Shown here piece after piece: positions 1 to 64,000 of a stretch of 64,000 bases of DNA (positions are counted from its first letter, which is position 1; the number at the start of each line of letters is the position of its first letter). Source of the stretch: Planctomycetota bacterium (GTDB taxonomy: Bacteria > Planctomycetota > UBA1135 > UBA2386); NCBI GenBank assembly GCA_016794565.1, contig JAEUHQ010000134.1, positions 1-64,000 on the forward strand, given 5' to 3'. The notes beneath the pieces are model-generated. The model saw only the letters and a program-made list of their open reading frames with translations. It ran no database searches and was not told where the DNA came from. The translations under genes and the position numbers were made by a program.

Positions 1-1085
1 GGATCGCCGCCCGTCATGAACGCGATGCGCGTGCCGTACACGGCCACTTCCTCGAACGGCTCGCCGGCTGCGGCAGTCGTCAGCGGGATGGCGAACGTCG
101 GGTCGTTCGGCACGCCGAACCCGACCACGCCGACGCCCGCCGGCTTCGTGAAGAACGTGCCCGGATCCTTCTCGCGCAGCAGGAAGGCGACGTAGGCGAT
201 GCCGCCCACCTGCACGACGCCGGGGTCGTGGAACCCGGCCGCAGGAACGTACGGCTTCGGCGGGTTCGTGTTCGGGACGTTGCCGACGGGCGTGTTCACC
301 CGGTTTCCCGCGAAGTCGAAGGACACGATCTCGGCGTCGAGCGGCCGGTTGTTCGCGCCGAAGTCGGACGTGATGACGGCCGCGTGAGGCGAACTGCCAC
401 GCACGAAAACGGCCACGTTGCCCGACGGCGAGCGCGGCTGCGTGTCGAGGAACGACACGGCCGTGAGCGGCTGCGGCATCGCGCCCACCGCGAAGATCTG
501 CACTCCCTTCGACGTCGCGACGAGGACGTGCGACTCGTTCGGCGTCGCGGCGATGCGCGTGACCGCGGCTGCCGGGATGCCGGCCACCGTGACCGCCGCG
601 TGCTGCGGCGTCGCGCCGGGCACGGAGTAGTCGAAGACGTCGACGACGGTGTTGCCGAGGCCGTCGTCGGACCCGACCATCGCATACGAACGTTCCGGCA
701 GAAGGAGCACGTCGTACGCGGCGGGCGCGGTCGCCGCCTCGTGATGGATGGCGGGCCCGGCGCGGAAGTCGAAGAACGACACGCCGCCGTTCGTGGCCTG
801 ATCGCCGGTCGGGATCACCATCACGAGCTGACCGCGATCGCACGCGATCTCGGTCTCGAGACCCGCCATGTGGCGCCGCCGGTGCAGCCACCGCGACGGC
901 GGAGCAGGCAGCGGGTAGGACGTGATGGGCGCGAGCGGCTGGGAGAGATGAAGCGCGGCAGCGCCCGAGGTCGCCGTGACCACGAACGCGTCGATGCCGA
1001 ACGTGCCGGACCGCGGGATCTCCTGCGCGGCGACGGAAGCAGCCACCACGAGGGACGAGAACGAGAAGACGGATCGGAGGTGCAT
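1..1085 (-). CDS. secreted protein of unknown function, C-terminus cut by window edge
   Basis: An open frame of 361 codons runs from an ATG at 1085 off the left edge, so the stop is not seen. The first 20 or so residues form a signal peptide (basic MHLR start, hydrophobic core, VAAQ near the cleavage point), so the product should be exported. The rest is rich in short beta-type segments with repeated phrases such as DVFDYSVPGATP and VVQVGGIAYVAF, which resembles a beta-propeller-like secreted protein, but I recognise no family. No good Shine-Dalgarno precedes the ATG. It lies 178 bases downstream of the solute-binding protein on the same strand. Confidence 0.7.
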   Translation of the reverse strand, partial: MHLRSVFSFSSLVVAASVAAQEIPRSGTFGIDAFVVTATSGAAALHLSQPLAPITSYPLPAPPSRWLHRRRHMAGLETEIACDRGQLVMVIPTGDQATNGGVSFFDFRAGPAIHHEAATAPAAYDVLLLPERSYAMVGSDDGLGNTVVDVFDYSVPGATPQHAAVTVAGIPAAAVTRIAATPNESHVLVATSKGVQIFAVGAMPQPLTAVSFLDTQPRSPSGNVAVFVRGSSPHAAVITSDFGANNRPLDAEIVSFDFAGNRVNTPVGNVPNTNPPKPYVPAAGFHDPGVVQVGGIAYVAFLLREKDPGTFFTKPAGVGVVGFGVPNDPTFAIPLTTAAAGEPFEEVAVYGTRIAFMTGGD

Positions 1086-1263
1086 TGGTCGAAGGAGGTG
1101 CAAGGAGGACGCGAGACGACGGGCGCACCGTCTCGGCAATGCTCGTGCCGTTCGTTCTGCGAGCGCGCGCCGTCGCGCAACGTGCAACACCGACCTCGTT
1201 GCCGTTCCCGTTCCGGAGCGCGCGTCGCGGCGGTACGACGTCGCAGTTTCATGACACCGCGCC

Positions 1264-2862
1264 TCAACGCTCCCGCACCGCGCGATGCAAGCGTGTGAGG
1301 TCGACGCGATAGAGGTCCGGCCCGATGCCGACGCCGTCGACGTCGATCGTGCGCACGGCCACCCGACGCGGAACGTAGAGCGGAACCATCAGCACCGCTT
1401 CGTCCATTCGAGTCTGGATCTGCGCGTAGATCGGCACACAGTCCATCTCGTCCGGGATCGACAGGGTCTGCAGCACGAGTTCGCGCAGCGCCGGGTCCAC
1501 TCCGAGTTCCGGGCGCGGCTCGTCCTCGTTGTGGTTCTCGAACCCGCCCCACCGCGAGACGAGTGACAGCTGCGGGTCGTAGGGCATGCCGTGCGTGATC
1601 TCGACGCAGAGGTCCGCGGTCTCCGCGATGCCGCGCAGGTCCCGATTCACGGCGGCCCGCACCTCGCCCGACTCGGCGGTCAACGGCCGCACCGTTCCCT
1701 CCTTCTTCGTCGACGCCGCGATCTCCGCGTGCGGGTCGGCTTCGACCACGGTCGCATCGATGCCGTGCCGCGCGAGCTGCGCGGCCACGCCGCGGGCGAC
1801 CCGCAGAGCGCGTGGATTGAGGCGCGCCGCCGCGATGCGAAGCGCGAGCCGCGGCGCAGCGGCGTCGGGTTCCGCGGGCAGAACGAGCGGACGGCGCGGC
1901 CAGAACGCCACGGACGGCGCCGCCCACGCGGTGCACGGGTCTGCCCGACCGCCTTCGAGTTCCGAAACGAGAGCGCGCCGGTCGATGGCCGCCGCGATCC
2001 GCCGGCGCACCGCGAGATCGGCGGTCGGGCCGTCGAACATCCGGAACGACAGGAACACGACGGACGAACCCGGCGCCTGCTGCACGACGAAGCGCGGGTC
2101 TGCGTCGATCTCGGCGAGCCGCCGGGCCGGGAGGTCTTCGTCCCATGCGCCGACGAACGCATCGAGGCGGCCCGCGACCATCTCGTCGAGCGGCGCTTCG
2201 TCGTGCGTCGGATCGAGATTGCTGCGCGGGAACGGCCTGATCTCCACGATCGGTGCGTCGTCGCCGGCGCGCACCAGGAAGCCGCCGTCAGCGGTCGGCC
2301 CGAGGAATCGGAACGGGCCGCTGCCCATCGGGCGCTGGAACTCGCCTTCCCAGTCGCGAGCGCCCGGCGCCGCGATCGCGCACGGGTTGATCGCGGCCAG
2401 ATCGCCGAGCAGCGGGTAGGGACGGTCGAGGCTCACGACGAAGGTGTCCGCGCCGTCGACCTGCACCTCGCGGATGCGGCGGTTCGCGAGCAGCCAGTCG
2501 TGCTCGGGGAGGCCGACCCAGCGCCGGAAGTGCGTGGCGACCGCTTCCGGCGTCACCGGCGTGCCGTCGTGGAACCTCGCACCGGCCCGGATCCGGAACC
2601 GGAACGAGGCGCCGTCCGCGGCGATCGTCCACGTCGCGAGTCCCGGCACGAGGCGCCCATCGGCGCCGCGCTGCACCAGCGTCTCGTACAGCAGCGTCTT
2701 CGTCTCGAACCCACCGAGGTACCGCAGCGGAGTGAGGCGATCGGCGCCGCCCGCGCGTGCACGCAGCGCCACACGGATCGGTGCCTCACCGGCGGCAGAT
2801 GCCTGGGCCGGCAAGAGTGGGCAGAACGACAACGCCGCGGCGAAGGCCATGAGGTGACGCAT
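1264..2862 (-). CDS. peptide/nickel-type ABC transporter solute-binding protein (SBP_bac_5 family)
   Basis: The 532-residue product has a signal peptide (about residues 1-24, ending PAQASAAG) and the layout of family 5 extracytoplasmic solute-binding proteins: a segment with FRIRAGARFHDGTPVTPEAV near residue 90-105, a GSGPFRFL motif, and an AAIDRRALV segment. Such proteins capture oligopeptides or similar ligands for an ABC importer. No lipobox is visible, so it may be soluble in the periplasm. No permease or ATPase of the importer is adjacent, so it looks like an orphan receptor. An alternative in-frame ATG lies at 2850. Ligand cannot be told from sequence. Confidence 0.82.
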   Translation of the reverse strand: MRHLMAFAAALSFCPLLPAQASAAGEAPIRVALRARAGGADRLTPLRYLGGFETKTLLYETLVQRGADGRLVPGLATWTIAADGASFRFRIRAGARFHDGTPVTPEAVATHFRRWVGLPEHDWLLANRRIREVQVDGADTFVVSLDRPYPLLGDLAAINPCAIAAPGARDWEGEFQRPMGSGPFRFLGPTADGGFLVRAGDDAPIVEIRPFPRSNLDPTHDEAPLDEMVAGRLDAFVGAWDEDLPARRLAEIDADPRFVVQQAPGSSVVFLSFRMFDGPTADLAVRRRIAAAIDRRALVSELEGGRADPCTAWAAPSVAFWPRRPLVLPAEPDAAAPRLALRIAAARLNPRALRVARGVAAQLARHGIDATVVEADPHAEIAASTKKEGTVRPLTAESGEVRAAVNRDLRGIAETADLCVEITHGMPYDPQLSLVSRWGGFENHNEDEPRPELGVDPALRELVLQTLSIPDEMDCVPIYAQIQTRMDEAVLMVPLYVPRRVAVRTIDVDGVGIGPDLYRVDLTRLHRAVRER

Positions 2863-2987
2863 TCCCTGGCGCGCAGGGCAAGCGTCGTGCCCACGCGACG
2901 CCGGGGTCACCGTTCGCTGGCCGGCACCGAGGCGTGGGGAATGCGTGACGTCGCGTGCCGGATCCGCGACAGCGGCGACCGCGTCCC

Positions 2988-4340
2988 TCAGTACGAGAGG
3001 GTCACGTAGACCGCGTTCGACACCGTGAAGCCGAGCGGAGTGGTGCCCGGATCGAGGCAATAGGCCTGCCCGAAGAAGACGTCGCCGATCCCACCGGTGA
3101 CCGACGACCAGGTCCAACTGGCACTGCCGCCGATGCCGTTCGCGACGATCGTGATGTCCGCGAACGTGAACGCCGAGCAGCCCGGCATGTCGATGATGCC
3201 GAGGTCGATGCCCGGGAGCTGGAAGAAGCCGAACGCGAGGATCGCGGCGCTGAACGCCGGAGCGAGGTTGCCCATGTTCAGGGTCCACGGCTGCCCTGTG
3301 CGCGGCGCGCTCGAGGCGGCGAGCGACGGTGTGCCGTTCGAGCCGGCGCACCCCTGACCGAAGACGCCCGAGCCTATGCCCCACGTCTCGTTCGTGAGCA
3401 CGAACGGCCCGGTCACGAAACCGCCGAACTTCACGACCTGCGCCAGATTCGGCAGGAACGCGGCCATGTGGTCGCGCACTCCGGTCGTCGTGGTCGGCTG
3501 CTGCGTCCAGCTCGCGCCGTCGAACGTCCACGTGTCGGCCAGCACGCCGTTCGCGTCCTGACCGCCGGTGAGCACGCAGAGGCCGCGGACGGCGTCGTAC
3601 GACAGGGTCGCGGCGTTGCGGCCAGGAGGCTTCACACCGGCCATCGCGACCTGCTGCCACGTGCCGGCGACACCGTCGTAGAGCCAGGTCTGGTCGGTGA
3701 CACCGCTGCCGTTGCCGCCGCCGAACATCACGGCCTTGCCGAGCCCCTGGTGGAAGCACATCGCCGGGCGTTCCCGCGGTCCCGGGTTGCCGGTCGTCGT
3801 GACCTGCACCCACGTCGTGCCGTCGTACTCCCAGGTCTGGCTGTTCGGCACCGAGATCAGCTGCGTGGTGGCGCCGCCGTACATCACGACGCGCGAACGC
3901 ACCGCGTCGTAGCACGCACCGTACAGATAGCGATTGCCCGGGTTCGCCGCTGGCGTCACCTGGGCCCACGTCGCACCGTTCCATTCCCAGGTCTGGTTCG
4001 TCGGAGGCGGAATGCTGATGTTCGACGCGAGTCCGCCGTAGAGAACGGCGACACCGCGGTTGGAGTCGTAGACGAGCTGCGCGCCCGAGCGCGCGGTCGG
4101 CGAGACCGCCGGCGCGAGCTGGGTCCACGCGAATCCGTCGAACGTCCACGTCTCGTTGTTGATCAGCGGCGCGGAACCGCCGAACAGCAGGAGGCCGCCG
4201 TTCAGGGGCACGTAGTCCATCGCCGCGCCGACCCGCGCCGTCGGGGACGGGGCGATCGCGAACTGCTGCCACTGGGCGAGAGCTGCGCTCGACGACGCCG
4301 CCAGGGCGAGGCCACAGCGGAGGATCAGGGGGATGTGCAT
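2988..4340 (-). CDS. secreted kelch-repeat protein with Cys-containing C-terminal domain
   Basis: The 450-residue product has a signal peptide (residues 1-22, ALAQ end) and about six kelch-like blades marked by LLLFGG, AVLYGG, VVMYGG, AVMFGG, CVLTGG and VVKFGG, each followed by a W-x-FDG or W-x-YDG strand (for example TWTFDGFAW). This predicts a beta-propeller outside the cytoplasm. From about residue 325 (GVFGQGCAG) a separate domain of about 125 residues follows, with a PGC motif. The same layout is seen in the protein at 24761-26140. The start is supported by AAGGAA a few bases upstream of the ATG. Ligand or partner is unknown. Confidence 0.85.
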   Translation of the reverse strand: MHIPLILRCGLALAASSSAALAQWQQFAIAPSPTARVGAAMDYVPLNGGLLLFGGSAPLINNETWTFDGFAWTQLAPAVSPTARSGAQLVYDSNRGVAVLYGGLASNISIPPPTNQTWEWNGATWAQVTPAANPGNRYLYGACYDAVRSRVVMYGGATTQLISVPNSQTWEYDGTTWVQVTTTGNPGPRERPAMCFHQGLGKAVMFGGGNGSGVTDQTWLYDGVAGTWQQVAMAGVKPPGRNAATLSYDAVRGLCVLTGGQDANGVLADTWTFDGASWTQQPTTTTGVRDHMAAFLPNLAQVVKFGGFVTGPFVLTNETWGIGSGVFGQGCAGSNGTPSLAASSAPRTGQPWTLNMGNLAPAFSAAILAFGFFQLPGIDLGIIDMPGCSAFTFADITIVANGIGGSASWTWSSVTGGIGDVFFGQAYCLDPGTTPLGFTVSNAVYVTLSY

Positions 4341-4549
4341 TCGTTCCTTGCGAAGGGGAAAGGGAAGGGTTCGTGCAAGGCGCTCTTCGCGTCCGAACGG
4401 CCGGGGGGAAACCGGAAAATCGACGCGCGGATCGGGTCGACGACGGCGAAGGAAGAACCTTACCCCGGCGCGCTCGGGCGAGGCGGACCGCGGTGCCGCC
4501 TCGCGTTGGCGCGGGCCGCGCGCTAGGTTGCGCCGGACCGCCGCGCCCC
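4341..4549. promoter_or_regulatory. divergent intergenic region, presumed to hold two promoters
   Basis: This 209-base gap separates a minus-strand kelch gene from a plus-strand glycosyltransferase-like gene, so promoters for both should lie here. I see no convincing -35/-10 pair or operator. The purine-rich run near 4341-4372 supplies the Shine-Dalgarno of the minus-strand gene. Confidence 0.35.
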
Positions 4550-6427
4550 ATGCACACCGCCTCCCCCGCTGCTGCCCGCGCAGCCTGGCGCATCCGCGGC
4601 CCGGTCCTGCTGTTGCTGGCCGCGATCACCGTCTTCGGCGCCCACCGCCTCGCGTTCTTGTGTGACGACGCGTTCATCGCGTTCCGCTACGTGAGCAACG
4701 CGCACGACGGCGCCGGCCTCGTCTGGAACAAGGCCCCGTTCCTGCCCGTGGAAGGCTACTCGTGCTTCCTCTGGGCGATTCTCCTGTGGGTCGTGTGGGC
4801 GTTCACCGGAGTCGAACCGCCCGACGCCGCGAACCCGCTCTCGATCGCCATCGGGCTCGTGATGCTCGCCGTCGTGGCGCGCTCGGCGTTCCGCCTCGTC
4901 CGCCGCGACGGGGCGCGCGTGTCGGATGGCTTCGCCCTCGTGACGGTCGCCGTCGTCGTCGGCAACCGCACGTTCCTGCAGTGGTTGTCCAGCGGCCTCG
5001 AGACCGCACTCTACGACTGTGCGCTCGTCGCGTGGACACTCGGCGCCTTCCGGCCCGCGCCGGAGCGCACCACCCGCTGGCTCGCCGGCTGGAGCACGTT
5101 CGCCGCGATCGCCGCGCTCACCCGGCCCGACGGACTGCTCGTAGTAGCGGCGACGGGCGCGGCGGCGGCGGCCGGCGCCCTGAGCCGCGAACGCTCGTGG
5201 CGCGCGACGGCACTCGGCCTGGCACCGCTGCTGACGGTCGTCGCACACGTGCTGTGGCGGCGGTCCTTCTACGGCGCCTGGCTCCCGAACACCTACTACG
5301 CGAAGGTCGCCGCACCCTGGCCCGAGGCGGGCTGGCGCTACCTCTTCTGCTTCGTCGTCGAACACGGCACGTGGACGATCGCTCCGGTCGCCGCTCTGTG
5401 GTTCGCCGTCGTCGCACGGCGCGCCGCGCTGCGCGCGCTGGTCGCGAACTTGCCCGCGGTCGCAGCCGTGGCCACCACGATCGCGACGGTCGCCTACTAC
5501 ACGCTCGCCGTCGGCGGCGATCACTTCGAGTACCGCGTCTTCAGCCATCTGGTCCCGCTGTCCACGCTGGCGGTCGCGGCGATGGCGCTGCGCTGCGGTC
5601 GCGGCGAAGGCATCGGGTTCGCCTCGGTGGCGGCGCTCGGCATCGCGTCGACGTTCGGCTGGTGGCACCTCGCGTCGGTGGTCGCGTATCCGCCGCCGCG
5701 CTACGAGGCGTTTGCGCAACACGCGCCGGCGTGGCTCCGCCCGTTCCTGCGGGTCTACGACCGCCACCAGGCGTGGTTGCAGACCCAGTTCGTCTGCCTG
5801 CGTTGTTCGCAGCACGCGACGTCGCTCGCGGGAATGCGGAGCGGGTCGCCGGAGCGCCACCGCTCGCCGCCCCGGCCCGACGACATCCCGGTGCTCGACG
5901 TCGCGAGCGCCGGCTACATCGCATGGGCGCTGCCCGACATCGCGATCCTGGACGCCCACGGACTGAACGACTGGGTCACGGCCCGCTGGCCGATCCGCGC
6001 GAAACAGGCGCTGTTTCCCGCCGCGGCCGCGGTCGGAGCGCTGCAGCAGGCCGATCGCGACGGCGACGGTCGTGCGTCCCGCGCCGAGATCGCGGACGCC
6101 TTCGGCGTCGGCACCGAAACCGCACCGGAGCGGACCTGGGGCGTGGATCTCGTGCTGACGATGTTCGCACGCACGAGCGCCGACGCGCTCACGTCGGCGG
6201 AGATCGCCGAGTTCGCGGCGTTCTGCGACGGCATCCGGTTCATGGCGCACGAACGCTCGATCCCGCTCGATTACCGCGACGCGTTCGCGCCGAACGTCAC
6301 GATCGAAGGGGCACCCGGCGAACGGCACGAAGTCGTGCATGCGCGCGCGACGCCGCTCACGCCGGAGCGCGTGCGGACGATCGAAGCGGAATGGCGCGAA
6401 CGGGTGCAGAAGGGGATGCCACGATGA
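4550..6427 (+). CDS. GT-C type polyprenyl-sugar glycosyltransferase-like membrane protein with EF-hand loop
   Basis: The 625-residue product has many hydrophobic helices in its first 400 residues. The early motif CDDAFIAFRY followed by VEGYSCFLW, then GLETALY, LTRPDGLL and NTYYAK, matches the pattern of GT-C enzymes related to the arabinofuranosyltransferase AftB. These use polyprenyl-phosphate sugars on the outer face of the membrane; the DD pair after the first helix is the expected catalytic site. The C-terminal soluble part holds a canonical calcium-binding loop, DRDGDGRASRAE, at residues 502-513. The ATG at 4550 is chosen because the membrane-insertion signal begins just after it. The stop overlaps the next start (ATGA). 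Sugar and acceptor are unknown. Confidence 0.72.
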   Translation: MHTASPAAARAAWRIRGPVLLLLAAITVFGAHRLAFLCDDAFIAFRYVSNAHDGAGLVWNKAPFLPVEGYSCFLWAILLWVVWAFTGVEPPDAANPLSIAIGLVMLAVVARSAFRLVRRDGARVSDGFALVTVAVVVGNRTFLQWLSSGLETALYDCALVAWTLGAFRPAPERTTRWLAGWSTFAAIAALTRPDGLLVVAATGAAAAAGALSRERSWRATALGLAPLLTVVAHVLWRRSFYGAWLPNTYYAKVAAPWPEAGWRYLFCFVVEHGTWTIAPVAALWFAVVARRAALRALVANLPAVAAVATTIATVAYYTLAVGGDHFEYRVFSHLVPLSTLAVAAMALRCGRGEGIGFASVAALGIASTFGWWHLASVVAYPPPRYEAFAQHAPAWLRPFLRVYDRHQAWLQTQFVCLRCSQHATSLAGMRSGSPERHRSPPRPDDIPVLDVASAGYIAWALPDIAILDAHGLNDWVTARWPIRAKQALFPAAAAVGALQQADRDGDGRASRAEIADAFGVGTETAPERTWGVDLVLTMFARTSADALTSAEIAEFAAFCDGIRFMAHERSIPLDYRDAFAPNVTIEGAPGERHEVVHARATPLTPERVRTIEAEWRERVQKGMPR

Positions 6428-7803
6428 AGGACCCGAGATCCATCCCGGTCGCGCGCGGCGACGAACTCGAGGTCACCGTCGACGCACTCGGCGACGGCCC
6501 CGACGGCATCGCGCACGTCGGCGGCTATGTCGTGCTCGTTCCGGGCGTGCTGCCCGGCGAACGGGCGCTGGTCCGCATGACGTCGGCGGCGCGCAAGTTC
6601 GGCCGCGCCGACCTGCTCGAAGTGGTCGAGACGACGCCCGAACGCACGCCACCGGGATGCGCGCACTTCCTCGCGTGCGGCGGCTGCCACCGCCGGCACC
6701 GGCAGTACGCGGCACAGCTCACCGACAAACAGGCGCGGCTCGCTCGCGCGGCGAAGTTCGCGATCGGCGACGCGGCGATCGAAGTCCGCCCGACGATCCC
6801 CGCGGTGCCGCCACACGGCCATCGGCACAAGGTCGTGCTGCATCTGCGCAACACACGCGACGGCGGGCTCGAGGGCTGCTTCCACCGGCTGCGCAGTCCC
6901 GAACTCGAGGCAGTGCACGAGTGCCCGGCGAGCGACCCGCTGGCGTGGGACATCGCGAACGAAGCGATCGACGCGCTGCGCGATCTGCCGCACGGGGCAT
7001 GGGATCCCGACTTCGCGCCGAACGACCTGCTGCGCACCGTGCTCGTACGCACCACGACCGCGGGCCAGGCCCACCTCGTGATCGTCGCACGGCAGCCGCT
7101 GGTGCCCGACCTGCACCGCATCCTCGGCCGCCTGCACCGCGCCGGCGCGACGACCATCAGCGTCAATGCGAACGCCGGGGAGTTCTCGCAGCTCCTCGGC
7201 CCGCGCACGACCATCGTGTCGGGCCCGCAGCGGATCGAAGAGCGCATCGGCGACGTGCGCTACCTCGTGTCCCCGACCGCGTTCTTCCAGACCTCGCCGC
7301 AGGGCGCCGCACACCTCGTGCGACTCGCCGGAGAATGGCTCGCTCCCGGCAAGGACGACGTCGTCGCGGACCTCTACTGCGGCGGCGGCCTCCTGACCCT
7401 GCCGCTCGCACGCCGAGCCCGCAGTGCGTTCGGCGTCGAGCGCAACCGCGATTCGGTGCAGGACGCGACCGCCGCCGCGAGCGCGAACGGGATCACGAAC
7501 GCACACTTCCGCTCCGACGACGTCGAGGCATGGCTCTCGGGATGCCGCAGCGGCCGCACTCCGCGCCCCGCCCTCGTCGCGATGGACCCGCCGCGCGACG
7601 GACTCGCACCCGGCGTCGTCCGCGAACTGGCCGCGCTGCGGCCGCGTCGCATCGCCTACGTCTCCTGCGACCCGGAGACGTTGCAGCGCGATCTGCGCGA
7701 ACTGCACGCGGCGGGCTTCGCCGCCCGTTCGATCACCGGCGTCGACATGTTCCCGATGACGAGCCACGTCGAGTCGGTGGCGCTGCTCGAAGCAGCGCGC
7801 TGA
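6424..7803 (+). CDS. rlmD: 23S rRNA (uracil-C5)-methyltransferase, RlmD/RumA type
   Basis: The 459-residue product has an N-terminal TRAM RNA-binding domain, an iron-sulfur site (C-x5-CGGC near residue 80 plus a fourth Cys in the HECPAS segment near residue 162), and a C-terminal SAM-dependent methyltransferase with FFQTSPQ, DLYCGGGLLTL, MDPPRDG and the catalytic YVSCDPETL. All four cluster cysteines and the catalytic Cys are present, so it should be active. RlmD methylates a uridine of 23S rRNA to m5U; TrmA-like or RlmC-like specificity cannot be excluded. Its ATG overlaps the stop of the upstream gene by four bases, so translation is probably coupled, although the functions look unrelated. 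Confidence 0.85.
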   Translation: MKDPRSIPVARGDELEVTVDALGDGPDGIAHVGGYVVLVPGVLPGERALVRMTSAARKFGRADLLEVVETTPERTPPGCAHFLACGGCHRRHRQYAAQLTDKQARLARAAKFAIGDAAIEVRPTIPAVPPHGHRHKVVLHLRNTRDGGLEGCFHRLRSPELEAVHECPASDPLAWDIANEAIDALRDLPHGAWDPDFAPNDLLRTVLVRTTTAGQAHLVIVARQPLVPDLHRILGRLHRAGATTISVNANAGEFSQLLGPRTTIVSGPQRIEERIGDVRYLVSPTAFFQTSPQGAAHLVRLAGEWLAPGKDDVVADLYCGGGLLTLPLARRARSAFGVERNRDSVQDATAAASANGITNAHFRSDDVEAWLSGCRSGRTPRPALVAMDPPRDGLAPGVVRELAALRPRRIAYVSCDPETLQRDLRELHAAGFAARSITGVDMFPMTSHVESVALLEAAR

Positions 7804-7819
7804 CGAGCCGTCGCCGTCG

Positions 7820-10096
7820 TCACGCCGCACCGCGGCGGAACCGCCGCGTGAGCACGAACCGTTCGCACGCCGCGAGCGCCACGACGGCGAGCAGCAGCCA
7901 TCCGGCGAACGCGGGCGCCGTCGGCACCGCACGCCGCACGAACTGCGGCGCCGGCGGCGCCGGCCCGACCGCGGGTTGACTTCCCGCCAGCCCGCGGAGC
8001 CACGCGGCATCGCGCGCGTCGGGCGCCTGCGGCTCGACGACCACTTCCGTCGCGATGCGCATCGGCGCCCACGTCGGCTGCGGCGGTCGCACCGCCGCGA
8101 CCCACTTCGACAGACGCGCCGGAAAGGCGGGGTCGCGGCGGAACTCGGCCGCAGCGGCGCCGAACAGGTCCGTGGCGACGGCGGCGACGCGGCCGAGGCC
8201 GCGATTGCCGAACGCGAGCAGAGGCCACCCGGCGGGGCCCGCGACGAGCAGCACGCTCGCGTCGAGCCTCGCCTCCCCCGCCACCGCGGCAGCCAGTGGC
8301 GGCCAAGGCTCGGGGTCCGGGAGCGGCGCCAGCAGCGGCGACGCAGCGACCGCGCGTACTGGCAAACGACCGGCGGGTTTCGGCGCCTCTTCCGGAGTCG
8401 GACGCGGGTCGATCGGCGGTTGCGGCGCGGGCTCGGCCTCGTGCGTTTCGCCTTCGCGAGGATGCCGTCCGACGCGCTCGAGCGCCCGCGTGACCTCGGC
8501 GCTCACGAACACCGGCACGACGGCGGGGTCGTCGATCGGGAGGAACTGTCCGCCGCCGATCCGAGTGAGCACTTCGGCTTCGCGCTTGAAGGACTGCCCG
8601 GTGAACGGGTCGATGATCGAGATCACCGAAACCGTCGCCTTCGTCCGCTCGCGCATGTGGCGCGCGAGTTCCTGCAGCGGCAACGACTCGTCGACGTCGA
8701 ATTCGCCGTCCGTGACGACGACGACGTGCTTCACCGCAGCGCGGCTCTCGCGCAACAGGTCCTCGGCGGCACGCAGGCCACCGAGGAGGAACGTGCGCTC
8801 CGGGGTGTGCGCGAGCTTGTCGATGCCGGCCCGCACGCGGGCGAGGTCGGTCGCGTCGGTCAACGGCAGTTCCACGCGCCCTCTGCCCTTGTCACCGAAC
8901 GTGACGATCGCCACCGAGTCGCCGGGCCCGAGGGCGAGCGCGGTGCGGAGCGCGCTCGTCTTCGCGTAGCTCATCTTCGTACGGCCGCTCGCGACTTCGT
9001 TGCCCATGCTGCCCGAGCGGTCCACCACCAGCACCATCGCGATCGCGCGCTTGTCGACCTCGATCGGCTCCGCGCCGATCCGATCCGCCGCGCCGGTCTC
9101 GCCCGTCGGCGGCCGCTCCGGCGGCGGCGCAGGAGGTTCGGCTGGTGGCACCGGCGGCGGAGTGTCGGCCGCACCACCGCCGGCGCTTTCGCGTCCGGGA
9201 CGTTCCTGCTCTCGCGAGGGACGCACCGGCAACAGGGCCCGCATGGGTTCGTCCGAACCGCCGAAGGCGGGGCCCGCCACGAACAGCCCGGTCCCGTCGA
9301 TCACGGCGGCCACCAGCGCCTGCTGCGCCGACACCGGCAGCGGGCGCCCGAGCACGATGACGGGCGCGTCGCGCCAGTCCGCGGGCAGATCCGCGCTCTC
9401 GCGCACGGCGACGCCCTGCGCACGCAGCGCCGCGGCGGCGATGCCGCTCGGGTCGAGCACGAGCAGAGGCCGTTCGTCACCGACGTCGCACACGCCCCGC
9501 GCGACGACCCGATGGCCGCCGAACGAGAACGCCACTTCGATCGAGTGCCGGCCCGGAGCGTTCGGGACGATCTCGCACTCGGCCGCACGATCCCCGCCGA
9601 TGGTGATCGTGCGCTGCGCGGTTTCGCCCGCTGCCGCGCGGACGACGACTTCGGCGGCGGTACCGGTCGGCAGCCCGGGCAGTTCGACGGAGAGCAGCGC
9701 GGGGCGACCCGCGACCAGCGGCGTCGCGGCGCGCACGACGAGGCGTCCGGCATCGAACGGCAACGGCTCTTCGGGCACGACGGCGAGCGCACCGAGCGGC
9801 CCCGTCGCGTCGGCCGCACGCGCTGCGGGGTGCCAGCGCAGCCGCAGATCCTGCGAACGCGGCCCGGCCGCGGCCGCCGCGTCGAGCGCAGCATTCACGA
9901 CGTCGGCGTTCGCCAACACGGCGTCCGCGACGCGCGGCGACGACTCTTCGAAACGCGCCCCGTCGGGAGCGAGCGCTGCGGCTGCGAACGCGAGCAGGAC
10001 GCACCATGCCGCGACGCGGACGAGCGGCGGCGTCGAACGCACGACGAGAAGGCCGGTGGCCGCCGCCGCGAGCGCGCTCACGACGGCGACGATCAC
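7820..10096 (-). CDS. membrane-anchored von Willebrand factor A domain protein
   Basis: The 758-residue product begins with two hydrophobic helices (about residues 1-45), has a beta-rich region, a Pro-rich linker (about 305-345), then a VWA domain with the metal site VVDRSGSMG near residue 357 and VVVTDGEFDVDES. A final helix near residues 730-750 precedes a basic tail. This order resembles large BatA/YfbK-like or glutamine-amidotransferase-like membrane proteins of planctomycetes and relatives. VWA proteins usually mediate metal-dependent protein contacts. The GTG start at 10096 overlaps the upstream stop (GTGA), so it is co-translated with the NPCBM-like gene. Role unknown. Confidence 0.75.
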   Translation of the reverse strand: MIVAVVSALAAAATGLLVVRSTPPLVRVAAWCVLLAFAAAALAPDGARFEESSPRVADAVLANADVVNAALDAAAAAGPRSQDLRLRWHPAARAADATGPLGALAVVPEEPLPFDAGRLVVRAATPLVAGRPALLSVELPGLPTGTAAEVVVRAAAGETAQRTITIGGDRAAECEIVPNAPGRHSIEVAFSFGGHRVVARGVCDVGDERPLLVLDPSGIAAAALRAQGVAVRESADLPADWRDAPVIVLGRPLPVSAQQALVAAVIDGTGLFVAGPAFGGSDEPMRALLPVRPSREQERPGRESAGGGAADTPPPVPPAEPPAPPPERPPTGETGAADRIGAEPIEVDKRAIAMVLVVDRSGSMGNEVASGRTKMSYAKTSALRTALALGPGDSVAIVTFGDKGRGRVELPLTDATDLARVRAGIDKLAHTPERTFLLGGLRAAEDLLRESRAAVKHVVVVTDGEFDVDESLPLQELARHMRERTKATVSVISIIDPFTGQSFKREAEVLTRIGGGQFLPIDDPAVVPVFVSAEVTRALERVGRHPREGETHEAEPAPQPPIDPRPTPEEAPKPAGRLPVRAVAASPLLAPLPDPEPWPPLAAAVAGEARLDASVLLVAGPAGWPLLAFGNRGLGRVAAVATDLFGAAAAEFRRDPAFPARLSKWVAAVRPPQPTWAPMRIATEVVVEPQAPDARDAAWLRGLAGSQPAVGPAPPAPQFVRRAVPTAPAFAGWLLLAVVALAACERFVLTRRFRRGAA

Positions 10097-11292
10097 GGTC
10101 GGCGCCCGCCCGCGAAGAGGAACATCGGCGACAACCAGTCGACCCGATCCCCGACGTCGCGCCCCTTGCCGAAGCCGGCTTCGAGCGTGACCACGTCCCC
10201 CGCGCGAACCGCGACGAGGCCGGTGTCGCGAACGACGCCGGCGCCGAGCCCCTTCTGCTCGAACTTCACGCCATCGCCGACGAGCAGCCGCACGTCGACA
10301 TCCGCGGCGACGCCCAGTTCGGCGGAGGAATCGTCGAGAGCCACCAGGGTCCGGAAGTGGGAAGCACCCTCCGGCACCACGAACGACAAGCGGCTCTCCG
10401 CCTGCACGCCGAAGCCCTTTCCATGGGTCCGCCCGGCTGCCACCATCGGCGTGCCGACACACGCGGCGTCGCGGCGCCAAGGATGCACCGGATCGCCGTC
10501 GTAGCCACGTTCCGTCACGGCGGACGGCCGAAGGTCGGATGCGAACTTCGCCGTCCCCGCGAACGACAGACACGCGACATCCGTGAGGCGTACGTCGAAC
10601 TCGATCCCGTCGCGTTCGCACTTCACGACGTCGGCCTCGAACCGCCGCACGACGACCCCGAGACGATCGGCCGCACGCGTCACGAGATCGACGGGCGCCG
10701 GCGTCGAGCGCGGTGCCGGGTCCGCGATGCGGAGCGCGACGAACTCGGACAACCCGAACCAGCGCGGCGCGGCGGCACCGTCCGGCTGGAACTTCACGCC
10801 CTGCTCGCCGAACTGGTGCAGGGTGCCCGCGACGAGGTCGAAGCCGACCGCGGCCCGCTGAAACAGCGCTTCGCCGACCCCGTCCGGCAGCCGGAGGGCC
10901 AGCGGAAAGGCCTCGCCCGCTCGCGCGAACGCAGCAAGCCGTTCGACCGGCAGGTCGATCCGGCCGAGCACCGGCGACACGACCTGCAACCGATCGCCCC
11001 CGCTGTCGCCGCCCGCCAGCGCGCCGCGCACGACCTCGTCGTTGGACAGCCACGCCGAAGGCAGGTCGACGGCGCGCGCCGCGACGCCGGCGAGCACGAC
11101 CACGTCCCCGGCCGCGAAGCGGATGCGTTGGCCGTTTGCCTGCCCCTCGAGGCCCTGGTCGGGCGCCCCGCGCAGGTCGTGCACGACGACCGCCGTGCCG
11201 TTGCGCAAGAGCAACTCGACCGCAGGCCCCTGGGCCGGCAGCGCTCCCGCAAGCACGGCGAGCACGGGCGCCGCCCAAACCATGGGACCCAT
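10093..11292 (-). CDS. secreted NPCBM-domain-like protein
   Basis: The product is 399 residues from the ATG at 11292; another ATG lies at 11283, and a longer in-frame extension back to 11400 lacks a signal peptide at its start. A signal peptide ends at ALPAQG. The N-terminal part has short repeated beta strands ([20 protein letters not shown]). The C-terminal 140 residues carry [15 protein letters not shown] and [11 protein letters not shown], which matches the NPCBM (novel putative carbohydrate-binding module) pattern. It may bind glycans in the periplasm or outside. It is the first gene of a pair with the VWA protein. Confidence 0.7.
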
Positions 11293-11600
11293 GCCAGAAT
11301 GGCGCGCCGCCTCCGCGGCCCGCACCCGTTGGCTGTCAGAATGTCGCGCGATGCTGCTGTCGCGCGGTGCCAAGGGGCCTAGGGGATGCGCCACAACCAT
11401 TTGTCAGTTCCTCGCTTGCGCCATCATCACGATCGCGATCCAGGCTCGCTTCCAAGGCGGCACCACGTTTGCTTGCCGGCGCGCCCGCTCGGCCGGACGC
11501 AGCGACTCGCTGCGCCGACCGGGATCCGCGGAGCCGCCTCGACGAGGTGGCCCGCACAGCCACCCCAACGAAGTATCCCAGATTCCTCCCCGAGGTTGTG
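11293..11600. promoter_or_regulatory. divergent region upstream of groEL1, with hairpin
   Basis: This 308-base gene-free stretch must contain the promoter of the chaperone block and that of the NPCBM-like gene. I looked for the CIRCE inverted repeat (TTAGCACTC-N9-GAGTGCTAA) that binds HrcA and did not find it, nor an obvious heat-shock sigma box. A perfect 7-bp stem with 3-base loop (CGCAGCG act CGCTGCG) lies at 11498-11514, about 90 bases before the groEL1 start; it could act in the 5' leader. Regulation is therefore unresolved. Confidence 0.4.
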
Positions 11601-13220
<1,620 letters not shown>

Positions 13221-13272
13221 GTCCGCCCCTCACCACCCCAACCCTGACCACATACCAACGGAGTAGACACAC

Positions 13273-13566
13273 ATGGCTTCCCTGCGACCCCTGGACGATC
13301 GCGTCGTGCTGAAGGTGCTCGACGCCGAAGAGAAGACCGCCGGCGGCATCCTGCTGCCCGACACCGCCAAGGAAAAGCCGCAGCGCGGCAAGATCACCGC
13401 CGTCGGCGACGGCAAGCTCGGCAAGGACGGCAAGCGCATCAAGCCCGACGTGAAGAAGGGCGACGTCGTGCTGTTCGGCAAGTACGCCGGCAGCGACGTG
13501 AAGGTCGATGGCGACGACTACAAGATCCTGCGCGAGAGCGAGATCCTCGCGCGGGTGGAGGGCTGA
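13273..13566 (+). CDS. groES: 10 kDa co-chaperonin GroES
   Basis: The 97-residue product has [27 protein letters not shown], with the mobile-loop segment that docks onto GroEL, and ends in [15 protein letters not shown]. GroES caps the GroEL ring and drives the folding cycle. It is of normal family length. It lies 52 bases after groEL1 and 4 bases before groEL2, so a single cap gene is placed between two ring genes. A GGAG sits nine bases upstream of the ATG. Confidence 0.97.
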
Positions 13567-13570
13567 TCCG

Positions 13571-15181
13571 ATGGGCAAGCAGATCATGTACGAGGACGCC
13601 GCACGTCGTAAGGCGGTCGAAGGCGTCCAGAAGCTCGCCCGCGCGGTCAAGGTCACCCTCGGCCCCGCCGGCAAGAACGTCATCATCGAGAAGCCCTTCG
13701 GCGGCCCGCAGGTCACGAAGGACGGCGTCACCGTCGCGAAGGAAGTCGATCTCGAGGATCCCTTCGAGAACATGGGCGCGAAGCTCGTGCGCGAAGTCGC
13801 CAGCAAGACGAACGACGTCGCCGGCGACGGCACGACGACGGCCACGGTACTCGCCGAGGCGATCCTCACGATCGGCCAGCGCTACCTGACCTCGGGCGTC
13901 GACCCGAACCACCTGCGCGCGGGCATCGACGCCGCGGTTCTGCACGTCACCGAGAAGCTCGCCGCGATGGCGAAGAAGGTCGACAACAAGAGCCGCGACG
14001 CGATCGCGCAGGTCGGCGCGATTTCGGCGAACAACGACGCCGAGATCGGCAACCTGCTCGCCGACGCGATGATGAAGGTCGGCGCCGAAGGCGTCGTCAC
14101 CGTCGAAGAAGGCAAGAGCGCTTCGACCGAACTCGAGCACGTCGACGGCATGCAGTTCGACAAGGGCTACGTGTCGCCGTACTTCATCACGGACCCGAAG
14201 ACCATGGAGGCGGTCTACGAGAACGCCGCCATCCTCGTGCACGAGAAGAAGATCTCGAACGTGCGCGAGATGATCCCGCTGCTCGAGCAGGTCTCGCGCA
14301 GCGGCAAGCCGCTCCTGATCATCGCCGAGGACGTCGAGTCCGAAGCGCTCGCGGCGCTGGTCGTGAACCGCCTGAAGGGCGTGCTGAACGTCTGTGCCGT
14401 CAAGGCGCCTGGCTTCGGCGACCGCCGCAAGGCGATGCTGCAGGACCTCGCGACGCTGACCGGCGGTCAGTGCATCAGCGAAGACCTCGGCATCAAGCTC
14501 GAGAACGTCACGCTCGAGCAGCTCGGCACCGCACAGAAGGTGCGCGTGACGAAGGACCACACGACGATCATCGGCGGCAAGGGCCAGAAGTCGGAGATCG
14601 AGGCCCGCGCGGACAGCATCCGTTCGCAGATCGAACGGACGACGTCGGACTACGACCGCGAGAAGCTCCAGGAGCGACTCGCCAAGCTGTGCGGCGGCGT
14701 CGCGATCATCCGCGCCGGCGCGATGACCGAAGCCGACATGAAGCAGAAGAAGCAGCGCATCGAGGACGCACTCAACGCGACCCGCGCGGCCGTCGAAGAA
14801 GGCATCGTGCCCGGCGGCGGCGTGGCCCTCCTGCGCGCCAGCCGTTCGCTCGAGACCCTGAAGGTGAAGGGCGACCAGCAGTTCGGCGTCGAGATCGTGA
14901 AGCGCGCGTGCGAAGCGCCGATGCGCCAGATCGCGGAGAACGCCGGCGAACACGGCTCCGTCGTCGTCGACGAAGCGCTGACCCGCAAGGCCAACGAAGG
15001 CTTCAACGCCCTCTCCGGCGAATGGGTCGACATGTTCGCCGCCGGCATCGTCGATCCGACGAAGGTCGTGCGCAGCGCGCTGCAGAACGCGGCGAGCATC
15101 GCCGGCCTGATGCTGACGACGAACACCATGGTCACCTCCATCAAGGAAGAGCAGAAGGCGGTCAGCGGCAGCACGAGCTGA
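13571..15181 (+). CDS. groEL: 60 kDa chaperonin GroEL, copy 2
   Basis: The 536-residue product is a second full-length GroEL with [61 protein letters not shown] and [15 protein letters not shown], so ATPase residues are kept. It ends in [12 protein letters not shown] and also lacks the Gly-Gly-Met tail. It differs from copy 1 throughout, so the pair is not a recent duplication. Its ATG is 4 bases after the groES stop, which implies co-expression with GroES. In other bacteria with several GroELs, copies differ in clients or regulation; which copy is the housekeeping one cannot be told here. Confidence 0.96.
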
Positions 15182-15183
15182 CG

Positions 15184-15214
15184 ATCGTTCGCAGCCGTTC
15201 CGGCTGCGAACGAT
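15184..15214 (+). terminator. strong hairpin after groEL2
   Basis: A perfect 14-bp inverted repeat (ATCGTTCGCAGCCG / CGGCTGCGAACGAT) with a TTC loop begins three bases after the groEL2 stop. No T-run follows, so it may be a processing or attenuation hairpin rather than a classic intrinsic terminator. Confidence 0.65.
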
Positions 15215-15371
15215 GCGCGTGATCCCTGCCGAACGGGCCGAACAAGGACGCGGGCGTATCCAGCGATTGGCGGCTTCGTTCGGCGGAGCGGTGTTGGCGC
15301 GAAGTTCGACGGGGACGCCGACCGATAGGTTGGTCGTCCCCGCCTTGGTATCGAGAGTTCCGTTCCCAGCG

Positions 15372-16508
15372 ATGGCCCAGAAGCGCGACTACTACGAAGT
15401 GCTCGGCGTCGACCGCAAGGCCGACGAGGACACCATCCGGAAGGCGTATCGCAAGCTCGCGCTCGAGAACCACCCCGACCGCAACCCCGGGAACACCGAG
15501 GCCGAGCAGCGCTTCAAGGAAGGCGCCGAGGCGTACGCAGTGCTCGGCGACGCCGAGAAGCGGCGGCGCTACGACCAGTTCGGCCACGCGGGTGTCGACG
15601 GTCCCCAGGGCGGCCAGGGCTTCGCGTCGGCCGAAGACGTCTTCGCGGCGTTCGGCGACCTGTTCGGCGGTGGCGGCGGCGGCGGCTTCTTCGAACAGTT
15701 CTTCGGCGGCGGCCGCCGCGGACGCGGGCGACGCGGCACGAGCCTCAAGGTCGACCTCGAGCTGACCCTCGAGGAAGTCGCGACCGGCGTCAAGAAGACC
15801 ATCGAACTGCGTCGCGCCGAGCGGTGCGACGTGTGCGCCGGCTCGGGCGCCCGTCCCGGCACGAAACCCAAGCGCTGCGGGACCTGCGGCGGGCACGGCC
15901 AGGTCGTGCGTTCCCAGGGCTTCTTCCAGCTGCGGCAGACGTGCCCCGCCTGCGAAGGTCAGGGCCAGACCGTCGACGACCCGTGCACGAACTGCCGCGG
16001 ACGGGGCTCCGTGCCGAAGGACGCGCCGATCAACCTCACGGTCCCCGCCGGCATCGAGTCGGGCCACACGGAGCGCATCGTCGGGCAAGGCGAGCCGGGC
16101 GAAGGCGGCGGCCCTCCGGGCGATCTCGTCGTGGTGCTCCACGTGAAGGAGCACGACGTGTTCACCCGCATCGGCGACGACCTGCTGATGCAGTCGCGCA
16201 TCTCGTTCCGACAGGCCGTGCTCGGCGACGAGATCGAGATCCCCACCATCACCGGCGAAACGGTGACCATGTCGATTCCGGCCGGTACGCAGCCGGGCGA
16301 GAAGCTGCGGGTGCGCAACCACGGGCTGCCGCGAAGCGACGGCTATGGCCGCGGCAATCTCGTCGTACAGGTGCAGGTGAACGTGCCGAAGAAGCTCACC
16401 GGCGAAATGGAGGAGCTGCTCAACCGGTTCGATGAACTGGACGGCGGCAAACGAGGCAAGAAGAGCAAGAAGACGATCTTCGAGAAGGTGAAGGACATCT
16501 TCTCGTGA
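15372..16508 (+). CDS. dnaJ: chaperone protein DnaJ
   Basis: The 378-residue product has an N-terminal J domain with HPD (ENHPDRNPG), a Gly/Phe-rich linker ([16 protein letters not shown]), four zinc-binding CxxCxGxG repeats ([32 protein letters not shown]) and a C-terminal substrate-binding region. It is a full type I DnaJ that hands unfolded proteins to DnaK. It starts 190 bases after groEL2 and is followed closely by grpE. dnaK itself is not in the window. Confidence 0.96.
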
Positions 16509-16524
16509 GCCACAGGGAGACCCC

Positions 16525-17073
16525 GTGAACCGAACCGACGAACAACCAGACCCGGTCGAGCCGAACACGCCCGAGGGCGAACCCACGGTGGAGATCCCGG
16601 CGCACGAACGCGAGGTGGCGAAGCTCCGCGAGGAGCGCGACCAGTTCGAACAGCAGCTGCAGCGCGCACTCGCCGACACGGCGAACATGCGCCGACGCCA
16701 GAAGCAGGAACTCGACGACGGCAAGCGCCGCGTGCTCGAGGGACTGACGCAGGAACTGCTGCCCGTGCTCGACAGCTTCTCGATGGCCCTGCAGGCCTAC
16801 GACGGCGGCAACAGCGACCCGAAGTCGCTGATCGACGGCATCCGGATGGTGCGCACGCTGCTGACGGGCGCGCTCGAGCGCCACGGCCTGCAGGAGATTC
16901 CCGCCGCCGCGCTCCCGTTCGATCCGTCGCGGCACGAAGCCGTCTCGGTGGAAACCGCGGCCGGTGTCCCCGAGGGGCAGATCGTCCGCGTGCTGCAAGC
17001 CGGCTACCTGCTCGGCGACCGCGTCGTCCGCCACAGCCGCGTCGTCGTCGCGGGCCCCGCGAAGAAGGACTGA
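16525..17073 (+). CDS. grpE: nucleotide exchange factor GrpE
   Basis: The 182-residue product has an acidic, Pro-rich N-terminus, a long coiled-coil helix (about residues 28-70, REEREQFEQQLQRAL-like heptads) and a C-terminal beta domain containing FDPSRHEAV and GYLLGDRVVRHSRVVV, both typical of GrpE. It releases ADP from DnaK. The GTG start is preceded by GGGAG at suitable spacing. It lies 16 bases after dnaJ and is presumably in one transcript with it. Confidence 0.93.
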   Translation: MNRTDEQPDPVEPNTPEGEPTVEIPAHEREVAKLREERDQFEQQLQRALADTANMRRRQKQELDDGKRRVLEGLTQELLPVLDSFSMALQAYDGGNSDPKSLIDGIRMVRTLLTGALERHGLQEIPAAALPFDPSRHEAVSVETAAGVPEGQIVRVLQAGYLLGDRVVRHSRVVVAGPAKKD

Positions 17074-17076
17074 TCC

Positions 17077-17376
17077 ATGCCCACCTACGAGTACCTCTGC
17101 AAGGCCTGCGGCCATCGCTTCGACGAGTTCCAGAGCATGTCGGCGAAGGAGCTGCGGAAGTGTCCCGCGTGCAAGAAGAACGCGCTCGACCGCCTGATCG
17201 GCGCCGGCTCCGGCGTCATCTTCAAGGGCTCCGGTTTCTACCAGACCGACTACCGCGGCGCCTCCTACTCGAGCGACGCCAAGAAGGACACGGACTCGCC
17301 GAGCGGCGGTTGCACGCCGAAGTGCGGCACGAGCGACGCCCCCGCCGGCTGCGCGAAGAAGAAGAAGAAGGACTGA
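17077..17376 (+). CDS. FmdB-family zinc ribbon protein
   Basis: The 99-residue product begins MPTYEYLCKACGHRFDEFQSM and has a second CPAC pair, forming the zinc ribbon of the FmdB regulatory-protein family. The middle carries the family segment GSGFYQTDYRG. The C-terminus is low-complexity (CTPKCGTSDAPAGCAKKKKKD) with three more cysteines. These small proteins are often found beside chaperone genes, but their role is not well defined. It starts 3 bases after grpE, so it belongs to the dnaJ-grpE transcript. Confidence 0.88.
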   Translation: MPTYEYLCKACGHRFDEFQSMSAKELRKCPACKKNALDRLIGAGSGVIFKGSGFYQTDYRGASYSSDAKKDTDSPSGGCTPKCGTSDAPAGCAKKKKKD

Positions 17377-17401
17377 CGCGGGACTGCTCGCGGGTCAGTC
17401 C
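17370..17401. terminator. shared palindrome spanning two convergent stop codons
   Basis: GGACTGAC at 17370-17377 is repeated inverted as GTCAGTCC at 17394-17401, with an inner GCG/CGC pair. The TGA of the plus-strand fmdB-like gene (17374-17376) and that of the minus-strand phosphatase (17395-17397) each sit inside one arm. It probably acts as a bidirectional terminator. Confidence 0.6.
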
Positions 17402-18024
17402 GGCTGCACTGCATCGGGGTTCCAGCACGCGATGCGCGATCCGTTCTGGAACACTTCGAGCACGCCGACGCCCCCGTGCGGCAACTGCAGCGACACGCAG
17501 CGCGGCAGACGCATGCCGAGCATCGCAGCCGCGAAGCCGGTGAGCAGCGAGCCCGGCAGCACGACCGCGACCGACTTGCCGAGCGCCGTCGGCATCGTCT
17601 CGGTCCACCAGCCGAGCATGCGTTCGACGGCGTCACCGAGGCTCTCCCCGCCGGGCGCCTTGCTGTCGCCGAACTCCGCGAAGAACGTGCGCACCGCGCC
17701 GTCCTCCTCGCGCATGACGTCGCTCCACGTGCGCCCCTGCCAGCGTCCCATCTCCTGATCGCGCAGTCGCCCGTCGAGCCGCGCCTCGAGCCCGTGAGCT
17801 TCGGCGACGGCGCGCGCGGGGCCGGCACACTGCGGCTGCGAACTCGAGTGCACCGCCGCGACCGTCACCGGCTTCAGCAGCGCGAGCCAACGCAGCACGT
17901 GACCACGGCCGCGCCGACTCAGGTCCGCGGGCCCGGCCCCGATGGCGCGTTCGGCGTGGGAGGCGTCGAGTTCCGGGTGACGGAACATCCAGAGTCGGCA
18001 GAAGTCGGTCGGATCGGCGAACAC
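17395..18024 (-). CDS. histidine phosphatase family protein
   Basis: The 209-residue product (GTG start at 18024) has LWMFRHPELDASHAER near residue 13, where the catalytic RHG of the histidine phosphatase superfamily reads RHP. It continues with LSRRGRGHVLRW and HSSSQPQCAGPARAVAE, the usual second arginine region being replaced by SSSQPQ, then a DQEMGRWQG segment. A late PHGGVGVLEV takes the place of the second catalytic His region. Substrate is unknown. The GTG is favoured because starting at the next Met would remove strand 1 before the RHP. It is divergent from the KaiC-like gene, 76 bases away. Confidence 0.72.
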   Translation of the reverse strand: MFADPTDFCRLWMFRHPELDASHAERAIGAGPADLSRRGRGHVLRWLALLKPVTVAAVHSSSQPQCAGPARAVAEAHGLEARLDGRLRDQEMGRWQGRTWSDVMREEDGAVRTFFAEFGDSKAPGGESLGDAVERMLGWWTETMPTALGKSVAVVLPGSLLTGFAAAMLGMRLPRCVSLQLPHGGVGVLEVFQNGSRIACWNPDAVQPD

Positions 18025-18100
18025 GGGGCGGGATCTTCGCGGCGAAGCGTCCGTCGGTCCATCGTGGCCCGCCCGGTTGCGCGGCAGTAGCCTCCTCCGC

Positions 18101-19696
18101 GTGACCTTCGCCACGCTGAAGACCGGCATCGACGGGCTCGACGGCATCCTCGGCGGCGGCATCCGGTATCCCGACGACGCCGCGGCATTCGTCTGCATCG
18201 CCGGCGGCCCCGGCACCGGCAAGACCCTGCTCGCCCTCGAGATGATCGTGCGCGCCTGGCTCGACGCGGAGCCCGGCTCGACATTCCTCTACTACTCCGT
18301 CGAGCACTCGCCCGAGAGCATCCACAAGAAGGTCGCGTCGGACTTCGACTGGTTCCGCAGCGGGTCCGCAGTGGTGGCGATGCCGCGCGAGGTGCCGGGC
18401 AAGCTCGAACTCCGTGCGTCGCCCGCCGCCGGCGCGAGTCGCCTGGTGCTGACCCAGGCCCGCCCGGCCTCGATGCAGCAGAAAAGCGCGCGCGGCACGA
18501 CGGTCGACATCGAGTGGATCCTCGCGGAGATCGAGAACCAGCGCCTCGCGAACCCCGTGCGCATGGTGGTGATCGACAACGTGGGCCTGCTGCTCACCGA
18601 CCTCGAGTACTTCGAGAAGCGCGCGGCCCTGCTCGAAACGCGGCGCCGTCTGCTCGAACACGGCATCCACGGCGTGTTCGTCATGGAAGAGGCGCACCCG
18701 CGCGATCTGCGTCTGCCGTCGGCGGAGGAGTTCTCGACCGACCTGATGCTCCATCTGTCCTTCCACGAGGAAGCGGCGGACTTCAAGGCGCGCGCGATCG
18801 AGATCAGCAAGGCGCGCCACCAGTACTACTACCGCGGCATCCACCACTTCTCGATCGCGGGACGCGGCATCACGCGCGACGTCTACCTCGGTGCGCGCAA
18901 CGAACGGGGACCCGGCATCCACATCTATCCGTCCGTGGCCGCCCAGCTGTCGATGGCCCGCGACCAGGCGCAGTTCACGGTGCCGCCGCGCGGGGACGCA
19001 CCGATCGACCTCGGTCACCCGGACCTGAACCTGGCGTTCCTGAACGACACCGGGCCGTCACTGCGCTCGTCGACGATGCTGCTCGCCGAGCCCGGCACGC
19101 GCGCGACGTTCCTCGCCCTGCGCTTCCTCGCGGCCGGCCTGCGACGAGGCGAACGGGTGCTCTTCGTGTCGACGCGGGAGGATCGCGACGCGATCCGGCG
19201 GATCTGCCAGCGCGAGCCCGTGCTGCGCTCGGTCTGCCTCGACGCGAACGGCAAGTTCGCGCCCGACTTCCGGGTCGTCTACCTCCATCCCGAGTTCATC
19301 GCGCCCGGCAAGTTCACGTGGGACCTCGTGCGCCTCTGCCAGGGCGGCCATGGCGGCGGCGCCGCGGGGCCGGTCACGAGGATGGCGTTCGACAACATCT
19401 ACCGGCTGCAGGATCGCTTCCCGCTGATCTCCGAGCAGCGTTTCCTGATCGCGGCGATGCTGGACATGCTGCGCTACGAAGGGATCACGCCGTTCCTGGT
19501 CGACATGATTCCGCCGGGCGCGAGCCGCGGCCGCGCCGACTTCGATCCGTCGCCGTACCTCGTCGGCTTCGACAACGTGCTGCACGTGCACTTCGGCCCG
19601 GACGAGGGCGGAGCCCGACCGCACTTCCGGGTGCTGAAGTCCGTCGGCAACGACTACCGTCAGGACCCGCTGCCGATCGAGTGGCGCCGGAGCTGA
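18101..19696 (+). CDS. KaiC-like RecA-superfamily ATPase with degenerate second half
   Basis: The 531-residue product opens with LKTGIDGLDGILGGGIRYPDD and a Walker A motif GGPGTGKT at residues 35-42, followed by a Walker B-like VRMVVIDNVG near residue 160, as in KaiC/RadA-type ATPases. A second RecA-like half starts near residue 305, but its P-loop position reads LLAEPGTRAT and lacks the Lys of GK(T/S), so only the first half should bind ATP. KaiC-like proteins are often signalling ATPases. A TTG at 18077 is a possible earlier start. No KaiB or partner kinase is adjacent. Function is not assigned. Confidence 0.78.
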   Translation: MTFATLKTGIDGLDGILGGGIRYPDDAAAFVCIAGGPGTGKTLLALEMIVRAWLDAEPGSTFLYYSVEHSPESIHKKVASDFDWFRSGSAVVAMPREVPGKLELRASPAAGASRLVLTQARPASMQQKSARGTTVDIEWILAEIENQRLANPVRMVVIDNVGLLLTDLEYFEKRAALLETRRRLLEHGIHGVFVMEEAHPRDLRLPSAEEFSTDLMLHLSFHEEAADFKARAIEISKARHQYYYRGIHHFSIAGRGITRDVYLGARNERGPGIHIYPSVAAQLSMARDQAQFTVPPRGDAPIDLGHPDLNLAFLNDTGPSLRSSTMLLAEPGTRATFLALRFLAAGLRRGERVLFVSTREDRDAIRRICQREPVLRSVCLDANGKFAPDFRVVYLHPEFIAPGKFTWDLVRLCQGGHGGGAAGPVTRMAFDNIYRLQDRFPLISEQRFLIAAMLDMLRYEGITPFLVDMIPPGASRGRADFDPSPYLVGFDNVLHVHFGPDEGGARPHFRVLKSVGNDYRQDPLPIEWRRS

Positions 19697-19810
19697 CTGC
19701 TCGGGTCCGCCGATGCCGGCGAGCGCAGCGATGACGCCTCCCGGTTCATCGGACCACCGCCGCGCGGACGGCAGCCTGTCCTCGATCGGAGCCGGCCGAC
19801 CTGCGGCACG

Positions 19811-19835
19811 GAGGTCCGCCGCAGACGGCGGCCTC
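19811..19835. terminator. hairpin between convergent genes
   Basis: GAGGTCCGCCG, loop CAGA, CGGCGGCCTC forms a 10-bp stem with one bulged T, close to the stop of the minus-strand membrane protein and 115 bases after the KaiC-like gene. It may serve both directions. The rest of the 19697-19833 gap shows nothing clear. Confidence 0.5.
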
Positions 19836-20400
19836 ACGACGAATAGAGGACCTCGACCTGCATGCGCGCGAGGTTCTCGTACGTACGGTGCCGGCGCATC
19901 AGCGGCCACCAGTCGTAGAGCAGCAACTCGAGCGGGCGCCACATCGCGACCCAGCCGACGATCAAGAGGCCTTCCTCGAGGAACCGCGTCCAGTCGGCTG
20001 CGAACGTGCTGCGCAGGAGTTCGCGCGCGGCCATGCAGGAGGCGAGGAACACGATTCCGATCGCGAGGCTCGTCCTGCCCTGCTGGAGCGTTCGCCGCAC
20101 CTCGAGCCTCGCGAGACCGGCGCGATACGTGAAGTAGTTGAAGATGGCGTTCCGCACCGTGACCTCCGGCTCGTCCCGCTTCTGGCTCTCGGGGAGGTGC
20201 AGGCGAAACAAGAGCGGCTGGTCCGGCGGGTACTCACGCGCCCAGCTGACGATGAAGTCCTCGGCGTCGCGATCGAGGTCCTTCTCGTGGAACGGCGCCG
20301 GGTCGAACGAGTCGAACAGCTGGTCGAGCGTGCGCAACCGGAGTTCGATGCGCGCCGGCGCGCCCCGTCCGGCTCCGCCCGCCCGGGCCGGCGCGTTCAT
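19834..20400 (-). CDS. conserved membrane protein, two helices
   Basis: The 188-residue product has a soluble N-terminal half ([25 protein letters not shown]) and two hydrophobic helices around residues 112-128 and 142-162, then a short basic tail with [10 protein letters not shown] do not assign a function. Its ATG overlaps the acetyl-CoA synthetase stop by four bases (ATGA at 20397-20400), so the two are very likely translated together. That pairing is the only functional hint. Confidence 0.7.
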
Positions 20401-22340
20401 CGCTGCGCCCGATGGCCGTGCACGATCTGCTCGACGACGTGCGGCTCCGCCAGCGTGGTGATGTCACCGAGTTCGGTGTAGTTGCCCTCGGCGATCTTGC
20501 GCAGGATGCGGCGCATGATCTTCCCGCTGCGGGTCTTCGGCAGACCCGGCACGACCTGGATCCGATCCGGCGTCGCGATCGGTGAGATCACCTTGCGCAC
20601 CTGCTGCTTCAGCACGGCTTCGATCTCGCTCGCCGGCACGCCATCCGCCGGCTTGCCGGCGATCACGTAGGCGTAGATGCCCTGCCCCTTCATGTCGTGC
20701 GGGAACCCCACCACCGCGGCCTCGGCGCAGAACTCGTGCGCGACCAGGGCACTCTCGATCTCGGCGGTGCCGAGACGATGGCCCGCGACGTTCAGCACGT
20801 CGTCCACGCGGCCGGTGATCCAGTAGTAACCGTCCTCGTCGCGACGGCAGCCGTCGCCCGTGAAGTAGAGCCCCGGGTACGTCGAGAAGTAGGTCTGCTG
20901 GAAGCGGGCGTGGTCGTTGAGGATCGTGCGCGCCTGCCCCGGCCAGCTGCCTTCGAGGCACAGGTTGCCGGTGACGCCGTTGCCCGCGAGCACCTTGCCC
21001 TGGTCGTCGACGATGACCGGACGCACGCCGGGCAGGGGGAACGTCGCCGATCCTGGCTTGCACGGCGTCGCGCCCGGCAGCGCGGAGATGAGGATGCCGC
21101 CGGTCTCGGTCTGCCACCACGTGTCCACGACCGCGCAGCGTTTCTCACCGACGACGTCGTGGTACCACTGCCACACCTCGGGGTTGATCGGTTCTCCCAC
21201 CGAACCGAGGACGCGGATGCTGTCGCGTCGGTGTTTCCGCACGGGCTCGTCGCCGAAGCGAAGGAGCGCGCGCAGCGCCGTCGGTGCCGTGTAGAAGATC
21301 GTCGCCTGCACGTCGTCGACGACCTGCCAGTAGCGGCTCGCATCGGGGTAGAGCGGAGTGCTCTCGAACAGCACCGTCGTCGCGCCGTTCGCGAGAGGCC
21401 CGTAGACGATGTAGCTGTGGCCGGTGACCCAGCCGACGTCCGCCGCACAGAAGTGCACGTCGCCCGGGTGCCAGTCGAAGACCAGTTGGTGTGTGTACGA
21501 AGCGTAGACGAGGTAGCCGCCCGTCGTGTGCAGCTGCCCCTTCGGCTTGCCCGTCGAACCGGACGTGTAGAGAACGAACAGCGGATCCTCGCTGTCCATC
21601 CACTCGACGGGGCTGTACGCGCGCTGCTTGTCCATCTCCTCGACGAGCCACAGATCGCGTCCCTTCTTCATGTCGACCGCGGCGTCCGTACGCCTGGCGA
21701 CGAGGACCGTGTGGACGGGCAGCTCCGCGATCGCCGCGTCGACGGTGTCCTTCAGCGGGATCGTCTTCCCGCCGCGCAACCCTTCGTTGGCCGTGATGAC
21801 GACCCGACACTCCGCATCGGCGATGCGATCGCGCAGCGACTCGGCCGAGAACCCGGCGAACACCACGCTGTGCACCGCGCCGATCCGCGCACACGCCAGC
21901 ATCGCGTAGACGGCCTCGGGCATCATCGGCAGGTAGATGCACACACGGTCGCCCTTCTTCACGCCGTAGCGGCGCAGGACGTTGGCGAGCCGGCCGACCT
22001 TCTCGTGCAGTTCGCGGTAGGTGACGTGCCGGTACTGGCCAGGTTCGTCGAGAACCCACAGGATCGCCGTCTGCTCGGGCCGCTCGATCAGGTGACGATC
22101 GATGCAGTTGAAGCTCGCGTTCAGCTTCCCGCCGAGGAACCAGCCGACCTCGGCCCGCGCGAAGTCCTGCTCGAACGCGCGCTCGAACGGATGGAACCAG
22201 TGCACCCGCTGCGCCTGGCGCCGCCAGAACCCCGACGTGTCCTGCAGCGACTCCGCGTAGAGCCGCTGGTAGTGCTCGAACGACGTGACGTGCGCACGGC
22301 GCACGATGCGGGGTTTGGTCGGGACGAGGGGATCGGCCAT
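20397..22340 (-). CDS. acs: acetyl-CoA synthetase (AMP-forming)
   Basis: The 647-residue product matches the normal Acs length. It has the nucleotide-binding [11 protein letters not shown] near residue 258, [27 protein letters not shown], and the C-terminal [11 protein letters not shown] whose Lys (about residue 607) is the catalytic residue regulated by acetylation in characterised enzymes. It activates acetate to acetyl-CoA through acetyl-AMP. The ATG at 22340 gives the standard N-terminus; an upstream in-frame extension is not supported. It follows pepA by 64 bases on the same strand. Confidence 0.96.
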
Positions 22341-22404
22341 GGCAGCCGTGAGTCCATCGCATCGCGGCCACCGCCGCAACCACGGACTCGCCGGCCGCGC
22401 CCGC

Positions 22405-23898
22405 TCACAGCGAGCGAAGCCAGTGCAGCAGGGTCCGCACGGCCGTGCCCGCGGCGCCGTGCTTGTAGTAGTCCTTCGCGATGCCGCCGTACGCGGTGCC
22501 CGCGATGTCGAGGTGCGCCCACGGCGTGTCCCCGGCGAAGTACGACAGGAACGCACCGCCGGCGATCGAGCCGTTGCCGTGCTGCCCGCCGTTGATGTTC
22601 GCGAGATCGGCGAACTTGCTCTTCATCTGCTCCTTGTGCACCTCCCACAGCGGGAGCTGCCACAAGGGCTCGTCGGCCGCCTTGCCCGCCGCCACGAGCG
22701 CATCGATCAGCTTCTGGTCGTTGCCCATGACTCCCGCGACCTCGTGGCCGAGCGCGGTCACGACGGCGCCGGTCAGTGTCGCGAGGTCGACGATCTGCTT
22801 CGGCGCGTGGAACTTCTTCGCGTAGCAGATCGCGTCGGCGAGCACGAGACGGCCCTCGGCGTCGGTGTTGAGCACCTCGATCGTGTGCCCGTCCATCGCG
22901 GTGACGACGTCACCGGGCTTCTGCGCGTCGGGCCCGACGCAGTTCTCGGTCGCGGCGACGAGACCGACGACGTCGTACTGCAGCGGGTGGTCCCCGAGTG
23001 CGCCGTTCGCGAGCGCGTGGAACAGGCCGAGGACCGCGCCGGCCCCGCACATGTCGTAGCGCATCTCGTCCATCTTCGCGGCCGGCTTGATGCTGATGCC
23101 GCCGGTGTCGAACGTGAGGCCCTTGCCGATCACGCAGACGGTGCCCTTCCTGCGCGGGGCGCGGTAGTGCAGTTCGCGGAAGCGCGGCGGCTCCGTGCTG
23201 CCGCGCGCGACACCCAGCAGCGCCCCCATCCGCCACTTCGCCATCGCACGGTCGTCGAAGACCCGCACGCGGATGCGGCCGCCGGCGAGTCCGCGCGCAG
23301 CCTTGCCGAGGTCGGTCGGAGTGCACAGGTTCGCCGGGCGGTTTTCGAGATCGCGCGCGAACACGGTCGCGGCGGCAGCGATCGCGCCGAGCTCCGCGCC
23401 GCGCTGGAAGGAACGCTCGTCCTTCTTGCTGAGACCCACCACCGCCACGCTGCACACCATCGCCTTCGGTCTCTTGCGGTCCTTCCGCGGCGCTTCGTAT
23501 GCATAGGCGCCGAGCGCGAGCCCCTCGGCGATGGCACGGCCCGCCGCTTCCCGATCGAGCGACCCGAGGCTCGCGGCGCCGACCACGAGCGAGAACGATT
23601 CCACTCCGACTTGCGCCGCGACCGCCTGTGCCACGGCGGCAGCACGACGGAGCCGCTCCGTGTCCAGGGCGGCCACCTTGCCGAGGCCGACGAAACCGAG
23701 CCGGCGGCAGCGCGCCTTCGCCGGCTGGTGGAAGAGACTCGTCGCGCGGAACGACGCCTTCACGTCCCCGGTGCCTTTGGCAGCCGCGATCGCAGACTGC
23801 AGCTTGGAACCCGCGTCCGGATCGACTCCATCGGCGGCGAGAACGACGACGAGGTCACCGCGACTTGCGGCAGCGGCGGGCACGGTGCGGATCTTCAT
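22405..23898 (-). CDS. pepA: leucyl aminopeptidase (M17 family)
   Basis: The 497-residue product has an N-terminal regulatory domain and a C-terminal M17 catalytic domain with [17 protein letters not shown], the DMCGAGAV segment and the metal-binding [12 protein letters not shown] near residue 342. These supply the Lys, Asp and Glu ligands of the two-metal site. It is a cytosolic hexameric aminopeptidase that removes N-terminal residues from peptides. Length and motifs are normal. The ATG at 23898 is the only reasonable start. It precedes acs on the same strand. Confidence 0.94.
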
Positions 23899-23950
23899 CG
23901 CGAGCCGTTGTAGCTGACGCAACCGCCGCACACCACGGCGCGGCGCCGGC

Positions 23951-24655
23951 TCAACTCGACGTGGGACGCGGCAGGTCGCCGACCCAGCGCACACGATCGC
24001 CGTCGCGCAACTGCTCGAGCTTCCAGATCGGGACCTCGTTCTTCAAGCGGTCCATCAGGAAGCGGCACGCGTCGAAGGCGGGACCGCGGTGCGGCGACGA
24101 CACGACGACCAGGACCGATGCACTGCCGACCGGCACGTCGCCGAGCCGGTGCACGACGCGTGCGCGCGTGATCGGGAAGCGGACCAGCGCGTCCTCGAAG
24201 ATCGTGCACATGACCTTCTGCGCCATCTCCGCGTAGGCCTCGTACCGCAGCGACACGACCGCCGAGCCTTCGTTGTGGTCGCGGGTCACGCCAGCGAACG
24301 TGACGACCGCGCCGTCGCGATCCGTGCGACACTCGGCCTCGAGCCCCCGCGGATCGACGTCTTCGTGCACCAGGTCGAACCGGAACAGGTCGGTCGCGCC
24401 CGCCCCCCCGCTGATCGGCGGGATGAAGGCCACTTCATCGCCGTCGCGCAGGACCGTGTCGGGTCGCGCGTAGTCGCGGTTCACGGCGAACGCGACCGGA
24501 ATCCGCGCGAGGGCCGGCACATTCGCGATCAGCTGTCTGCGAAGTCCGTCGACCGTGGTGCCGGGCGCGACCGCGACCTGCATCGCATCGGTGCCAAGGA
24601 CTTCTCGAACCGACGCGAAGCAGCGCACCGTGACGCGCGGAATGGGCTCCGTCAT
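23951..24655 (-). CDS. moaX: molybdopterin synthase, MoaD-MoaE fusion
   Basis: The 234-residue product joins a MoaD-type beta-grasp domain (residues 1-84, ending FIPPISGG) directly to a MoaE-type domain (about 88-234) with GAVVTFAGVTRD, LRYEAYAEMA, VPVGSASVLVVVSSPHR and the catalytic-Lys segment LKNEVPIWK (K205, K212). MoaD carries sulfur as a C-terminal Gly-Gly thiocarboxylate that MoaE uses to make molybdopterin. Here the Gly-Gly is internal at 83-84, as in the MoaX fusion of Mycobacterium, which is cut after Gly-Gly. Other molybdenum-cofactor genes are not in the window. Confidence 0.9.
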   Translation of the reverse strand: MTEPIPRVTVRCFASVREVLGTDAMQVAVAPGTTVDGLRRQLIANVPALARIPVAFAVNRDYARPDTVLRDGDEVAFIPPISGGAGATDLFRFDLVHEDVDPRGLEAECRTDRDGAVVTFAGVTRDHNEGSAVVSLRYEAYAEMAQKVMCTIFEDALVRFPITRARVVHRLGDVPVGSASVLVVVSSPHRGPAFDACRFLMDRLKNEVPIWKLEQLRDGDRVRWVGDLPRPTSS

Positions 24656-24760
24656 CCGGACATTCTGCAGACCACGTAGGCACCGCCGCCAGTCCTGGCT
24701 ACAGTTCTGCACGCCGTTCGCTCGTCCCCGCGAACGAGCGCCCTCCCGATCGGTCCCCGC

Positions 24761-26140
24761 ATGGCACGCATTCCGTACGTTCTCGTCGCCGCCGCTCTCG
24801 CCGCCGCCCTGCCCGCGCAGAATCCGTGGGTCAAGATCACGCCGACCGCGTCGCCGGGTGCCCGGCGCGCGGGCGCGATGGGTTTCGACGGCACGGCCAA
24901 CCGGATGATCATCTACGGTGGCCTCACGCAGACGCCGTCGCAGATCCTCGGCGAGACGTGGAGCTACAACGGCACGACGTGGCAACTCCTGACGACCGCC
25001 GGAGGCCAGCCGCGGTGGGGCCACCAGATCGTCCGGATCCCGACCCTGAACCGCCTCCTGACCTTCGGCGGCCGCTCTCCGGCGATCACCACGCTCGCGA
25101 ACGACACGTCGCAGTGGACCGGTTCCGCGTGGACGCCGGTGGTCACCGTGCACGCGCCGACGCCGCGTTTCCGCTACGGCCTCGCCTACGACACGCTTCG
25201 CAACCGCGCGGTGCTCTTCGGCGGCCGCTCGTCGCTCGGGTCGATCGGCGACACGTGGGAGTTCGACGGCACCGACTGGACGCACATCACGACGGAGCAC
25301 TCTCCCGCGCCGCGCGAGGACATGCTGGTGAGGTTCGACGCGGCGCTCAACCGCACGATCCTGTTCGGCGGCTACGACGCCGATCTCGACATCCTCTACG
25401 GGGACACCTGGCAGTTCGACGGCGTCGACTGGAAGCAGGTCCTGCCGGCGTCCGGTGCCCCCACGCTTTTCCGCACGACCTCCGTGTACGACACGAAACG
25501 CAAGCGCATCGTCATGTCGGGCGGCTTCGACGGCACGAACTACTCGCAGGCGACGTACGAGTTCTCGGGTAGTTCGTGGGACCTCGTCGGTGGCGCCACC
25601 GGGACCCCCTTCACCACCGAGTCCTACGGCGCCTTCAACGGCCAGAACAACAAGTTCATCGTATTCGGCGGCGTCGGTGTCTCGTTCGGCAACGAGACGT
25701 GGGAATTCACCGGCAAGAACACGGCGATTGCCGGCATGTTCGGCGAAGGCTGCGCGACTTCGGTCGGCGTCGCCGAGGGCTCGGCGACGATCCCCGCGAC
25801 AACCGGGCTCACCTACACGATCCATTGGACCGGCCTGCCGCTCACGACCGCGGCAGTGATCGTGTTCCAGGGTCTGTCGAACCAGAACTACCAGGGCATC
25901 CCGCTGCCTGTCGACGCGTCGATCCTCGGGCTGTCCGGCTGCACTGTGCTCGTTTCGCCCGACTTCGTGTCCCTCGCATTGGCCGGCAGCGGCACGACCG
26001 ACACGACGATGTTCCTGCCGAACGACCCCACGCTCGTGAACCTGCCCTTCTACTCGCAGATCCTGATCCCGGACGACACCGCGGTGAACGGCGTCGGCGG
26101 CACGAGCCGCGGCATCCGGGCGATCATCGGCGCGCCGTAG
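24761..26140 (+). CDS. secreted kelch-repeat protein with Cys-containing C-terminal domain, second copy
   Basis: The 459-residue product has a signal peptide (residues 1-19, ALPAQ end) and six kelch-like blades marked by MIIYGG, LLTFGG, AVLFGG, TILFGG, IVMSGG and FIVFGG, with W-x-FDG or W-x-YNG strands between. From about residue 325 (GMFGEGCATS) a distinct domain follows with LSGCTVLVSPD, the same layout as the protein at 2988-4340. It is presumably exported and binds another protein or a glycan. It is divergent from the MoaD-MoaE gene, with 105 bases between. Confidence 0.86.
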   Translation: MARIPYVLVAAALAAALPAQNPWVKITPTASPGARRAGAMGFDGTANRMIIYGGLTQTPSQILGETWSYNGTTWQLLTTAGGQPRWGHQIVRIPTLNRLLTFGGRSPAITTLANDTSQWTGSAWTPVVTVHAPTPRFRYGLAYDTLRNRAVLFGGRSSLGSIGDTWEFDGTDWTHITTEHSPAPREDMLVRFDAALNRTILFGGYDADLDILYGDTWQFDGVDWKQVLPASGAPTLFRTTSVYDTKRKRIVMSGGFDGTNYSQATYEFSGSSWDLVGGATGTPFTTESYGAFNGQNNKFIVFGGVGVSFGNETWEFTGKNTAIAGMFGEGCATSVGVAEGSATIPATTGLTYTIHWTGLPLTTAAVIVFQGLSNQNYQGIPLPVDASILGLSGCTVLVSPDFVSLALAGSGTTDTTMFLPNDPTLVNLPFYSQILIPDDTAVNGVGGTSRGIRAIIGAP

Positions 26141-26145
26141 CCAGC

Positions 26146-26160
26146 CCGCCCGTCGGGCGG
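26146..26160. terminator. hairpin after kelch gene
   Basis: CCGCCC GTC GGGCGG forms a perfect 6-bp stem with a 3-base loop, five bases after the kelch-gene stop. It lies between convergent genes. No T-run follows. Confidence 0.5.
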
Positions 26161-26275
26161 CGTAGCTCGGCATCTCTTGGGAGTGCTCGCAACGCCGGGG
26201 AAACACTCCGCACGCGGCACACCACCCTGGCCCTCTACGACGTCCCTGTTCGCACCGCTCGCGCGGCGCTACTGG

Positions 26276-27271
26276 CTACTGCGTCGCGCCGGTGAGCCGC
26301 CGCCCCGCTTCCTCGACGTCGCCCTTGCTGCCGAGGTAGAGCGGCGTGCGCTGGTGCAATTTCTCCGGCTGGATGTCGAGGATCCGGCGGACACCATCCG
26401 TCGCGGCGCCACCGGCCTTCTCGCAGACGAACGCGAGCGGCGCGTTCTCGTAGAGCAGGCGAAGCTTGCCCTCGGGCTTCTTCGCCTCACCGGGGTACAT
26501 GTAGACCCCGCCCTTCAGCAGCGTTCGGTGGAAGTCGCCGACGAGCGCACCCGCGTAGCGGGCCGAACGCTTGCCGCAGGTCGTCTCCTGTCGTCGGAAC
26601 GCTCGCACCATCGCCTGGGTGTTGGTGTCCCACTTGCCCTCGTTCGCCTCGTTCACCGAGTAGGACCCCTCGCCTTCGGGGATCCGCAGGTTCGGGTGTG
26701 TGAGGAAGAACGTGCCGATCGATCGATCGAGCGTGAAACCGTTCACCGGCCCGCCCGCCGAGTAGACGAGCATCGTGCAGGGGCCATAGAGGACGTAGCC
26801 CGCCGCGACGAGATCGCGACCCGGCTGCAGGAAATCGGCGAGCGTCGCCTTCCCGTTCGTGGTCACGCGGCGGTAGATGCCGAAGATCGTGCCCATCTGG
26901 CCGGCGACGTCGACGTTGCCAGACCCGTCGAGCGGATCGACGGTGATCACGTACTTGCCGTTCTCGCACCCGGGCAGGAGGTGCACGTCCTCCATCTCTT
27001 CGCTCGCGATCCCGGCGACCATCGGGATGCTCTCGAACACCTGCAGAACCGCATCGTTGCTGATCACGTCGAGTGCCCGGACGTCCTCGCCCTGCACGTT
27101 CGTGCCACCCGCGTAGCCGAGCTTGCCGACGAAGCCGGCCCGCATGATCTCGCTCGCCAGCATTCTCGCGACGAGGCTGAAGCGATTGAGCACGGACGAC
27201 AGGCCGCCGCTCGCATTGTGGCTGGCCTGATCGCGGAAGAACTGTTCGCTGAGAGTGAGGCGCGTGGTCAT
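26276..27271 (-). CDS. fbp: fructose-1,6-bisphosphatase, class I
   Basis: The 331-residue product has the class I signature at about residues 111-120, DPLDGSGNVD (usual form DPLDGSSNID), preceded by ASEEMED with metal-binding acidic residues, and later YSVNEANEG and RYAGALVGDFHRTL. The last third carries the substrate and active-site motif GGVYMYPG. It removes the 1-phosphate from fructose-1,6-bisphosphate in gluconeogenesis. The Ser to Gly change in the signature is a mild departure. Length is normal. The terminal stop faces the kelch gene. Confidence 0.94.
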   Translation of the reverse strand: MTTRLTLSEQFFRDQASHNASGGLSSVLNRFSLVARMLASEIMRAGFVGKLGYAGGTNVQGEDVRALDVISNDAVLQVFESIPMVAGIASEEMEDVHLLPGCENGKYVITVDPLDGSGNVDVAGQMGTIFGIYRRVTTNGKATLADFLQPGRDLVAAGYVLYGPCTMLVYSAGGPVNGFTLDRSIGTFFLTHPNLRIPEGEGSYSVNEANEGKWDTNTQAMVRAFRRQETTCGKRSARYAGALVGDFHRTLLKGGVYMYPGEAKKPEGKLRLLYENAPLAFVCEKAGGAATDGVRRILDIQPEKLHQRTPLYLGSKGDVEEAGRRLTGATQ

Positions 27272-27317
27272 CGGCGGGGTTCCAGGGCGCGCGCATTGGA
27301 GCGCGCCACCACCGCGC

Positions 27318-29141
27318 TCACAACTTCGGCAGCGTCAATACGGGCTTGGCGACTCCGCGTTCGAAGAGGGCACCGCCAAACAGCGCGGACGCGGGCACGA
27401 AGACGACCATCGCCGAGTCGGCATCGCTGCGCGCGACCAGGACCTTTGCGCCGTCGTGCCCGACGCCTTCCAGCGCGGCACCGGCTCGCGCTGGCCAGAG
27501 GACGTAGCGAGAGCCCGTCGGTCCCGGTCCGAGGTCCACCGTCACGCCGAGCGACTGCGGACGAACGCCGCGTCCCTTCCGCCAGTAGAGCCGCGGGCCA
27601 CCCGTGTCGTCCGCCGTGAAACGGGCGATCTCGACGAGATCCCGGTCTGGGGCGAACCCGTCGCCGAACCAGCGGCCACACGCATGCGCTCGCCGCACGT
27701 CGAGGGAGAACTGGCGCGCGTCGTCGAGCACGAAGCGGATCCCCTGCTCGTCGAGCCACGCGCCGAGTCGCCGATCCCGCAAGGCGCGGAACGACCTGGA
27801 GTCGACGACCCCGTCCAGGTTCACCACGCCCCTGCGTTCCGCCGGCGTGCGAAGAACGTCCGCATGGAACGTCACGATCCCCGAGTTGAAGCTGCCGACC
27901 CGTTCCCCGGCCGGGACCAGGTCGTCGAGGCACCGCCCCGCGATCTCCATCTGGCGCTGCCCGGCCAAGGGCTCGGGCCCGATCCGCCGGCCGTCGACGA
28001 TCTGCGCAACGGCCGCGACCAACAGCAGGGTGCGCCAGCGGCGGAAGCGCGCGATCGCCGCGGCGGCGCCGACCACCAGCGGTGCGACGTAGTAGTCGCG
28101 TGGGTACCAGCGGATCGCCCAGTGCAGCGCGACGATCGCCGCGAGCCCCAGCACGAGCGCGGCGAGGTCTCTCGGGACTGGGCGAGGCCTCGCTCTCGGC
28201 ACGAGGGCGAGGAAGAGCGCGATCCACCCCGCCGTCGCGAGGTCGCGCGCGCCGAGTGCGCACGCGGCGCCAACGACGAGTGAGGGCAATGCGCGCAACG
28301 AAGCCGGCCACACGCTGCGCACGACCGCGAACACCGCGAAGCCGAGCCCCATCGCCGACGCCGTCGCCCACGGTCCTCCGAGCAACACCGGCCGCGCGAA
28401 CCACCAGACCTGTGCGAACCAGGACCCGAGGTCGGGCGACGTGGCGGCGAAGTTCGCGTGCCACAACCACGCCATCGGCAAGGCCGAATCGGGCCAGATG
28501 CCGCCGCCCAGCCAGACGTTCGCACCGGCGAACACCGCGAACGCCGCGGTCGGCGCGACGAACGCACGACACCCGCCGCGCCACGCGGACAGCGCGAGCA
28601 CCAGACCGAAGAGATCGCTGCGCGCGAGCACGGCGAGGACCGACACGCCGACGAATCGCCCCTGCGATGCGCGCCGTGAGAGCCACAGCGTCTGCGCGAG
28701 GAGACAGGCAAGTGCCGTCTCCTGACCGTTCTGGGCCTCCCGCAACAGGAGGGGATTGCCAAGCCAACACATCGCGATGCAGAGACCGGCCAGGCGGTCG
28801 CGCATCGAGAAGTACCAGCCGGCCGCCGCAGCGAGGTGGAACGAGAACCCGAGCCAGGGCGCGATCGCCGGCAGTGCAGCGGCGCCGCCGAACCAGGCAA
28901 TCGGGACCAGCAGCGCCGACCACAGGATCTGCACGCCGCTCGTCGAGACCCCGTCGCTGACGACGGGGCCGAGCCCGCGCGCCACGTTGGCGGCCCACGC
29001 GAACTCGTAGAACGCGTCGTCGCGCAGCCGGTCGACGACGTCCGGGGCCAGCACGAGCCAACGCTGCAGGCCGACGCTCGCGGCGATCAATGACGCCGCG
29101 AGCGCGGCAACTCCGAGGCGGGCGTGCGCCGCGCCCTTCAC
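27318..29141 (-). CDS. polytopic membrane protein, GT-C glycosyltransferase-like
   Basis: The product is about 607 residues, with roughly ten hydrophobic helices and a C-terminal soluble tail. After the first helix it has RLRDDAFYEFAWAANVARGLG and STSGVQILWSALL; the DDAF pair and the G(L)GPV-(x)n-W pattern are reminiscent of GT-C enzymes and of the gene at 4550-6427, though the RPDG motif is replaced by LARSDLFGL. The GTG at 29141 is chosen because GGGAAGG lies just upstream; a TTG at 29186 is an alternative. Sugar and acceptor are unknown. It is followed by fbp, 46 bases away. Confidence 0.65.
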   Translation of the reverse strand: MKGAAHARLGVAALAASLIAASVGLQRWLVLAPDVVDRLRDDAFYEFAWAANVARGLGPVVSDGVSTSGVQILWSALLVPIAWFGGAAALPAIAPWLGFSFHLAAAAGWYFSMRDRLAGLCIAMCWLGNPLLLREAQNGQETALACLLAQTLWLSRRASQGRFVGVSVLAVLARSDLFGLVLALSAWRGGCRAFVAPTAAFAVFAGANVWLGGGIWPDSALPMAWLWHANFAATSPDLGSWFAQVWWFARPVLLGGPWATASAMGLGFAVFAVVRSVWPASLRALPSLVVGAACALGARDLATAGWIALFLALVPRARPRPVPRDLAALVLGLAAIVALHWAIRWYPRDYYVAPLVVGAAAAIARFRRWRTLLLVAAVAQIVDGRRIGPEPLAGQRQMEIAGRCLDDLVPAGERVGSFNSGIVTFHADVLRTPAERRGVVNLDGVVDSRSFRALRDRRLGAWLDEQGIRFVLDDARQFSLDVRRAHACGRWFGDGFAPDRDLVEIARFTADDTGGPRLYWRKGRGVRPQSLGVTVDLGPGPTGSRYVLWPARAGAALEGVGHDGAKVLVARSDADSAMVVFVPASALFGGALFERGVAKPVLTLPKL

Positions 29142-29499
29142 GGCGCCCTTCCCGCCGACCAGTGCAGGGGCCCCTCCCTCGCGCAAAGCAGACCGAACGT
29201 GCGCCAGCGAGGTGCCATTGGGCGGCGCAGCATACTCAGGAGCGCGGCATCGACCGCCCGGCGATCACCGCACTTCCGCGAACCCTCCCGATCACCAACG
29301 TCTCGCCGCGTCGCTGCGGTCCCTGCGGAACCTGAGGCACACTGCCCGCCGGACGCGAACCGGAGCGGCGCGCCGAAGGCGAGCGGCAAGGTGCTGTGCG
29401 GAGCGCGCGCGAAGCGGGCGGTCCGCTCAGAACCGGAGCGGCGCGCCGAAGGCGAGCGGCAAGGTCCTGTGCGGAGCGCGCGCGAAGCGGGCGGTCCGT
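29142..29499. other. gene-free stretch with tandem repeat
   Basis: About 350 bases lie between two minus-strand genes. The lower half should hold the promoter of the membrane protein but shows no clear motif. The upper half is the 73-base tandem repeat annotated separately. Confidence 0.5.
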
Positions 29500-29502
29500 T
29501 CA
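29357..29502. repeat. two tandem copies of a 73-base unit
   Basis: Unit 1 is 29357-29429 and unit 2 is 29430-29502. They differ at two positions only (29393/29466 and 29426/29499). Each begins GAACCGGAGCGGCGCGCCG and ends GGTCCG(C/T)TCA. Unit 2 includes the stop codon of the secreted-protein gene at 29500-29502, so the unit arose from, or grew into, that gene's 3' end. The near identity indicates a recent duplication. Confidence 0.9.
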
Positions 29503-31245
29503 GAATGACGCGCGGTGCGCGTCCCACATCGACGCGACCCACGGCGACCACGACTTCGTCCAGCCGCTGGTTTCGATCTGCGTGTAGCGATCCATGTAGT
29601 CGAACAGCGCGTCGTGGCTCCAGGCCTGCTTCAGGCCCATCATGCGAGCGCAGAGTACGCCGCCGATCCAGGCGTTCGCGGTGCAGCAGCGGCGGTAGCT
29701 GTCGCCGAGCCAGTTCGAGTTGTCCGCGTTGGGCGCGTGCACGTGAGCGAAGCCGAACTCGGGCGTGCCGACGTCAGTGCTCGTGTAGCCACCGTAGCCC
29801 CAGTTCACCTGCGTCGCCGAGGTCTGCTGAACGACGAACGTCTGGCAGTCCTCGCCGAAGTGCGCGGTGTAGGTGCCGTTCAGGTTGCGCACGGACGGAT
29901 AGTTCGCGCCGACGGCGAGCATCTCGACATCGTGCAGCAAGGCGCCGGCGAACAGGATCGGCAGCTTGCGACCCGAGTCGTGGCCACCCGTGCCTTCCCA
30001 CGAGCATCCGTTCTTCACGTTGCCCCAGAAGTCGATGCCGACCTGCACGAGTCGCGTGACCAGCAGCTGCTTCTGTTGCAGCGGCAGGTTCACGTTGCAC
30101 ATCAGGGCCGACTCGTTGAACAGCGTCGTGAAGTCGCGGCCGTAGTCGGGCATGTTCTGGACCGGGTGCATGAAGCGAGCGGGCCAGCCCGGCGCATGGT
30201 CGAGCCACGGACGCTCGAACTTCGCCACCTGCGCCGACATCGACGGCATTCCCGACGAAGCGGTCACCGAGAGCAGCGCACTCCAGTCGATCATCTCGAC
30301 GTCGTAGGCGACCGAGTGGTCGTTGCCGGCGTAAGGCGGCCGGAACGAACCCAGCGGCGGCCGCACCGCGAGGCAGGTGAGCACTGCACAGGTGTCGATC
30401 TGCGGGATGAACGCCGTGTTCATGTTGCTGATGATCTTCACCAGGCTCTGGTTCGGTGCCAGCACGAGCGGATTGCCGGGCGCGAGGTTCTTCGCGACGT
30501 TCAGCGTGTCGGAGTACCGGTTCTCGTTGCCCGCGCCGTAGAGACCGCGGTCGTACCCCTGCATGTAGGTCGACGGATTGGGGTTGATCATCGCGCCGTG
30601 GATGACGCGGGTGCCGACGGTCGTGCAGGCGGGCTGCATGTCGACCAGCGTGACCGGCCCGATGACGAACCAGTCGCCGTTGACGAACTGCCCCGCCTCG
30701 ACCGGTTGCGCGAACTGGAACGTGATACCGAACTGCGTGATCGACGTGACCGGGCTCGTCGGGGTGGGCAGCGGCGCAACGCGGTTGCGCAGCGCCTTCG
30801 AGAGGCCGATCCCCGGTGCGTTGAGACCGGGCTCGGCGAAGAAGGCCTGGAAGTACAAGTCGCTCGCGGCGAGCACCGGATCCTCCGGAACCGGGAAACC
30901 CGCCGCGACCGTCGGCGAGGTCGTGAAGAAGGGCATCTGGATCAGCGGCGACACGAGAAGCGAGCAGCCCGGCATGTTCACGGGCGCCAGCGAAGCCGGC
31001 AGCACGACGCTCCCCCACTGCGTCCGCGAGTCCCCGATCATCAGGACGGCCTGCGCGAACGGCGTCAGGTGGTCGAGTTGGATCGTCGACCAGGAACCCG
31101 GTCGCATCGGCGGGAAGATGTCGATCGTCGCTTCCTGACCGCCGTAGCCACCACAGCCGGAGCCGAACTGCTCGATCACCGGGACCTGCGCGAGGAGCAG
31201 AGGAGTGGCGAACAGGGTCGCCAACAGCGAGGCCGTTTTTTGCAT
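29500..31245 (-). CDS. large secreted protein with N-terminal copy of the kelch-associated domain
   Basis: The 581-residue product has a signal peptide (residues 1-19, LLLAQ end). Residues 25-165 resemble the C-terminal domain of the two kelch proteins: a starting QFGSGCGGYGG, a LTPFAQAVLMIGDS strand, MPGCSLLVSP, and VPEDPVLAASDLYFQAFF. The remaining 400 residues are helical and rich in Trp, His and Cys (GCSWEGTGGHDSGRKLPILFAG, SYRRCCTANAWIGG), with a look of an alpha/alpha-barrel polysaccharide enzyme, but I do not recognise a family. The stop lies inside the 73-base repeat. Confidence 0.78.
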   Translation of the reverse strand: MQKTASLLATLFATPLLLAQVPVIEQFGSGCGGYGGQEATIDIFPPMRPGSWSTIQLDHLTPFAQAVLMIGDSRTQWGSVVLPASLAPVNMPGCSLLVSPLIQMPFFTTSPTVAAGFPVPEDPVLAASDLYFQAFFAEPGLNAPGIGLSKALRNRVAPLPTPTSPVTSITQFGITFQFAQPVEAGQFVNGDWFVIGPVTLVDMQPACTTVGTRVIHGAMINPNPSTYMQGYDRGLYGAGNENRYSDTLNVAKNLAPGNPLVLAPNQSLVKIISNMNTAFIPQIDTCAVLTCLAVRPPLGSFRPPYAGNDHSVAYDVEMIDWSALLSVTASSGMPSMSAQVAKFERPWLDHAPGWPARFMHPVQNMPDYGRDFTTLFNESALMCNVNLPLQQKQLLVTRLVQVGIDFWGNVKNGCSWEGTGGHDSGRKLPILFAGALLHDVEMLAVGANYPSVRNLNGTYTAHFGEDCQTFVVQQTSATQVNWGYGGYTSTDVGTPEFGFAHVHAPNADNSNWLGDSYRRCCTANAWIGGVLCARMMGLKQAWSHDALFDYMDRYTQIETSGWTKSWSPWVASMWDAHRASF

Positions 31246-31536
31246 TCGCGCCCCCTACGCGGCGCGACTCTGGTGCGGCCAGACTTTCGTTGGCACCGGC
31301 GCTGCAGCTGCCCCGTGCACAAGCATGCACAGACCCGTGGGCTGGAAGGAAAACTGCTCACAAGCGTCCGTGCTGTCTTGCTCGCCGACAGATGCGCGCG
31401 ACGACGGCGGCGAACGAAGCGCGTCGTGTCGCAACCTTGGACAGAAAAGCGCCCGACCGACACCGAGCGGATACTCTGAAAAAATCGTGGTTCGCCGCAT
31501 CGCAATCGAGTTCCTCCGCGCCGCCGAGGCAATGGA
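31246..31536. promoter_or_regulatory. divergent intergenic region
   Basis: This 291-base gap lies between a minus-strand secreted protein and the plus-strand repeat-protein pair. Locally AT-richer stretches occur at 31335-31350 (GGAAGGAAAACTGC) and 31470-31492 (GGATACTCTGAAAAAATCG); the latter, with GATACT, is the best but weak candidate for a -10 box of the plus-strand genes. Confidence 0.3.
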
Positions 31537-33549
31537 ATGAAGTCGCGCGCGACGATCTGTGTCGCGCTCGTGGCCGCCGGCGCCGCGGTGTGGGCGCTGT
31601 CGCGGCGCGCGCCCGAAGCGCCGCCGCCCCCGCCACCGACGCCGCCGCACGAGGCAGAGGCCGAACCCGAGGACGCGCGCGCGGTCCCGCAGGCGGCACC
31701 GTCGACGGCGCGCGAGCTGGCGCAAGAGCTGCCCCCGGCTACGGGCCTTTCGCCGGCGCAAGGCTGGCGCGGGGTCGTGCTCGACGAGGCCAATCGTCCG
31801 CTGCCAGCCGTCGCCGTGCACCTGCTGGAGAGTCCGTCCAACGACCCGCTGGCCGTGGCGCTGGTCGCCGAGCGCCGCCTTTCGCCGGCTCCTCTGGCGA
31901 CGATCCGGACCGCTTCCGACGGCACGTTCGCGCTCGGGCTGCCCGTCACCCAGGACCGGGTCTACGAGCTGTTCTTCGTCGCCGCAAACCGCGCTCCGAC
32001 CCGCGTCACCGGCCTGCGCCTTCTCTCGGACCAGTGGTTCGATCTCGGCATCGTGGTCGTCGGCACGGGCACGGTCCTGCGTGGTCGCGTCGAGATCGCT
32101 GGCTCGGGCGCCCCGGTGCCCAGCGCGATGGTCACGGTCGAAACCGGCACGACGTTCGTCGACGCCGCCCTGCGCGCGCTGCCCGACGGGGAGCGATCGC
32201 TGTCGACGACGGTCGATGCGCACGGCCGCTACGAACTGCTCGTGCCGCGCGTCGGCACGGTGCGCGTGACGGCCATGGCTCCCGGCTTCGCGCGCGCCGT
32301 GCGCACCGGACTGGACCTCGGAACGCAGCCGTTGCCCGACGTCGATTTCGCCCTTCCGGCGGGGCTCACCATCCGCGGTCGGGTCCACGAGCGGAACGGC
32401 GCCGGCGTGGCATCGGCCCGCATCGAAGCCTGGCCCGAGCAGGCTGCCTTGCCGCCGCTCGTCGCGACGAGCGATGCAGACGGTTGGTTCAACGTCCAGA
32501 ACCTCGCACCGGGCCGCTACCGCCTGCGGGTGTCGGCGCGCTCGTTCGTGGCGACGGAACGCCTCGAGGTCGAAGCCGGCCGCACCGACCTGCTGATCGC
32601 GATCGCGCGGCGGAGTTCCTTGCGACTGCGCGTGCTCGCGCCGGGGGGCACCCTCGTCCGCGACTACCAGCTCGCAGTCCGGCGATTCCTGGCCGACCGG
32701 GACGGCCATCTCGCCTACGTCCCGGACGTGCCGGACCGTCGCGTCGCCCTCCGGGGCGAGACGGAGCGGGCCACGATCGACGATCTGCCGAACGGAACGT
32801 TCGTCTTCCAGGTCGCGGCCGAAGGGTTCGCGACGACATTCTCCGAGCCGGTCGACCTCGCGGCTGCGGAGGGCGGTGACGGCGTCGTGCGCGAACTCGA
32901 CGTCACGCTGTCGGCCGGAGCCACGATCCGCGGCCACGTGATGGACGCGTTCGGCCGACCCTTGACGGGAGCGACGGTGACCACCGCCGCGGAAGGAGCC
33001 GACCCCGACTCGCCGCTGTGGCGGGTGCTCGCCGGAGCGGCCCCGGAGCGCATCACGCCGCGAACGGCCACCACCGACGCGGACGGCAGGTTCGAACTCC
33101 CGCGGCTGTCGTTCGGCCAGTACCAGCTCGAGGTGCGGCACCCCGACGCATGCCTCGCCCGGCAGAACGGCATCGTGCTCGACGCCGAAGGGGTCCGTAC
33201 CATCGCGCCGATCCGGCTCGTGCGCGGCGCCGAGGTCAGCGGGCGCGTCACGATCGGCGGCAGAACTGCAGCGCAAGCGAAGATCCTGCTGACGACGCCG
33301 TCCAACGCGGCCTCGCGCGGCAGCGCCTTCCGCCTCGAGGCCATCGCCGACGCCGACGGTTTCTTTCGCATGCCTCGACGAGTCCCACCCGGTATGTACG
33401 AACTCCGCGCCGCGGCGCTCGACACCACCTCGCCCGAGGCCCAGCCTTTCCGGCAGATGCAGCAACTCCAGCGGTCCGCGGTTCCGTTGTCCGTCGGCGA
33501 CGGGCAGGAACGCGTCGAACGCGATCTCGACATCCCGAACGATCACTGA
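31537..33549 (+). CDS. membrane-anchored carboxypeptidase-regulatory-like repeat protein, copy A
   Basis: The 670-residue product has one N-terminal hydrophobic helix (about residues 5-21), a Pro/Glu/Ala-rich linker (25-70), then a series of beta-sandwich repeats of the carboxypeptidase-regulatory-like type, each with a start such as LTIRGRVHERNGAGVASARI, ATIRGHVMDAFGRPLTGATV or EVSGRVTIGG and a close such as DADGWFNVQNLAPGRYRLRV. It is probably anchored in a membrane with the repeats outside. Such repeats are structural or adhesive; no enzyme domain is seen. A paralogue follows 7 bases downstream. Confidence 0.78.
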   Translation: MKSRATICVALVAAGAAVWALSRRAPEAPPPPPPTPPHEAEAEPEDARAVPQAAPSTARELAQELPPATGLSPAQGWRGVVLDEANRPLPAVAVHLLESPSNDPLAVALVAERRLSPAPLATIRTASDGTFALGLPVTQDRVYELFFVAANRAPTRVTGLRLLSDQWFDLGIVVVGTGTVLRGRVEIAGSGAPVPSAMVTVETGTTFVDAALRALPDGERSLSTTVDAHGRYELLVPRVGTVRVTAMAPGFARAVRTGLDLGTQPLPDVDFALPAGLTIRGRVHERNGAGVASARIEAWPEQAALPPLVATSDADGWFNVQNLAPGRYRLRVSARSFVATERLEVEAGRTDLLIAIARRSSLRLRVLAPGGTLVRDYQLAVRRFLADRDGHLAYVPDVPDRRVALRGETERATIDDLPNGTFVFQVAAEGFATTFSEPVDLAAAEGGDGVVRELDVTLSAGATIRGHVMDAFGRPLTGATVTTAAEGADPDSPLWRVLAGAAPERITPRTATTDADGRFELPRLSFGQYQLEVRHPDACLARQNGIVLDAEGVRTIAPIRLVRGAEVSGRVTIGGRTAAQAKILLTTPSNAASRGSAFRLEAIADADGFFRMPRRVPPGMYELRAAALDTTSPEAQPFRQMQQLQRSAVPLSVGDGQERVERDLDIPNDH

Positions 33550-33556
33550 CTTCCCC

Positions 33557-35626
33557 GTGTCCAACTCCAAAAGCCTGGCCCTTCCCCTGGTCCTCGTCGC
33601 TGCCCTCGCGGGCGGCGGCCTCTGGTTCGCGATGCGTGGCGGTGACGAGCCGGCCCCGCCCAAGGTGACGCCGACCGTGCAGCAGCCGGAGGTCAAGCCG
33701 CCGACCCCGCCGCCCGAAGTCGTCCGCCCCGCAGAGGCGCCACGGAGCCAGGACCTGGACCGAACGGCGGTCAAGGTCGACACCGCGTCCGCCGACGCGC
33801 CGCAGGGTGTGCGGGGCCGCCTCCTGCTGCCCGACGGCCGACCGGCGGCAGACGTTCCGGTGATGTTGATCACCAACCTCACGAACAACCCGATCGAGGT
33901 CTTCTTGATGAACAAGACCTCGAAGTCGACCGCCGCCTCGACCGCCGCGACGGCCACGACGGCCGCGGACGGCACGTTCGCGCTGGGCATCCGGCAGATC
34001 GGCAAGGCCTACGACCTGCGGATCGTGAGCCCTGAACACCCGGAGAAGAACGTGCCGCAGATCAAGGTGCGTGAGGGCGACTGGTTCGACACGGGTGACG
34101 TGCGTCTCGAGAACGGTCTCGTGGTGCAGGGCAACGTCGTCGAGGAGGAATCGAAGCTCGGCATCCCGAACGCGACCGTCTACCTGACGAACAGCGCCGT
34201 GACGCACTCGATGATCGCCACGCCCGGGCGCGAGAAGGGCATCGCGGTGGTAACCGACGACAAGGGCTTCTATCGCTTCACGACGGCACCGACGACCGGC
34301 CTGATCACGCTGACGCCCGAGGCCGCCGGCTACGCGGGCTCGCCGCTGCCGAACCTGCAGCTGAATCCGCAGGGCGTGAACGAGTTCCAGATCCAGATGG
34401 TGCACGGCCAGTCCATCGCCGGCATCGTCGTCGATCCGGACGGCAAGCCGGTCGCGGGCGCGAGCGTCGCAGCGAACGGCCTGAGCCAGAAGACGCCCCA
34501 GGTGTCGACGACGACGACTGGCAGCGATGGCGTGTTCCAGTTCCCGGCTCTGCGCGCGGGTCCGTACAGCCTCGTGGCCTCGCTCGCGTCGTACATCGAC
34601 GGGCGGCAGCAGCCCGTGATGACCGGCGACACCGAGGTGAAGCTCGTGCTCGGCCTTCGCCCCACCGTGAAGCTGCGCGTGCTGACCGCCAACAAGACGC
34701 CGGTGAAGTCGTACCGCCTCACTCTGATGCGGTACTTCCCGAACAACCCCACGGGTGTCGGCAAGGTGCTCGACTTCCCCGACCGCAGCGTGACTCCGGG
34801 CGACTACCCGTCGGAGTACGGCGGCGAATGGGCCGCGATCAGGAACGTTCCGATCGGCGACTACCGGTGGCAGGTGCAGGAGGGCTCGCACGCGAAGACG
34901 CTCTCGCCGCCGTTCACGGTGGTCGAGAACGGCCCGATCGCGGAGGTCACGGCAGAACTCACGCTCGGCGGCATCATCACGGGCACGGTCGTCGACGACC
35001 GCGGCCAGCCGGTTCCCGACGCCATCGTCACGACAGACATGAACAGCGGACCGGCGGGCGACCTCGGCCTGCTGGAGATCTTCTCGACGATGATCCCCGA
35101 GAAGCACACGAAGACGCAGGGCCGCACGGATGCACAGGGCCGGTTCAAGGTGACGAAGCTCTCGTTCGCCGACTACATGGTTCGCGTCTCCCACCCCGAG
35201 TTCTGCGAAGGCACGGCCGTCGACATCAAGCTCGACACGCCGGGGCAAGTCGCCGACGCGGGCGTGATCAAGCTCGCGCGCGGCGCCGTCGTCGAAGGCA
35301 TCACGCTGGTCGCCGGTCAACCTGCCGGCCAGGTGAAGGTGCAGGTCTCGGTGCCCATGCCGACGGCCGCACCGGGGCAGACCGGGCCGATCACCGATCC
35401 GCGCACGCTCGGCCCGCTGTTCCACGGCGTGGCGATCAGCGACAACGACGGCCGCTTCCGGCTGCTGAAGCGCGTGCCGCCCGGCAACTACAAGGTGACC
35501 GCGAGCCGCCAGACCGCGGAGAGCCCGTTCAGCACGATCCTCGACATGAAGAACACCGAACAACAGCTGATGATTCGCGCCGGTCAGGATCGCGCCGAAG
35601 TGAAGTTCAACCTGCCGGCGCGATAG
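33557..35626 (+). CDS. membrane-anchored carboxypeptidase-regulatory-like repeat protein, copy B
   Basis: The 689-residue product (GTG start) has the same plan as its upstream neighbour: N-terminal helix (residues 7-25), Pro-rich linker, and repeats opening GVRGRLLLPDGRPAADVPV, QSIAGIVVDPDGKPVAGASV and GIITGTVVDDRGQPVPDAIV, closing with forms such as TDAQGRFKVTKLSFADYMVRV. The two proteins share phrases along their length (DGTFALG..., DWFDTGDVRL versus QWFDLGIVVV), so they arose by tandem duplication followed by divergence. The 7-base gap implies one transcript. Function is likely structural at the cell surface. Confidence 0.78.
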   Translation: MSNSKSLALPLVLVAALAGGGLWFAMRGGDEPAPPKVTPTVQQPEVKPPTPPPEVVRPAEAPRSQDLDRTAVKVDTASADAPQGVRGRLLLPDGRPAADVPVMLITNLTNNPIEVFLMNKTSKSTAASTAATATTAADGTFALGIRQIGKAYDLRIVSPEHPEKNVPQIKVREGDWFDTGDVRLENGLVVQGNVVEEESKLGIPNATVYLTNSAVTHSMIATPGREKGIAVVTDDKGFYRFTTAPTTGLITLTPEAAGYAGSPLPNLQLNPQGVNEFQIQMVHGQSIAGIVVDPDGKPVAGASVAANGLSQKTPQVSTTTTGSDGVFQFPALRAGPYSLVASLASYIDGRQQPVMTGDTEVKLVLGLRPTVKLRVLTANKTPVKSYRLTLMRYFPNNPTGVGKVLDFPDRSVTPGDYPSEYGGEWAAIRNVPIGDYRWQVQEGSHAKTLSPPFTVVENGPIAEVTAELTLGGIITGTVVDDRGQPVPDAIVTTDMNSGPAGDLGLLEIFSTMIPEKHTKTQGRTDAQGRFKVTKLSFADYMVRVSHPEFCEGTAVDIKLDTPGQVADAGVIKLARGAVVEGITLVAGQPAGQVKVQVSVPMPTAAPGQTGPITDPRTLGPLFHGVAISDNDGRFRLLKRVPPGNYKVTASRQTAESPFSTILDMKNTEQQLMIRAGQDRAEVKFNLPAR

Positions 35627-35655
35627 CGAAGCGGACGCGCGGTAGATTCGGGCGG

Positions 35656-36780
35656 ATGACGAACGGTCCGCACCGCCCGACGAGCTACTGGGACTACATC
35701 CGCGTGGAGGACCTGCTGGCGCTGCAGAACGGGACCTCCGCGACCGAGTCGGATCTGACGACGGACGAGATCCGCTTCATCGTCATCCACCAGGTCGACG
35801 AGTTGTGGTTCAAGGTCGTCCTGGGCGAACTGAAGGCCGCACGCGACCTCTTCGCCCGCCGCCCCGTGCCCGAGGACGCCCTCGCAGGCGCGGTCGCGAG
35901 CCTGCGCCGCGTCACGATCTGCTTCGAACTCGCCGCGCAGCACTTCCGGCTCATGGAGACGATGCGGACGCAGGACTACCTGCTGTTCCGTGACAAGCTG
36001 AACCCGGCGAGCGGATTCCAGTCCGCGCAGATGCGGGAGATCGAGATCCTGCTCGGCCTGCCCGACGACGAACGGGTGCCGCTCGGCAACGAGATCAGCT
36101 ACATGGAGGCGCTGAAGAGTGCCGACGGCTCGCCCTCGCCGGCACTCGCTCGCGTGCGCCGGCGCCTCGCGGACATGCCGACGCTGAAGACTGCGGTCGA
36201 CGCATGGCTGCACCGCACTCCCATCGACGGCAGTTCGCCCGATTCGCCGGGGGATGCGACGATCGTCGATCGCTTCGTCGAGCGATTCCTGCAGGGGCAC
36301 GAAGCGCTCTGCCAGCGCGCCCTCGACCACGCGGTCCGGGTCCAGGCCCTGACTCCCCCGGACGAGGAGCGGTTGCGTGCCCGCTACCGCGGCCAGTTGC
36401 AGGGTGCGCGCCGGCACCTGCTCGCCGACGACGTCCCCACCGAACGGCGGAGTTTCGTGCGCCGCCTGCGCGCCGCCATCCTGTTCGTCGACAGCAACCG
36501 CACGCTGCCGCTGCTCAGCTGGCCGGGCCAGGTGATCGACGGGCTGATCGAGTGCGAGCAGGCGATGCTCGCGTTCCGGCAGCGCCACGCGCGCATGGTC
36601 GAACGCGTGATCGGCCGGCGGGTTGGCACCGGCGGCAGCGACGGCGTCGCCTACCTCGACCAGACCGCCCTGCGCTACCGCGTCTTCACCGAGATCTGGG
36701 CGGCCCGCACGCTGCTGTTGCCTCCGGACCTGTCGCCCGGCGCGGCGGACCCGACCTTCTACGGTCTCGCGCACGAGTGA
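35656..36780 (+). CDS. kynA: tryptophan 2,3-dioxygenase
   Basis: The 374-residue product has the substrate-binding His in FIVIHQVDELWFK, the MRTQDYLLFRDKLNPASGFQSAQ segment that surrounds the heme and substrate, and RHARMVERVIGRRVGTGGSDG, whose His is the axial heme ligand in characterised TDOs. It opens the indole ring of L-tryptophan to N-formylkynurenine. It is somewhat longer than many bacterial TDOs, mostly through the middle helical part. No kynureninase or formamidase lies beside it, so the pathway beyond this step is not shown. Confidence 0.93.
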   Translation: MTNGPHRPTSYWDYIRVEDLLALQNGTSATESDLTTDEIRFIVIHQVDELWFKVVLGELKAARDLFARRPVPEDALAGAVASLRRVTICFELAAQHFRLMETMRTQDYLLFRDKLNPASGFQSAQMREIEILLGLPDDERVPLGNEISYMEALKSADGSPSPALARVRRRLADMPTLKTAVDAWLHRTPIDGSSPDSPGDATIVDRFVERFLQGHEALCQRALDHAVRVQALTPPDEERLRARYRGQLQGARRHLLADDVPTERRSFVRRLRAAILFVDSNRTLPLLSWPGQVIDGLIECEQAMLAFRQRHARMVERVIGRRVGTGGSDGVAYLDQTALRYRVFTEIWAARTLLLPPDLSPGAADPTFYGLAHE

Positions 36781-36798
36781 ACGCGTCGGCGACCAGCG

Positions 36799-38727
36799 TC
36801 ACTCGGCGTTCGACTCGCGAAGATGCTTCTCGAACAGCATCGCGGCGACGCGGATCAGGTCGCGCTCGGTGATGATCCCGACGAGGCGCTGGCCCTCTTC
36901 GACCACCGGCAGGCTGCCGACGCGGTGGCGACGCATCAGCTCGATCGCCTCGAGCGTGGGCGTGCTCGGCGTGACCGTGATCGGATCCTTCCGCATGATG
37001 TCCTTCACGGCGACCGGCGCTCGCTCGACGCCGCGCATGCCCTGGCCGACGAGACGCAGAAGCGTGCGGTGCGAGACCAGCCCGACGAGGCGCCCTTCGT
37101 TGTCTTCGACCGGCACGTGCCGGATGTGGCGCCAGTCCATCAGGCTCGCCGCGAGATCGACGACGTCCTCGGGGTGCACGGTGAACAGGTCCGTCGTCAT
37201 GAACTGACCGACCTGCACATAGCTCTCCTTCCAGCCCTCGAACTCGCCGGTGTCGGCGAGATCCCACGTGTGCACCGGCTCACCGGCCTGCTGGCGGACC
37301 ATCATCGCCCGCACGAGCGCGGCCATGCGCTGTTCCTTCGTGCCCTTCTCGCCCATCGCAGCGAGCGAGTCGAGCGTCCAACGAGCGCCGGTTCGACCCC
37401 GCTTGCAACGTTCCTCCACGATGCCGAGGTAGCGATCGATGTCGGTCGAATCGAGCTTCGCGCTCTGCAGACCGGCGCGCGCCATCGGCAGGAGCACCTC
37501 CTGGATGAGCTGCTGCGCCGCGTATTCGCGACCGTGGAACCACGTGAGATTCGCCTGCAGGCCGAGGCGTGCGGCCGCGACGAAGTTCCCCTTCGCGTCG
37601 TCGAACGACATCACCTTGCTGACGTCGTCGAACTCGTGCGACACTGCGGCCATGAGGCCGAAGAAGAACGCTCCGTTCGCGATCTCGTCGACGACGCTGG
37701 GGCCAGCCGGGAACGCGCGCGCCTCGATGCGCAAGTGCGGCTTGCCGTCGCTGATGCCGTAGCAAGCGCGGTTCCAGCGGTAGACGGTGCCGTTGTGCAG
37801 GCGCAGCGCGGTCAGGGCCGGAACTCCGTTGCGATCCAGCACGGCTTCGGGGTTCTCGTCGATGTCCGTGGCGAGCACGACCCGGAAGCGGGCGATGTCC
37901 TCACGGAAGATCTCGAGCACCGAGTCCCGCACCCATCCGTCGCCGAAGTTGACGCGCGGACGGCGACCCCGCAGTTGGTGCGCCGCGGAACGGGCGTCCA
38001 CCGACTGCTGGAAGAGCGCGACGCGCGTTTCCCGCCACAGACGGCGCCCGAGCAAGACCGGCGAGTTGGTCGCAGCCGCCAGCACCGGCGCGGTGATCGC
38101 CTGGGCCACGTTGTAGAGCTTCGCGAATTCGCGCGGCCCCACCTGGAAGTGGACCTGGAAGCTCGTGTTGCACGACTCGAGCATCACGTTGTCGTGCGTC
38201 ATGTCGAGTTCGTCCACGCCCTTGATCCGGAAGTGGAAGTCGCCGCCTCGCAGCTGCGAGATCGCGTTGTTCAGCGCGAGGAAGCGCGGATTCTGGACCA
38301 TCGACGCGAGCGTGAGGTCCGAACGCCGCAGCGTCGGCAGGATGCCAGCCAGCACGATGCCGCCGCCCATTTCGGTCGCCGCGTCGCGCGCCGTCCGCAA
38401 CAGGCCCTGCAGCTCCTCCTCCATCGCCGAGAGGCAGTTGCCGCCGAAGACCTGGGGCTTCAGGTTGCACTCGAGGTTGAACTGCGCGAGCTCGTAGGTG
38501 AACTGTGGGTGGTTCAGCCGCTGCATCATCGCGGCGGCGCCGCACCAGGCGCGGCCGGCCTTGTCGAGCAGGAACATCTCCTGCTCCGCGCCGATGCGCC
38601 GAATGCCCTTCTCGAACCTCTCTTCGTCGAGCATCCGCTCCATCGCATGCACGTCGGCCAGGATGGCCTTCATGAACGCGCGGAGTTGGTCTTCGGTGAA
38701 ACCGCTAGGCAGGTCGTGTCGGCCCAT
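36799..38727 (-). CDS. GCS2-type glutamate-cysteine ligase-like enzyme fused to paired CBS domains
   Basis: The 642-residue product has a GCS2-like ATP-dependent carboxylate-amine ligase region (about residues 25-440) with RRIGAEQEMFL, YELAQFNLECNL, SFQVHFQVGP and HLRIEARAFPAGP, and a C-terminal pair of CBS domains (about 510-570 and 580-640) with MTTDLFTVHPEDVVDLAASL and MRKDPITVTPSTPTLEAI. GCS2 enzymes join glutamate to an amine such as cysteine; CBS pairs usually bind adenosyl nucleotides and regulate. So an energy-sensing ligase is inferred. The ATG at 38727 starts just before the conserved domain. It is convergent with the TDO gene. Confidence 0.8.
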   Translation of the reverse strand: MGRHDLPSGFTEDQLRAFMKAILADVHAMERMLDEERFEKGIRRIGAEQEMFLLDKAGRAWCGAAAMMQRLNHPQFTYELAQFNLECNLKPQVFGGNCLSAMEEELQGLLRTARDAATEMGGGIVLAGILPTLRRSDLTLASMVQNPRFLALNNAISQLRGGDFHFRIKGVDELDMTHDNVMLESCNTSFQVHFQVGPREFAKLYNVAQAITAPVLAAATNSPVLLGRRLWRETRVALFQQSVDARSAAHQLRGRRPRVNFGDGWVRDSVLEIFREDIARFRVVLATDIDENPEAVLDRNGVPALTALRLHNGTVYRWNRACYGISDGKPHLRIEARAFPAGPSVVDEIANGAFFFGLMAAVSHEFDDVSKVMSFDDAKGNFVAAARLGLQANLTWFHGREYAAQQLIQEVLLPMARAGLQSAKLDSTDIDRYLGIVEERCKRGRTGARWTLDSLAAMGEKGTKEQRMAALVRAMMVRQQAGEPVHTWDLADTGEFEGWKESYVQVGQFMTTDLFTVHPEDVVDLAASLMDWRHIRHVPVEDNEGRLVGLVSHRTLLRLVGQGMRGVERAPVAVKDIMRKDPITVTPSTPTLEAIELMRRHRVGSLPVVEEGQRLVGIITERDLIRVAAMLFEKHLRESNAE

Positions 38728-38828
38728 ACGATGCGAACAGTCCGGTGAGGTGCGGAACCATACCGTGGCATCGGCCCGCACGCTCGCAGCGCCGGGGGAA
38801 CCGCATCACTGACGTCGTGGGCGGGCGA

Positions 38829-40004
38829 TCAACGAACGAAGCCGTTGAACATGATCCGCTTCTCCTTGAGGAGCGGGTGGTTCAACTCGACGACGAGGTC
38901 GCCCTTCAAGAGGCCGGTCGGCGCATGGTCGGTCACCTCGAGCGACACGACGAGCTTCGCCCCGTCCTTCTTGGCTTCCACCTTCAGCACGTCTTCGCTG
39001 ACGGTCGACTTCTCGAAGCGGAAACCGGTCATCGCGAGGTCGGAGCCGTCGTTCGGCTCGAACACCAGTTCCTTCTTCAGGGTGGTGCCCTTGCGGATCA
39101 TGCCCAGCGTGAGGAAGGCACCCGGCTTCACTTCCAGCGGGCCCTGCACGAACGCCATCACTCGGACGGTGAAGGTCGTGTCGCCGCGAATGTCCGTGTG
39201 GAACTTCAGGATGCCGCCGCCATTGACCTCGGCGTCGACGGGTCCGTACTTGCCCTTGACGGTCCACGTGGCAACGTCGCCGTTCATGGCCTTGGACCAA
39301 GAAACGTCGAACGCCTTGCCCGCGTCATCCATGCGCGTGATGTTCCAGTCCTTGAACATCGGCGACGTCACGGTAGCCGTGAAGTCGCGCGACTCGCTCC
39401 AGGTCATCTTGTTCAGGTTGATCTCCTGCGGCGAGATGACGAAAAGGGTCGCGCCCGTGGCGGTCCACTTCAGCTTGATCTGCGGCTGGCCCGGATCCGT
39501 CGTGTGGATGTCCAACGTCGCCATCTTCGGGCCCGTGTAATTGGTCATGTCGAGGTGCACCTCGACCTCGCCGTCTTCGTGGCCGCCGATGGCGACCGCG
39601 GTCACGACCTCCGTCGTCTCCTTGCCGTCCGCCCCCTTCATGACCCGAACCAGCGGCGAAGACTGCTTCGGGCGCAGCTCGTACCGCCGGTCGCCGACGC
39701 GGATCGTCGCGTGCAGGCACTGGCAGCTGCCGATCAGGTTCTGCCAGTCCACGGCCTTGTCGGTCGGATTCTTCCACTTGAGGACGCCGGTCGCCTCCCC
39801 TTCGCCGAAGTAGGTGCCGAGGTCGAGTTCGGTGATGCCAAACCACGTGTTTCCCGGCATCGAGCCCGGCCTCTGCTGCGGCGTCGCGACCTTGACGGGC
39901 TCGGACACCGGTGCCTTGCTCTCCTGGGCGTTGAGGCACCCGCCGAACAGGGTCCAAAGGGCGGCGACAGCGAACAAGTCGGGGATGCGTCGGAGATGCG
40001 GCAT
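38829..40004 (-). CDS. exported DUF1573-type protein
   Basis: The 391-residue product has an N-terminal export signal (residues 1-26) ending at LFGGCLNAQ, so it might be a lipoprotein, though the lipobox is weak. It has a segment GVLKWKNPTDKAVDWQNLIGSCQCLHA typical of DUF1573 proteins, with the SCxC pair, and at least two Ig-like repeats later (LVVSLEVTDHAPTGLLKGDLVVE). DUF1573 proteins are common in planctomycetes and Bacteroidetes; their role is not established. It is divergent from the lipoprotein gene at 40187. Confidence 0.75.
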   Translation of the reverse strand: MPHLRRIPDLFAVAALWTLFGGCLNAQESKAPVSEPVKVATPQQRPGSMPGNTWFGITELDLGTYFGEGEATGVLKWKNPTDKAVDWQNLIGSCQCLHATIRVGDRRYELRPKQSSPLVRVMKGADGKETTEVVTAVAIGGHEDGEVEVHLDMTNYTGPKMATLDIHTTDPGQPQIKLKWTATGATLFVISPQEINLNKMTWSESRDFTATVTSPMFKDWNITRMDDAGKAFDVSWSKAMNGDVATWTVKGKYGPVDAEVNGGGILKFHTDIRGDTTFTVRVMAFVQGPLEVKPGAFLTLGMIRKGTTLKKELVFEPNDGSDLAMTGFRFEKSTVSEDVLKVEAKKDGAKLVVSLEVTDHAPTGLLKGDLVVELNHPLLKEKRIMFNGFVR

Positions 40005-40186
40005 GGGATAGGACCTTCGCGCCGCCTCGAGCGGCCTCGTGAGCCGGAATGTGGGGCGCAGGAGTATAGCCAGCACTCCGCGCGAAAACTCCCACGTCGC
40101 CGGATCCGGGTCGCCGACCCATCGCACCAGTCCGTCGCGATGTTCCCTGGACTCCGCGCGGTGAGGCCGCACGATGCGCGACACCC

Positions 40187-40828
40187 ATGCGACCGTGGCT
40201 TTCGCTGCTCGTCATCCTGCCCGCGCTCCCGCTGTCCGGCTGCTGCTCGCTGGCGAGATTCTGGTGCGGACCGGACAAGACCCCGTGGGTGCAGCAGCGG
40301 TTCGACACGCCGCTCGCGACGGCGCGGACCCTGCTCGAGGCCATCCGAAGGGACGATCCCGAAGTGGTGTACCTCTGCCTCTCCGACGGCTACCGACGCC
40401 GCCTGGGCATCGACAGCATGACCGCGGTGCTCGCGTGGCAGCGGATCCGCGAACAGAACCCGGGCCTGCACGTCGCCGGCTACGCGAACGTGCCGGCCCC
40501 GCGCCGCACCGGCGACGACCGCGCGACCGTTGCCGTCGAAGTGGAAGGCCTCACGATCGAGCTCGACTTCGAGCGCCAGGCCTACTGGGAAGTCCGGTAC
40601 GTGTCGGGGGACGGAGTCCAGCTCGAACAGGGTGGCACGACGAACTTCGCGGCTCGCGCCCTGGTTGCCGCCGACCCGGCCCACCCCGGGGCGGACGATG
40701 CGACGACGCGGGTTGTCGTCGGCCCCTTGGTGCTGGTGCACGACCCCGAAGCACCCATCGCGGTCGACGCCCTCGACCATGTCGCCCTGACGCGGCGTTG
40801 GAAGGTGAGCGACCTCCGCGTGCGCTGA
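40187..40828 (+). CDS. small predicted lipoprotein
   Basis: The 213-residue product has a signal of the lipoprotein type, with LPLSGC near residues 14-19, so it should be lipidated on the Cys. The rest is a compact alpha/beta protein (DTPLATARTLLEAIRRDDPEVVYLCLSDGYRRRLG), resembling NTF2-like folds, but I do not name a family. The start is the first ATG before the signal. It is convergent with the polysaccharide deacetylase. Confidence 0.7.
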   Translation: MRPWLSLLVILPALPLSGCCSLARFWCGPDKTPWVQQRFDTPLATARTLLEAIRRDDPEVVYLCLSDGYRRRLGIDSMTAVLAWQRIREQNPGLHVAGYANVPAPRRTGDDRATVAVEVEGLTIELDFERQAYWEVRYVSGDGVQLEQGGTTNFAARALVAADPAHPGADDATTRVVVGPLVLVHDPEAPIAVDALDHVALTRRWKVSDLRVR

Positions 40829-40860
40829 ACCGCGGGGCGACGCGCGCCGGCGCAGGGACC

Positions 40861-40875
40861 GACGGCACGACCGTC
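40861..40875. terminator. small hairpin between convergent genes
   Basis: GACGG CACGA CCGTC is a 5-bp stem that overlaps the stop of the deacetylase (40874-40876). It is short and its role is uncertain. Confidence 0.3.
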
Positions 40876-41668
40876 AGCGTGAGCCGGAGCCGACTTCTTC
40901 TCGTTCCGCGGTGACGATCACGGGCCGAGGACCGACCACCGGATGCTGGCGCGGCGCCAGCGAGAGCAGATCGGAGACACGCAGGAAGGTGAATCCCTCG
41001 CGCTTCAGCTGCAGGAGCGCATCCAGCTTCGCGAGCACCTGCTGCCCCTCGTCGGGTCGCACGCGGTCGAAGTCGTGCATCAACACGACACCCCCGCCGT
41101 CGCGACGAATCGAGTCGACCAGGGCCGTCGGTGCGAGTTTGTCGCTGTCGCGCGCATCGCCGCCGTCGTGCGTCCACATCGCAATCGGTGCACGCCGCCA
41201 CCAAACCCACATCAGGGAGAGCAGGTTCAGCTTGCCGTACGGCGGTCGGAACAGGATCTCGCGCGGCTGCCGCCCCGTGATCCGGTGCAGCGCCCGCCAC
41301 CCGTCGATCGTGTCGAGAATGCCGTCCCACGGCCAGGACCAGATGTGGTGCACGTGCGTCGCACCGTGCGATCCGACCTCGTGCCCCGCGTCGAGGATGC
41401 GCATCACGGTGCGCTCGTTCGCGCGAACCCGTTCCCCGAGCATGAAGAACGACGCGAAGACGCCCGCGCGACCGAGGCGGTCGACGACCATTGGCGTCAG
41501 CAGGTGACTCGGCCCGTCGTCGAAGGACAGGGCGACGACCCGGCGCTCCCGACACAGCGCGAGCAGTTCCCGCCGACGCGCCTGCAGCACGAGGCGCGGC
41601 AGCAGTATGTGCAGGATCCCCAACAGGAGGCATCCGCACAGCGCGAGGAACGTCGGCGACATGGACAT
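40874..41668 (-). CDS. polysaccharide deacetylase (NodB-type)
   Basis: The 264-residue product has an N-terminal membrane helix (residues 8-28) and a NodB-type domain with ALSFDDGPSHLLTP (catalytic Asp and metal Asp), HEVGSHGATHVHH (metal His pair), RPPYGKLN and VVLMHDFDRV. All catalytic motifs of carbohydrate esterase family 4 are present. It probably removes acetyl groups from an envelope polysaccharide or peptidoglycan. A Met two residues later is an alternative start. It lies upstream of no other gene on the strand and follows the L,D-transpeptidase by 125 bases. Confidence 0.88.
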   Translation of the reverse strand: MSMSPTFLALCGCLLLGILHILLPRLVLQARRRELLALCRERRVVALSFDDGPSHLLTPMVVDRLGRAGVFASFFMLGERVRANERTVMRILDAGHEVGSHGATHVHHIWSWPWDGILDTIDGWRALHRITGRQPREILFRPPYGKLNLLSLMWVWWRRAPIAMWTHDGGDARDSDKLAPTALVDSIRRDGGGVVLMHDFDRVRPDEGQQVLAKLDALLQLKREGFTFLRVSDLLSLAPRQHPVVGPRPVIVTAEREEVGSGSR

Positions 41669-41793
41669 CTAGGAACGCCCCGCTCCCGCACAGGAGTGCA
41701 CGCCAGCGACCGGATCGGCGACGCCCCGACGCCCAGGGCTCGGCGACGGGAGATCCAGACTACCAGCCGGCGCCGCCTGGCGAAGCGCCGGTT

Positions 41794-43020
41794 TCAACGG
41801 ATCGACTCGGTGCAGCGGACCTGGACCTTGGCCCCGCGGGGCAGGATGCGGAACAGTTCTTCGATGTCCGGCGCGAGCATCCGGATGCATCCCGCCGACG
41901 ACATCGTCCCGATCGTCTCCGGCATCGGCGTCCCGTGCGCGCCGAAGCCCGTGTAGCGCTCGTGGCGGAACTTGATGAAGTACTCGCCGAGGATGTTCTT
42001 CGGATGCCCGTAGGGATAGCGCTCCCCGTTGGGCGCGGTCCATTCGGGCCGGGGCTGCTTCTCGGTCACCGTGAACTCGGTTACCGGCGTCTTGTCGTTC
42101 TCCCCGTGCCCGACCCAGTAGAGGCGCAGCAGGTGGTCACCGACGTAGAGCGCCAGAGCAAAACTGCGCTTCTCGAGCACGGCGACGATCGGGTCGATCG
42201 GAACCTTGATCTTCTGCTGCGCGGCGATCGCGTTCGGATTGTGGATCCGGTTCAGCAGGGCCAGCGTCCCGGACTCGAGCACTGCGCCCTGGGCGCGGAA
42301 CCTGGTGGCGATCGACGCCAGGGAATCGCCGCGCTCGATCGTGTAGCTGCGGGCACGAGCGACGTTCGCCGGATCGCAGAGCCACCGGTCGACCCGCACG
42401 AGGTGCTGCGAATACGCCTTGTCGACGAACGCGCGCACTTCGGTGTCGCCCTTCTCGATGCGGCCGCGAACGCACAGGCCGAGCAGATTCGACGTCGCGG
42501 CAATGGACTCGGCGTCGGGGAGTTGGAGCGCTGCGGCGAGCACCTTGCCGCAGGCGGCCCGCCCCTCCGGTGAGTGCAGGCAGGCGTTGTCGCTGCCGAG
42601 AGCCGCGAACATCGTCGCGAAGTCGTCGGTCGGGACGAGCAGCCCGTCCACCACGCGCCTCCGCTGGTCGCCGAGCCCCTTCGTCGCGAGCAGCTGCCAG
42701 GCCGTGGAGCGCGAGGCGGCGTCGCCGCCGGCGACGCGCGACATCAGATCCTCGACATCGGCGGGTGCAACTTCGGCGGGCACCGGACGCGCATCGAGTG
42801 CACCGGTCGACGAGGGGCCGATCGACGGAGCGACCGCGGGCGGCGGCGCCGGGGTGTTCGCCGTGCCGCGACCGAGCACCTGGTCGAGACTGCCGGTCGG
42901 CGCGGGCGCGCCGCTGCCCCTGGCTGCATCTCCGCCGGCGTTCACCGGAGCGCCGCTCCACCGCGAGCAGCCCCACCACGCGAACGCGAGAACCAACAGG
43001 CCGACGACGAACTGCCGCAT
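41794..43020 (-). CDS. LysM-containing L,D-transpeptidase (YkuD family)
   Basis: The 408-residue product has an N-terminal membrane or lipoprotein signal (LAFAWWGCSRWS), a Pro/Ala-rich linker (25-90), a LysM peptidoglycan-binding module (about 225-275, YTIERGDSLASIATRF) and a C-terminal YkuD domain with HGTPMPETIGTMSSAGCIRM, in which His and the catalytic Cys (near residue 376) are intact. It should form 3-3 cross-links or attach proteins to peptidoglycan in the periplasm. The ATG at 43020 is favoured over the one at 43026 because AGGAGG lies nine bases upstream. It supports a peptidoglycan wall in this organism. Confidence 0.88.
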   Translation of the reverse strand: MRQFVVGLLVLAFAWWGCSRWSGAPVNAGGDAARGSGAPAPTGSLDQVLGRGTANTPAPPPAVAPSIGPSSTGALDARPVPAEVAPADVEDLMSRVAGGDAASRSTAWQLLATKGLGDQRRRVVDGLLVPTDDFATMFAALGSDNACLHSPEGRAACGKVLAAALQLPDAESIAATSNLLGLCVRGRIEKGDTEVRAFVDKAYSQHLVRVDRWLCDPANVARARSYTIERGDSLASIATRFRAQGAVLESGTLALLNRIHNPNAIAAQQKIKVPIDPIVAVLEKRSFALALYVGDHLLRLYWVGHGENDKTPVTEFTVTEKQPRPEWTAPNGERYPYGHPKNILGEYFIKFRHERYTGFGAHGTPMPETIGTMSSAGCIRMLAPDIEELFRILPRGAKVQVRCTESIR

Positions 43021-43401
43021 GACCATCCACCTCCTCTGTGCGCCGCACCGGCGCGCCACCGCCATCGCGTCCCCTGACCAGGAACGCACGCCGGATCGCC
43101 CGGCGGAACCACGGTAGCGACGAGCGGGAGGAAATCGAGAGGCTCCACTCCACGAGGACCGTCGACGGAGGCCGGTTGAACCCTTGGGTTCAGGTGGGCT
43201 CCCCCCGGAGCATTCAGGTGCAGGCCGGCAGCGCCGTGCGGCGCGCCTCCTGCTCCCTCCAACTCCTCGGGGTCGGAGCCCGGAGAATGGTCATCGGTTC
43301 AACTTTGTGGCCCGCGTGCAAGCGCGGGAACCGCAGAGCGGAACCTCTCGAAGTGCCGGAGTGTAGCGCGCCCGCGCGCAAGTTCCGCTTGCCCGGGCCA
43401 C
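43021..43401. other. gene-free stretch with several dyads
   Basis: This 381-base gap separates two minus-strand genes. Near the upper gene's stop lie GCAAG-N5-CTTGC (43378-43392) and CCCGCG-N6-CGCGGG (43311-43328), plausible terminator hairpins for the oxidoreductase. A dyad TGAACCC-TT-GGGTTCA at 43177-43192 could be an operator or hairpin ahead of the L,D-transpeptidase. No tRNA or small gene was recognised. Confidence 0.4.
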
Positions 43402-44421
43402 TCACTCCCAGCGATTCCGGGCGATCGCGGCGAGCACCCGCTCGGCCGCCGCGACGGCGGCGACCCCGTCCTCGCCGGGCACGATCGGCGTCGTCCGCTC
43501 GCGGCAGCAACGCAGGAAGTCGACGAGTTCCTCCTGCAGCGGGTTGCCCTCGTTGAGCTCGATCTGCTGCACCTGCAGAAGACCGTCGAACACGAACTTC
43601 CACAGATCGCCGACCTGGGTCTTGTCGATGCGATCGAGATCGAGCTTCTCGAAGTCCCAGCCGGGCGCCTTCTTCACGAGCATTCCCTGGCCCGTCTGGA
43701 AGTCGAGGCTCGCATAGCCCTCCCGCGAGAACACGCGCATCTTGCGCAGAGGCTTCAGCGCGACGCGGTTCGCGGTGAGGTGCGCGACGGCGCCGTTCTC
43801 GAACTTGATGATCGCGGACGCCATGTCCTCCGCGGGCGTGAAAACCGCGCCGCCGAAGGCTTCGACCGACACGATCTCGCTGCGCACGAGCGCCAGCACG
43901 AGGTCGAGGTCGTGGATCATCAGATCGAGCACGACACCGATGTCCGTGCTGCGGAACGAGAACGGCGCGAGGCGGTGCGACTCGATGTAGCGCGCCTTCA
44001 TGCCGATGTCGGCGATGCCGCGCAGCGCGGGGTTGAAGCGCTCCACGTGGCCGACCTGCAAGATGCGGCCGTGCTTCCTGGCGAGATCGACGAGCGCCTG
44101 ACCGTCCGCGGACGTGCGCGCGATCGGCTTCTCGACGAGCACGTCGACTCCGTTCTCGAGGAACACGCTCGCGACTTCGCGGTGCAACTTCGTCGGCACG
44201 ACCACGGAGACCGCGTCGACCCGTTTGAAGTTGGCACTGCCGAGCAGCTCGCGGTGGTCCGCGAAGCCGGGCACGCCGTGCGTCTGCGCCGCGAACGTGC
44301 GCGCCGCTTCGTTCGGGTCGGCGACCGCGACGAGGTCACAGTCGAGCGTCTTCAGCAAGCGTGCGTGGTGCTTGCCGAGGTGACCGACGCCGACGACTCC
44401 GACCCGCAGCCGCCTGGTCAC
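43402..44421 (-). CDS. Gfo/Idh/MocA family oxidoreductase, possible GnnA-like
   Basis: The 339-residue product has an N-terminal Rossmann NAD(P)-binding fold with GVVGVGHLGKHHARLL and the catalytic-Lys motif VEKPIART near residue 97, then a C-terminal alpha/beta domain with GHVERFNPAL and IHDLDLVLAL. Its GTG overlaps the LpxC-FabZ stop by four bases (GTGA), so it is co-translated with lipid A genes. Oxidoreductases of this kind next to lpx genes include GnnA, which oxidises UDP-GlcNAc so that an amino group can be added at C3 of lipid A; the aminotransferase GnnB is not seen here. The GnnA role is inference. Confidence 0.83.
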   Translation of the reverse strand: MTRRLRVGVVGVGHLGKHHARLLKTLDCDLVAVADPNEAARTFAAQTHGVPGFADHRELLGSANFKRVDAVSVVVPTKLHREVASVFLENGVDVLVEKPIARTSADGQALVDLARKHGRILQVGHVERFNPALRGIADIGMKARYIESHRLAPFSFRSTDIGVVLDLMIHDLDLVLALVRSEIVSVEAFGGAVFTPAEDMASAIIKFENGAVAHLTANRVALKPLRKMRVFSREGYASLDFQTGQGMLVKKAPGWDFEKLDLDRIDKTQVGDLWKFVFDGLLQVQQIELNEGNPLQEELVDFLRCCRERTTPIVPGEDGVAAVAAAERVLAAIARNRWE

Positions 44422-45761
44422 GCGTCCACCAGCGTGAACTTCAGCTCGGCCTCCGCGACGAGGCGTCCGGCGACCTTGCACCGGGCGCGCACGTGGCCGA
44501 CCTGCGGCTTCGCACGGATCGTCTCGACCTCGATGCGGAGCTGATCTCCCGGCACGACCGCGCCTCGCAGCTTGACCTTGTCGATGCTCCACAGCACCGC
44601 GAGCTTGCCCGTGTTCTCGAGCTTGCGCAGCAGGAGCACGCCCGCGAGCTGCGCCATCGCCTCGAGCTGCAGCACGCCCGGCATGATCGGCTGTTCCGGC
44701 CAGTGCCCCTGGAAGAACGGCTCGTTGATCGTGACGTTCTTGATCGCGACCGCACGCTGGAAGCCGTCGAGCTCGATCACTCGATCGATCAGCAGGAACG
44801 GGTAGCGGTGCGGCAGCAGGTTGAGGATCTGCCGGATGTCGAGCCCGGAGTCGCTGACCGCTTCGCCCTGCTCCTGCTCGCGCTCGCGCTCCTCGAGGAT
44901 GCGCTGCACCAGCGCCATGTTGAGCCCGTGACCCGAACGCGTGGCGATGATGTGTGCGTCGAGGTCGACGCCGGCGTTCGCGAGATCGCCGATCAGGTCG
45001 AGGATCTTGTGGCGCGCGAGTTCGTCGTCCCAGCGCAGCGAGTTCTGCTCGGGGCCGTTCGGCCCGACGACCAGCGTGTTCTGCGAGTTCGCGCCCTTGC
45101 CGAGGCCTGCGGCGCGAAGCGCTTCGACCTCGTGGGCGAACACGAACGTGCGCGCCGGCGCGATGTCGCGCTCGAAGTTCTCCGGCGTCAGCTCGAACCC
45201 GACGATCTGCTTCGTGCCGAGGGCCGTGCCGTTCACGCGCGGGTAGTCGAGGTGGTACTCGATCGTCAGGCGACCGGTGCCGGGCAGTGCAACCAGGCTC
45301 GCGGTGCCCTCGCGGACGTAGATCGGGTGCTTCACCGACCAGATGGGCCGCGTCGCGCGCATCTCCACCGCGCCGCTCTCGCGCAGCCCGCGAAAGAACT
45401 CCGACGCCGCACCGTCGAGACCGGGCACTTCCTCGCCGTCGATCTCCACCACGGCGTTGTCGATGCCGAGCGCGTACAGCGCCGCCAGCAGATGCTCGCA
45501 GGTGTAGACCTCTGCGCGCCCGTCCTGGATGCACGTACGGCGCTGGCGCGCCTTCATGTTGGCGCCGTGCGCGCGAACGACGGGGTGGTCTTCGATGTCC
45601 GTGCGCACGAACGACACACCCGTGCCCGCTTCCGCGGGCCGCACGACGATCTTGATCTCCTTGCCCGAGTGCAGGCCGACGCCACGGTACTCGACCGGGT
45701 TCTTCAGCGTGCGCTGCGGCCGTGCCGTCGGCGCCGGAGTCGGCGGAGCGTTGGCGACCAC
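44418..45761 (-). CDS. lpxC/fabZ: bifunctional UDP-3-O-acyl-GlcNAc deacetylase / 3-hydroxyacyl-ACP dehydratase
   Basis: The 447-residue product fuses LpxC (about residues 1-300) to FabZ (305-447). LpxC has EYRGVGLHSG, the zinc-binding EHLLAALYALGIDN, HKILDLIGDL with zinc His and Asp, and GHGLNMAL with the catalytic His. FabZ has LLPHRYPFLLIDRV with the catalytic His and MPGVLQLEAMAQ with the catalytic Glu. LpxC commits lipid A synthesis; FabZ dehydrates hydroxyacyl-ACP for fatty acids, so one chain controls both pathways that compete for hydroxyacyl-ACP. The GTG at 45761 overlaps the last base of the skp-like stop codon TAG. Confidence 0.95.
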   Translation of the reverse strand: MVANAPPTPAPTARPQRTLKNPVEYRGVGLHSGKEIKIVVRPAEAGTGVSFVRTDIEDHPVVRAHGANMKARQRRTCIQDGRAEVYTCEHLLAALYALGIDNAVVEIDGEEVPGLDGAASEFFRGLRESGAVEMRATRPIWSVKHPIYVREGTASLVALPGTGRLTIEYHLDYPRVNGTALGTKQIVGFELTPENFERDIAPARTFVFAHEVEALRAAGLGKGANSQNTLVVGPNGPEQNSLRWDDELARHKILDLIGDLANAGVDLDAHIIATRSGHGLNMALVQRILEEREREQEQGEAVSDSGLDIRQILNLLPHRYPFLLIDRVIELDGFQRAVAIKNVTINEPFFQGHWPEQPIMPGVLQLEAMAQLAGVLLLRKLENTGKLAVLWSIDKVKLRGAVVPGDQLRIEVETIRAKPQVGHVRARCKVAGRLVAEAELKFTLVDA

Positions 45762-46453
45762 TACTTGCCGTCCTTGCCGCCGTTCTGCGGCGCGGCGGGT
45801 GGCGCCTCGCTCGCGGGGTCGAGCGGAACCTGCACGAGCTTGATGAGTGCAGGCGTGAGGTCGAGCTCCTCGGCGGCGAACAGCACCTGCCGCTGCTCGA
45901 AGGTGCGCAGGCGGGAGACGATGCGCCCCTGCTTCTCGTCGTCGGACGACTTGTCGTCCACGTCGATGCGCAGGACGAGCGACAGTCCGCGGTCCTTCGC
46001 GAGTTGCTTCACCGCGGCTTCGAGTTCCTCGTAGATCGCGAGCTGCACCTTCGCCTGTTCGGCACGCATTTCGTCGCTGAGCAGCTGCGCAGTCGCACGC
46101 TTCTGCTGCAGAAGCAGGTCGTACTCGAGTTCCTTGCGGCCACGCTCCCGCGAACCCTCCTTCAGGTTCGGGATGAGGCCCTTCAGTTCGCTCGCACGCC
46201 GGTCGAGCTCCTTCATCACGCCTTCCCGCTCCTGGCCTTCGCGCTGCAGGCGCTCGCGCTCCCGGATGGTGCGAGGGTGCAGGTCGAACACACGGCCGAG
46301 GTCGACGACGCCGATCACGAGCGGCGGCGGCGTCTTCTTCGCGGCAGCCTCGGCCGGCTGCGCCTCGGGCTTCGGCGCAGTCTTGCCGTCCTGGGCGGGC
46401 AGCAGCGGAACCAGTGAGGCGCAGAGAGCGAAGAACGGCGCGCGGAGTCTCAT
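45761..46453 (-). CDS. skp: OmpH/Skp family periplasmic chaperone
   Basis: The 230-residue product has a signal peptide (about 1-20, LLPAQ end), then VIGVVDLGRVFDLHPRTIRERERLQ and a long charged coiled-coil stretch (about 60-150) ending in a beta segment (LSLVLRIDV), as in Skp/OmpH. It is longer than E. coli Skp (about 160 residues) because of an N-terminal Pro/Ala linker and a C-terminal tail. Skp holds outer-membrane proteins in the periplasm. Its position just before lpxC-fabZ is that of skp in lipid A clusters. Confidence 0.86.
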   Translation of the reverse strand: MRLRAPFFALCASLVPLLPAQDGKTAPKPEAQPAEAAAKKTPPPLVIGVVDLGRVFDLHPRTIRERERLQREGQEREGVMKELDRRASELKGLIPNLKEGSRERGRKELEYDLLLQQKRATAQLLSDEMRAEQAKVQLAIYEELEAAVKQLAKDRGLSLVLRIDVDDKSSDDEKQGRIVSRLRTFEQRQVLFAAEELDLTPALIKLVQVPLDPASEAPPAAPQNGGKDGK

Positions 46454-46550
46454 GGCAGACCGCGCACGGTAGCAGGCGCCCCGCCGAAAGGCCACGCACG
46501 CGTCGCCGCGGCGACCTTGCTCGCGCGGCGGGCGACCGTAGCCTCTGGCG
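46454..46550. promoter_or_regulatory. divergent promoter region for skp-lpxC and JAMM-acpS
   Basis: This 97-base gap separates two divergent gene groups, so both promoters must lie in or near it. I see no clear -35/-10 hexamers in this GC-rich stretch. Confidence 0.3.
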
Positions 46551-46985
46551 ATGCGCCCGAAGGCCGTGTGGATCGATCCGGCGACGCGTGCGCAGCTCGA
46601 AGCGGCGGCCGTGGCAGCACTCCCCGACGAGTTCGTCGCCCTGCTCGGAGGCACCGTGGACGACGACCGCCCGGACGTCGACACATTCGTCGCACTCGAC
46701 GCACAGGTCGGCCGCGACTGCTTCGCCGTGCAGCCCCCCGCGTTCGCGCGCGCCGAGGCGGCCATCCGGGCGTCGGGGCGGCATTGGCTCGGATTCGTGC
46801 ACAGCCATCCGAACGGCGCCGCGGTCCCTTCCTTGCGTGACCGCCGCGACGCGTGGCCGCACTGCGTGCAACTCGTCGTCGGTGCGGCGACGGGTCGACC
46901 GGGCACGGTCGGCGCGTTCTGGTTCGACCAGGACGGCATGCACACGATCCCCCTCCTCACGAAGGTGCCGGAGACCGCGCCGTGA
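46551..46985 (+). CDS. JAMM/MPN-domain metalloprotease-like protein
   Basis: The 144-residue product has the JAMM zinc motif: an early Glu in DEFVALLGG and GFVHSHPNGAAVPSLRDRRDAW, which gives H-x-H-P-(x)n-S-(x)2-D. Bacterial single-domain JAMM proteins remove ubiquitin-like carrier tags such as ThiS/MoaD relatives or act in cysteine synthesis. The conserved metal residues suggest activity. It overlaps acpS by four bases (GTGA), so the two are co-translated. The substrate is unknown. Confidence 0.8.
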   Translation: MRPKAVWIDPATRAQLEAAAVAALPDEFVALLGGTVDDDRPDVDTFVALDAQVGRDCFAVQPPAFARAEAAIRASGRHWLGFVHSHPNGAAVPSLRDRRDAWPHCVQLVVGAATGRPGTVGAFWFDQDGMHTIPLLTKVPETAP

Positions 46986-47359
46986 TCGTCGGCATCGGCG
47001 TCGACTCGGTCGCGATCGAGCGCCTCGCGACGGCGTGGCGCCGCACGGGCGAACGCTTCGCACGCCGCATCCTCACCGACGACGAATTCGCGTACTGCCG
47101 CTCGCGCCACCGACCCGCCGAATCGCTCGCCGCGCGCTTCTGCGCGAAGGAGGCGGTGATGAAGTGCCTCGGCACCGGCTGGACCGACGGCATCACGTTC
47201 CGCCAGATCGAGGTCCGCCGCGACGCGCGCGGCGCGGTGCGCCTCGAACTCCACGGCGCCGCCGCGCTACGCGCCGCGGAACTCGGAATCCGCCGCCTGC
47301 ACGTCAGCCTCACGCACACGAAAGACACCGCGACGGCGTTCGTGGTCGCCGAGAACTGA
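46982..47359 (+). CDS. acpS: holo-[acyl-carrier-protein] synthase
   Basis: The 125-residue product has IVGIGVDSVAIERL, where the Asp binds magnesium, RFCAKEAVMKCLGTG with the catalytic Glu, and LHVSLTHTKDTATAFVV. These are the conserved blocks of AcpS, which transfers 4'-phosphopantetheine from CoA to acyl carrier protein. Length is normal for the family. The GTG start overlaps the JAMM stop. It links the divergent lipid A block to fatty acid synthesis, which needs holo-ACP. Confidence 0.93.
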   Translation: MIVGIGVDSVAIERLATAWRRTGERFARRILTDDEFAYCRSRHRPAESLAARFCAKEAVMKCLGTGWTDGITFRQIEVRRDARGAVRLELHGAAALRAAELGIRRLHVSLTHTKDTATAFVVAEN

Positions 47360-47465
47360 CGCTGCCATCGACCGCGGTCGCCGCGCGAGTCCCGGGGCGG
47401 GACAACGGGGTGCCGGCCGTCGAACGAGTTCGCGGAAGCTGCCGAAGACCACGCGTCGACTGCAA

Positions 47466-48587
47466 ATGTCCGCGCGCATCCACAGCCTTGCCGCCGGCGT
47501 CGTCGCCGCCTTGTCGATCCAGGGCTGCGCCGTGGCCCCGGACATGGGAATGCCGCGACGACTCTGCTTCGTCCGCACGATCGCGCTGCCCGTGGACGTT
47601 TCGACCGGCCTCGCAGCCGCGGCAGTGCGGCACGCGTTGCCGTTCTCCGACCCGGTGCTCGCTTCGGCCGGAGCGCCGGCTTCCGCGAACGGCCCTGGGT
47701 TCGAGATCGCCTACGAGTGCACGCCGCAGGGCTGCTGGATCCCGGTCGCCAACGCGCGGATCCGCTTCGCCGCGAAGCCGGGCGGCATCGCCACCGAAGT
47801 CGACGCACTGTGCGGCAATCGGGTCCTGCGGTCCCTCGGCGGTGCAGCCGGGGCGAAGCTGCTCCTTCGCTGCGTTCCCACGGGCGATTCGACCTGTGCC
47901 GTCGAAGCCGACCTGCCGCCCGCGATCGCGGATCGCATCACCGAGGCGCTCGATCGCGCGTTCGCGCTGGCGGCCGAGCCCGACACGCCGGCGCTCGGAC
48001 TCGGCGAGCCCAACCTGCGTGCCTTCTCCTGCGACCGTCTCCTGCGCGGTGCCGCGGACGACCTCGGGAACGGTCGGCCCCAGCGCGCGGCGGAACGACT
48101 GCATCTGGCGACTCGCCTGGCCGACGGTGTGCCCGAGTTCCAGCGGCGCATCGCCCTGCTCTCGACGCGAACGGGCGACGGAGCACTCGCCACGGACCAC
48201 GCGCAGCAGGCGATGCTGATCGCACAGGACCCGGTCGCGCGCGCGAGCTGGGCGCGCCGCGTTTCCGCCGCCGAGGGCGACGACCGCGCCATCGTCGCGG
48301 ACCGCGCCGTCGCCGAGCTGATGCTGCACTCCGCCCGTCGGCTCCGGCCCGCTCCCGCGCAGGACTACGAGGTCCTCCGTTCGGTGCACGAGCAGAACGA
48401 GTGGAGCATGGGTGCACTCGCGTGCGCGCTGCTGGCGCGCGAACACACGTTCGCGGACGGAGCGGCGGTCGCGCCGGCGACGCAGCCGATCGGCAAGCGT
48501 CCGTTCGACCTCGCGCTGCGCTTCGCGGCAGCGCCGCTCACGCTGCCGGACCGGCCGACGGTGACGGCGGCCGCGGCCCCGCGCTGA
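47466..48587 (+). CDS. predicted lipoprotein with TPR-like helices
   Basis: The 373-residue product has a lipoprotein signal with LSIQGC near residues 16-21. The middle has regular Ala-rich helices (NGRPQRAAERLHLATRLADGVPEFQRRIALLS, DGALATDHAQQAMLIAQD) that resemble TPR repeats. No family is recognised. It starts 106 bases after acpS on the same strand and is convergent with the protein kinase gene. It is presumably attached to a membrane and binds protein. Confidence 0.65.
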   Translation: MSARIHSLAAGVVAALSIQGCAVAPDMGMPRRLCFVRTIALPVDVSTGLAAAAVRHALPFSDPVLASAGAPASANGPGFEIAYECTPQGCWIPVANARIRFAAKPGGIATEVDALCGNRVLRSLGGAAGAKLLLRCVPTGDSTCAVEADLPPAIADRITEALDRAFALAAEPDTPALGLGEPNLRAFSCDRLLRGAADDLGNGRPQRAAERLHLATRLADGVPEFQRRIALLSTRTGDGALATDHAQQAMLIAQDPVARASWARRVSAAEGDDRAIVADRAVAELMLHSARRLRPAPAQDYEVLRSVHEQNEWSMGALACALLAREHTFADGAAVAPATQPIGKRPFDLALRFAAAPLTLPDRPTVTAAAAPR

Positions 48588-48614
48588 CCGCCGCTCCGGC
48601 ACCGCGCGCTCGCA

Positions 48615-51600
48615 TCAGAAGCCGATCGCTCGAACGACGAAGCGGTGCACGGCGATCTCCTGCCGTGCGTGAAACGCGACGGCGATCGGTGCCTGCGGAT
48701 CCACCTCCCGCGACTCGTCGAACACGTTCGTGCCCTCGAGCGTCACCTTGACGGCGGCCCGGCGCCGCGTCGCCGAAGGCAGCACGTCGATGACGAGGCG
48801 GTGCACGGCGCCCGGCACGACGATGTTCCGTGTCGACCCGAAGGCCTCCTGGGCCACGTGGAGGAACGCGCGCTGGGCCAGGTCCTCGCGTCTGAGATCG
48901 CCGTCGACCACCGTGCAGAACAGGCAGTCGTTCGCGGCGATCCACAGGAGCACCGCTATGCCGCGGAACTCGACGACGTAGAAGCGACGCCCGATGGTCG
49001 CCGGCGGCACCACGAAGTCGACCTGCAGGGTCGATCGCTGCACCGAGGGCTGGATGCCGGTGTTGCACCGCAGCGCCTGCAGCGACAGCTCGCTCCACGG
49101 CCGGTCGCCGCCGGCGAACTCGAGCGCACCGCCGCGCGCCGACCACCCTTCCCCGGCCCCGCTGCGCAGCACGGTTGCCGGCATCGCGACCTCGGCGGCG
49201 ATCTCGTCGTTCGCGATCCCGACGCTCACGGCTGCCCCGCGCGGCGAGCCGCCGACCAGTTCGGCCTGCACCGCGCGCCGCCGCCGCTCGAGCACGAGCC
49301 AGCGCCGGGTGGTGCGCACTTCCCCTCGTTCCAGGTCGGTCCATTCCGCGACCGGCACCCGGGTCTCGCAGGCGAGAAGAGCCGCTTCGACTTCCGCGAG
49401 GTCGCCAGACCGCGCCGCGCCCTCACGTGCGCGCGTGAGACCGGCGAACAACGCCGGACGATCCAGGGACGCGTCCGGCTCTTCACCCCGGAATCGCTGG
49501 ATACGCGGCCAGACATCGTGAACGAGAAAAGCATCGTCCTCCGCGGGCAGGGTGCGCAGCAGCACACCGACGCCGGCCAGGTCGTCGGCCACCATCGTCG
49601 CGACCGCGACGCCGGCGGTCCGGGTCCGTTCCGGCAGTGCGGCCATCGGGTCGCTGCCTTGCTGACGAAGCTGCAGCAGGAGGTCGCCGAACCGGAACTC
49701 GCCGAGCCGCGCGAGCCGCGCAGGCTGTGCGCCCGCGCGACACATCAAGCGCAGCGCGCCACCGTTCACCTCCGTGTGGAGCTGCACGGCGGTCACCGCG
49801 CTCGTCCGCGAGAAAGCGATGACCGGCGACGGAGCACGGGAGATGGCCTGCACCACCGCGATCTCCACGTCGCGTGCGGCCTCGAGCGCCTCGCGGTGAC
49901 GCGCTGCCTGGCGGTCGTGGCGCGGTGCGGGGGCACCGGCCCGCTCGAGCAGGGCCAGCGCGTCGTCGGCACTGCCGACGCAGTAGGCCCGCCAGGCGAG
50001 GTCGCAGCGCGCGTCGAACCGCCCCTCCTGCGCGAGCGCAGCGGCTGCCGCCACCGCCTGCTGCATCGCGCCCACTTGCTGTTCGACCCCGGGCCACGGG
50101 TCGTGGCCCACGCGGAACCGGGACGCCGCCGGCCACGCCTGCGCGAGATCCTGGCGGAAGCGCGCGATCACGGCGGCGATCGTGTCCGGGTCGTCGCCGG
50201 CGCGCAGCCTCTCCGCCTGTGCGGCGCAGACTTCGTCCACTTCGGCGCGCAGCGCCGACGCGACCGCCGCTTCGGCCGCTGCGATCGCATCGATCGCAGC
50301 CGACTGCGCCCGAGAGTGCATCTCCGTCAGGCGCTGCTTCAGCGCGGGCTGAATGCGTTCGGGCAGTGGAAGCCGCACGCCGTCGCAGAACGTCGCCAGG
50401 GCATCGGCCCACAGGCGCGACGCGGCGGCGAAGTCGCCGGCGCGCACCCGCTCTTCCGACCGTGCGGGCAATGTCGACCCGAGGAACCCCTCGAAGCGCA
50501 CGACCAGTTCGCGATCGCGTTCCGCGAGTTCGCGATCGATCGCCGTCGCCAGTTCGTCGATGCGCACGGTGCGAACCTGCGGCGGCAACTGGCCGAGCAC
50601 CACGCCGGCGCGGTCACGGAGCACCGGAGCGATGCGCTCGCGCTCGCACCGCTGGCGGTCCGGCCAGATCGAGGGGTCGCGACACCACGCCTGCAGTTCG
50701 GCCCAGCGCGGTCCGGCGAGCTCGGCAACGGTGACGTCGACCAACTGCTGCAACACCACGGCCACGGCACGTTCGCGCTGCAGCACCTGCGCCTCCGTGC
50801 CGAGTGGCGCCGATCCCGACAGGTTGCGCAGGATCTGCAGACGCGCCCCGGGGGTCGCCGCCGCCCCGAGGTCGCGATCGAGCTGCACCAGGAACTCGTC
50901 CGGCGTGGGCAATTCGACGTCCGGCCCCCGCATCTGCGTGCCGATCCACAGCGCCACGCCCGCCAACGCAACGACGCCGAGACCGACGCCCAGCGTCGGC
51001 CAGAGGGCCGTACGCGGGCCGGTCGATGCGACGAGCCGATCGACATCGACCTGCGGCGGCAGCGCTCGCTCGATCCGGTCGAGATCGTCCAGCAGTTCGC
51101 GCGGCGTCTGGTAACGGACGCGCAGGTCCTTGGCGAGCAGCTTGCGGATCACCAGCGAGAGACCGGGCGACAACGCCGGGTTGATCTCGTCGGGCGGCAC
51201 CGGAGTCTCGTGCAACAGCTTCGTGAGCAGCTGGGCCATCGTGTCGCCGCGGAACGGCGGCACTCCGGTCGCCATGTGGTAGAGCGTCGCGCCGAGCGAG
51301 TACAGGTCGCTGCGGACGTCGACATCCTGCGGGTTTCGCGCCTGCTCCGGCGAGATGTACTGAGGCGTGCCGACCGTTGCACCGTCGCGCGTCAGGGTCA
51401 TGTCCGCGGGCCCCTTCGCGAGGCCCATGTCGGTCAACTTCACGTTGCCGCGTTCGTCGATCAGGATGTTGCCGGGCTTGATGTCGCGGTGGATGACGCC
51501 CCGCTGGTACGCGTGGTCCAGGGCGAGCGCCACCTGGCGGGCGACGCGCCGCACGTACTCCTCCGCGAACATGCCCCATTCGACGAGCAGCGCGCGCAGC

Positions 51601-51881
51601 GACTTGCCCTCGACGAACTCCATCACGAAGTAGTGGTAGCCGCCCTGCTCGCCCAGGTCGTAACCCGTGACGATGTGCGCGTGGTTCAGGGAGGCGACGA
51701 TTCGCGCCTCGCGGCGGAGTCGGTCGACGTAGCGCGTGTCTCTTGCGAGCGAAGGCTTGAGCACCTTCAACGCGACGATGCGGTTCAGCTTCTTGTGCCG
51801 CGCCTTGAACACGGTGCCCATCGCGCCGGCGCCGACCCGGTCGAGGATCTCGTAGTCCGAGAATGGCTGCGCGAAGGTCAT
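48615..51881 (-). CDS. membrane Ser/Thr protein kinase (Pkn family) with large C-terminal sensor region
   Basis: The 1088-residue product starts with a kinase domain (about residues 8-280): GAGAMGTVF P-loop, VALKVL with the ATP-binding Lys, VIHRDIKPGNILI, TDMGLAKG (DMG in place of DFG) and GTPQYISPEQ. A single helix near 290-312 anchors it, and 770 residues follow outside, with helical segments and beta-rich repeats, no family recognised. It should phosphorylate Ser or Thr in response to an envelope signal. It lies 16 bases after the sigma54 activator gene on the same strand, so the two are likely one operon. Confidence 0.88.
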   Translation of the reverse strand: MTFAQPFSDYEILDRVGAGAMGTVFKARHKKLNRIVALKVLKPSLARDTRYVDRLRREARIVASLNHAHIVTGYDLGEQGGYHYFVMEFVEGKSLRALLVEWGMFAEEYVRRVARQVALALDHAYQRGVIHRDIKPGNILIDERGNVKLTDMGLAKGPADMTLTRDGATVGTPQYISPEQARNPQDVDVRSDLYSLGATLYHMATGVPPFRGDTMAQLLTKLLHETPVPPDEINPALSPGLSLVIRKLLAKDLRVRYQTPRELLDDLDRIERALPPQVDVDRLVASTGPRTALWPTLGVGLGVVALAGVALWIGTQMRGPDVELPTPDEFLVQLDRDLGAAATPGARLQILRNLSGSAPLGTEAQVLQRERAVAVVLQQLVDVTVAELAGPRWAELQAWCRDPSIWPDRQRCERERIAPVLRDRAGVVLGQLPPQVRTVRIDELATAIDRELAERDRELVVRFEGFLGSTLPARSEERVRAGDFAAASRLWADALATFCDGVRLPLPERIQPALKQRLTEMHSRAQSAAIDAIAAAEAAVASALRAEVDEVCAAQAERLRAGDDPDTIAAVIARFRQDLAQAWPAASRFRVGHDPWPGVEQQVGAMQQAVAAAAALAQEGRFDARCDLAWRAYCVGSADDALALLERAGAPAPRHDRQAARHREALEAARDVEIAVVQAISRAPSPVIAFSRTSAVTAVQLHTEVNGGALRLMCRAGAQPARLARLGEFRFGDLLLQLRQQGSDPMAALPERTRTAGVAVATMVADDLAGVGVLLRTLPAEDDAFLVHDVWPRIQRFRGEEPDASLDRPALFAGLTRAREGAARSGDLAEVEAALLACETRVPVAEWTDLERGEVRTTRRWLVLERRRRAVQAELVGGSPRGAAVSVGIANDEIAAEVAMPATVLRSGAGEGWSARGGALEFAGGDRPWSELSLQALRCNTGIQPSVQRSTLQVDFVVPPATIGRRFYVVEFRGIAVLLWIAANDCLFCTVVDGDLRREDLAQRAFLHVAQEAFGSTRNIVVPGAVHRLVIDVLPSATRRRAAVKVTLEGTNVFDESREVDPQAPIAVAFHARQEIAVHRFVVRAIGF

Positions 51882-51897
51882 CCGCTGATCGCGTCGA

Positions 51898-53898
51898 TCA
51901 CGGCGAATCGTCGTTCGCGGGCGGGGCACCGGTCGGACGACCGTTCGCGTCGAGCGCGTACTTGTCCAGCTTGCGCTGCAGGGCGAAGCGCGACAACCCC
52001 AGCAGGTCGGCGGCGCGGCTCTTGTTCGACTGGGCACGGTCGAACGCCTTCTGGATCTCACGAGTCTCGAGCTCGCGAACCATGTCGGGCAGTGTCGTGC
52101 CGCGATCGGCCGGCACGCTGCCGTCGTCCGCGAACGACGAGCCCGGCCCCTTGCGTCCCTCGCGGACGTGCTGGCTCAGGTGCGACTCGAGGATCACGCC
52201 ATCGCACAGGATCGCCGCGCGCCGGATCTCGTTCTGCAGTTCGCGCACGTTGCCCGGCCAGTCGTACTGCACGAGGCGCTCCATTGCATCGGGGCTCACC
52301 CGGGTGCGCGTCTGGTTCTCGCGGTGTGCGTCGCCGAGGAAGCGCTTCACGAGCTGCGGAATGTCCTCCCGGCGATCGCGCAGCGGCGGCAGGTGCACGG
52401 GCAGCACGGCGAGGCGGTAGTAGAGGTCCTCGCGGAAACCGCCGTCGCGCACCATGGTCTCGAGGTTGCGGTTGGTCGCGCAGATCAGCCGCACGTCGAC
52501 CTTGATCGTCTCGCGGCCGCCGAGCGGGCGCACTTCGCCTTCCTGCAGGACCCGGAGCAGCTTCTTCTGCAACTCGAGGGGCATGTCGCCCACTTCGTCG
52601 AGGAAGAGCACGCCGCCGTTCGCGGACTCCAGCAGACCCTTCTTGCTCGCCGTGGCGCCGGTGAACGCTCCGCGCACGTAACCGAAGAGTTCGCTCTCGA
52701 GCAGTGCCTCGGGCAGCGCCGCGCAGTTCTCGCTGACGAAGGCCTTCTGCTTGCGCGCACTGTGCGAGTGGATCGCACGCGCGACGAGTTCCTTGCCGGT
52801 TCCCGAATCACCGGTGACGAGCACCGGGTCGTCCGTCTCGATGTACTTGTCCAGCAGTGCGAACACGTTCCGCATCGCGCGTCCGTTGCCGACGATCTGC
52901 TTGTAGTCGTACTTGCTGCGGTTGCTCAGCGTCTGCGTGCTGATCTCCTCGCGGATCTGCGAGAGCTCGCTCGACTTCTCCTGCAGCTGACCCTTCAGCG
53001 CCGCATTGAGCTGGTCGACGCGGTCGAGCGCAGACTGCAACTCGAGCTGCTTGCCGCGCAGCTGCTCGAGCGTGCGGGCGTTGTGGATCGCGGTGCCAGC
53101 GTGATCCGCGAGTGACAGGAGCAACGCCTTCTCACGCTCCTGGAAGACCTGCTGCTGGAGGCGATTGTCGACGTACAACACGCCGCCCACCTCGCCCTGG
53201 ATCCGGATCGGGATGCACAGCACGGAGCGCAGCCGCAGATCGGCGACCGACTGCAGGTCGCGAAAACGGTCGTCTTCCTGCGCGTTCGTGGTCAGCTCCG
53301 GGACGCCGGTCGCCATCACGCGGTTGGCGATCGTGCGCGAGATCTTGAACTCGGGCGACAGCACCTCTTCCTGCGCGAAGTTGCGAGCGACCTCGACGGA
53401 GTGTTCGCCATTCTGGCCGAGGATCAGGAAGCCGCGTTCGGCCCCGCACATCTGGATCGTCGCGTCGACGATCTGCGTCAGGAGCCGCGTCAGATCCTGC
53501 TCTTCGTTGAGGGCGCGCGCGATCTGCAGGAACGCGACCAGGTCGTGGCTGCCGCGCGGGTGATCGCCCGGACGGGTCTCGTCGACCGATGCGTTCTCGA
53601 CCGCCGGCAGTCCGAGTGCGATCTCGTAGTTGCCGAGGGCGAACGCTTCGCCGACCTTCAGCTCGGCCCGCAGCACCGGGCGCCCGCGCAGCTTCGCCGG
53701 GTTCTGCGCGCCGGCGTCGACCAGGGCGAAGGACGCGTCGTCGCGTTCGACGCGGCAGTGAATGCGCGACACGAGACGATCGGGCAGGAACAAGTCGCAC
53801 TCGCGCGAACGCCCGATCGACACGACGTCCTGGTGGAACGCGTGGGTCTCGGACTTGCCGTCGCGCGTGACGACCAGCAGGAAGGGGCCTCGACTCAT
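51898..53898 (-). CDS. FHA-GAF-AAA+ sigma54-dependent transcriptional activator
   Basis: The 666-residue product has an N-terminal FHA domain (residues 1-85, SIGRSRECDLFLPDRLVSRIH), a GAF sensor (about 110-275), a short coiled coil, an AAA+ domain with Walker A GDSGTGKE near residue 361, GAFTGA near 411 that contacts sigma54, and Walker B LFLDEVGD, then a Fis-type HTH near 610-650. FHA binds phospho-threonine, so the kinase gene just downstream may be its partner. It would bind enhancer sites and open sigma54 promoters; targets are unknown. The ATG at 53898 is the domain-boundary start. Confidence 0.92.
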   Translation of the reverse strand: MSRGPFLLVVTRDGKSETHAFHQDVVSIGRSRECDLFLPDRLVSRIHCRVERDDASFALVDAGAQNPAKLRGRPVLRAELKVGEAFALGNYEIALGLPAVENASVDETRPGDHPRGSHDLVAFLQIARALNEEQDLTRLLTQIVDATIQMCGAERGFLILGQNGEHSVEVARNFAQEEVLSPEFKISRTIANRVMATGVPELTTNAQEDDRFRDLQSVADLRLRSVLCIPIRIQGEVGGVLYVDNRLQQQVFQEREKALLLSLADHAGTAIHNARTLEQLRGKQLELQSALDRVDQLNAALKGQLQEKSSELSQIREEISTQTLSNRSKYDYKQIVGNGRAMRNVFALLDKYIETDDPVLVTGDSGTGKELVARAIHSHSARKQKAFVSENCAALPEALLESELFGYVRGAFTGATASKKGLLESANGGVLFLDEVGDMPLELQKKLLRVLQEGEVRPLGGRETIKVDVRLICATNRNLETMVRDGGFREDLYYRLAVLPVHLPPLRDRREDIPQLVKRFLGDAHRENQTRTRVSPDAMERLVQYDWPGNVRELQNEIRRAAILCDGVILESHLSQHVREGRKGPGSSFADDGSVPADRGTTLPDMVRELETREIQKAFDRAQSNKSRAADLLGLSRFALQRKLDKYALDANGRPTGAPPANDDSP

Positions 53899-53999
53899 GA
53901 GGGGCGGTGCGAACGCAATAGCCGACGGGTCGGCGATCGTAACCACCGCAGCCGCAGCACCCCGAGGATCCTACCGCCCGGTCGTCGGAGCGCGCGACC

Positions 54000-55070
54000 T
54001 CAGCCGCGAGCGAGAAGGCGCTCGCCGGCCGCGACCACCTCTTCGACCGTGATGTCGCGCATGCAGCGATGATGGCCGAGCGGGCAGACCTTCCGCTGGC
54101 ACGGCGCACACGGCAGGTCTCTGCGCACGATCTCGGTCCGTTCGAGGCAGTAGCGCGTGTAGTCGAGGTCCGTCGGGCCGAACAAGCAGACGATCGGGCG
54201 GTCGAACGCGACCGCGATGTGGCGAGGCCCGGTGTCGCCGGTGACCATCAGCGCCCCGCGACGGATCAACGCCTTCAGCTTGTCGAGCGGCAACACGGGC
54301 CTGGAGAGGCAGATCGCTCCCCCCTCCTTCGCGATGCGCTCACCGAGCTCGACTTCGGACGGACCGACCAGAACCAGCGCCCGCATGCCGTGACGATCCT
54401 GGAACGACTTCGCCACCGCGGCGAACCGTTCGGGCATCCACAACTTGCTCGCGCCGAAGTTGGCGCCGACGACGAGCAGTAGGAGGCGATCGCCGCTCCC
54501 GACGCCTTGCGAACGGAGATGCTCGTCGACCCACGCGTCGTCCTCCGGCGTCACGTCGAGCCGCGGACGCAGGTCGACCGGAGGAAGATCGACGACGTCG
54601 AGCAGGTCGCGGTAGTAGATCGGCATCGGCACCGGCTTCCGCTTCGGGCCCAGCCGCCGCGCGAGAAGGCGGCGCTGCATCTCGGCGCGACGCCCCACGT
54701 TCATGAGGAACGGCCGCCCCTGCGTGTAGCCGAGGCGCAGCGGCACGCGGGCGAGAAACGGCGGCAAACCCGTTGCAAGCGAGTTGGGCAGCACGATGGC
54801 GAGGTCGAAGCGGCGATCGCGCAGGTCGCGCACCTGACGCCACAACGCCCGCAGCCCGGAGGCACGCGGTGTGTCCACGATCTCGTCGAAGACGTTCGAT
54901 CCCGACAGCAACGGCCGCAGGTACGGGCGCATTCCGGCGGCGATGTGGGCCGCCGGGAACGCCGCGCGAACACGCGCGAACGCCGAGGTCGCCATCACGA
55001 AGTCACCGAGCCAGTTCGGAGCCCTGAGCCAGATGCGCCGGACGCGCGACAGGTCCTCGGACAGGGTCAT
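54000..55070 (-). CDS. waaF: ADP-heptose:LPS heptosyltransferase-like (GT9)
   Basis: The 356-residue product has the GT9 layout: RAPNWLGDFVMATSAFARV at the start, LVVGANFGASKLWMPERFA in the middle, and VTGDTGPRHIAVAFDRPIVCLFGPTD near residue 280, with a Cys-rich C-terminus (DLPCAPCQRKVCPLGHHRCMRDI), typical of heptosyltransferase II. It would add heptose to the lipopolysaccharide core on the cytoplasmic face. With LpxC it supports an LPS-bearing outer membrane. The start at 55070 lies before the conserved first strand. Confidence 0.88.
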   Translation of the reverse strand: MTLSEDLSRVRRIWLRAPNWLGDFVMATSAFARVRAAFPAAHIAAGMRPYLRPLLSGSNVFDEIVDTPRASGLRALWRQVRDLRDRRFDLAIVLPNSLATGLPPFLARVPLRLGYTQGRPFLMNVGRRAEMQRRLLARRLGPKRKPVPMPIYYRDLLDVVDLPPVDLRPRLDVTPEDDAWVDEHLRSQGVGSGDRLLLLVVGANFGASKLWMPERFAAVAKSFQDRHGMRALVLVGPSEVELGERIAKEGGAICLSRPVLPLDKLKALIRRGALMVTGDTGPRHIAVAFDRPIVCLFGPTDLDYTRYCLERTEIVRRDLPCAPCQRKVCPLGHHRCMRDITVEEVVAAGERLLARG

Positions 55071-55250
55071 CGACGGCAGTGCGTCACACGAAGCGGGAGC
55101 CGATCCATGGCGGCTCGTCATCTTCGAGGACTCGCAGAGGCCACGCAATCGCGATTCCCCGCGCCGGCCGGCGAGGCCGATGCTGGCGGCAATCACGGGT
55201 CGTGCTACTGTAGCCGCCCCTGCACCGCGCCACCGGCGCCGCCAAGAACC

Positions 55251-58034
55251 ATGGCATCACAAGCCACGCTCGATCGTCTCTTCGCCGAATTCGACAACCC
55301 GCCCGAGACCGTGTCCGCGATCGCGCTGCTCCTCGAGGAAGGGGCTACGCCCGCCTACATCGCACGCCACCGCCGGTGGACGATCGGCAACGTCGCCGAG
55401 GATCGTGTGCAGGCGATCGCCGATCGCCTGCACACGCTGACCGAGATCGAGCAGCGTCGCGCAGCGATCCTGCAGCAAGCGGAGGAGCGGGGCCGGCGCA
55501 CCGCCGATCTCGAGGCCACGCTCGCCGACTGCGTGGATCAGGACGTGATCGACGACTTCTACCAATCGATGCGTCCGCGCCGCCGCGGCCCCGCGATGCA
55601 GGCGGAAGAAAAGGGGCTGATGCCCCTCGCGATGGCGATCCAGCACCGCCAGCTCGGCGAACAGACGCTGCAGGACATCGCGAACCAGTACGTCGACGCG
55701 GCGAAGGGCCTGCCGACGCCGGAGTCCGTCCTCGAAGGAGTTCTGCTGATCCTCGCGGATCGCATCTCCCACGATCCGACGACCCGCGGTCGCTTCCGCG
55801 ACGAACTGAAGCGCGGCGTGTTGCGCGCCCGCGCGGTCAACCCGGACCGCAGCAGTCAGGCCGGACAGAGGGCTCCTGCCGAAACGCCGGCACCCGCTCC
55901 GAGCGCGCCGCCACCCGCGGAACCGGCGTCGCAGAGCGGCGCACCGGCTCCTGCGGAGGACGCCTCGACCGCAGTGGAGTCCGGCGACTCGACGCCGGCA
56001 GCCGCCACCGGAACGACTGCCGAGCCAGCGCCCGCCGCGACGACGACGCAGGTCCAGGAAGACCGGCGCAAGGATGTCTTCGACTTCGCGGAGCCGATCG
56101 GCCGCATTCCGGCGGGTCGCATGCTGGCGCTGCGCCGCGCCGAGCGCGAAGGCATCCTTCGCCTCGAACTGACGCTGCCCGACGGCCGTCATCGCGAACT
56201 CTTGCGCGAACTCCACGCCAAGGATCTCGCCGCCGATGCGCCTCTGCTCGAGTTCTACAACCTCGTGTTCGATCAGGCCGCGGCACAGCTGCAGGAGTAC
56301 TGCGGCAAGGACGTGCGACGCCGCCTGAAGGAGAAGGCCGACCGCGAAGCGGTGCGGACGTACGGCCGCAACCTGCGCTCGCAGTTGCTGGCCCCGCCTC
56401 TCGGCCACAAGAGGGTGCTCAGTCTGCGCACGAGCAGCAAGAGCGCATGGGCCGTGCTGCTCGCAGAGGACGGGTCGGTGGCGCAGCACAAGACACTGCC
56501 CGCCGAGACCGACGAACAGAAGCAGGGCTCTCTCCAGTGGCTCTGCGAACTGATCCGCACCGAGACTCCGGCGGCGATCGCCGTTCCGCACGGCCGGCGG
56601 CAGGCTAGCAGCGAACGACTCGTCGCTGCGCTGCGGAAGGCGCTCGGCGAAACCCCGCTGCCCATGGTGGTGCCGGTCGACGAAGCGGCATCGACGATCT
56701 TCGCCACGAGCGCCGCGGGCAAGAAGGCGATCCCGGGTGTCGAAGTGGGGGTCCGCACCGCGATCTCGCTGGGCCGTCGTCTGCAGGACCCGTTGCAGGA
56801 GCTCGCGCGCATGGACGTGCGCACTCTGGGCATCGGACAGACGCTCGACGACGTGCACCAGGGCATGCTGCAGCGTGAACTCGGAGCGGTCACGGCGAGC
56901 TGCCTCGCGCAGGTCGGCTGCGACCTCAACACGGTGACGCAGGACGTGCTCGAACAGCTGCCCGGCCTCGATTCCGAACGGGCGAAGGCGATCCTCGACC
57001 ATCGCCGTTCGATCGGGGGATTCAAGGACCGCAGCGCACTTGCCGGCGTGCCGGGTCTCGGCGCCGGCACCGTGCGCAACATCGCCGGCTTCGTGCGCAT
57101 CACGGGCGGGACCGAGCCGCTCGACGCGACGCCCCTGCACCCCGAGGACTATGCGATCGCGACTGCGGTCGCAGCGAAGAAGGGCGTGGCTGCGATCGAC
57201 CTCGTCGGCCAGAACCTGCGCGACGTCCCGGTCGACGAATTCGTCGCCGAGGGCACTCCGCGGCAACGCGTGATCGGAGTCCTCCAGTTGCTCGGGCGCG
57301 CGAAGGAAGACCCGCGCGGCGAACTCACTCCCACTGGCAACGAGGGAGTCCACTCGATCGCCGACCTGCACGCCGACCGCGAACTGCGCGGCCGCGTCGC
57401 CAACCTCACGGAGTTCGGCGCGTTCGTCGACCTCGGGATCGGACAGGACGGACTCGTGCACATCTCGCAGATCCCGCCGCACCGGCTGCGCGACCCCAAC
57501 CAGATGCTGCGAGTCGGCGAGGTCGTTCAGGTCTGGGTGCTCCACGTCGACAAGGAGCACTCGAAGATCGCGCTGTCGATGCACAAGCCGCGGCACCTGC
57601 AGGAAGGCCGCCTTCCGACCCTCGGCGAACGCATGGAGCAGGCGCAAGGGCGCCGGCCCCGCCGCCGCGACGGCGACGAGGGGCCACGCAGCGGTCGCTT
57701 CGACGGCGGGCGCGGGGAACGACGCGGACCCGCCGAGCCCGGTCAGGGCGGCGAACGACGCCGGTTCGGGGGCCGCGGTGGCCCACGCGGCGGACCGGGC
57801 GAGCGCAGTCGCGAGGATCGCGGCGGCTTCGGCGATCGCGGCTTCGGGGAACGGCGCGGTCGCGGCGGCCCGCGCGAGCAACGCGTCTACACGGTCGAGC
57901 CGGCGAAGGAAGTCGTCGAGACGGTCACGCACAAGGGGGAGGTGACGTCTCTCGCGAGCCTGCGGGCGCTGCTCGGCGGCGGCAAGAAGCCCGCCGAGAC
58001 GACCCCACCGCCGGACGAGGGACAACCGAAGTAG
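55251..58034 (+). CDS. tex: Tex-like RNA-binding protein with Ala/Pro insertion and RGG-rich tail
   Basis: The 927-residue product has the Tex order: N-terminal helical domain (PAYIARHRRWTIGNV), an Ala/Pro-rich insertion (about 205-265), a YqgF-like domain (about 380-510) starting KRVLSLRTSSKSAWAVLL, ISLGRRLQDPLQELARMDVRTLGIGQ, helix-hairpin-helix repeats (LPGLDSERAKAIL, VPGLGAGTVRNI), an S1 domain (LRGRVANLTEFGAFVDLGIGQDGLVHISQI) and an RGG-rich tail (about 795-885). The usual GLDPG of the YqgF site reads SLRTS, so nuclease-type chemistry is unlikely. Tex acts in transcription and RNA turnover. The ATG at 55251 is used. Confidence 0.9.
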   Translation: MASQATLDRLFAEFDNPPETVSAIALLLEEGATPAYIARHRRWTIGNVAEDRVQAIADRLHTLTEIEQRRAAILQQAEERGRRTADLEATLADCVDQDVIDDFYQSMRPRRRGPAMQAEEKGLMPLAMAIQHRQLGEQTLQDIANQYVDAAKGLPTPESVLEGVLLILADRISHDPTTRGRFRDELKRGVLRARAVNPDRSSQAGQRAPAETPAPAPSAPPPAEPASQSGAPAPAEDASTAVESGDSTPAAATGTTAEPAPAATTTQVQEDRRKDVFDFAEPIGRIPAGRMLALRRAEREGILRLELTLPDGRHRELLRELHAKDLAADAPLLEFYNLVFDQAAAQLQEYCGKDVRRRLKEKADREAVRTYGRNLRSQLLAPPLGHKRVLSLRTSSKSAWAVLLAEDGSVAQHKTLPAETDEQKQGSLQWLCELIRTETPAAIAVPHGRRQASSERLVAALRKALGETPLPMVVPVDEAASTIFATSAAGKKAIPGVEVGVRTAISLGRRLQDPLQELARMDVRTLGIGQTLDDVHQGMLQRELGAVTASCLAQVGCDLNTVTQDVLEQLPGLDSERAKAILDHRRSIGGFKDRSALAGVPGLGAGTVRNIAGFVRITGGTEPLDATPLHPEDYAIATAVAAKKGVAAIDLVGQNLRDVPVDEFVAEGTPRQRVIGVLQLLGRAKEDPRGELTPTGNEGVHSIADLHADRELRGRVANLTEFGAFVDLGIGQDGLVHISQIPPHRLRDPNQMLRVGEVVQVWVLHVDKEHSKIALSMHKPRHLQEGRLPTLGERMEQAQGRRPRRRDGDEGPRSGRFDGGRGERRGPAEPGQGGERRRFGGRGGPRGGPGERSREDRGGFGDRGFGERRGRGGPREQRVYTVEPAKEVVETVTHKGEVTSLASLRALLGGGKKPAETTPPPDEGQPK

Positions 58035-58047
58035 CTCGCGGCGTCCG

Positions 58048-58707
58048 ATGACCGACGTCTTCGTCGTCGACCGCCGAGCATTCTTCGGCGGCGACTGGCC
58101 GCAGGGATTCACACCGATCGCGCCCGCCGACGGCGACGCATTCCTGAGCCGTGCGCTCGCCGCCGGCCGTTTCGAGGCACGCGCCCGCGCCGAGGACGAG
58201 CCGGCGTGGAAACAGTGGATTCCCTACTGCGTGCTCCGAGCCACGGCCGACCCACGGCTCCTCGGTGTCTTCACCGTCCAGAGAACGCGAGGGCAGGGCG
58301 AGAGCCGGCTCCACGGCGCGTGGTCGATCGGCATCGGGGGCCACATCGACGCCGAGGACCGCATCGAGGGCGAAGGCGGAGCGCGCGAGTTCTTCGGCCG
58401 CGCGCTTGCTCGCGAACTGCACGAGGAACTGGTCATCCTGAACACCGAGCCGGCGCCCCGCTTCGTCGGCCTGCTGAACGACGACGAGACCCCGGTGGGC
58501 ACGGTGCATGCCGGTCTCGTCTATGTTTGGGATCTGATCGGGTCGCTCGAAACGGCGCGGCGCCGGGTGTCGGTCCGCGAAACCACCAAGATGCACGGCG
58601 GATTCGGGTCCCTTGTCGAGTTCCGAGAACTGTGGCAAGATCCCGCGAAATTCGAGTCCTGGTCGCAGTTCTTGATTCGCGCCGGTATCGCAGGCGAAAC
58701 CGCCTGA
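58048..58707 (+). CDS. NUDIX-like predicted phosphoesterase
   Basis: The 219-residue product has a NUDIX-type box: GIGGHIDAEDRIEGEGG followed by ALARELHEELVI, which supplies the RE-x2-EE core of the Nudix motif though the spacing from the first Gly is longer than usual. The sequence around it resembles the COG4112-like group of predicted phosphoesterases. It probably hydrolyses a nucleoside diphosphate derivative. It starts 13 bases after tex and is likely cotranscribed. Substrate is unknown. Confidence 0.7.
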   Translation: MTDVFVVDRRAFFGGDWPQGFTPIAPADGDAFLSRALAAGRFEARARAEDEPAWKQWIPYCVLRATADPRLLGVFTVQRTRGQGESRLHGAWSIGIGGHIDAEDRIEGEGGAREFFGRALARELHEELVILNTEPAPRFVGLLNDDETPVGTVHAGLVYVWDLIGSLETARRRVSVRETTKMHGGFGSLVEFRELWQDPAKFESWSQFLIRAGIAGETA

Positions 58708-58852
58708 ACGAGCCCCCGATCGAGAACTCGACTCGGACGCTGTCGACCCGATACCAAGGGCAGCTCGACGCCGCCCGCCACAGACACGTCAACATCCCGG
58801 CTACCGCGCTGGCCTTCCCTGCGGTGCAGCCTTGCGTTGGAGAAACCCCACC

Positions 58853-59074
58853 ATGTCCGACCGGAACACCACCCGCCCCACCCGCGACGAAGTCTACGAC
58901 CTGCTGATGAATGCCCGCCAGGCCGAATGGGTCGAGTTGTCCCTCGAGGACGGCCGTGCGCTCGCGGGTGCAATCATCTTCAACGAGTTCAAGGGCACCG
59001 GGCGCCTGATCAATGTCGACGAAGAGTTCTCGTTCGACTTCAGTGTCGATCAGGTGGTCGACGTCAAGCTCTAG
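58853..59074 (+). CDS. small protein of unknown function, SH3/Sm-like strand pattern
   Basis: The 73-residue product has a short helix (TRDEVYDLLMNARQA) and then at least four predicted strands (WVELSLEDG, ALAGAIIFNEF, TGRLINVDEEF, FDFSVDQVVDVKL), a pattern like a small beta-barrel of the SH3 or Sm type, but I see no Hfq signature. GGAG lies about nine bases before the ATG. A 15-base minisatellite begins at its stop codon. It is 145 bases after the NUDIX gene. Confidence 0.68.
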   Translation: MSDRNTTRPTRDEVYDLLMNARQAEWVELSLEDGRALAGAIIFNEFKGTGRLINVDEEFSFDFSVDQVVDVKL

Positions 59075-59138
59075 GATCTGGAGCTCTGGGATCTGGAGCT
59101 CTGGGACCGGCAGTTCGGGGACCGGCAGTTCGGGGACC
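59074..59138. repeat. 15-base minisatellite at the end of a small gene
   Basis: Four consecutive 15-base units occur: GGATCTGGAGCTCTG at 59074-59088 and 59089-59103, then GGACCGGCAGTTCGG at 59104-59118 and 59119-59133, with a partial fifth unit to 59138. The two types share GGA(T/C)C-GG-AG-TC. The first unit starts at the last base of the small gene's stop codon. Period 15 keeps the frame, so copy-number change would not frameshift any frame crossing it. Confidence 0.9.
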
Positions 59139-59613
59139 TTGCGCGCCGCCGGCTCGCCGACCCGCGAGGTTGATCCGACCAGCCTGCGCGCCGCGCCCTG
59201 ACGCTCCGGGCGGGCTGCTTGGGACTCCACGTCCGGGAGTCACCGGGACGCACGGGTGAGAAAGGCGCCGCCGACCCCTCACGGGACCGGCGGCGCGAAG
59301 CTCCAGGCCGAATCCGCCGCCGAGCAACTGCGCGCAGCGTAGGCCACGCAGGCACCGCGGGTCTCCTCGGGAGCAGCCTTCGAGTCGAACGTCCCAACCG
59401 AAGGAACCAGCGGTGTGACCGTCACCCGGAGGCGGCGTCAGCGACCAGAGTCGGACCGCCCGGGTGCCTAGTCCGAGCGGCCCGTGCTGTCGGTCCCTCC
59501 CAACGGCGACCGCCCAACACGAGACGAAACCTACGCGAGGCAGCACAGCGCGCAAGAGCTTTTACGTCGATCCACCACCAGTTGCATGGGCGCAACTCGC
59601 TGCCCCCCACACG
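59139..59613. other. long gene-free stretch with hairpins, possible structured RNA
   Basis: No convincing gene lies here. Several strong inverted repeats do: GACTCC/GGAGTC at 59223-59241, a perfect 9-bp GCGCCGCCG/CGGCGGCGC at 59265-59296 with a 14-base loop, TCGGAC/GTCCGA at 59451-59476 also with a 14-base loop, the dyad GTGACCGTCAC at 59415-59425, and AGTTGC/GCAACT at 59580-59597 just beyond the kinase gene. It could be a 3' untranslated region, a regulatory RNA, or terminators. I found none of the signatures of RNase P RNA, tmRNA or SRP RNA. Confidence 0.3.
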
Positions 59614-60972
59614 TCACGAGATGGCCATGCGCATCGGCAAGACGATCCGGAACGTCGCTCCTCGCCCGAACTCGCTCTCCACTTCCAGACGGCCTCGGTG
59701 TCGTTCGACGATCCCGTGGCTGATCGCGAGGCCGAGCCCGGTGCCCTTGTCCACCTCCTTCGTCGTGAAGAACGGGTCGAACACCTTGGCCAGGTGCTCG
59801 GGGCGGATACCGGCGCCGTGGTCGCGGATCGACACGACGACCTCGCCGGGCCCGCGATCGATCCACATCTCCACACCTGATCCGCGCGGCGAGGCGTCCT
59901 TGGCGTTCAGCAGGATGTTGATCAAGACCTGGAGGAGATGGTTCGCCGATCCTTCGACGACGGCTTCGTTGGGAGCAATCTCACGACACGCCAGATCGAC
60001 GTCCGCCGCCTTGAACGGTACGCGCACGAGGTCGGCCGCTTCGCGACACAGCACTGCGAGGTCGACAGCCTTCCGTTCGAATGCCGTCTCGCGTGCGAAC
60101 GCCAGCAACCCCGCGGTGATCTGGGCCACGCGCCTCGTGTGTTTCTCGATCACGTCGAGTTCGGCGAAGAGCGCCTCCGGCGCATCCCGGTCCGCGATGC
60201 GGTACCGCAGGATCTGCACCTTGTTGGCGATCACACCGATCGGATTGTTGATCTCGTGGCTGACGCCGGCTGCCAGCGTGCCGACCGACGCGAGTTTCTC
60301 GCTCACTGCGAAGTGGCGCCCGAGACGCATCAACTCCGACTCGTTTCGTTTCAGTCGCCCCAGCACGGTCGAGACGAAGTAGATCGAGAACGCGAGCGTC
60401 ACGGCGTACGCCAGCACCAGAAGCCAGAATCCGAGTGGCTCGACCGCATGGAGATCGATGAGGCCGAGATGCAACGAGCGATGCGCCAACCAGCCGAGAC
60501 GTTCCGCAGCTCCAAGCAACACGAGCAGCACAACACTGCTGGCTGCCACTGCCACGGCCGCCCCGACCGACAACACGAGGGCCGCGATGAATGCGTGAAA
60601 CAGGTAGCAGAGAGCGAACGGGTTGGTGATTCCGCCCGTGTAGTGCAAGAGCGCTGTGAGGATCAGCAGATCGACGAGGATCTGCAGGTACACGTGTCGA
60701 CGCACAGCGTGCACGCTGGCTCGCTCCAACGCACGAAAGCGGACCATGTAGTAGACGTCCACCGCGACCGTCAACGCGGCGAGCGCATACAGGGGCAGCG
60801 GGTCGTTCACGATGTCGAGGACATGGCTCGCCAACGCTGTCAGCCAGACGACCCCCGCCGCAACGAGCAAGCGCAGGCGATTGAACCAGGTCACCTGCGC
60901 CAGGAGTCCGGCGAGTTCGCGCGCATCATCCGGCAACGGCGACGGCACTTCGCTCCGCGTCTGGGCCGTCAT
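59614..60972 (-). CDS. membrane sensor histidine kinase
   Basis: The 452-residue product has about six N-terminal helices (to residue 200), a HisKA-type dimerisation helix with VSHEINNPIG (phospho-accepting His) near residue 242, and a HATPase domain with LLNAKDASPRGSG, RDHGAGIRPEHL and GTGLGLAISHGIV. It is a complete kinase with no receiver domain; no response regulator is in the window. Its ATG overlaps the ABC permease stop by four bases, so it is translated with the exporter and may sense its load or the membrane. The helix-rich region is the likely sensor. Confidence 0.9.
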   Translation of the reverse strand: MTAQTRSEVPSPLPDDARELAGLLAQVTWFNRLRLLVAAGVVWLTALASHVLDIVNDPLPLYALAALTVAVDVYYMVRFRALERASVHAVRRHVYLQILVDLLILTALLHYTGGITNPFALCYLFHAFIAALVLSVGAAVAVAASSVVLLVLLGAAERLGWLAHRSLHLGLIDLHAVEPLGFWLLVLAYAVTLAFSIYFVSTVLGRLKRNESELMRLGRHFAVSEKLASVGTLAAGVSHEINNPIGVIANKVQILRYRIADRDAPEALFAELDVIEKHTRRVAQITAGLLAFARETAFERKAVDLAVLCREAADLVRVPFKAADVDLACREIAPNEAVVEGSANHLLQVLINILLNAKDASPRGSGVEMWIDRGPGEVVVSIRDHGAGIRPEHLAKVFDPFFTTKEVDKGTGLGLAISHGIVERHRGRLEVESEFGRGATFRIVLPMRMAIS

Positions 60973-61802
60973 TCGCGCTCCCGCGAGTCGTACTCGGTAC
61001 GCGCATGGATCCACGCCGCGAACACGAGGCACACGATAGTCAGCACTCCGAGATCGAGCAGCGGCGAACCGACGAGTTCGGACCGTGGATCGCGTTCGGC
61101 CGGCCACAGTGCCTGCGCAAGCCGCGGATCCGGTTCGACGCCTGCAATGACGAGCCGCCGCAGCGGATCGAGGATCGTCAGTCGGCGCAGACCAGCGGAC
61201 ACGTCGAGGTTGGCAGCAAGCGTTTGCAGCCCCACGACGAAGATGGTCGCCACGACCAGAGGCCTGCGGAACCAGGCACCGAGGAACGCCGCAACCGCGC
61301 AGTAGGCCACGCTGCCGACAGCCAGGGTCATGGCGAACGTGCGCAACAGGGACCAATCGAGCCCGTCGGGCCACAGTCCCGGACGTGCCGCGACGACCGC
61401 GAACAACAGACACGCCGCGGTGACCGAGACCACGACGGCGACGATCGATGCGGCGATCCATTGCCCCAGGAGCAACGCCGGGCGCGGCACGGGGCGCAGG
61501 AACAGGTACTGGAACGTGCGGTCCTCGATCGGACCGTGCACCACCTGGATGCCCACGAAGAGGGCACTCCATGGCATCAGGACCGTGCCGAGCAACCACC
61601 ACGCGACCACGCAGAAGAGCTGCCGACCCTCCGTCCTCCCGCTCGCGAGCGCGGCGTGGCCGCCGAACCAAGCCAGAAGCGCAAGCGCCACGTACGCCAG
61701 CACGACATAGCGCAGGCGGCGGTGAACGACGCGCAGCAACGATTGACGCACCGACTCGAAGGCCGCCGCGACGAACCCGGGACGAGCAGGGGTGGCGTTC
61801 AT
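60969..61802 (-). CDS. ABC-2 type permease, module 1
   Basis: The 277-residue product has about six hydrophobic helices and the ABC-2 permease layout: a long helical start (residues 30-50), FQYLFLRPVPRPALLLGQW (the conserved coupling region with an R-P-V pair), and a large loop near the C-terminus. It would form the membrane channel for the ATPase at 61799-62737. Its ATG overlaps the ATPase stop by four bases. Substrate is unknown. Confidence 0.83.
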   Translation of the reverse strand: MNATPARPGFVAAAFESVRQSLLRVVHRRLRYVVLAYVALALLAWFGGHAALASGRTEGRQLFCVVAWWLLGTVLMPWSALFVGIQVVHGPIEDRTFQYLFLRPVPRPALLLGQWIAASIVAVVVSVTAACLLFAVVAARPGLWPDGLDWSLLRTFAMTLAVGSVAYCAVAAFLGAWFRRPLVVATIFVVGLQTLAANLDVSAGLRRLTILDPLRRLVIAGVEPDPRLAQALWPAERDPRSELVGSPLLDLGVLTIVCLVFAAWIHARTEYDSRERE

Positions 61803-62737
61803 CGGACGAGATAACCGAACACCGACGCGAGATCGTCGTCGAGAGGCACGATCTCGTGGATGGCGCCCGGCCAGGCGAAACCGAGTTCGGTGAGGGCCTC
61901 GTAGAAGCCCGGCTCGGCCACCACGTCCACGTCGACCGTATCGCCGCGCACATCGACGCCACGGACCTGCGACCACGTCACCACGCGCGCCGCAAGATCG
62001 CGGGGAGTCGAGCTGCGAAGGCGGATCCGATGCGGACGGGACGGCACACGCTCGCGCAGGTCCGCGACCCTGCCTTCGGCCAGCAGCCGCCCCTGGTGCA
62101 CGAGAACCACTCGATCCACGAAGGACTCGAGCTCGGGCAGGACGTGGCTGCTGACGAGGACCCCGACGCCGCGGCCAGGAAGTGCCCGGATGGTGTCTGC
62201 GAACTCACCGCGAACGACGGGATCCAGGCCGGTCATCGGCTCGTCGAGCAGGACGAGTCGCGGAAGATGTGCGAGCGCCTGCGCAAGCCTCACTCGTTGC
62301 CGCATCCCTTTGCTGAATTCCCGCACTCGGCGCTCCATGTTCGGCGCAAGCCCCAGGTCGGAGAGCGCCTCGCGACTGCGGTCCCTCGCCGCCCGCATCG
62401 ACCATCCGTGGAGTCGCAGCATCCAGGCCACGAACTCGACGGCCGTCAACTCTTCGAAGAGCCGCTCCACGTCGGGACTGAAGCCGACCACCCGACGGGC
62501 CCCCGCCGAGCTGGCCGCGAGACCGCAGACCCTGACATTCCCCTGGCTGGGGCGCAGCAGACCCGCCGACAGTTTCATGAGTGTCGACTTGCCAACCCCG
62601 TTGCGACCGACGAGGCCGACGATCTCGCGCCCGACCCGGAAGGACACATCGGTCAACGCCGCGACATGGCCGTACCACTTCGTCACTCGGTCGAAGGCCA
62701 GCAGCGGGTCATCCGGGGACACGCCGGATTCGGTCAT
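61799..62737 (-). CDS. ABC transporter ATP-binding protein, module 1
   Basis: The 312-residue product has VGLVGRNGVGKST (Walker A), FSKGMRQRVRLAQALAH (signature region), LVLLDEPMTGLDP (Walker B) and the switch VLVSSHVLPEL, followed by a C-terminal domain of about 95 residues. It powers an ABC-2 exporter with the permease at 60969-61802. It overlaps the next permease (62734-63621) by four bases. The signature has FSKGM in place of LSGGQ, as in drug/lipid-type ABC-2 ATPases. Substrate is unknown. Confidence 0.92.
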   Translation of the reverse strand: MTESGVSPDDPLLAFDRVTKWYGHVAALTDVSFRVGREIVGLVGRNGVGKSTLMKLSAGLLRPSQGNVRVCGLAASSAGARRVVGFSPDVERLFEELTAVEFVAWMLRLHGWSMRAARDRSREALSDLGLAPNMERRVREFSKGMRQRVRLAQALAHLPRLVLLDEPMTGLDPVVRGEFADTIRALPGRGVGVLVSSHVLPELESFVDRVVLVHQGRLLAEGRVADLRERVPSRPHRIRLRSSTPRDLAARVVTWSQVRGVDVRGDTVDVDVVAEPGFYEALTELGFAWPGAIHEIVPLDDDLASVFGYLVR

Positions 62738-63621
62738 CCAACGGCCTCCGACAGTCGGATGCGCCTCTGGGCGAGCGCGCCGATGCCGATGGTCGCCACA
62801 CCGAGCGTGATGACGGCCGTGACGAGCGATGCATCTCGCTGGGACACTCCCGCAATCGCACGCGCGAGAACGGCGCCCGCGTTCCACAACCCGAGTGACG
62901 ACAACCACGGTGCCGCGAGCAACTTCGCGAACACGAACCCCACGGCATCCGTCCCCACGACCAGCGTGCTCCACGCCACCATCGCCAAGCTCGGCGTCGC
63001 ACAGACCGCGGACAAGAACACGCAGACAGCCGTCCACGTCGCGGTTGCCGTCAATGTCCCGAGCAATCCTCTCGCGATCGAAGGCGCAAGTTGCACATAA
63101 GGGGTTGCGTCCTCGGCGAACAGACAGGCCACGCACCACAACACGAACGGCACGCCGACCGTGAGGGTCGCGAACAACGCACAACACCCGCTCCACTTCG
63201 CGAACAGGTAGCCGATGGGCGTGATCCCACGCGTCCAATAGAGCTCCAGCGCGTTCGTGCCTCGGTCCCTGGCAATCGCCCGCGCTGTGACCAATGACGT
63301 CAGGAGCAGTGCGACGACCATCCCCGGCATCACGTCGAGCGCTGGCCGCAAGTAGAAGTCGAGGCTCGCGGGCTCGAGCACGCCCCGTGCGCGTTGGCCG
63401 GCGCCAGCACGGATCCCACCTCCCCCCAGGTTCAGCACACCGAACAACACCAGGAGGATGACCAGTCGCACCACACCAGGCAGCAAACAGACGCAGTAGA
63501 CCGCGACGCCGCCCTTCGTCCGGAAGAGCGTGCGGAACTCGGCAACCGCCAGGGGCCACCAGCGCCGCCACGCGGGCACGACTTCGAATGCAGACTGGCG
63601 GTAGCGGAGTGCATTGCTCAC
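62734..63621 (-). CDS. ABC-2 type permease, module 2
   Basis: The 295-residue product (GTG start at 63621) has six or so hydrophobic helices and an ABC-2 pattern: EFRTLFRTKGG before helix 1, then an outer loop of about 45 residues, and TARAIARDRGTNALELYWTRGITPIGYLFAKW, with the typical basic-coupling segment. It is the partner of the partial ATPase at 63618-64000. The GTG overlaps that ATPase's stop by four bases (GTGA). Substrate is unknown. Confidence 0.85.
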   Translation of the reverse strand: MSNALRYRQSAFEVVPAWRRWWPLAVAEFRTLFRTKGGVAVYCVCLLPGVVRLVILLVLFGVLNLGGGGIRAGAGQRARGVLEPASLDFYLRPALDVMPGMVVALLLTSLVTARAIARDRGTNALELYWTRGITPIGYLFAKWSGCCALFATLTVGVPFVLWCVACLFAEDATPYVQLAPSIARGLLGTLTATATWTAVCVFLSAVCATPSLAMVAWSTLVVGTDAVGFVFAKLLAAPWLSSLGLWNAGAVLARAIAGVSQRDASLVTAVITLGVATIGIGALAQRRIRLSEAVG

Positions 63622-64000
63622 GGTGCACCAGCCCCCGCCCGACCACCAATCGCGTGAAAGAAGACGTCTTCGAGAGTGCGGCGCTTCGCCACGAGACCAC
63701 GAACGACGCCCCCGGCGGCCCTGACAGCAGCAAAGAGGCGCGAAGGATCCGAGCCCTCGGGCAAGGTCAAGAGGTGAGCACCGCCTTCCGCGCGTGACAC
63801 CGTCCCGCCTGGAAACAAGGAAGGGTCCAACTGGAGCGAACTCGGGTCGATCCGCACTTCGTAGTCGCGACCCGCTCGGCCTGTCAGTTCCGCGAGCCGG
63901 CCCTGCGCAACCACGCGCCCGCGGTCCAGCACGATGACCGAATCGCACACGTCCTCGACGTCCTGCAGGATGTGCGTGGAGAACACGACGGACTTCCCCA
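63618..64000 (-). CDS. ABC transporter ATP-binding protein, module 2, N-terminus cut by window edge
   Basis: Only the C-terminal part is in the window: GKSVVFSTHILQDVEDVCDSVIVLDRGRVVAQGRLAEL, the switch-His region of an ABC ATPase, followed by a C-terminal domain ending LEDVFFHAIGG. The Walker motifs lie beyond the right edge. It is the first visible gene of a run of five minus-strand genes linked by 4-base overlaps. It should pair with the permease at 62734-63621. Confidence 0.88.
   Translation of the reverse strand, partial: GKSVVFSTHILQDVEDVCDSVIVLDRGRVVAQGRLAELTGRAGRDYEVRIDPSSLQLDPSLFPGGTVSRAEGGAHLLTLPEGSDPSRLFAAVRAAGGVVRGLVAKRRTLEDVFFHAIGGRAGAGAP

Follow-up and report, generated by a model that had tools for sequence, protein, structure and literature searches.

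A predicted beta-sandwich domain at the ends of exported proteins in Planctomycetota

Introduction

Little is understood of how proteins are sorted across, or onto, the unusual envelope of Planctomycetota. The C-terminal domains of the type IX secretion system (T9SS) are Ig-like export signals at the C-terminus with low sequence conservation (PMC4804311, PMC10202324). PEP-CTERM and GlyGly-CTERM signals are short tails in which a hydrophobic helix is joined to a basic end, and a membrane enzyme recognises them (PMC1569441, PMC3237569).

Here we describe a protein domain in Planctomycetota that partly resembles both kinds of signal. By analogy, the T9SS C-terminal domains (types A, B and C, in Bacteroidota) appear to be its closest functional counterpart: in both cases a folded domain, Ig-like in T9SS and predicted to be distantly so here, sits at the extreme C-terminus of many unrelated Sec-exported proteins of one genome. 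The planctomycete domain differs in being longer (about 120–140 residues), in usually carrying a cysteine pair and in also being used at the N-terminus; it is found in Planctomycetota without SprA and is not matched by the models for T9SS C-terminal domains. Like the PEP-CTERM and GlyGly-CTERM tails, it recurs as a homologous C-terminal region in many exported proteins within a genome, but the proteins that carry it end inside a predicted beta-sandwich, and no hydrophobic helix with a basic tail was visible in the sequences that we inspected. With FN3, BACON and PKD modules it shares the character of a portable beta-sandwich, here predicted to be Ig-like, on exported proteins. Unlike these modules it is unrepeated and never internal, has conserved motifs of its own and has no Pfam match. 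We found no planctomycete C-terminal domain of a comparable kind described in open-access texts, and the domain is undescribed so far.

Results

The window, by which we mean the whole 64,000-nucleotide stretch of DNA that was analysed, holds three genes for exported proteins with this domain. Two of the three lie on the minus strand (2988–4340 and 29500–31245) and one on the plus strand (24761–26140). Their features are:

2988–4340, minus strand: kelch-repeat protein 1, exported, 450 aa, N-terminus MHIPLILRCGLALAASSSAALAQ (translation; Pfam PF24681 E=5e-25, PF13415 E=5e-14)
2991–3380, minus strand: shared domain, C-terminal copy in kelch protein 1, residues about 321–450, conserved cysteines 331 and 388 (HMM match; 21-sequence alignment)
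24761–26140, plus strand: kelch-repeat protein 2, exported, 459 aa, signal peptide MARIPYVLVAAALAAALPAQ (translation; Pfam PF24681 E=2e-22)
25712–26137, plus strand: shared domain, C-terminal copy in kelch protein 2, residues 318–459, conserved cysteines 331 and 394 (HMM match; alignment; AlphaFold2 model)
29500–31245, minus strand: protein 3, exported, two-part, 581 aa (translation; whole-protein model with mean pLDDT 95.6, pTM 0.92)
31186–31245, minus strand: signal peptide of protein 3, MQKTASLLATLFATPLLLAQ, without a lipobox (sequence)
30757–31185, minus strand: shared domain, N-terminal copy in protein 3, residues 21–163, directly behind the signal peptide, cysteines 31 and 94 (HMM match; homologue alignment; model)
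29503–30756, minus strand: passenger region of protein 3, 418 aa, a predicted beta-sandwich followed by a predicted all-helical domain (homologue searches; model)

The kelch repeats of proteins 1 and 2 are recognised by PF24681, PF13415 and PF13418 above the curated cut-offs of Pfam. Protein 3 has no match to any model in a Pfam-A search.

The tails of the two kelch proteins and the N-terminal segment of protein 3 are homologous. This is what the original prediction had proposed from the motifs G-x-FG-x-GC and (P/S)GC, which are indeed present in the domain. A search with a profile based solely on the kelch 1 and kelch 2 tails, which could have told against a shared domain, detected protein 3 at E=6e-6 (domain 1.8e-5) among all open reading frames (ORFs) of the window; there was no other significant match, the next-best frame having E=2.7. 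A pairwise BLASTP comparison of kelch protein 2 and protein 3 gave E=7e-5 across the shared domain, and with the kelch 2 tail as query against the host genome protein 3 was matched at 8e-5. Once copies from the genome had been added, the iterated profile gave E=2e-44 and 9e-35 for the kelch tails and 1e-41 for the N-terminal segment of protein 3, values for which the three scored sequences were themselves part of the model. Most members of the 21-sequence alignment have a low pairwise identity to the kelch 2 tail (23–36%); its invariant columns are the two cysteines and the glutamine of a late F/Y-x-Q motif.

Structure prediction points to a domain that is probably a folded Ig-like beta-sandwich of about 120–140 residues. 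The AlphaFold2 model of the kelch 2 tail, made from the 21-sequence alignment, has a mean pLDDT of 91.9 and a pTM of 0.85 and consists of a beta-sandwich with one short helix. In the model of protein 3 without its signal peptide (pLDDT 95.6, pTM 0.92), the first 140 residues follow the same order of elements: strands, a short helix before the region of the second cysteine, and strands again. The two predicted folds thus agree in strand order, as expected of a shared domain; the comparison covers the kelch 2 tail and protein 3 by order of elements, and the kelch 1 tail through the alignment.

Foldseek found no close solved structure for either the domain or protein 3. The nearest ones are distant Ig-like or NPC2-type domains (TM-score at most about 0.47, E at least 0.0086), and the domain weakly resembles NPC2/ML lipid-binding proteins, PKD domains and antibody domains. 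NPC2/ML proteins gave the best match of the kelch 2 tail (E=0.0086), were also among the matches of protein 3, and are likewise all-beta with a disulfide, which in our domain is a predicted one. However, with a TM-score of about 0.4 and an rmsd of about 11 Å they are not homologues by the Foldseek test. Sequence searches of the PDB returned no relative, and we take the best match (E=0.55) to be due to chance.

The domain could not be matched to a known family, which bears out the original prediction on this point. No model in Pfam-A or NCBIfam covers it in the three window proteins at E-values up to 10 (one chance-level match lies outside the domain), and no model for it appears among the Pfam families of 102 proteins that carry it.

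Both cysteines, besides being invariant in the 21-sequence alignment, are invariant in 11 homologues of protein 3. Of 53 copies in other genomes, both cysteines are present in 33 and both absent from 14, while 6, some of which look misaligned, are mixed (Fisher p=1e-7). The copies of the host genome divide into 74 with both, 7 with neither and 22 mixed (p=4e-4), and both p-values are inflated by the relatedness of the sequences. The 22 mixed copies mostly belong to one subfamily with a diverged start. Because the cysteines are kept or lost jointly, their pattern suggests that those of GxGC and (P/S)GC form one disulfide in most copies, and the pairing that had been raised as a question for these residues is probable. 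The cysteines are dispensable, as whole subfamilies of the domain lack both. A subfamily of tails (L107, L108, L102, L103, L112 and L123) has kept the second cysteine and has a diverged start without GxGC; several of its copies lie in tandem genes on one contig.

The domain is far from being a feature of three proteins, as it had first been presented. A profile search of the host genome (a planctomycete; 5.07 Mb in 223 contigs) found about 105 copies, so that the first count was an underestimate of about 35-fold. Placement could be read for the 103 copies with usable host ORFs. In 95 of these 103, at most 5 residues separate the domain from the stop codon, and chains commonly end in GxF, NTF or IGx. 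Another six copies are followed by a further 34–40 residues. We considered these as membrane-anchored variants and rejected the idea, as no hydrophobic membrane helix was visible when the extensions were read by eye. Only two copies are N-terminal, that of protein 3 and one in L093 (64–2298 on the minus strand of contig G000:C2), a protein with a signal peptide, the domain and then a metallo-beta-lactamase-fold hydrolase. None of the 103 is internal or in tandem; one ORF has two matches, the second of which is partial and lies upstream of the likely start, leaving no true second copy. The domain is portable and does occur at both chain ends, as predicted, but the C-terminus is used far more often than the N-terminus. 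We suspected that a beta-lactamase-like host, L060, was related to protein 3 and carried the domain at the opposite end, and rejected this on its sequence.

Judging by their families, the passengers of the domain are mutually unrelated and all of exported types. Pfam searches of the 102 host proteins recovered propellers (Rax2/DUF5122, 29 members), kelch (8 members), FG-GAP and WD40, along with single cases of sulfatase, MauG peroxidase, GSDH, beta-lactamases, GDSL lipase, trypsin-like, MBL and laminin-B types. By a crude home-made rule that overlooks obvious cases such as kelch 1, 61 of 96 hosts have a Sec-type signal peptide, which commonly ends A|Q. By the same rule a lipobox was called in 1 of 46 hosts (a false call) versus 15 of 81 other neighbour genes with a signal peptide (p=0.01, which overstates the independence of these related sequences). 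Protein 3 and its homologues with the domain have A-x-A/Q cleavage sites and lack a lipobox cysteine.

In the family of protein 3, the order of signal peptide, domain and passenger is common to 12 members in the order of the host, the window copy included. Where the domain is missing, homologues either combine a lipobox with another region (FN3-like, BACON-like or of a different kind) or have a signal peptide alone. Counted by eye, an ordinary signal peptide is found in 12 of 12 members with the domain and a lipobox in 9 of 9 members with an alternative N-terminus (p=3e-6, from two or three clades that are hence non-independent). Relatives with neither the domain nor a lipobox also have ordinary signal peptides, so the domain does more than just stand in for a lipid or does something else. 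Between homologues the domain is less conserved than the passenger (median identity 46% vs 65%, lower in 55 of 55 pairs), and both cysteines are kept.

Among 392 sampled genomes of Planctomycetota, 69 have the domain, and these include 31 of 36 other genomes from the lists for the order or family of the host. It was found in 0 of 99 genomes of Bacteroidota, in 0 of 195 genomes from the phylum of a genome titled Lentisphaerae and in 1 of 189 from the phylum of a genome titled Myxococcales, there as a kelch-plus-tail protein. Phage records gave no match to the tail. Of 33 matches inspected in eight further genomes of Planctomycetota, 30 reach the C-terminus itself and 3 lie near the N-terminus, two of the latter (L260 and L261) plainly right behind a signal peptide. 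On named planctomycete contigs there are 10 further matches, all 10 at most 15 residues from the C-terminus. Since the N-terminal arrangement is conserved in 12 protein 3 homologues and recurs in other lineages, it is no accident. In the genome G109, from the same order (5.3 Mb), the profile of the domain is matched 86 times at E≤1e-4; hence, the expansion of the domain is not peculiar to the host genome.

Discussion

We propose that the domain is a terminal tag for the localisation or retention of exported, non-lipidated proteins, and we put the probability of this reading at roughly one half. That the role is one in localisation or surface attachment is probable on positional and comparative grounds. 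In Planctomycetota lineages the tag would be attached once per protein to Sec-exported proteins that have no lipid or membrane anchor. Such a protein would leave through Sec, its signal peptide being cleaved at A|Q, as its sequence suggests. Outside the cytoplasm the tag would fold and its cysteines oxidise, in keeping with the model and with the covariation of the cysteines. A putative partner in the envelope would then recognise the folded tag and either carry the protein across the outer membrane or hold it at the cell surface or matrix. Placement at the C-terminus or behind the signal peptide, and never internally, would follow under this proposal because the tag has to be free at a chain end. 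We infer that the position at a chain end is due to recognition by a component of the envelope. It counts against the proposal that neither a partner protein nor a cleavage site or a motif for covalent attachment was identified, and that a few copies are N-terminal, where a strictly C-terminal sorting machine would not read them. The largest recurring groups among 220 neighbour genes, viewed as partner candidates, are TPR/WD40-type proteins and histidine kinases, which are scattered and unremarkable.

One could go further and argue that Planctomycetota have an undescribed system for export or surface sorting whose signal is this folded, disulfide-stapled tag, read at a free chain end that is mostly the C-terminus but also lies directly behind the signal peptide. 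We think this rather unlikely and offer it tentatively. If it were true, the tag would in some genomes direct about 2% of all gene products to the cell surface or the outside.

A serious alternative, if a somewhat doubtful one, is that the domain is a generic accessory beta-sandwich without any role in sorting, for example a carbohydrate- or ligand-binding module or a protease-resistant cap, comparable to CBM, FN3 or PPC domains. Its predicted Ig-like fold and its weak likeness to NPC2/ML, PKD and antibody domains would fit such a module well, and so would the FN3-like and BACON-like modules that stand in its place in homologues of protein 3. However, accessory modules are usually internal or in tandem and occur with a limited range of enzymes, whereas this domain is single-copy and terminal, has about 100 unrelated passengers in one genome and is nearly restricted to one phylum.

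We consider it improbable that the domain represents a 3' gene cassette, selfish or prone to recombination, that has spread by duplication with little function of its own. The very large number of paralogues could be explained in this way, and about 29 copies do sit on a single duplicated propeller family (Rax2/DUF5122). Yet the cysteine pair and the fold are retained on dozens of other, unrelated passengers, and the N-terminal form is conserved in 12 homologues, both of which argue for selection on the protein.

Membership in the type IX system, with the domain as a T9SS C-terminal domain in a genome that has this system, is very improbable, and we reject it, barring a translocon too divergent to be recognised. 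As with the C-terminal domain of RgpB (PMC4804311), many unrelated exported proteins end in an Ig-like beta-sandwich, here a predicted one. However, the SprA/Sov translocon was found in 0 of 392 genomes of Planctomycetota, the host included, by a search that recovered it in 4 of 4 Bacteroidota used as a positive control, and the domain itself is missing from all 99 Bacteroidota. Models for T9SS C-terminal domains are absent from the Pfam families of the 102 hosts (PF18962, PF13585) and do not match the three window proteins (NCBIfam TIGR04183, TIGR04131). As to the seven-stranded Ig-like sandwich of T9SS C-terminal domains, the model of our domain is a beta-sandwich whose Foldseek matches are Ig-like but distant, with PorU at E=0.1 only.

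The chance that the three segments are alike by accident or by composition (small residues, glycine, proline) is negligible, since against the low pairwise identity stand the profile match, the fold, the invariant cysteines and glutamine, the about 105 paralogues and an arrangement conserved in homologues.

On our preferred reading as a localisation or retention tag, the domain is a handle for tests with reporter fusions. About 100 exported proteins per genome with a domain at a fixed end predict a large unannotated secretome, and the family is now missing from annotation databases.

Homologues of the protein 3 passenger form a widespread family of exported proteins; searches that included a scan of named genomes, with protein 3 and its homologues as query, place them on contigs titled Planctomycetota, Bacteroidota, Spirochaetes, Desulfobacterota-type and Woesearchaeota archaeon. 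Pfam and PDB give no match for the passenger, which may be a polysaccharide-active enzyme. Mycobacteriophages of the Halley/Redno2 type also have a homologue, 33% identical over the length of the passenger, in a minor tail protein whose gene immediately precedes that for lysin A. In Mycobacterium phage Redno2 (NC_022066.1, 36025–37344) this homologue is annotated as “lysin A”. In the related phage Halley, lysin A has a gene of its own close by and the homologue is one of the minor tail proteins, so that the Redno2 label may be a misannotation.
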